Origin: a virus
Direction: 5' to 3' (one strand)
Virus record (IMG/VR): IMGVR_UViG_3300031963_006913
Location: 1-25,588 of that record
DNA length: 25,588 nucleotides
Part shown: in pieces, positions 1-25,588 of the stretch
Numbering within the stretch: position 1 is the stretch's first letter
Layout of the letters: each line of letters starts with the position of its first letter
Program-made: the position numbers and the translations under genes
The notes under the pieces: generated by a model
What the model saw: the letters and a program-made list of their open reading frames with translations, nothing else
Database searches by the model: none
What the model was told of the DNA's origin: nothing

Positions 1-2
1 CT

Positions 3-188
3 CTAAAAACTGCCGTAGAAGCTACCGAGAAGGCCATTGCTCATGCAGTCGCAGTTGAGCGCGAAGAACTTGAAAAAGAGTTACTCAAACTGAAGCGCAA
101 TGTCGTAGCCCCCAGAGACTACACCCAAGGTCGTTGGGATCTGATCGGAGAGTTTCAGGACATCATCCGAGCAAGGGGGAAGAAGTGA
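3..188 (+). CDS. C-terminal end of a coiled-coil protein (5' end outside window)
   Basis: This frame is open from the left edge and stops at TGA 186-188, giving the last 61 residues of a protein whose start lies outside the window. The visible part opens with an Ala/Glu/Lys/Leu-rich stretch with heptad-like spacing, including EREELEKELLKLKR, which suggests a coiled coil. It ends in a basic tail after GRWDLIGEFQDIIRARGKK. I do not recognise the family. The stop overlaps the GTG start of the next gene (GTGA at 185-188), so the two are probably translationally coupled members of one phage operon. The frame is supported by the coupling and by plausible amino-acid composition, but no function can be given. 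Confidence 0.6.
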   Translation, partial: LKTAVEATEKAIAHAVAVEREELEKELLKLKRNVVAPRDYTQGRWDLIGEFQDIIRARGKK

Positions 189-379
189 CCCGCACCGATA
201 GCACCCGCACCGCGACGGTCGATCAGGACTACTACTGGCGGCCGATGTCTTCGTGCCCGGTGGGGAGCAAGGTGCAATTGCTGGGGCAAGGCGGTGTCGC
301 GGCCTACGGGAAGTGGAACGGTAAAGACAATTTCTGGATGGGCTGGGCACCGCTGCCGAAGATCAGGAGAGAAGAATGA
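185..379 (+). CDS. Small Trp-rich phage protein (DUF551-like)
   Basis: This is a 64-residue protein. I chose GTG 185 over the ATG at 134 because a strong Shine-Dalgarno-like run (AAGGGGGAAG) sits just upstream and the GTGA overlap with the preceding gene is typical of phage coupling. The ATG at 134 would bury the N-terminus in the previous gene. The C-terminal part reads KWNGKDNFWMGWAPLPKIR. It resembles the GW-x-PLP segment of small DUF551-type proteins, which are common in phage accessory regions and have no known function. The stop TGA 377-379 overlaps the ATG of the zinc-ribbon gene that follows. The family assignment is tentative; the gene itself is well supported by context. Confidence 0.65.
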   Translation: MTRTDSTRTATVDQDYYWRPMSSCPVGSKVQLLGQGGVAAYGKWNGKDNFWMGWAPLPKIRREE

Positions 380-558
380 GCGCCTGCCCATCCTGCAACA
401 CATGGAACAGCCGCGTGCTCGACACTCGCAAGAGCAACGAGACAGGCTGGTATGTCCGCCGCCGGGAGTGCTACGGGTGCAAGCACCGCTGGGTGACTTA
501 CGAGGTGCCCGCCGAAGATGTACAGCAGGCAACCAATGACCCGCCGAGCGAGACCTGA
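376..558 (+). CDS. NrdR-like zinc-ribbon protein
   Basis: This 60-residue protein has two CxxC pairs (C4/C7 and C32/C35). The spacing and surrounding residues match the N-terminal zinc ribbon of NrdR: a CPxC start, VLDTR at 14-18, RRREC before the second pair and RWVTYE after it. Bacterial NrdR is a repressor of ribonucleotide reductase genes and has this ribbon followed by an ATP-cone domain. Here the ATP cone is absent and the protein ends about 17 residues after the ribbon. It could be a small DNA-binding protein acting on nucleotide metabolism or on phage genes, but that is inference. The start overlaps the previous stop (ATGA), consistent with coupled translation. Confidence 0.75.
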   Translation: MSACPSCNTWNSRVLDTRKSNETGWYVRRRECYGCKHRWVTYEVPAEDVQQATNDPPSET

Positions 559-871
559 TGCCGACTTCGTGGCCGTGCAAGCCGCGAGGATGCACGCCCT
601 GCTGCGCGAGCGCGCGGCGGTGCCGAGGGAAGAACTGGAGTATCTTGTCGAGCGGGTCGCCAAGTTGCGCGACGAGCGCCTGCAGGCTGCGGTGGCCGGC
701 CTGATCGGCTGGGGCGACGACGAGCGCGCCGAGATCGAGACCTTCGTGGCGATTGCCATCGAGGTCATGAAAGCCACCAGCGTCAGCCGCCTGCGTGCGG
801 CGGCGCGGACAGTCGAGTTGAGGTATTACGCGCAAGAGATGCGCAAGGAGCAGAATGATGAGCGCGAATGA
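536..871 (+). CDS. Helical hypothetical phage protein
   Basis: The product is 111 residues from ATG 536. A longer form from ATG 518 is possible, but 536 has an AGCAGG motif at a better distance. The protein is rich in Arg, Glu, Ala and Leu and appears to be almost entirely alpha-helical, with segments such as EELEYLVERVAKLRDERLQ. No catalytic motif is recognisable. It overlaps the end of the zinc-ribbon gene by 23 bases, and its TGA at 869-871 lies inside the following DUF3310 gene. The GC-rich codon use matches the polymerase and helicase genes and differs from the more AT-rich gene that follows. Function unknown. Confidence 0.65.
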   Translation: MTRRARPDADFVAVQAARMHALLRERAAVPREELEYLVERVAKLRDERLQAAVAGLIGWGDDERAEIETFVAIAIEVMKATSVSRLRAAARTVELRYYAQEMRKEQNDERE

Positions 872-1094
872 TATACAGGTTGCTGGCGGTCACTACAAAC
901 AATTCAAGTACCAGACGTGGGACGTAATTAACGACTGGGGATTAGGGTTCTTTGACGGGAATGCTGTCAAGTACCTTTCGCGTTGGCAGCACAAAGGAGG
1001 TATTGACGATCTCCGAAAAGCCAAACACTACATTGAGAAGTTGATTGAACTGGAGACAGCGCCCAGCGAATCAACTCAACCAGAACACCGGTAG
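855..1094 (+). CDS. DUF3310 family protein
   Basis: The 79-residue product matches the DUF3310 pattern: HYK near residue 13, WDVINDWGLGFFDGNAVKYL, then RWQHKGGIDDLRKAKHYIEKLIE. DUF3310 proteins are widespread in phages and are sometimes labelled nucleotide kinases, but no P-loop is visible here, so I do not assign that activity. An AAGGAG at 845-850 precedes two adjacent ATG codons at 855 and 858; the second has the more usual spacing (7 bases), so the true start may be 858. Base composition is clearly more AT-rich than the preceding gene, suggesting a separate origin. The gene overlaps its upstream neighbour by 17 bases. Confidence 0.85.
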   Translation: MMSANDIQVAGGHYKQFKYQTWDVINDWGLGFFDGNAVKYLSRWQHKGGIDDLRKAKHYIEKLIELETAPSESTQPEHR

Positions 1095-1146
1095 GCATGG
1101 TGAGAGCGCGGCGCTGCGGGGGCTTGCAGATCTGAACGCTCGTCGC

Positions 1147-1185
1147 GGTAGCTAGTTAGCCTACGTCGCTTTGCAGCTAGCTACC
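1147..1185. promoter_or_regulatory. Inverted repeat in the 1095-1239 gap
   Basis: A perfect 9-base inverted repeat (GGTAGCTAG at 1147-1155, CTAGCTACC at 1177-1185) encloses 21 bases. No T-run follows, so it does not look like an intrinsic terminator. It may be a regulatory or RNA-processing hairpin between the accessory genes and the nuclease/polymerase block. No convincing promoter was seen in this gap. Confidence 0.5.
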
Positions 1186-1199
1186 ACCTGAACCGCGAA

Positions 1200-1229
1200 T
1201 CGGGGGCGCGGAATCTGCATCTCCCCCGA
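1200..1229. promoter_or_regulatory. GC-rich hairpin just upstream of the VRR-NUC start
   Basis: TCGGGGG (1200-1206) and CCCCCGA (1223-1229) form a 7-base GC-rich stem with a 16-base loop. It ends 10 bases before ATG 1240, where no Shine-Dalgarno sequence is visible. It could affect translation initiation of the nuclease frame or RNA stability. Its role is inference. Confidence 0.45.
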
Positions 1230-1239
1230 ACCTACACAC

Positions 1240-3840
1240 ATGGCTGCTACACCAGAAGCTAAAGTAAAGCGGCGTATTCGCGACGTGCTGACAAAGCACG
1301 CAGCCTATTACGCCATGCCCATAGGTACAGGGTACGGCAAGTCAGGCACACCTGATTTTCTGATATGCTATCTCGGCTTCTTCGTTGCAGTAGAAGCCAA
1401 AGCAGGCAAGGGCACCACGACAGCGCTACAAAGAAAAGCGCTTGATGACATCGCTGCTGCAGGCGGCGTGTCTTTGGTAATCAATGAAGACAATCTCCAC
1501 GAATTGGAAGAGGTGCTCGATGCAATCCGAAGAAGAAAAGAGAATGGAGGATGTGCACCTGCTGGCGCTGGTGCACCAGACGCTGCGCATGCAGCCCGAG
1601 GCGCTTCAGGAGTTCCAGTTGATACTGCGTCAGCTGGTGAATTGCTACCTTCAGTCAGACGACTCGAAAGTGCTAGCGCTGTTCATGCTGCACGAAATCG
1701 AGGAGGAGCAACTGCACGTCAGACCACTCCACCACACGGACGGGGCGGCGGCGCTGGCGATGCTTCGAGCCGCGACACAAGCGTACGGCATGGCGATGAT
1801 GGACGAACAAAAGATGACCGCACATTAAAGGTGAACAACATGGGTGCTCCTTTCAAACAGATTCTGACACTCGACTTTGAGACCAAGTGGGACTCGAAGA
1901 ACGGATACACGATCCGCCGCATGACCACGGAGGAGTACATACGGGATAAACGCTTCGGCGCTTGGGGCGTTGGGCTGCATTGGCTAGGCTCGGATGAGCC
2001 CCCGCGCTGGGTGGGCTACACTCATCTGCGCAGGGTGTTTGACGAGATTGATTGGAGCACGACTGCCGTGCTCTGTCACAACGCACAGTTCGATGTGTCT
2101 GTGCTGACTTGGGTTTACGGACACGAGCCTGCGTTCATTCTCGACACGCTGTCCATGGCCCGGGCGCTTCGAGGAATAGAGGTAGGCAACAGCTTAGCCA
2201 AGCTGGCTGAAGAATTCGGACTGCCCCCTAAGGGCAAAGCAGTGCACACCACTGACGGTAAAATGGGCGTGCTGATGCTGGAAGAGGAGAAAGAACTTGC
2301 AGAGTACTGCAAGCACGATGTCTTTCTTTGCGAAGAAATCTACAAGCGTCTGGCGGAGAACTTCCCCAAGAGCGAGCTTCGCCTGATCGACATCACGTTG
2401 AAGATGTACACACGCCCGTTGCTGGAGCTTGACCCGGACATGCTCAGTGACGCGTTGATGGAGGAGAAGGAAAGCCGCGAGGCGCTGCTGGCTATGCTGG
2501 GTGTGCCGGAGGAAGCGCTGGCTAGCAACCCGAAGTTCGCGGAGTTGCTGCGGCGTATGGGCGTCGAGCCGCCCATGAAGAAGAAGCGACCGACGCCGAC
2601 AAACCCGAACCCGACGGGCAAGACGTTCGCCTTCGCCAAGAACGACGCGATGTTCCAAGCGCTGCTCAATGGCGACAACGGCGACGTGGCGCTGCTCTGC
2701 GAGACGCGCCTGCGGGTGAAGTCCACCACCGAGCGGACGCGCGCCCAGCGCTTCATGGAGATTTCGGAACGCGGCAGACTGCCCGTGCCGCTCTCGTACT
2801 ACGGGGCCATTACGGGCCGATGGACTGCCTCCAAGGGCAGCGCCATCAACATGCAGAACCTCAAGCGCGGTTCGTTCCTGCGCAAGGCGATCATGGCTCC
2901 TGAAGGCAACGTGCTTGTGGTCGGCGACCTGTCGCAGATCGAGCCCCGTGTGCTGGGGTGGCTAGCCGACTACGACGAGATGCTGGACATCTTCAGGTCC
3001 AAGCAAGACGCCTACGCCATGTTTGGTGCGCAGATGTTTGGCATACCGGGCATGACGAAAGAGACGCACCCCGATCTTCGGCAAAGTGCGAAGTCAGCGC
3101 TGCTGGGTGCGGGCTACGGTCTAGGATGGGCATCGTTCGCTGCGCAGCTGCTGGTTGGTTTTCTGGGCGCTCCGCCGGTTCGATACGACAAAGACTTCGC
3201 CAAAAAGCTGGGTGTAACGCGTGACTACATCGAGCGCTTCGTAGACTGGGAGGACAACGTAACAGCGATGGCGGAGATCCCGCACACATGTACGGCTCAG
3301 GAGCTTCTCATCCACTGCGTGGCAGCGAAAAAGATCATTGACATTTACCGTGCAACGGCGCATCCTGTAGTGGGGCTGTGGGAGCTATGCACGCAGCTGC
3401 TGGAGAAATCGCTGTACGGCGGGCAGGAGTATCAGCACAAGTGCCTGCTGTTCAGGAAAGAACAGATCGTGTTCCCCAACGGCATGAGCATCCGATACCC
3501 CGGGCTCAAGTCGCGTAAGGTACGCAAGAAGAACCGAGTCACCACAGAGTGGGTGTACGGCGCAGATGAAACTAAGCTGTACGCTGGGAAAATTACCAAC
3601 AACATCACGCAAGGGCTGGCCCGTATCGTGATGACGGACGGCATGATTCGTACTGCTGCGCGCTATCCTATTGTAGGAACCGTGCACGACGAACAGATTG
3701 TTGTAGTACCAGAAGCCGAGAAGGCAGAAGCAAGAGATTGGATTCTTGCCATGATGGTGCAAGAGCCAAAGTACATGCCGGGGGTTCCTCTGGCAGCGGA
3801 AGTCGGCGCACACCGACGTTACGGCCTTGCAAAAGGCTAA
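1240..3840 (+). CDS. VRR-NUC nuclease frame continuous with family A DNA polymerase
   Basis: Residues 1-100 form a VRR-NUC nuclease of the PD-(D/E)XK superfamily: GTPDFLI with D39, then AVEAKAGKG with E52 and K54, and Q64. Residues about 104-200 are Ala/Gly/Arg-rich and look like an out-of-frame reading of the overlapping gene at 1520-1828. From residue 201 (ATG 1840) it is a family A polymerase. Polymerase numbering from 1840 gives exonuclease motifs DFE (D12/E14), NAQFD and YCKHD; motif A DLSQIE (D363-E368); motif B with R414, K418 and Y426-G427; and motif C HDE (616-618). All key catalytic residues are present, so 3'-5' proofreading and synthesis are expected. The polymerase is probably made as a 666-residue protein from ATG 1840, which has a good RBS; an 866-residue fusion is also possible. 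The enzyme should replicate the phage genome. Confidence 0.85.
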   Translation: MAATPEAKVKRRIRDVLTKHAAYYAMPIGTGYGKSGTPDFLICYLGFFVAVEAKAGKGTTTALQRKALDDIAAAGGVSLVINEDNLHELEEVLDAIRRRKENGGCAPAGAGAPDAAHAARGASGVPVDTASAGELLPSVRRLESASAVHAARNRGGATARQTTPPHGRGGGAGDASSRDTSVRHGDDGRTKDDRTLKVNNMGAPFKQILTLDFETKWDSKNGYTIRRMTTEEYIRDKRFGAWGVGLHWLGSDEPPRWVGYTHLRRVFDEIDWSTTAVLCHNAQFDVSVLTWVYGHEPAFILDTLSMARALRGIEVGNSLAKLAEEFGLPPKGKAVHTTDGKMGVLMLEEEKELAEYCKHDVFLCEEIYKRLAENFPKSELRLIDITLKMYTRPLLELDPDMLSDALMEEKESREALLAMLGVPEEALASNPKFAELLRRMGVEPPMKKKRPTPTNPNPTGKTFAFAKNDAMFQALLNGDNGDVALLCETRLRVKSTTERTRAQRFMEISERGRLPVPLSYYGAITGRWTASKGSAINMQNLKRGSFLRKAIMAPEGNVLVVGDLSQIEPRVLGWLADYDEMLDIFRSKQDAYAMFGAQMFGIPGMTKETHPDLRQSAKSALLGAGYGLGWASFAAQLLVGFLGAPPVRYDKDFAKKLGVTRDYIERFVDWEDNVTAMAEIPHTCTAQELLIHCVAAKKIIDIYRATAHPVVGLWELCTQLLEKSLYGGQEYQHKCLLFRKEQIVFPNGMSIRYPGLKSRKVRKKNRVTTEWVYGADETKLYAGKITNNITQGLARIVMTDGMIRTAARYPIVGTVHDEQIVVVPEAEKAEARDWILAMMVQEPKYMPGVPLAAEVGAHRRYGLAKG
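1520..1828 (+). CDS. Small helical protein overprinted on the nuclease/polymerase junction
   Basis: This 102-residue protein lies entirely within the 1240-3840 frame, in the +1 frame relative to it. It starts at ATG 1520, with GAGGTG six bases upstream, and ends at TAA 1826-1828, just before the polymerase ribosome-binding site. The sequence looks like a real helical protein, for example VHLLALVHQTLRMQPEAL and LALFMLHEIEEEQL. Its third codon positions are GC-rich like neighbouring genes, while the overlapping nuclease frame reads as low-complexity Ala/Gly/Arg. I therefore think this frame is the functional one between about 1550 and 1828. The family is not recognised. An upstream ATG at 1484 exists but has a weaker context. 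Confidence 0.7.
   Translation: MQSEEEKRMEDVHLLALVHQTLRMQPEALQEFQLILRQLVNCYLQSDDSKVLALFMLHEIEEEQLHVRPLHHTDGAAALAMLRAATQAYGMAMMDEQKMTAH
1827..1842 (+). promoter_or_regulatory. Ribosome-binding site and internal start of the DNA polymerase
   Basis: AAAGGTGA (1827-1834) lies five bases before ATG 1840 and overlaps the stop of the small gene 1520-1828. The first conserved exonuclease motif begins within 12 residues of this ATG, as expected for the true N-terminus of a phage family A polymerase. This site supports a free 666-residue polymerase instead of, or in addition to, the nuclease-polymerase fusion. Confidence 0.7.
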
Positions 3841-3856
3841 CTACAGGAGCTTCACC

Positions 3857-4165
3857 ATGACCAAAGAAGTCAAACTCATCCCCACCCCGCGCCACATCAC
3901 CGTTGGCACGTCGCGGTACACGCTGCATCTTGCCAAGTCGCATCGCCGTTACTACGGCGAGTGCTACTCGCAGATCAAGACCATCATGCTGTACACGACC
4001 CACGCAGGCCAGCCGCTGCCGCCTGCCAAGCGCAACGAGGTCTTGTGGCACGAGATCACCCACGCGGTTCTGCACGAGATGGGCAGCAACCTCAACAACG
4101 ACGAGCGCTTTGTCACGCAGTTCAGCAAGCTGCTCAGTCAAGCCATTGATACTGCGGAGTTCTAA
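3857..4165 (+). CDS. Small HExxH metallopeptidase-like protein
   Basis: This is a 102-residue protein with HEITH at residues 65-69 in the context NEVLWHEITHAVLHEMG, the zinc-binding signature of small metallopeptidases related to SprT/ImmA-type proteins. The His pair and catalytic Glu are present. A third zinc ligand would have to come from the last 30 residues (for example the Glu or Asp residues of NNDERF), but I cannot identify it with confidence. I chose ATG 3857 because AGGAG lies seven bases upstream; the in-frame ATG at 3827 overlaps the polymerase end and lacks a site. The stop overlaps the next ATG (TAATG), so it is coupled to the nuclease gene. The substrate is unknown. Confidence 0.75.
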   Translation: MTKEVKLIPTPRHITVGTSRYTLHLAKSHRRYYGECYSQIKTIMLYTTHAGQPLPPAKRNEVLWHEITHAVLHEMGSNLNNDERFVTQFSKLLSQAIDTAEF

Positions 4166-4833
4166 TGCATTGGTCGCACACGTCGCTCAAGGATTTTGAA
4201 GGCTGTCCCCGGCGCTACCACGAAGTGCGGGTGCTCAAGAAGTACCCCCGCAAGGACACACCCGCTACTATCTACGGCAACGCGGTCCACAAAGCCATCG
4301 AGCTTTACATCACCGAGAGCAAACCGTTCCCGGTGGCGTACCAAGACTGTCAAGCGCTGGCCGACGCCATGCTGTCAAAGCCCGGGCGCAAGCTGGCGGA
4401 GCACCAGATGGCCGTCAATGAGCGCCTCGAACCCTGTGACTGGTTTGCGCCTGATGCATGGGCGCGGGGGATAGCGGACATTCTTGTTGTCGACGACGAC
4501 AACCTGACCGCATGGGTTGGGGACTGGAAGACAGGCAGCAACAAGTACCCCGACAGGGACCAGCTTGTGTTGATGTCGCTGCTCGTGTTCGCCCATTTCC
4601 CCCACATCCGCAAAGTCATGTCGGCGCTTATCTTCACGCTCAAGAAAGACCTAGTGAAGATGAAGATGCACCGCGAAGAAGCGGACAAGCATTGGCAGCT
4701 GTACCGTGAACGAACCGCGTGTATCCTAGCGTGCGAGAGCAGCAACGTATGGAACCCACGGCAGTCGCCGCTGTGCGGCTGGTGCCCCGTCGATTCATGC
4801 GAACATCACCCTCAACATCACAGGAGTAGGTAA
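4165..4833 (+). CDS. PD-(D/E)XK nuclease, RecB/AddB/Cas4-like with Fe-S cysteines
   Basis: The 222-residue protein carries the marks of the RecB-type (PDDEXK_1) exonuclease fold: FEGCPRRYHE near the N-terminus, GNAVHKAIE with the conserved His around residue 42, GIADILV with the metal-binding Asp, then VGDWKTG (D-x-K) and a following QLVLM. Cys14 together with CGWCPVDSC at 204-212 reproduces the C...CxxCx5C arrangement that binds a 4Fe-4S cluster in AddB and Cas4-type nucleases. It is probably a DNA exonuclease or ssDNA-processing enzyme for recombination or replication. It sits between the metallopeptidase-like and HNH-like genes, overlapping both by one base. Length fits single-domain phage members of the family. 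Confidence 0.85.
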   Translation: MHWSHTSLKDFEGCPRRYHEVRVLKKYPRKDTPATIYGNAVHKAIELYITESKPFPVAYQDCQALADAMLSKPGRKLAEHQMAVNERLEPCDWFAPDAWARGIADILVVDDDNLTAWVGDWKTGSNKYPDRDQLVLMSLLVFAHFPHIRKVMSALIFTLKKDLVKMKMHREEADKHWQLYRERTACILACESSNVWNPRQSPLCGWCPVDSCEHHPQHHRSR

Positions 4834-5063
4834 TGCCTGAGAAGCGTGATTGGAAACACAAGTACGCGCTGCAGAAGGCCAGCGGCGAGACTGAAGACCA
4901 GATCGAGCGCCAACGCGCTCGACGGGCGTACGACAAGGCCGGCATCGACCGCTCGGGCAAAGACATCGACCACGTAAAGCCGCTGCGTGCCGGCGGCAAG
5001 AGCACGATGGCCAACACGCGGCTACGCGCCCGTAAGGCCAACCGCGCCGACAACGGGCGCTGA
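4833..5063 (+). CDS. Small HNH-like endonuclease
   Basis: This is a 76-residue basic protein. The C-terminal half, from IDHVKPLRAGG through NTRLRARKANR, fits the DH...GG...N...N pattern of compact phage HNH nucleases (D46-H47, N61, N70 region). The N-terminal half is a charged helix rich in Arg, Lys and Glu. The start ATG overlaps the previous stop (TAATG at 4831-4835) and has AGGAG about seven bases upstream. HNH proteins of this size often nick or cleave DNA during replication or packaging, but no partner is obvious here. The usual CxxC zinc pairs of larger HNH proteins are missing. Activity is therefore likely but not certain. Confidence 0.65.
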   Translation: MPEKRDWKHKYALQKASGETEDQIERQRARRAYDKAGIDRSGKDIDHVKPLRAGGKSTMANTRLRARKANRADNGR

Positions 5064-5064
5064 G

Positions 5065-6648
5065 ATGGAGATCGTTGACAACCGTGCCGTGCTGATCCGC
5101 ACGCGCACGCCGGAGAAGTACACCGTCATCCCGCGCTCCAAGGTAGTTGAGCGCCTGCCCAACGGTGGCTACACGGTGGCTGTGGCGTGGGGTCTGGATG
5201 AGATGCGCGTGCTGCGCAATCTCGGCGTGAAGGCTGCGCCCAGCCCCATCATGCGCTCCTACAACTGGCCCGGGCGCTACACCCCCATGGCGCACCAGCG
5301 GGAGACGGCGAGCTTCCTGACGCTGCACCGCAGGGGCTTCTGCTTCAACGAGCCGGGGACGGGCAAGACGCTCAGCGCTCTGTGGGCGGCGGATTACTTG
5401 ATGCTGCGCGGCGATGTGCGCAGGGTGCTCGTGCTCTGCCCCGTGTCGATCATGCACAGCGCGTGGCTGGCCGACATCAGCAACAGCGTCATTCACCGCA
5501 GCGCCATCGTGGCCCACCATCGCAAGGCCGCGCGCCGCGTAGAGATGATCCAGAGTGACTACGAGATAGTCATCACAAACTACGACGGACTGGAGATCAT
5601 CAACAAGGAAGTAGTCAATGACGGACGGTTTGACCTAGTCATCGTTGACGAAGCCAACGCTTACAAAAACCCATACACGGACCGTTGGAAAGCGCTGGCA
5701 TCTGTTCTGCGGCCTGAGACGTACTTGTGGATGATGACGGGCACGCCCGCGTCACAGTCACCTGTAGACGCCTTCGGCATGGCTAAGCTGGTCAACCCGC
5801 GCGGCGTGCCAACGCTGCTCACCGGGTGGCGCGACAAGGTCATGAACAAGGTCTCGACGTACAAGTGGGTGCCTAAGCCCAACGCTCGCGACATGGTGCA
5901 TGAAGTACTCCAGCCGGCTATTCGCTTTACGAAGAAGGAGTGCCTCGATCTGCCCCCTGTCATGACAGAGACACGCAACGTGCCAATGTCAGTGCAGCAG
6001 GCCAAGTACTACAAGATCCTCAAAGAGCAGATGCTGGTCATGGCGGCGGGCGAAGTCATCACTGCCGCCAACGCAGGCGTTGTGCTGAACAAGCTCCTTC
6101 AGATCAGCTGCGGTGCGGCCTACTCCGAGAACAGCGAAGTCATCGAGTTCGACTCTTCGCCACGCCTGAGTGTGCTGCAAGAGGTCATCGAAGAGACCGA
6201 CCGCAAGGTCATCATCTTCGCGCTGTATCTGTCCAGCATTGACACGATATCGCGGCATCTGGAGAAGTGCAACGTCAAGCACGCGCAGATTCACGGCGGC
6301 GTGAACGCGGCCAAGCGCGGGCAGATCATTGACGACTTCCAGCGCAATCCTGACACGCGCGTGCTCGTCATGCAGCCGCAGGCCACGGCGCACGGCATCA
6401 CCCTGACCGCTGCCGACACGGTGGTGTTCTACGGGCCGCTGCTGAGCGTCGAGCAGTATCTGCAGTGCATCGCCCGGGCGGACCGCAAGGGGCAAGACGC
6501 CGAGAAGGTGCGCGTGATCCACATCCAGAGCAGCCCCGTCGAGGAGCGACTGTTCAAAGCGCTCGCTGGCAAAGTGAGTGACCACTCACTGCTGGTCGCT
6601 ATGTTCGAGGAAGAGGCTAGGGCGAAAAAGCAACAGACCGCCGCTTGA
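5065..6648 (+). CDS. SNF2-family DEAD/DEAH-type DNA helicase/translocase
   Basis: The product is 527 residues from ATG 5065; an upstream in-frame ATG at 4987 lies inside the HNH gene and adds only a shadow sequence. Helicase motifs appear in order: Q-like HQRETASFL, Walker A EPGTGKT (96-102), Ia VLCPVSIM, Walker B DEAN (195-198), motif III MTGTPASQSP, then the C-terminal domain with IIFALYLSS, IHGGV, AHGITLTAADTVVFYGP (motif V) and QCIARADRKGQ (467-477, motif VI). This set is characteristic of SNF2-like ATPases such as the SMARCAL1/HepA group, which translocate on or anneal DNA. In phages such enzymes are found with replication genes and may remodel forks. The box is DEAN instead of DEAH. It begins 2 bases after the HNH stop. 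Confidence 0.9.
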   Translation: MEIVDNRAVLIRTRTPEKYTVIPRSKVVERLPNGGYTVAVAWGLDEMRVLRNLGVKAAPSPIMRSYNWPGRYTPMAHQRETASFLTLHRRGFCFNEPGTGKTLSALWAADYLMLRGDVRRVLVLCPVSIMHSAWLADISNSVIHRSAIVAHHRKAARRVEMIQSDYEIVITNYDGLEIINKEVVNDGRFDLVIVDEANAYKNPYTDRWKALASVLRPETYLWMMTGTPASQSPVDAFGMAKLVNPRGVPTLLTGWRDKVMNKVSTYKWVPKPNARDMVHEVLQPAIRFTKKECLDLPPVMTETRNVPMSVQQAKYYKILKEQMLVMAAGEVITAANAGVVLNKLLQISCGAAYSENSEVIEFDSSPRLSVLQEVIEETDRKVIIFALYLSSIDTISRHLEKCNVKHAQIHGGVNAAKRGQIIDDFQRNPDTRVLVMQPQATAHGITLTAADTVVFYGPLLSVEQYLQCIARADRKGQDAEKVRVIHIQSSPVEERLFKALAGKVSDHSLLVAMFEEEARAKKQQTAA

Positions 6649-6672
6649 CAAACGCTTTACAAACACTAGACT
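6645..6672 (+). promoter_or_regulatory. Candidate sigma70-type promoter
   Basis: A perfect -35 hexamer TTGACA (6645-6650) is followed after 16 bases by TAGACT (6667-6672), a 4 of 6 match to the -10 consensus. It overlaps the end of the SNF2 gene and precedes the coiled-coil/ssDNA-binding/HTH/primase group. It would be read by host RNA polymerase. Confidence 0.55.
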
Positions 6673-6678
6673 TGTAAA
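6656..6678. promoter_or_regulatory. Operator-like palindrome overlapping the promoter
   Basis: TTTACAA (6656-6662) and TTGTAAA (6672-6678) form a perfect 7-base inverted repeat with a 9-base centre. It lies between the -35 and -10 elements and covers the last base of the -10. This is the geometry expected for a dimeric repressor site. The HTH protein at 8219-8509 is a possible but unproven binder. Confidence 0.5.
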
Positions 6679-6680
6679 AC

Positions 6681-6697
6681 GGTCGGCGTTACCGACC
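6681..6697 (+). promoter_or_regulatory. Leader hairpin
   Basis: GGTCGG (6681-6686) and CCGACC (6692-6697) form a perfect 6-base stem with loop CGTTA, immediately before the AGGAG of the gene at 6713. No T-run follows, so it is more likely a leader structure or 5' stabiliser than a terminator. Confidence 0.5.
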
Positions 6698-6712
6698 CTT
6701 CAGGAGAGAAGA

Positions 6713-7129
6713 ATGACCGATGCAGTGCAAGCGGACGAAGTGCCGCTGGACAAGCTCGCCCGTGTGTATCGCAAGATACAGGGGCGCATCCAAGAACTGA
6801 CGGCTGAATACGACAAAGAGGTCGCGCAGCTGACCGCGCAGCGCGATGCTGTGCGTAACGAACTCAAGGACAGGTTGCTGGCCATGGGCGTCAAGAGCGC
6901 CAACACGGCGCACGGCACTGTCATTCTCGGCACCCAGACGCGTTTCCATGCGCAGGACTGGGACGCGTTCAAGCAGTTCATGTTGCAGCACGACGCACTC
7001 GACCTAGTGGAGAAACGTATCAGCCAGAAGAACATGGCCCAATTCCTTGAAGCGAACCCCACCCTCGTACCGCCCGGGTTGAACAGCAACTCGGAGTACG
7101 TTATCTCTGTCCGTAAACCTTCCAAGTGA
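6713..7129 (+). CDS. Coiled-coil phage protein next to the ssDNA-binding protein
   Basis: The 138-residue product starts at ATG 6713 behind a clear AGGAGAGAAG site; the longer frame back to 6578 overlaps the helicase gene and crosses the promoter, so it was not used. Residues about 15-60 form a charged helix with coiled-coil character (KIQGRIQELTAEYDKEVAQL and onward). The rest is a compact domain ending in YVISVRKPSK. I have no firm family. It is the first gene after a candidate promoter and lies 7 bases upstream of the probable ssDNA-binding protein, so a role in DNA replication or recombination is reasonable. An analogue of a Gam-type nuclease inhibitor is one possibility that I could not support from motifs. 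Confidence 0.75.
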   Translation: MTDAVQADEVPLDKLARVYRKIQGRIQELTAEYDKEVAQLTAQRDAVRNELKDRLLAMGVKSANTAHGTVILGTQTRFHAQDWDAFKQFMLQHDALDLVEKRISQKNMAQFLEANPTLVPPGLNSNSEYVISVRKPSK

Positions 7130-7136
7130 GACAAGC

Positions 7137-8177
7137 ATGAACGCAGTCGTTCAATTCAACCCCTCGCAGGTGCCCGCTTTCGCCCGCAAAGCCGAACTCT
7201 CTGAGACCGCCAAAGCGCTCGCGGGTGGTGGTGCAGGCGGCAAGCGCATCTCCATCGCCAACGGTGTGTTCCGTCTGCTGGACAATGGCAAAGAGATCGC
7301 CAACATCGAGGAGCGCTACCTCGACGTGGTGATCATCAAGGCGGCGCCCAAGGTCGGTCGCGTCTGGTACGCCAAGAACTACGATTCCGATGCCGCTGCT
7401 GCGCCCGATTGCTGGTCGGCGGACGGCAACACGCCGAGCCCTGAAGCGGAACACCCGCAGGCGGCTACCTGTGCGGCGTGCCCGAAGAACGTCGCGGGCT
7501 CTGGGCAGGGCAACAGCCGCGCCTGCCGTTACCAGCAGCGGATCGCAGTGGTGCTCGCCAACGACATGGAAGGCGCGGTGATGCAGCTTGCGCTGCCCGC
7601 CACCAGCCTCTTTGGCGAAGCCAAGGGCGACAAGCGCCCGCTGCAAGAGTACGCCCGCTGGCTGGCCGCGCAGCGCATCAACCCGGAGACGGTCGTCACC
7701 CGGATGAAGTTCGACCTTGAGGCGGACAACCCCAAGCTAGTCTTCAAGGCGATGCGCTGGCTGTCCGACGATGAGTACGCCACCATCGAGACGCAGGCCG
7801 GCTCGGAGGAAGCGACCAAGGCGGTCACCATGACGGTCGCCAAGCGCGACAACGTGGAACCGGCGCAGCCGGCGCAGCTGGAGGGTGCCCCGCCCAAGGC
7901 CAAGAAGGCGCCTGCGCCGGCCCCGCAGCCTGAGGTGGAAGACGACGTGCCTCCGCCCCCGCCCAAGGCGAAGAAGGCCGCTGCGGCGCCGGCCCCCGCG
8001 CCCGCAGTAGAAGACGATGAGGATGCGCCGCCGCCCCCGCCCAAGGCGAAGAAGGCCGCTGCAGCGCCCGCAGACGACGATGCCGATGAGCCTGAGGTGC
8101 GCAAGCCTGCAGCGAAGCCGGCTGCGCCCGCCAAAGCGGAACTGGCGCAGGCTCTGTCCGACTGGGACGACGAGTAA
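7137..8177 (+). CDS. Probable single-stranded DNA-binding protein with acidic tail
   Basis: The 346-residue protein has an N-terminal globular domain (about 1-245). Four cysteines (C92, C112, C115, C130) around CAACPKNVAGSGQGNSRACR could hold a zinc ion. A low-complexity tail follows, in which PPPPPKAKKAAAAPA blocks alternate with acidic stretches, and the protein ends in LSDWDDE. A basic/proline linker closing in an acidic tip with an aromatic residue is typical of phage and bacterial ssDNA-binding proteins, where the tip recruits replication partners. I recognise the N-terminal domain as one common in phage replication modules, but the ssDNA-binding function is inferred from the domain, the tail and the position between replication genes. 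The ATG lies 7 bases after the previous stop. Confidence 0.7.
   Translation: MNAVVQFNPSQVPAFARKAELSETAKALAGGGAGGKRISIANGVFRLLDNGKEIANIEERYLDVVIIKAAPKVGRVWYAKNYDSDAAAAPDCWSADGNTPSPEAEHPQAATCAACPKNVAGSGQGNSRACRYQQRIAVVLANDMEGAVMQLALPATSLFGEAKGDKRPLQEYARWLAAQRINPETVVTRMKFDLEADNPKLVFKAMRWLSDDEYATIETQAGSEEATKAVTMTVAKRDNVEPAQPAQLEGAPPKAKKAPAPAPQPEVEDDVPPPPPKAKKAAAAPAPAPAVEDDEDAPPPPPKAKKAAAAPADDDADEPEVRKPAAKPAAPAKAELAQALSDWDDE
7953..8062 (+). repeat. 32-base direct repeats in the tail of the ssDNA-binding protein
   Basis: Identical 32-base copies at 7953-7984 and 8031-8062 encode the PPPPPKAKKAAA blocks. A diverged third copy lies upstream around 7890-7921. The period is a multiple of three, so expansion or contraction keeps frame. 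Confidence 0.8.
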
Positions 8178-8178
8178 C

Positions 8179-8221
8179 AGGAGCAGGGGCCGCGCCGTGC
8201 GCGGGGCCCCGACACCCCATG
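8179..8221 (+). promoter_or_regulatory. Hairpin between a Shine-Dalgarno and the HTH gene start
   Basis: AGGAG at 8179-8183 is separated from ATG 8219 by 35 bases. Most of that is a strong hairpin (8186-8210): GGGGCC pairs with GGCCCC and GCGC with GCGC, with a GG bulge and loop CGT. If the hairpin forms, the effective Shine-Dalgarno to ATG distance falls to about 10 bases. An alternative is a terminator-like stem without a T-run. Confidence 0.45.
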
Positions 8222-8509
8222 TACAGACAGAACTTCATCGACAAGGTACAGTCGCTGCCTTTGAGCTTGGGCGTGCGTCTCGGGCGCTGGGCCATCTACC
8301 ACGACATCCCGGTCACGCTGCTCTGCGAAGCCACGCACGCTACGCGTCAGACGGTGTACAACTGGATGAACGGCAACGACGTAACCCCCCGAAACAAAGC
8401 AGCCGTGGAGCGGCTCGTGCGCTGCATGCAGGCTGCTAAAACGCAACAGGACGCTTGGAGAGCAATATGCACAGAATTCAGTCTGCGAGAGTTTCAGCAA
8501 AAAGGCTGA
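8219..8509 (+). CDS. Helix-turn-helix DNA-binding protein
   Basis: The 96-residue protein contains a Cro/CI-like helix-turn-helix at about residues 30-67: IPVTLLCEATHATRQTVYNWM, in which TRQTVYNWM is the recognition helix, followed by a stabilising helix with KAAVERLV. The remainder is a short helical extension. It is small, like a Cro-type repressor or an early-gene regulator. It lies between the ssDNA-binding protein and the primase-helicase. The palindrome over the promoter at 6645-6678 is an obvious candidate target, but this is inference. No ordinary Shine-Dalgarno is next to the ATG; the hairpin-bridged site upstream may serve. Confidence 0.75.
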   Translation: MYRQNFIDKVQSLPLSLGVRLGRWAIYHDIPVTLLCEATHATRQTVYNWMNGNDVTPRNKAAVERLVRCMQAAKTQQDAWRAICTEFSLREFQQKG

Positions 8510-8552
8510 ACAGGCGGGGTGAGGTGACGGTCTATGCTGAACGGTAAACACA

Positions 8553-11500
8553 ATGCGCGCTCTGGAGCTAATGGCCGACGTACTGCCGTCGCCCGGGAAC
8601 GGGCTGTATTGCGCAGTTGGGATAAAGGGCACGAAAAAGCTGCATGTGTTTCAGCCTACACTTGAGGAACTTGTACCGCACATCAAGCGCTGGCACCAAG
8701 AACGGTTCGACATCTACTTCGGACTCTCTACGTTTGACCCAAGCGTAGCCACGCTTTCACGCGAAAGGCGCACCGTCAAGAACGCGCAGGCAATCAAGGC
8801 GCTGTTCATCGACATTGACGGGTACAAAACAAAAGCCGCTGCGGGAGAGGCGCTTTACGCGTTTCTTGAGAACACAGGGCTGGACGAACTCGGCTTTCCC
8901 CACATCGTGTCCTCCGGTGGAGGGCTACATTGCTATTGGCCGCTGGCAGACGACACGGACATCGTGACGTGGAAGCCTGTAGCGGAGAACTTCAAGCGCC
9001 TGTGCCTGCAAGAGAAGTTTGTGATCGACATGACGGTCACCGCTGACGCTGCGCGCATCCTGCGCGTACCGGGCACCTTCAACTACAAGGCCGTGTACGA
9101 AACACCGCGCCCCGTCAAGGTGCTGCGCGAGGGCACAGGGCCTGTCGACCTCAAGCGCTTCAGCGCCATCGTGCGCAGCAAGCTCAGCGCGGCTTACGCG
9201 CCCGTGAGCAACGACTTCGTTGCAAGCGAAGTGGCGGTGCTTGCGGGGTCCGCGCCAACGCGCGCGGCCCATCGGCGTAGCGCAGCAGCGGAAGCGCTGC
9301 TGGGGAACATCACCTCGACATTTGAAACGATCTGGCTCAAGAGCGAGCGCGGGCAGGGATGCCGGCAGCTGGCCTACTACCAAGAACACGCGCAGGAAGA
9401 CGGCATGGAACCGCTCTGGCGCGGGCTCCTGTCATGGGCCAAGGTGTGCACCGACGCGGATGAAGCAACGCGCAAGCTGACAGCGCTGCACCCGTACCCT
9501 GAGCAGCGGATGCACGCCAAGCTGGCTGAGATCAAAGGCCCCTATCCGTGCGCCAAGATGGACTCCGAGAACCCGGGCGTGTGCCCGGGGTGCCCGCACT
9601 GGGGCTCGATCACCAACGCGCTCGCGCTGGGCCGTGACGTGCAGACGCACGTCGAGGCGCGACAGGTCGTTATCCCGACCAACACGCTGAGGGAAGATAC
9701 CCCGCTTGACCCCATCGATGATGAGGAGGACGACGGCCCGGGCCTGTTGCAAACGCGCAAAGTGGAAATCCCGGCGCCCCCTCGCGGCTATCTGTACGGA
9801 GAGCGCGGGGGTGTGTACGTCGAACTCAAGGAAACGGATTCGACAGGCGTAACGATCAAAACCAAAGTAGAGGTGTTGTCGCACGACTTGTTTGTTGTAG
9901 ACCTTCTCAAAATGGAAGACGGCGAACACCGCGTGCACTTGATGGCGATAAAGCCTACGGTTGATGGCAAGAGCAAAGAGCACATCTCCATCATCATGCC
10001 GACTAAGGCCGTTGTAGCCAGAGACGATCTGTTAAAGTGCCTAGCCGCGCACAACATCTATGCGTCAAGAGGCGCTGCGATGGACGTGCATCTCTTCAGT
10101 TATGTTCGCGCTTGCGTCAATGAAGCGTCCGCTATGCGCAAGCCGCTCGACGTGCCGGTGCAGTTTGGGTGGCAACGTGACCGCAGCTTCGTGTACAACA
10201 ACCGCGTGTTCCGCGCAGATGGCACAGAGACCATCGTGCCAATGCCAGGATTGGAGAACTTGAACCGCATCACGCAGAGCCGGGGCACGGTGGAGGACTG
10301 GCGTCGGCCTTGGAATCTGCTGATAGATCGCGAGATGTGGACCATGCTGGCGCTGTGCATAGACAGCTTCGGCTCCACGCTGATGCACTTCTCAAACCAT
10401 GAGGGCTTTGTCTGGCATATCGGATCGACCGCTTCGGGCACAGGCAAGTCGCTGACGCTGTCGCTTAAAGCAGGCGTGTGGGGGCATCCGATCCGTTATC
10501 GCACAAGCAAAGGTACGAGCCCCGTGGCCATGCAGCAGCGCGCGGGCCTGCTGAACAGCCTGCCGCTGCTCAGCGACGAAATCACCTCCAAGGCCCGCAA
10601 CGACGCGGAGTGGGCGCCGGCTTTCATCTTTGACTTCGCGGAGGGACAGGGCAAGGAGCGCATGGAGTCAAGCGCCAACAAGGAGCGTCTGAACAACAGT
10701 ACATGGTCTTCTACTTGCACGCTGACATCGAATGTCCACATGACTGACCTGCTCACAGGCAGTCGCAAGCACTCATCGCAGGGCGAGCTTATGCGCATGC
10801 TTGAGTGGACGCCCGTTAAAGAACTTCAGTTTGATGATGCGGAGCGCAGCACCCTCCTGAACCTGCGCAATAACTACGGCGTGGCCGGCGAAGCGTGGGT
10901 TCGCTACTGCGTCCAGAACTACAAGACGGTCGCTGAGCTTTGGAGTCAAGTGCATGTGCGCATTAGGCGCGACTTCGAGTTTACGGACGAAGAGCGGATC
11001 TGGCACGCGGCGTGCACTAACGTCATTACCGCCACGGTTCTTCTGGGCTCTCGCTTCGCGCAGCTGCTTGATGTACCGCTCAAGCCTTTGCTGGGGGCGC
11101 TCAAAGAGTTGGTGAACAACGCGCGTGCCGTGTATAAGGGCGCAATACGATCTGCGGAAGACGTGCTCAACGCGTTCATTCGCGAGCATCACGGACGCTT
11201 TGTCGTGGTGCGCAGGACCAGCGACGGTGTGTTGACGGATCTCGGCGCGGATATAACAGGGAAGACTTCTACGAGGAACAACATCATGGGCCGCGTAGAA
11301 CACGGCATGGTGCATGAACACCTCGTTGACTTTTTTGTTGAAGAGCAGCTACTGCGTCAGCACTGCGCCGCGATGAGCTTCGGCTTTGCCGATTTGAAAA
11401 GAGGGCTCAAAGCCATGCATCACGATGGCTTTCATGTGCGTTTCGGTGTACGCAAAGACTTGCTGTCCCGAGTCGATGGGCCGGCTATGCGCGTGTCAGT

Positions 11501-11570
11501 GATGCACTTGACGGTGCCGAAAGACAAACTCGATGAAGCATCAAGTACGCTTTCCGTGGGACCGCGTTGA
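8553..11570 (+). CDS. Primase-helicase: AEP primase domain fused to a P-loop ATPase
   Basis: The 1005-residue protein combines two functions. The N-terminal archaeo-eukaryotic-type primase domain shows FIDIDG (D87/D89), HIVSSGGGLHCYW (catalytic H126) and FVIDMTVTADAARILRVPGT (D159/D165), the three expected AEP motifs. A cysteine cluster (C333, C344, C347, in NPGVCPGCPHWG) may bind metal. The C-terminal half has a Walker A GSTASGTGKS (624-633), a Walker B-like LLSDE and a sensor-like LTSN, as in DUF927-type helicases associated with primases. The protein should prime and unwind DNA for the family A polymerase. ATG 8553 is used because an in-frame stop lies only four codons upstream. The Shine-Dalgarno is weak. 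Confidence 0.88.
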   Translation: MRALELMADVLPSPGNGLYCAVGIKGTKKLHVFQPTLEELVPHIKRWHQERFDIYFGLSTFDPSVATLSRERRTVKNAQAIKALFIDIDGYKTKAAAGEALYAFLENTGLDELGFPHIVSSGGGLHCYWPLADDTDIVTWKPVAENFKRLCLQEKFVIDMTVTADAARILRVPGTFNYKAVYETPRPVKVLREGTGPVDLKRFSAIVRSKLSAAYAPVSNDFVASEVAVLAGSAPTRAAHRRSAAAEALLGNITSTFETIWLKSERGQGCRQLAYYQEHAQEDGMEPLWRGLLSWAKVCTDADEATRKLTALHPYPEQRMHAKLAEIKGPYPCAKMDSENPGVCPGCPHWGSITNALALGRDVQTHVEARQVVIPTNTLREDTPLDPIDDEEDDGPGLLQTRKVEIPAPPRGYLYGERGGVYVELKETDSTGVTIKTKVEVLSHDLFVVDLLKMEDGEHRVHLMAIKPTVDGKSKEHISIIMPTKAVVARDDLLKCLAAHNIYASRGAAMDVHLFSYVRACVNEASAMRKPLDVPVQFGWQRDRSFVYNNRVFRADGTETIVPMPGLENLNRITQSRGTVEDWRRPWNLLIDREMWTMLALCIDSFGSTLMHFSNHEGFVWHIGSTASGTGKSLTLSLKAGVWGHPIRYRTSKGTSPVAMQQRAGLLNSLPLLSDEITSKARNDAEWAPAFIFDFAEGQGKERMESSANKERLNNSTWSSTCTLTSNVHMTDLLTGSRKHSSQGELMRMLEWTPVKELQFDDAERSTLLNLRNNYGVAGEAWVRYCVQNYKTVAELWSQVHVRIRRDFEFTDEERIWHAACTNVITATVLLGSRFAQLLDVPLKPLLGALKELVNNARAVYKGAIRSAEDVLNAFIREHHGRFVVVRRTSDGVLTDLGADITGKTSTRNNIMGRVEHGMVHEHLVDFFVEEQLLRQHCAAMSFGFADLKRGLKAMHHDGFHVRFGVRKDLLSRVDGPAMRVSVMHLTVPKDKLDEASSTLSVGPR

Positions 11571-11721
11571 GGTCGGGCAGTCGCTTTTCGTTCCCTGTCT
11601 GGACCTCAAAGGGGTGAGGGAGCGCGGGTTGTTGTCCGCGCTCCCCTTTCGCTACCGCATCACGACAGTGTATGCCATCAAAGACGGCAAGCTAGGCGTG
11701 CTGTTCACTCGGACGCGTTGA
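11533..11721 (+). CDS. Small conserved phage protein at the end of the + strand module
   Basis: The 62-residue protein has the pattern FPWDRVEVGQSLFVP near the start, a central basic helix and KDGKLGVLFTRTR at the end. Small proteins of this layout are frequent next to phage replication genes and have no known function. The gene overlaps the end of the primase-helicase by 38 bases in another frame, and its stop at 11719-11721 lies beyond the stop of the converging giant gene (11705), giving a 17-base tail-to-tail overlap. A perfect 10-base hairpin stem is built into its coding sequence. The conserved-looking sequence makes it a real gene rather than a chance frame. Confidence 0.75.
   Translation: MKHQVRFPWDRVEVGQSLFVPCLDLKGVRERGLLSALPFRYRITTVYAIKDGKLGVLFTRTR
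11608..11649. terminator. Candidate bidirectional terminator hairpin at the convergence
   Basis: GGGAGCGCGG (11618-11627) and CCGCGCTCCC (11636-11645) form a perfect 10-base stem with an 8-base loop. AAAG (11608-11611) and CTTT (11646-11649) can extend it. It is inside the last + strand gene and about 55-95 bases beyond the stop of the giant - strand gene. The T-runs are short, so termination efficiency is uncertain. Confidence 0.45.
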
Positions 11722-14700
11722 CCAAGTCGCGTATCTGGCGGGAAAGCATGATCTCTATCTGCCGAATGTCATCGATCTGCGCTCGCTTCTGCGCGCCGCT
11801 GAGATCAGGGCTGGCGGCGATCTGCCGCTTCTGATCGGCAAGCTCGCCCATCTGCTGCCGGAAGGCACCGCCCGTGGAAGTGAGCGCCAGTTCTCGCGAG
11901 AAGCGATTGGCGAACGCGGCGGCGTCCTCTACCCGCCCTGCTTGCATCATCTCGTTGTACGTCTGCGCAGCGCGCTGGATGCGGTTGATGTCATCAAAAG
12001 CCGCGTTGAGCAGCCCGCGCCCGGACGCGGGCTGGATGAGCGTGCCCAGCATCGGCACTTCGCTGAGCAGGCGCTCGGGCCGCTCGCCCATCTGCTGGGC
12101 TGAGAAAGGCCGCAGCAGCGGGTTGAGCAGCGACATGGCGAGGATGCCCGTCGAACCGGTGTAGCCCCGCACAAGATGCTCGATGGCGATGGGCGAGACG
12201 TTGGCCGTTCCGCCGATGAGCTTGGCAAGCTCGGACGTGTTCTGCCGGAAGCGCTCCCCGGGCTCAAGGCCCATCTCCCGCGCAGACTGGATCGGCTGGT
12301 CGGTGAAGAAGCTGTAGTTGGCCGCAAGCTCGACCACCGGATTGATCGCCGTTGGCAGCGCCAGCGGGCTGGACATCGTCAGCTGCTTACCGAGCGCTCG
12401 TACTGCCTCCGACACCCGCGTATCGCCGAAGGCTGTGTTGATGAGCGCCTCAGGCAGCGACTTGAAGAGCAGGCCGAACTCGAACGGGATGGGCACACGG
12501 ATCGACTCGCCGCCGGGCAGCGGCAAGAACCAGTTCATGGCCCGCTCTTCCGGCGTGGCGTTCTTGTAGGACTCATCGTCCTGCATCAGCAGAGCGTAGG
12601 CCATCGTCAGGCCGGCCATCAGCGCGCCGCGCTCCAGCAGCTTAGCCCGGGCGTTCATCTTCTGCTCATAGGGCACGTCCCCGACGAGCGACCGATAGAA
12701 GATGTCCAGACCCTGCACCTGCGCGTTGAAGAAGGGGATGATGGTCGAGAGCCACAGCATCGACGCGGAGGTTCCTCGCCGCGTGAAGTTCATTGACTCC
12801 AGCGTGCTCAGCAGCGCCTCGACGTGCGTCATGCCTTTGTTGCGGAAGCTGTCGTATACCGCCGCCCGCGTCTGTGCATCGGCCTTCATCGCCATGCCGT
12901 CGAGCTTCGCCATGGCGGTGTTCCAATTAGTACCGCCCGCCGTTACTTGCTGAAGGATGCGCGCAATGTCTTCTGGGTCATTGCTGAACACATGGCTGCT
13001 GACCACGCCGGCCTTGCTCAACGCTTCTTCCGTTTTGTTGAGCTTAGTCGAGAACATGTTGCGAATACCGTTCGCCGCCACTTTGAGCGGCTTCAGGTCG
13101 CCGCCCGTCGTCATCCACGCGTTGAGCGGGTCGCGGATCATCTGCCGTACAACGTAGACAGGCGTCCGTGTGATGGTCTTACGCAGCAACGAGGCCGGGT
13201 AAGACATCGCCTTGACTACAGCGGGAATAGCAGTCTTCACGCCCTGCAGCCCTTGCACGACCATTTCGGGCGTCAGACCCTGCTCTTGGAAAGCGCCGGG
13301 GTCAAGCACGGCAGACAGTTCTTTGCCGTCGGCCTTGAAGCGAATGACGCGTCCGTTCTGGTTGAGCGCCTTGGGTACAATCTGCGCAAGTCCGACTTCT
13401 TTCAGCATGTTGGCTACGTCTTTGGCCTGCAGATTGCGCAAAGACAGCTGCATGAGCAGTGACGTATTGCGCGCCATGCTGGAGAAGACAGGCATGATCT
13501 TGTCAGCACCGCCTACAAGTTCGCGCAGGTAGGGCTGATCGATGACGTTGCCGATGGTGACAGGGCGCGATGCGCCGATATCGAGTTCCAGCACATCGCC
13601 GGAGATGCGATAGAACGGAACGAAGTCGCCTTTCTTGAGTTCCTTTGCCTTTGCGCCGTCAATGACGCCAGAATCTGCCAGCAGATCAACGAGATCGTTG
13701 TTGTACTGCCGATAGATATTCCGCGCTTCTTCAAAAGCGGCTGCAGTGTCGGGATCTGAGGCCACCATCGCTTTGACGGCGTCCCCGTCGCTCTTGTCGA
13801 ACAGTCGCTTGCCTTCTTTGTCCGTACCAAAGTTCAGCTTGCTGTAGCCGTCGGGCATGCTGTCCGCGCGCAGCGCTGCCATCCATGTGGTGAAGGCTTG
13901 CTCAGTGAACTGCTCGTTACCCAGCTTGGCCTTGCGCAGCGCCTGCGCAAGCTGGATGGCGTTGGCCCCACCCTGCGCTTCGACGTAGCGCGTGTCTTCC
14001 TCTTTGTTGAGCTTGATGCCGCCACGCGTCATGGCTGCGCTGAACAGCTGGTTCGTCTGGTCATGCAGTCGCATGTTCACGCGAAGCTGCATGGCCCGCG
14101 CCTCATCGATCTTGCCTTTGGCGATACCCTGTTTGATGATGTGCTCGACCGAAGCCCAGCGGTCCAGCACCGCCTGCCTAAGCGACAGCCCGCCCACGAA
14201 GGCCGTGATCTTGTCACCTAGCGAAGCGTTGCGCCCCACAACCCGCGAGATGGCTTCTGCTGCTTTGGCATTGACACTGGCCGCAGCAACAGGCTTGGTG
14301 GCGGGGAAGACGCCGCGCAGCACGGACGCGATGGCTTTGCTCGTGGTGGACGTAGGCGCTGCCGGCTGGAAGAGCCTGTAGGCCGCTGAGGTGGCCTTCT
14401 GAGAAGTGCTGGGTACATCGAAGCCCAGCAGCCGCAGGAGCGCGTTGTAGATGCGTTTCAGCAGCCCCTCGCGGGCGTCGAGCTTGTTGCGCAGATCAGC
14501 GTTGGACAGAAGCTCGGAGACGAACTCCTTGAGGTCTGTCGAGGCGTACTCCTTGGCGAACTTCGGATCGGCCTTGACCTCGTTGTAGAGCTTCTCAAGC
14601 TCGCGACGCGCCGCACGCTGCTCGGCGGTTATGCCGGTCTTAGCAGGCTCGCCTTGTTTATCTTTAGGCGCATACCGAGAAACCGCTTCTTCAACAAACC

Positions 14701-17700
14701 GGTTGATCGTATCAGCGTACTGCCTGAACTCTTTGACGGCCGTATCTATACCTTTGCTCTCAACATAGTCGTTGATTGCGTAGTCCCAGTCAAAATCGTC
14801 ACGAAATTCGGACTCCATCCATGGAAAATCTTTAACAGCAGGTTGGGCAGCAACATCAGCGGCTTCTCGTAGCGCATCTTCTGCGTTACGATCTAGCATA
14901 GAAAACGCCACATCCTGTCGATCATCCGCCCCACTAAGCAGCCGTTTTATTTCAGCAACCGCTTCGCTTGCGCTAGTGGGCACTTTGCCTAGCTTAGTAG
15001 CACCGGCAACAGCTGCCGTGGTCTGCAGAAAAGCGCGCCTAGACATCTTAGGCGCACCCGCTTCGGACAGCACGCTCAGCGTGGCCGGGTGCACCGCCTC
15101 GTGCAGAAGCGTCTCTTCAGAGAGGAACGCACGGTCGAGCGTGATCGTTGCCGTCTGGGGGTCGTACTTGCCTTCCACCCGGGTGCCGTCGAGCCGCACG
15201 TCATCGGCGAGTTCGACCTTGACCTTGTCGAGCATGTCGGCCAAACGCTTGGCCGTCTCACGGTGCTCCGGCGACTTGGCGTTCTCGCTGAGCAGACGAA
15301 GCGCTTCCTTGAGGTTGTTCTCGCTAAGCGCTTTCGCTACATCGGCGTCAAGCGGCGTGACGGTGCCCCGCGCCTCGTAGAAGCTGTTGTCGTTGCGCAG
15401 TGCGCTGGCTTCTTCGTCACCGACCTCGGGTTCACGCTGTTCGTCAAGCTGGCGAGCACCTGTCTCTCTAGCACGCGCTACGGCGGTAGTAAACTCGCCT
15501 TCAGTGAGCATAACCTCGCCGAGACCTCGAACGTTTTCAACACGTTCTGCTTCAGTCAACGGACGCCGTAAACCTTCAGCCTCGCCTGTACTGACAGCGT
15601 ACAGTCTGTTAAGTACGTCGGTGACCCTTGATGGCGACTCACCTTTAAGTTTCTCGGCTAGCAACAGCGTACCGATACGCTTTCTGAACTCTACGCGACC
15701 TTTTGCCGGATTGGCTACTGCTGATGTCGCAATACCTGCCTCAACCGCTTCGCTGATTTCAGAAAAGTTAATTGCCGTACGCGCCAAGACAGCGGCTTCT
15801 TCCTCTGTAAGCTGCTGCTCAAGCCCTTTTGGGGATGTAGCGTTGATAGGGGTAAAGGGTCCGCGACCGGCGCTTTGCTGAGTAGGCCGCTCTGCCTCAC
15901 GCACTGCAGCGGGTTTGCCTGTGATCTCGTCGGCCAGCTTATTGACTTCACCGATTTCAAACGCGCTGAGCGGGCGATCACGCTCGACAGGACGTGTGCC
16001 TTCGATGAAGTGCTTGCGGTAGTAGCGATTTGCACCACTGGCGCTGCGCCCGTAGTACTGAGCCAGCATAGACAGGTTGCGCATGAGCGGCGTAGTCACA
16101 CGCCGCTTGCGTTGCCTTGCCGCAATACGGTCGACCGTTTTGTGCGTGATAAGCATAGCCAGTTCAGTCTGGCCGCGCATGACCTGTTCGTGGTCTTTGC
16201 GCATCTGCGCTTCACGACTGAGCAGCGACTGCTCTCTTTTTGTGCGAGTGTCTTCGTTGATGAAAGTCGTGCGGACGCCACGCTCTTGCTCGAAGTTGCT
16301 GTTGATATTGGCTAGCTTTTTAACAAGCGCATCGTGCTTAGTGGCAAATTTTTGCTCTGCAGCGACAATCGCGGCTTCTTTATCCGCAATCTGTTTGTCG
16401 AGCTTGGCGTTGACTTGCGCCAACAGCTGCTCACGCGGCGTATCAGGATTGGTGTTCTTGCGAACAAGCGGAGCCAGTTCAGCGCCGGTAAGCAGCTGCA
16501 CACGCGCTTTCTCTTTGATTAGCGCATCTTTGGCAGCGATGAGAGGATCGCGCTTGGCGTTCAGTTTGTCGGTAAGTGCCGTCAACGCGTCTTCGACTTT
16601 GCCTCGATCTTCGACCATCTTGGCGTAGGCGTTGGCGACTTCTTCGGCACGCGTCTTCGCTTTTTCTTCGTAGGCTTTCAGCCTTTCTTTGGCCTTTGCG
16701 CGCAACTGCTCAAGTTCTTCCACCGACACTGCGCCCTTTTCCAGCTTCTGCGCCATCAAATGCGCATACCGCTCTTCTAGCGCCGCAACGTACTCTTGTT
16801 GCTTCTTGGTAAGCCCCCGCTCAAACTCAATGATTCGCCGTTGAACAAGCCTGTTGTCGGAACCGTACATGTCGCCGTACACGGCCCTGAGCGCGCGCTG
16901 TTCTGCTTCACGCGCTTCCTTGCCGTAGCGCTGCTCAAGACGCGCAATGGCTTGCGGAGATCCGACACCCATCAAGAGCCGTACAACACCGCGCTCAGTG
17001 ACGAACACTTCGTCGTCGGCTTGGGCCATGTCTTCCGCAAGCGCCTTCTGCACCCATGCAAGCTCTTTTTCGAGGTTCTTGCGGTCCTCCGAAGCAAGAC
17101 CCGGCGAAGCAAGTGCGACACGCGCCTGAGCTTCTTCCTGCTTGAGAGCTTCACCGCGCTTCATGCGCTTGAAACTGCGCACAGGGTCGATAGCCAGCAG
17201 CAAATCCTCGTCCAGCTGAATGAGCGCCTTGCCTACTTGGTTGGAGACAAGTGCGGGCGCGCCCGGGCGCTTGCCCGTCAGCTTCTCGACAGCTTTCTCT
17301 TTCTGCGCGCGAAGCTCGCCGAGTGCCTGCCGAAGCTCGGACTTCTTCTCTTTGAACTGCACAGCAATCGCGGCAAGCTCTTGCTCCGCCAGTGCAGCGG
17401 CTTGCGTGTCACGGTTGATGTCGGCTTCGAGCGCCAGCAGCCGATCCACGTCCCCGTCCGCTTTGGTGACGGCGTGCTTGGTGGACAGCGCCATGAGTCG
17501 CGCGGCGTTGATGTCTCGCAGCGTCTGTTGTACAGACGCAACACGCTCCATGCGCTCGGCGTAGCGGTCGATGGCCCCTTTGGTGAACTCCATCATCTCG
17601 TTGAAGCGCTGCGTCAGCTTGAACCGCTGCGCCGGCAGGCTAAGTTGCTTGACGGCAGCGAACGAGTTCTCCAGCGATTGCGCCGCTTCTTCGCGCTTCT

Positions 17701-20700
17701 CCGACGAAGTGTCGTCACTTTCGTACGCCTGTCGAAACTCCGACAGGGTGTCTCGAAGCCGACGAATGGCTTCAGCTTGCAGCGCATTGCCACCTTCGAT
17801 GCTGAGCTTCTCCGCCTTTTCCACACCGCGCTCGAACATCAGGATGAGTCGCTGCGCTGCGGAGTAATCCGCCGTGAACTGCGCCCGGGCACCACTCAGG
17901 ATGGGCCTGTTGGCCTTCTCGACAACGTCGCCAAACTCCTTGCTGAACTTCGCGCTGAGTTCGTTGCGCAGCGTTTCAAGCTCTTTCTCTGCTTTGGTGA
18001 GGCCCGTTAGCGCCTCATTACGCTTGCGGTTGCTTGCACCTGCTTCCAGCGCAGTGGCTTGCTCCAGCTTGCTGATGGCTTCACGAATGGCGTCGACGCG
18101 GGCTTTGGCCGGCGCTACCGCTTTCTCCACCTCGACTTCGATGGCTTTCAGTTTGGCGTCAAGCTCGGCTTGCCGCTGCGCACGCTGCGCCTTTTCCAAA
18201 GCTGTACGCCGCTCAAGCTCATCGAAGTCGCGGATGAACGTATCTAGCGCCTCACGCTGTTCCGGCGTGGCCTTGCCTGCGCTCACCGCTTCCAACCAGT
18301 CAACGACCGGCTGACGGGTCTTGACCTCGGCACCGCGCTGCGCAATACGCGGCATCAGCGGACGCAGCTTCTGCAAGCGCTCCTGATCTTCTTTGTCCAG
18401 CTTGCGCTGCGCAGCCTGCTGATACAGCTTCGACAGCTGCTGTACAGGTGCCTCAACCGCCGGCTTGGCCGGCGTGGGCTTGCGCACGGGGAACTCGCGC
18501 CGCTGGCGCGTCAGCAGCCGTTTGCTGAGCATGTCGAAGAAATCGGACCCTGCCGGGTCGCGCAGTGCCTCCCGCACCGCTTGGCGTTGCTCGGGGCTCT
18601 TGGCGATGTCGTTGACGAGATCCCGTACCTCGTCGATGTTGACGCCGCGCATGCGCGGGGGTGGCCCCGCCATGCCTTTGGCCCGCGTTTCGCGCTCGGC
18701 CTCGGCCCGCAGACCACCGCGCTCCAAGCCTCTGGTAAGCAGTTCCGCGATTGCTTCGACTTGCGTCTCGGTAGGCTCCGGGCGCGATAGCTCGATCTCC
18801 TGTGTCTCCGGATTGACGACCTTCTTGGGCTCGAAGTAGCCGACCAGCCGGCGCAGCGCACCCATAAGGTTGCGCTCGTACTCATCGGTTCGTTTTGCGC
18901 GAGCCGGTGTGAGCTTCGGCGGACCCCAGTACTCGGGCGCAGCAGGAGCGGCGCCTTCTGCCGGCTGCTCTTGTCTCGGAGGCCACTGCTTGAACTCAGG
19001 CAGCGGTGCCTCTTCTTCCTCGGCAACCGGCTCGACAACCGGCTCCACGGTCAGTGCAGGCGCGGGTGCAGGCGCTGCAGCCTCAGCGGGCTTGGTCGGC
19101 GCAACGGCCTCTTCAGTCAACTCGGTGGGCTTCACCGCGCCTTTGGTGGGCTCAGGAAGGGCCTCAGTGGCTTCAGGTGCGGCAGGCGGCTCAGTCTGCG
19201 GCTGCGCAGGCGTCTCAGCCTGCGGCTGCGCAACAAGCGCGCGCCGACCGTTGGCCTGTGGGGGCGTGACAACGCCTTCTTCCTCCATCTGCTTGAGCAG
19301 CTTGGCGGCGGGCTTGTAGCCGATTCCCAGCGCTTGCTGGATGGTGCTGACCGTGGGCTTGCCCGCTGCCTGCACCGCCTCGACCGCCTGCGAGTAGAGG
19401 TCAGGGGCCGCTTGGGGTGCTTCAGCTGCCGGCACCTCGGGCGTCGGGATCTCTGCCGTGGCCTGCGGCATCGCCTCTTCAGTCGGGGCCTGCCCCATCA
19501 GCCGGCGCACCTCGACAAGCCTGCGCGCAAGCCTTGCCTGCAGCGACAGGTCACCGCGCCCGCGTGCGGCCTCCATCTCCTTGAGCAGCTTCTTTTCCTG
19601 CTGTTGCAGCGAAGACACGGACGGCGGAGCCGGCGGGGGCGGACCAATGTCGGCAAGCTCTTGCTTGAGCGCTTCCAGCTGCTGCCGTTTGGGCTCCATC
19701 TGAGCATCGAGCGCGATGATCTGCTCCGGCGTCAGGGGCTCCGTACCCTGCGCACGCGCTTGGAGTTCTGCCTCGATGTCCGCAATCCCCTGCTCAACGC
19801 GCGAACGACGTTGCTCAGGGCTCTCCGTGTACCCCAGCTTCGGCGGCAGCGGCTCCGAAGGCTCCAGCCCTTTGACCCAAGTCGGGGGGCCCTGCATACC
19901 CGAGACGTACTCGGGCGGGCCTTCCTCCGCAGGCATCGTCCACTGCGGCGTGGCCGGCTCCGGCGGGCCCATCTCCAGCCCAGTCTTCAGCCGCTCCTCA
20001 CCCATGCGCGTGCCTTCACGCACCGCACGGCCACGCTCCAACGCTGTACCAAACGGCGCAATAGCACCACCCAGCACTGCACCGCCAACGAAGCTCTCAA
20101 AGTACTCTTTGCGCGCGTCTTCATCAGTAATACTTAGACCAGCCTGCAAACGTTCCAGCAGCTGCTGTCCAGACTCTGTGGCACCCTCGACCCCCATAGT
20201 CTTGCCGGTGGCCTTAGCGTAGTCTGTAGCGCGTTGACGCAGCGTTTGCTGTGCAATACGCTGCGCAGTCTCTTCGCTGATGTCGACCCCTGCGCGCCCA
20301 AAGATGCGCCCAATCCCCGGGATCATGCGCATGGACACGATATCGAGCGCCGCTTGCGGTATAGCAGCGGCAACAGCGGCGGTGCCGCTGGTCTCCGCCA
20401 GACGCTTGCCTTCCTCGACGTTGCGCGCGAGGTTGCTGCCGGTGAACTGTGTAAGGGACGTGAGTCCTGCACCACCAAGCGCAGCAAGCCCCGCCGCTGC
20501 AGGCGCACCCACGCCTGTTGCAGCCAACGCCCCCGCACCACCCACCGCCAGCGGTGCAAGCATGTAGGGCACAGACCCCCCGGCAAGCTCGCGAAGCTTC
20601 AACAGCGGGGACTCAAACCACGATGCCTCAGTGGGCTGAAACATCTCTCCCGCACGTTGCTGCTGCGCCGCGTAGATCTGCTCAGCGCGCTCAGGCTCGA

Positions 20701-20917
20701 TGAACCCCGCTTTGCCGGCGGTGAGCGCCGCTTCCCCAAGCAGCCGCTGCGTGCCCGCTTTGGCGGCAGCAGCAAAGCCCTCTTTCGACTTGTCAGGCGC
20801 GGGTTGCCGCAGATACTCCCTGCGTGCTGCCGCCTCAAGCTCCGCCTGCGGAACGCCTTCCGGCCCAGAGAAGCGATAGATGCGTCCGTCCGGGCCTTTG
20901 ACTTCGTAGGTCTGCAT
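11705..20917 (-). CDS. Giant large polyvalent/virion protein (3070 residues)
   Basis: This is one uninterrupted frame. Regions, by residue: Gly/Ala-rich hydrophobic stretch 115-160, possibly membrane-active; second Gly-rich part around 250-310; Pro/Glu/Ala-rich linkers 330-500 and 560-660; FtsK-gamma-like winged helix about 505-560; long coiled coils about 830-1700; metallopeptidase-like region about 1845-2160 with HEAVH at 1939-1943; LPD38-like region about 2560-2830 (RKTITRTPVYVVRQMIRDP, STIIPFFNAQVQGLD); helical C-terminus. Proteins of this kind are large polyvalent proteins of phages. They are thought to be packed in the virion and ejected with the DNA, acting in the host at once. The gene lies last in the - strand virion operon, 12 bases after the 514-residue gene, with AAGGA 9 bases before ATG. 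No transglycosylase motif was found. Confidence 0.85.
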   Translation of the reverse strand: MQTYEVKGPDGRIYRFSGPEGVPQAELEAAARREYLRQPAPDKSKEGFAAAAKAGTQRLLGEAALTAGKAGFIEPERAEQIYAAQQQRAGEMFQPTEASWFESPLLKLRELAGGSVPYMLAPLAVGGAGALAATGVGAPAAAGLAALGGAGLTSLTQFTGSNLARNVEEGKRLAETSGTAAVAAAIPQAALDIVSMRMIPGIGRIFGRAGVDISEETAQRIAQQTLRQRATDYAKATGKTMGVEGATESGQQLLERLQAGLSITDEDARKEYFESFVGGAVLGGAIAPFGTALERGRAVREGTRMGEERLKTGLEMGPPEPATPQWTMPAEEGPPEYVSGMQGPPTWVKGLEPSEPLPPKLGYTESPEQRRSRVEQGIADIEAELQARAQGTEPLTPEQIIALDAQMEPKRQQLEALKQELADIGPPPPAPPSVSSLQQQEKKLLKEMEAARGRGDLSLQARLARRLVEVRRLMGQAPTEEAMPQATAEIPTPEVPAAEAPQAAPDLYSQAVEAVQAAGKPTVSTIQQALGIGYKPAAKLLKQMEEEGVVTPPQANGRRALVAQPQAETPAQPQTEPPAAPEATEALPEPTKGAVKPTELTEEAVAPTKPAEAAAPAPAPALTVEPVVEPVAEEEEAPLPEFKQWPPRQEQPAEGAAPAAPEYWGPPKLTPARAKRTDEYERNLMGALRRLVGYFEPKKVVNPETQEIELSRPEPTETQVEAIAELLTRGLERGGLRAEAERETRAKGMAGPPPRMRGVNIDEVRDLVNDIAKSPEQRQAVREALRDPAGSDFFDMLSKRLLTRQRREFPVRKPTPAKPAVEAPVQQLSKLYQQAAQRKLDKEDQERLQKLRPLMPRIAQRGAEVKTRQPVVDWLEAVSAGKATPEQREALDTFIRDFDELERRTALEKAQRAQRQAELDAKLKAIEVEVEKAVAPAKARVDAIREAISKLEQATALEAGASNRKRNEALTGLTKAEKELETLRNELSAKFSKEFGDVVEKANRPILSGARAQFTADYSAAQRLILMFERGVEKAEKLSIEGGNALQAEAIRRLRDTLSEFRQAYESDDTSSEKREEAAQSLENSFAAVKQLSLPAQRFKLTQRFNEMMEFTKGAIDRYAERMERVASVQQTLRDINAARLMALSTKHAVTKADGDVDRLLALEADINRDTQAAALAEQELAAIAVQFKEKKSELRQALGELRAQKEKAVEKLTGKRPGAPALVSNQVGKALIQLDEDLLLAIDPVRSFKRMKRGEALKQEEAQARVALASPGLASEDRKNLEKELAWVQKALAEDMAQADDEVFVTERGVVRLLMGVGSPQAIARLEQRYGKEAREAEQRALRAVYGDMYGSDNRLVQRRIIEFERGLTKKQQEYVAALEERYAHLMAQKLEKGAVSVEELEQLRAKAKERLKAYEEKAKTRAEEVANAYAKMVEDRGKVEDALTALTDKLNAKRDPLIAAKDALIKEKARVQLLTGAELAPLVRKNTNPDTPREQLLAQVNAKLDKQIADKEAAIVAAEQKFATKHDALVKKLANINSNFEQERGVRTTFINEDTRTKREQSLLSREAQMRKDHEQVMRGQTELAMLITHKTVDRIAARQRKRRVTTPLMRNLSMLAQYYGRSASGANRYYRKHFIEGTRPVERDRPLSAFEIGEVNKLADEITGKPAAVREAERPTQQSAGRGPFTPINATSPKGLEQQLTEEEAAVLARTAINFSEISEAVEAGIATSAVANPAKGRVEFRKRIGTLLLAEKLKGESPSRVTDVLNRLYAVSTGEAEGLRRPLTEAERVENVRGLGEVMLTEGEFTTAVARARETGARQLDEQREPEVGDEEASALRNDNSFYEARGTVTPLDADVAKALSENNLKEALRLLSENAKSPEHRETAKRLADMLDKVKVELADDVRLDGTRVEGKYDPQTATITLDRAFLSEETLLHEAVHPATLSVLSEAGAPKMSRRAFLQTTAAVAGATKLGKVPTSASEAVAEIKRLLSGADDRQDVAFSMLDRNAEDALREAADVAAQPAVKDFPWMESEFRDDFDWDYAINDYVESKGIDTAVKEFRQYADTINRFVEEAVSRYAPKDKQGEPAKTGITAEQRAARRELEKLYNEVKADPKFAKEYASTDLKEFVSELLSNADLRNKLDAREGLLKRIYNALLRLLGFDVPSTSQKATSAAYRLFQPAAPTSTTSKAIASVLRGVFPATKPVAAASVNAKAAEAISRVVGRNASLGDKITAFVGGLSLRQAVLDRWASVEHIIKQGIAKGKIDEARAMQLRVNMRLHDQTNQLFSAAMTRGGIKLNKEEDTRYVEAQGGANAIQLAQALRKAKLGNEQFTEQAFTTWMAALRADSMPDGYSKLNFGTDKEGKRLFDKSDGDAVKAMVASDPDTAAAFEEARNIYRQYNNDLVDLLADSGVIDGAKAKELKKGDFVPFYRISGDVLELDIGASRPVTIGNVIDQPYLRELVGGADKIMPVFSSMARNTSLLMQLSLRNLQAKDVANMLKEVGLAQIVPKALNQNGRVIRFKADGKELSAVLDPGAFQEQGLTPEMVVQGLQGVKTAIPAVVKAMSYPASLLRKTITRTPVYVVRQMIRDPLNAWMTTGGDLKPLKVAANGIRNMFSTKLNKTEEALSKAGVVSSHVFSNDPEDIARILQQVTAGGTNWNTAMAKLDGMAMKADAQTRAAVYDSFRNKGMTHVEALLSTLESMNFTRRGTSASMLWLSTIIPFFNAQVQGLDIFYRSLVGDVPYEQKMNARAKLLERGALMAGLTMAYALLMQDDESYKNATPEERAMNWFLPLPGGESIRVPIPFEFGLLFKSLPEALINTAFGDTRVSEAVRALGKQLTMSSPLALPTAINPVVELAANYSFFTDQPIQSAREMGLEPGERFRQNTSELAKLIGGTANVSPIAIEHLVRGYTGSTGILAMSLLNPLLRPFSAQQMGERPERLLSEVPMLGTLIQPASGRGLLNAAFDDINRIQRAAQTYNEMMQAGRVEDAAAFANRFSRELALTSTGGAFRQQMGELADQKRQIAASPDLSGAQKRAQIDDIRQIEIMLSRQIRDLVNASE
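14640..15050 (-). other. AT-richer insert with a Tat-like motif inside the metallopeptidase region
   Basis: By hand count, 14641-15000 is about 49% GC, against about 64% in flanking lines at 14461 and 15121. The insert encodes residues about 1955-2090. It lies between HEAVH and the downstream ITAEQRAARRELEKLYNEVK and EFVSELLSN segments, which normally follow closely in such domains. It starts with MSRRAFLQTTAAVAGATKL (M1958 at base 15046), which matches a twin-arginine signal. Confidence 0.5.
19230..19409 (-). other. FtsK-gamma-like winged-helix domain within the giant protein
   Basis: Residues about 503-562 read LYSQAVEAVQAAGKPTVS, then IQQALGIGYKPAAKLLKQME and EEGVVTPPQANGRRALV. This matches, segment by segment, the gamma domain at the C-terminus of FtsK/SpoIIIE translocases, a winged helix that reads KOPS motifs. 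No FtsK motor domain is present. It is flanked by Pro/Ala/Glu-rich linkers, as expected for an independent module. Confidence 0.75.
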
Positions 20918-20929
20918 GGAGATGTGTCC

Positions 20930-22474
20930 TTACTTGGGCGGTTTGTAAGCGCCCTCGAAGTTTAACCCCGGAGTGCCCGCCGCTGCACCAAGCGAGGGGA
21001 CGCCGTTAAGCATCAAGAAGTCCTCAAACGACTTCACGTTGGGGTACCGCCGACGAATAATCTCCGCACTCTTGTTCCACTCTTCCAGAAGCTTTTCTCG
21101 CATTCTGGCTACTTGCCCTGACTCGGCAAGTCTATCACGCAACGCTCGACCTTCGGCGCCAGCTTCTGCCGCAATCTGTGCTGCTTGAATTCTCGCAGCG
21201 TCGCTCTTTGTCGACATTCTTTCCTGCGCGGCAAGATTTGTCGCCTGCATCCTTTCTTCCGCAGACAGCTTCGTGGTCTGTCGCGCATCCAGCGCTTGTT
21301 GCTCAAGAATGGCTTTGGCGGTCTGCGCGTTTACGTCGTACACGCGCTGAATACCGGCCAGCCTGCGCGCATTTGCCTCAGCAACCATGCGCTGCGCATC
21401 TACACCAGCCATCGCTTTTTCACGATCATTGCCAAGTTGAGCATCTTCCAAACGTTCGCGTGCCGCACTGATAAGCTGCTGAGACTTACGCAGTTCGATA
21501 AGTCCAGCTTGGTACTGTCTACCGCCCACACGAAGGCCGCTGGCAATAGCTGCCATCATGGGCCCGGGCGTGGCGGCAATGGTAGCGCCGGCCTCGATCA
21601 GCGAGAAAGCGATGTTGCTGTTACGCTCTTTGGCAAGATCTTGCTCCTGCCGATCAAGGCGCGCGCCTCGACTCTTCAATAGCGCGCTCCCTTGCTCAGC
21701 CGCTGACTCTCGCGCCCTACGCGCGCTTTCCGCCGCAGCTGCCTCAAGCCCAAACTGCTCGTTGCGTTCTGCAGCAAGCGGGTCTTCCATCTTGCCCAGA
21801 ATCCCACGAAACTGCGCGGTATAGTCAGGCGCTTGTGCAGCGGGCGGTGCGACAGGCGGTGCGACAGGCGGTGCAGCGGGGGTAGCGCGAGGTCCGGTAG
21901 GCTTCGCTTGACCCTTCCTTGCGCCAGCCCCCGCAGCTGGTGTCTGTAGCCGGTCTCTGGCCCATCCAGATGTCGGACCATAAGCGTCTGGCGCGGCGCC
22001 TACTTGTTCGCGCTTGCGGCGGAACTCCGCAAAACTGATCGGTTGTCCTGTATCAGGGTCGATTTTTCGGTCATTGCGCGAGAACATGCCGGTAAGAAAC
22101 TCGCCCATACTGCTGGCGGCACCGCCACGCTCGGACGGCAAAGTCTGCCATTCGCGCACCAGCTGCTCTTCCGATCCGTTGTATCGCGGCACATCGTCCT
22201 GCACAAGCGATGCAAGCCCTCCGCCAGCCATAGCGGCTACGTTGCTTGGCGCTGCTTGTGCAATGCCGGCCCCTGCCAGCTGCGCAAGCTCTCGCTCGCG
22301 CACAGTCGGCGCATCAGGTGCAGCTTTTGGCGCATTCGCAAGTTGTAGCCTTTTGCGCTCTTTAAGCAACATCAGCGCAATAGCGCCTTCCGGTCCTTGG
22401 TCCTGCTGCGCGTACTGCATCAGGTACGGCGTAGGCATGCCTTCAAGTCGTTTCTCAAACTGTGCAATACTCAT
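20930..22474 (-). CDS. Virion-associated helical protein
   Basis: The product is 514 residues from ATG 22474, which has AAGGAG seven bases upstream; a GTG one codon earlier (22477) is possible. The N-terminal third is mixed, with KIDPDTGQPISFAEFRRKRE. A Pro/Ala linker (APPVAPPVAPPAAQ) precedes a long Ala/Arg/Glu/Gln-rich helical part. A short Gly-containing hydrophobic stretch (IAFSLIEAGATIAATPGPMM) lies within the helical part. It is probably an internal or ejection protein, based on composition and on its place between the other virion genes and the giant protein; no enzymatic motif is visible. Its start overlaps the stop of the upstream gene (TGATG), which indicates coupling. Confidence 0.7.
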   Translation of the reverse strand: MSIAQFEKRLEGMPTPYLMQYAQQDQGPEGAIALMLLKERKRLQLANAPKAAPDAPTVRERELAQLAGAGIAQAAPSNVAAMAGGGLASLVQDDVPRYNGSEEQLVREWQTLPSERGGAASSMGEFLTGMFSRNDRKIDPDTGQPISFAEFRRKREQVGAAPDAYGPTSGWARDRLQTPAAGAGARKGQAKPTGPRATPAAPPVAPPVAPPAAQAPDYTAQFRGILGKMEDPLAAERNEQFGLEAAAAESARRARESAAEQGSALLKSRGARLDRQEQDLAKERNSNIAFSLIEAGATIAATPGPMMAAIASGLRVGGRQYQAGLIELRKSQQLISAARERLEDAQLGNDREKAMAGVDAQRMVAEANARRLAGIQRVYDVNAQTAKAILEQQALDARQTTKLSAEERMQATNLAAQERMSTKSDAARIQAAQIAAEAGAEGRALRDRLAESGQVARMREKLLEEWNKSAEIIRRRYPNVKSFEDFLMLNGVPSLGAAAGTPGLNFEGAYKPPK

Positions 22475-23616
22475 CACCGAACTCCTTGCACTTGCGACAA
22501 CATAAGCTCGTACAGACCCGAGTTGCCTTTATCGTTGACCGCACCCCCCTGCGCAAACAGCTTGCCGATGCCTGCGGCAGCAGTACCCAAGCCGATGATC
22601 TGGTTAAGCGCACTGGGCTGAGCAGGCGTTGCTTGTTGCGTAGTCTGCGCTAGGGGGAGTCCGCGCAGCATGTTAGACATAAAGCCCAAGCGCGTGTACG
22701 GGTTTTCTTTTTGCTCAACGAACTCTTGGTATTGTTGGCCAAGAATATTTTGCACTTGCTGCTGTTGTTGACCGCCTAGCTGGTTTTGTAGCCCGATTGC
22801 GCCAGTCTGCTGTCCGAACTCCGTCTGGCCTAGATTAGCGAGCGTGCCTGCCGCCTGCAAACCAAGACCCCGCGCTTGCATGCCAAGGCCTGTACCAAAC
22901 TGGCGAGACTGCTCTCCAAGCTGCTGCGCCTGCAGACCGGCCATCTGGTTAGACGTAGCAGCCTGCATGCGACGTTGCTGGTCGGCATTAAACTGCGCCT
23001 GTGCCTGCTGATACGCGGCTTGCAGCCCCGTAGCTTGAATATCGCCAAGCTGCAGCGCGAGATTGCGATTGGCTTCCGCCTCCATCACGCCTTGCCGCGC
23101 ACCGCCAAAAGCGCCCGCACGGGTAGCCTGCGCCTTGAGTTGATTGCGCGCGATGTCTGCTTGGCGCTGCGCCTCGCGTTGCTGTACGTCTACAACGCCT
23201 TGCATGTACGGACTCATGTATTGTTGAGCACGTTCAGCATTGAACGCGTCAGACGCAACATTGTCCGCTGTGAAAGAAAAAGGCGTATAGCTGTGGCCTA
23301 GCGCGCCGAGACCGGCTTGCTTAGCCATGCTAGTCGCATCTTGCAGGTTTGCCGAAGGACCGAGCCCCTGCGCCGCCTGAAACGCCTGCAGCTGCAGTGG
23401 CGTAAATTGCGCAAACCGTTCCCCGCCGTAAGACTGCTGCGGTTGGAAACCGGTAATGACAGGACGCCCTTCAGCGTCTGTTTGCACATTACCTTGCGCA
23501 TCCGTAGCGTATTGAAAGACCTGCCCAGCAGCTGCGCCGAGCATTTCTTCCACATACGGCCTCGCGTACGAGGGGATGTTAGTTTGTTCAACAACAGAAG
23601 AAGTTGCGTCAGCCAT
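22474..23616 (-). CDS. Gln/Ala-rich virion protein of the podophage internal type
   Basis: The 380-residue protein is rich in Gln and Ala. Its central part, YMSPYMQGVVDVQQREAQRQ followed by AGAFGGARQGVMEAEANRN, is a pattern I recognise from structural or internal virion proteins of marine and freshwater podophages. The N-terminus (IPSYARPYVEEMLGAAAGQV) and a Gly-rich C-terminal part (IIGLGTAAAGIGKLFAQGG) also fit. It probably forms helical bundles in the virion or the ejection apparatus; the exact location is unknown. The start ATG 23616 has GAGGTG five bases upstream, overlapping the stop of the repeat protein. It lies 8 bases after that gene in the virion operon. Confidence 0.75.
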   Translation of the reverse strand: MADATSSVVEQTNIPSYARPYVEEMLGAAAGQVFQYATDAQGNVQTDAEGRPVITGFQPQQSYGGERFAQFTPLQLQAFQAAQGLGPSANLQDATSMAKQAGLGALGHSYTPFSFTADNVASDAFNAERAQQYMSPYMQGVVDVQQREAQRQADIARNQLKAQATRAGAFGGARQGVMEAEANRNLALQLGDIQATGLQAAYQQAQAQFNADQQRRMQAATSNQMAGLQAQQLGEQSRQFGTGLGMQARGLGLQAAGTLANLGQTEFGQQTGAIGLQNQLGGQQQQQVQNILGQQYQEFVEQKENPYTRLGFMSNMLRGLPLAQTTQQATPAQPSALNQIIGLGTAAAGIGKLFAQGGAVNDKGNSGLYELMLSQVQGVR

Positions 23617-23624
23617 TTTTCACC

Positions 23625-25588
23625 TCAAGCGGGGAGGAACTTACGTGCCTTGGAGTCAACTGCTACGGCATTTTTGCCTACAGTCTTGCCTCGACGCTTC
23701 TGAATACGATCCATCATTGCGTAAAGCTGGCGGGCGCCTGCTTCTGTGGACCCGTTACCAAGCTCCGAAACGATACGCGCGGGGATGACAAACTCACCGT
23801 CAGCCAGACGCGCCGGGTGCTTACCGCCGATGCTAGCAGGAATGGAGTCGGAAACGCCGTCCCCGGGCCCACGCAGCAGACGCCCTCCGTCGGAGTAGCT
23901 CCCTAGATGCCCCTCAGCCATACGTCCGCCGGCAGCAAGTGCTGCAATGCCTCCTGCCGCCATGGGCGCCGCCTGCATTTCGCGGAGCAGTTGTTCTCGC
24001 GCAGCCATAAGCTCTTCATCGGTGATGCCCAAACGACGCGCTTCAGACACGAAGGTTTCTTCGGTCATGCCCTGATTGCCTACAAAGTCCTTGTAGGCGT
24101 TCATGATCTCTTGCGTGCTATACGAGCGCGCTGGGGTTTGCTGCGCAGGAGCTTGCATTTCTTGCAGTAGCTGCCCACGCGCAGCCATAAGCTCTTCATC
24201 GGTGATGCCCAAACGACGCGCTTCAGATACGAAGGTTTCTTCGGTCATGCCCTGATTGCCTACAAAGTCCTTGTAGGCGTTCATGATCTCCTGCGTACTA
24301 TACGAGCGCGCAGGAGCTTGCTGCGCAGAAGCTTGCTGCGCAGAAACTTGTTGCGCAGGAGCTTGCTGAACAGCCGCCGGTCTAGCAGGGGCTTGCTGAA
24401 CAGGCGCGCCACGGTACGCGCGAGAAGACGGACGCATACCCATTAGGTATTCGTACGCAATTTGCGACTGCGTTTTGCCGCTGTCGTCCGCGTAGCCGCC
24501 ACCTCCGCCACCCCCGACGCCACCACTTACACTGCCTTGGCCCGCACCCCCTTGAACATTGCCGAACACGCGCGGAGAAGTGTAACGCGGGATGTTTTGC
24601 GTAGTGCCTCCGCTAGTCCCGGTCGTTTGCTGCGTGCCGCCGCTGACCGCGCCTGTAAGCGCTGCAATGCCTAGCGCGGTGGCTGTCGGGTTGTTCGTTA
24701 CGATGTTTTTGACCGTGTCGGCCAAAGCGCCTAAGCCGCCGCCAGTACCAGTGCTGGTACCTGTGCTCGCGCCTGTGCTTGCGCCAGTGCCTGTGATTTC
24801 GTCCACAAGCCGCACATAGTCGTCATACGACGTACCGCCTTCCATTTGATCAATGGCGGCTTTAACAGCGTCATCGGATACATCTTCAACGTCTTTATCA
24901 AAAGCATCGCCCAAATCGCGGTCAAGTACATCACCGCTGGTGCCGCCGCTGTCGGCAATGTCATCACGGGTATCGCCCAAATCGCTTTCAGCGCCGGTCT
25001 GAGCAACCTCTGCGTCGGTAATGTCCGCTTCGGACAGGTCATCGACAACATCTTTACCTAGCGTGTCCGTAAGCTCTGCGTCGGTAATGTCCGCTTCGGA
25101 CAGGTCATCGACAACATCTTTACCTAGCGTGTCCGTAAGCTCTGCGTCGGTAATGTCCGCTTCGGACAGGTCATCGACAACATCTTTACCTAGCGTGTCC
25201 GTAAGCTCTGCGTCGGTGATGTCAGCTTCGGACAGATCATCGACAACGTCTTTACCGAGCGTGTCCGTAAGCTCTGCGTCGGTGATGTCAGCTTCGGACA
25301 GGTCTACGCCCCCCGTGCCTGCGCCGGTACCTGTGATCTCGTCAACAAGCCGGACATAGTCGTCATATGACATACCGCCTTCCATTTGATCAATGGCGGC
25401 TTTAACAGCGTCATCGGACAAATCATCGGCAATGTCTCTACCTAGCGTATTCGCAACCTCTGCGTCGGTGATGTCAGCTTCGGACAGGTCATCGAGGACA
25501 TCGCCCCTACCGCCGGTCTGAGCAACCTCTGCGTCGGTGATGTCGGCTTCGGACAGGTCATCGAGGACATCGCCCCTACCGCCGGTCT
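23625..25588 (-). CDS. Acidic repeat-containing virion protein (5' end outside window)
   Basis: The frame is open to the right edge. A TTG at 25421 is not the start, because the same repeat pattern continues upstream of it to 25588. The N-terminal visible part is made of 22-23-residue acidic units (LSEADITDAELTDTLGKDVV and relatives) and two copies of a 33-residue segment with DDAVKAAIDQMEGG and SYDDYVRLVDEITG. A Gly-rich section, Ala/Gln-rich 5-residue repeats and two copies of a 60-residue unit (YSTQEIMNAYKDFVGNQGMT onward) follow. The C-terminus (ARLADGEFVIPARIVSELGN, then STEAGARQLYAMMDRI) is common in phage virion proteins near tail or internal genes. A structural role is likely; no enzymatic motif is seen. 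Confidence 0.75.
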   Translation of the reverse strand, partial: TGGRGDVLDDLSEADITDAEVAQTGGRGDVLDDLSEADITDAEVANTLGRDIADDLSDDAVKAAIDQMEGGMSYDDYVRLVDEITGTGAGTGGVDLSEADITDAELTDTLGKDVVDDLSEADITDAELTDTLGKDVVDDLSEADITDAELTDTLGKDVVDDLSEADITDAELTDTLGKDVVDDLSEADITDAEVAQTGAESDLGDTRDDIADSGGTSGDVLDRDLGDAFDKDVEDVSDDAVKAAIDQMEGGTSYDDYVRLVDEITGTGASTGASTGTSTGTGGGLGALADTVKNIVTNNPTATALGIAALTGAVSGGTQQTTGTSGGTTQNIPRYTSPRVFGNVQGGAGQGSVSGGVGGGGGGGYADDSGKTQSQIAYEYLMGMRPSSRAYRGAPVQQAPARPAAVQQAPAQQVSAQQASAQQAPARSYSTQEIMNAYKDFVGNQGMTEETFVSEARRLGITDEELMAARGQLLQEMQAPAQQTPARSYSTQEIMNAYKDFVGNQGMTEETFVSEARRLGITDEELMAAREQLLREMQAAPMAAGGIAALAAGGRMAEGHLGSYSDGGRLLRGPGDGVSDSIPASIGGKHPARLADGEFVIPARIVSELGNGSTEAGARQLYAMMDRIQKRRGKTVGKNAVAVDSKARKFLPA
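24001..24311 (-). repeat. 180-base tandem duplication in the virion repeat protein
   Basis: Bases 24001-24131 recur at 24181-24311 with only a few substitutions (for example at 24047/24227 and near 24111/24291). The repeat is in frame and encodes the 60-residue unit with MTEETFVSEARRLGITDEEL. Confidence 0.9.
24316..24375 (-). repeat. 15-base tandem repeats encoding AQQ(A/V)(S/P)-type units
   Basis: Four contiguous 15-base units (GCTTGCTGCGCAGAA and close variants) at 24316, 24331, 24346 and 24361. They encode a Gln/Ala-rich linker between the Gly-rich part and the 60-residue units. A further related unit is at 24136-24150. Confidence 0.8.
24781..25420 (-). repeat. 100-base direct repeat pair spaced 540 bases
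   Basis: 24781-24880 and 25321-25420 are nearly identical and encode the DDAVKAAIDQMEGG...SYDDYVRLVDEITG segment twice. The 540-base spacing is a multiple of three. The 66-base repeats lie between the copies. Confidence 0.85.
25021..25284 (-). repeat. Four 66-base tandem repeats
   Basis: Units begin at 25021, 25087, 25153 and 25219. The first three are almost identical; the fourth has a few substitutions. Each encodes 22 residues (LSEADITDAELTDTLGKDVV plus DD). A partial related unit follows at 25285. Confidence 0.92.
25455..25588 (-). repeat. 69-base repeats running off the right edge
   Basis: The same motif recurs with a 69-base period (copies begin at 25455 and 25524). It encodes the 23-residue variant with EVAQTGGRGDVLDD. 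The array continues beyond the window. Confidence 0.8.

Follow-up and report, generated by a model that had tools for sequence, protein, structure and literature searches.

A Tat-leader-like insert, present or absent between close sisters, in the predicted zincin domain of a giant phage polyvalent protein

What is a twin-arginine (RR) motif doing in the middle of a giant phage protein, inside a putative peptidase domain? The question is raised by the window, the whole stretch of 25,588 nt analysed here, which is a phage fragment (IMG/VR record IMGVR_UViG_3300031963_006913). Its plus strand encodes a family A DNA polymerase, an SNF2-type helicase and a DUF927 protein, and its minus strand carries an ORF of 3070 aa (11705..20917) for a giant protein of the polyvalent or internal-virion type. 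This ORF contains an FtsK gamma domain, a DNA-binding winged helix, at residues 506-561 (19235..19402, minus strand; PF09397, E=2.5e-13) and an LPD38 domain at residues 2781-2955 (12053..12577, minus strand; PF18857, E=1.5e-32), the latter above its cut-off. It also matches PHROG 9854 and 18222, and its PHROG matches are mostly listed as function unknown. The product is a phage-type large polyvalent protein sensu Iyer et al. 2017 (PMC5512222).

The ORF has both sequence marks of the polyvalent-protein zincin metallopeptidases (MPTases), namely an HExxH helix and a second helix with a conserved Glu. HEAVH at residues 1939-1943 (15089..15103, minus strand) would provide the first and second zinc ligands plus the general base, and its H, E and H are invariant in 19 homologues. 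EFVSE at residues 2131-2135 (14513..14527, minus strand) marks the putative third-ligand glutamate helix, where the zincin resumes after the insert, and both of its Glu are invariant in the same 19 homologues. AlphaFold predicted the zincin elements as a helix, E72-76, E88-91, E96-100 and H106-124, with further helices past the insert and a core pLDDT of about 90 or more. A fold search of the zincin region against the PDB returned weak matches only, among them the small metallopeptidases selecase and jannalysin. The peptidase is presumably active. When the zincin-region model of a relative (L082) was used for the fold search, the nearest viral folds included LPD or large polyvalent proteins and podovirus internal/core proteins, with weak-to-moderate significance; the matches to the Pseudomonas phage Ab05 core protein and the Bordetella phage BB8 internal protein D were weak (E 0.02-0.1). 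Judging by its family and these fold neighbours, the giant protein is probably virion-internal and injected.

A sequence-only reading of the window had reported that HEAVH is followed by MSRRAFLQ and a low-GC segment, which was borne out, since MSRRAFLQ begins at M1958, downstream of HEAVH. The insert proper spans residues 1954-2092 (14642..15058, minus strand), and the Tat-leader-like element, MSRRAFLQTTAAVAGATKLG, occupies residues 1958-1977 (14987..15046, minus strand). The compositional shift described by the same reading is also real. The insert body (residues 1977-2092) has 49.7% GC and 42% GC3, against 63-64% GC and 82-83% GC3 in its 100-codon flanks, and of all 2931 stretches of 139 codons in the ORF has a GC3 as low as that which begins at residue 1954.

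A search with the C-terminal domain yielded 80 loci of the LPD38 polyvalent-protein family, and 19 homologues were aligned. Only 3 of the 19 have the insert, and the remaining 16 have a short loop at this position. In the L004 and L005 contigs (HEAAHPATLSSLDAPKGEQAQAARAELEKLYSEV), the two zincin halves are joined directly with conserved flanks, and L012 and L016 also have no insert. The segment is thus not universal and its composition does shift, contrary to the outcome that the sequence-only reading had named as refuting it, and the proposal of a metallopeptidase-like domain split by an insert holds, because the insert-less homologues join the halves by a short loop. Blastn breakpoints between L072 and L073 defined the replaced interval as residues 1949-2101 (14615..15073, minus strand), 459 nt in the window against 33 nt in the nearest insert-less relative (L004/L073), whose flanks are about 80-87% identical at the nucleotide level. 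In each of three sister pairs the borders of the replacement fall at this loop: L072/L073 (window type; 459 versus 33 nt), L082/L084 (433 versus 34 nt) and L089/L083 (similar).

For each insert lineage, the nearest sister (L073, L084 and L083) lacks the insert. On a tree of the flanking sequences, the insert needs at least three gain or loss changes, and the carrier-sister pairs are supported at 99-100%. Since these well-supported branches force three changes, the insert has been gained, lost or exchanged over short distances. The segment is an insert at one defined loop, and its presence or absence flips between close sisters. The window-type phage was also found in several more contigs with 99.96-100% identity across the shared stretches; because these contigs are near-identical, they count as one clonal observation, and the insert-bearing lineages known are three only, one of them seen as clonal copies.

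The two other lineages of the LPD38 family, L032/L082/L030 (HEAGHAATYAVASYEAGSGMTRRQFLKGAVTGLTALKLP) and L089 (HEAAHAATNAVASYEAKEFGMTRRQFLQGAGAVLTAVKLP), carry an insert of ~140 aa at the same loop. They were found by an IMG/VR pattern scan (HExxH followed by M[ST]RRxFL) together with the family search, and L089 was recovered by the family search, where the motif was not imposed. The pattern scan found these three lineages only, and when the Met was dropped from the pattern and the search confined to HEA with CAC codons, no further lineage was added. In all three lineages M[ST]RRxFL[QK] is followed, with invariant spacing, by nine uncharged residues and then KL[GP], and their RR motifs read MSRRAFLQ, MTRRQFLK and MTRRQFLQ. 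Met directly precedes [ST]RR in every lineage, though the adjoining residues differ, and the conserved element reaches past the Tat consensus to A16, K18 and L19. Composition alone would give the motif M[ST]RR.F[LMIV][KQ] 3e-5 times in such an ORF, and across 178,000 residues of the 80 related loci it was restricted to the insert site.

The L082 and L089 inserts are 78% identical and hence homologous, and their divergence (dN about 0.13, dS about 0.74, dN/dS ~0.18) resembles that of the flanks. This homology and the flank-like dN and dS mark the insert as a maintained protein segment; in this lineage pair it is protein-coding and under purifying selection. The composition of both inserts lies at ordinary percentiles, and the foreign composition is confined to the window lineage. 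Between the window-type and the L082-type insert bodies, similarity was not above that of shuffles and the hhalign probability was below 1%. The two types are nevertheless of similar length, occupy one site, open with the same element and have a similar predicted order of helices. They may go back to a single old module, whose opening element would then have been retained with nearly all degenerate codons changed while the body diverged beyond detection, or they may have arrived independently.

In the AlphaFold models of the window and L082 regions, the zincin core was confident upstream of the insert (pLDDT about 90-97) and fairly confident downstream (mostly 73-90). The insert was predicted as a separate helical stretch, of low confidence in the window (37-53 in its first half) and moderate confidence in L082 (56-81). 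In both models the first helix of the insert covers model residues 132-145 and corresponds to the Tat-like element; the underlying alignments each held both insert types, so the two models are not independent. The helices of the 20-residue element are only mildly amphipathic. A PDB sequence search with the insert gave no significant match.

How closely does this element resemble a Tat signal? PF10518 matched the window insert with E=0.001 and 18.9-19.4 bits, and all three lineages weakly with 18.7-20.0 bits, against a gathering score of 22.7. For TIGR01409, the window insert scored 16.7 bits, equal to the cut-off of 16.7, and the other two lineages 13.1-14.8. The window had been said to contain a near-perfect twin-arginine motif with a hydrophobic stretch; the motif and its HMM matches stand, but the stretch is short and only mildly hydrophobic. 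After motif position 8, the uncharged core has 9 residues in all three lineages, compared with 13-19 in five real Tat signals, four of them from E. coli, and none of the inserts reaches the h-region minimum of 12 residues given for Tat signals (PMC7317946). Hydrophobicity (KD) is 0.91-1.17 in the inserts versus 1.35-1.72 in five E. coli signals. The K that follows the core is reminiscent of the basic residue that Tat signals are described as having in their c-region (PMC7317946).

The element also lies at residue 1958 inside an open frame of 3070 aa rather than at an N-terminus, and no consistent AxA cleavage site was seen across the insert lineages. For internal initiation at M1958, SD-like pairing stands at the 7th percentile of the phage's internal ATGs and is unremarkable in L082 and L089; the sequence upstream of the Met thus lends internal initiation no support in two lineages out of three. 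The suggestion that self-cleavage exposes the segment for export is not supported, given the 9-residue core, the low hydrophobicity and the lack of a consistent AxA site or ribosome-binding-site pattern. The statement of the same reading that a mid-protein Tat signal cannot act as a normal leader was too strong, because internal Tat signals have been documented in actinobacterial Rieske proteins, where they follow membrane-spanning helices (PMC5449189, PMC13186574). On these sequence properties, we consider it unlikely that the RR element serves export; more probably the RR-headed helix has a docking or structural role.

We give about an even chance to the reading that the insert is an exchangeable accessory subdomain of a polyvalent-protein zincin, with a Tat-leader-like RR helix that docks or positions the peptidase rather than exporting it. 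The subdomain would take the place of the short loop that leads from the HExxH helix to the third-ligand (EFVSE) helix, and it is predicted, with moderate to low confidence, to keep the catalytic core intact and to project as a small helical extension. Its first 20 residues would form an RR-headed helix derived from, or mimicking, the head of a Tat leader, with a truncated core. This helix may dock or position the peptidase through a partner or through contact with the inner membrane; docking would then alter where, or on what, the peptidase acts, and the giant protein would not be exported. It is the recurrence of the RR helix that suggests docking as its most likely role. A bolder form, in which the RR-headed helix engages host TatBC or its membrane site and thereby tethers the peptidase, once injected, to the inner membrane or interferes with host Tat export, seems to us distinctly improbable.

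The same data can be read as the relic of a gene capture, in which recombination placed the 5' end of the gene of some Tat-exported protein in frame within the loop, and the leader-like start is now merely tolerated as structure and has no other role. Capture of a gene 5' end would bring a Met before the RR and foreign GC; accordingly, this account is favoured by the Met directly before [ST]RR in three lineages with differing adjoining residues, by the foreign composition of the window lineage and by a truncated core that makes export improbable. The earlier suggestion of a captured gene fragment is thus plausible, but no donor was found in plasmids, in bacterial genomes (a sample of one class, which may not be that of the host) or in other viral contigs. 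Capture must further suppose either that the element was kept while the bodies diverged, or that two captures both took Tat leaders at the same site, and each of these points to a role for the element. We regard a mere relic as somewhat unlikely. Coincidence, meaning that an ordinary elaboration of a zincin loop happens to start with an RR-headed structural helix that is related to Tat neither by descent nor by function, would agree with the variable inserts that are normal at this position in polyvalent MPTases (PMC5512222), with a core that is not Tat-like, and with conservation past the Tat consensus (A16, K18 and L19), as a specific fold would show. It is an unlikely account of a motif that is so rarely expected by chance and yet occurs in every insert-bearing lineage right after a Met.

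A working Tat signal would require that self-cleavage near residue 1955, or internal initiation at M1958, exposes the leader after delivery, so that the last ~1113 residues reach the Tat translocase or the inner membrane. The near-consensus motif, the HMM matches, the conserved Met and the basic residue after the core (PMC7317946) speak for it, as do the Rieske precedent (PMC5449189) and the self-processing proposed for polyvalent MPTases (PMC5512222). Nevertheless, the core is too short and not hydrophobic enough, L082 and L089 show nothing unusual in anti-SD pairing upstream of the Met, most relatives do without the element, and cleavage at the motif would sever the peptidase between its zinc ligands, so we judge this quite unlikely. 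Patchy presence at one conserved site could also suggest a mobile intron, intein or other genetic element at the active-site region. This is scarcely credible for an in-frame segment under purifying selection as protein: the insert region had no Rfam match, its flanks no notable repeats, and on inspection the insert sequence neither starts with Cys or Ser nor ends in His-Asn, as an intein would. The lack of both splice-end residues and an Rfam intron match largely refutes the intron or intein reading.

Among known systems, the polyvalent-protein zincin MPTases (PMC5512222) are similar in having an HExxH and a Glu helix within a giant multidomain phage protein with LPD38, and variable inserts between the ligand helices are known for them in general. 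That paper mentions neither a twin-arginine motif nor a signal peptide, whereas the phage insert opens like a Tat leader and is recurrent and polymorphic. Tat signal peptides (PF10518, TIGR01409) share the M[ST]RRxFL[QK] head and give weak-to-threshold HMM matches, but the phage element is internal, has a shorter and less hydrophobic uncharged core, and lacks a consistent cleavage site. The actinobacterial Rieske proteins likewise have an RR motif in the protein interior (PMC5449189); there it stands after Sec-inserted TM helices and before a real TM helix, while the phage RR lies inside a predicted soluble peptidase fold. In the literature searched, we found no description of a Tat-leader-like opening recurring on inserts that are polymorphic for presence and absence. 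Our results show that exchangeable modules of a phage polyvalent protein are not confined to its linkers but can sit in its catalytic domain, and in every known lineage the opening of this module resembles a host targeting signal. A functional RR helix would link phage injection proteins with the Tat receptor or the inner membrane. Sister proteins that differ mainly by the insert, such as L082 and L084, make the function of the RR helix directly testable.

Annotated phages gave no match to the region by megablast, blastn or tblastn, nor did tblastn match the L030-type region, so these searches brought up no cultured relative with the insert. An LPD38 profile search of genome contigs found no relative. 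The HExxH and M[ST]RRxFL pattern, applied to genome contigs, returned mostly Paenibacillus/Cohnella proteins with an MSRRQFL leader, which we take to be Rieske subunits. Their leader is N-terminal, and the HExxH upstream of it occurs by chance.

The giant protein family has a second variable site, located between the end of the zincin domain and the conserved C-terminal region. At this site, L073 (the nearest relative without the Tat-leader-like insert), L089 (another lineage carrying it) and the further family locus L077 each contain an extra segment of about 100–230 aa, different in each, and the giant ORF of the window has no such segment. A Pfam search gave a weak ART-PolyVal match for the L089 segment (E = 0.009) and no matches for those of L073 and L077.

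In L003 (IMGVR 3300032050_000111), a near-identical copy of the window phage, an in-frame TAG at the codon matching the Q of YDPQTAT, a little upstream of HEAVH, cuts the giant ORF into parts of 1924 aa and 1149 aa. This stop codon is either an assembly error or a population variant.

The pattern scan of genome contigs returned, at loci L149–L258, Paenibacillus/Cohnella proteins with an N-terminal MSRRQFL leader and an HExxH directly before it, which we take to resemble Rieske subunits. The placement of HExxH is due to chance, and these proteins can serve as natural Tat sequences for comparison.

Elsewhere in the window, multiple PPPPKAKKAA-type coding repeats occupy 7888–8071 (+), in the C-terminal part of a 346-aa ORF. 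The ORF at 23625–25586 (-) carries many near-identical LSEADITDAELTDTLGKDVVDD-type repeats, which probably account for its pentapeptide-repeat match; when copies of the window phage were compared with each other by blastn, matches at this ORF were shifted by the repeat.
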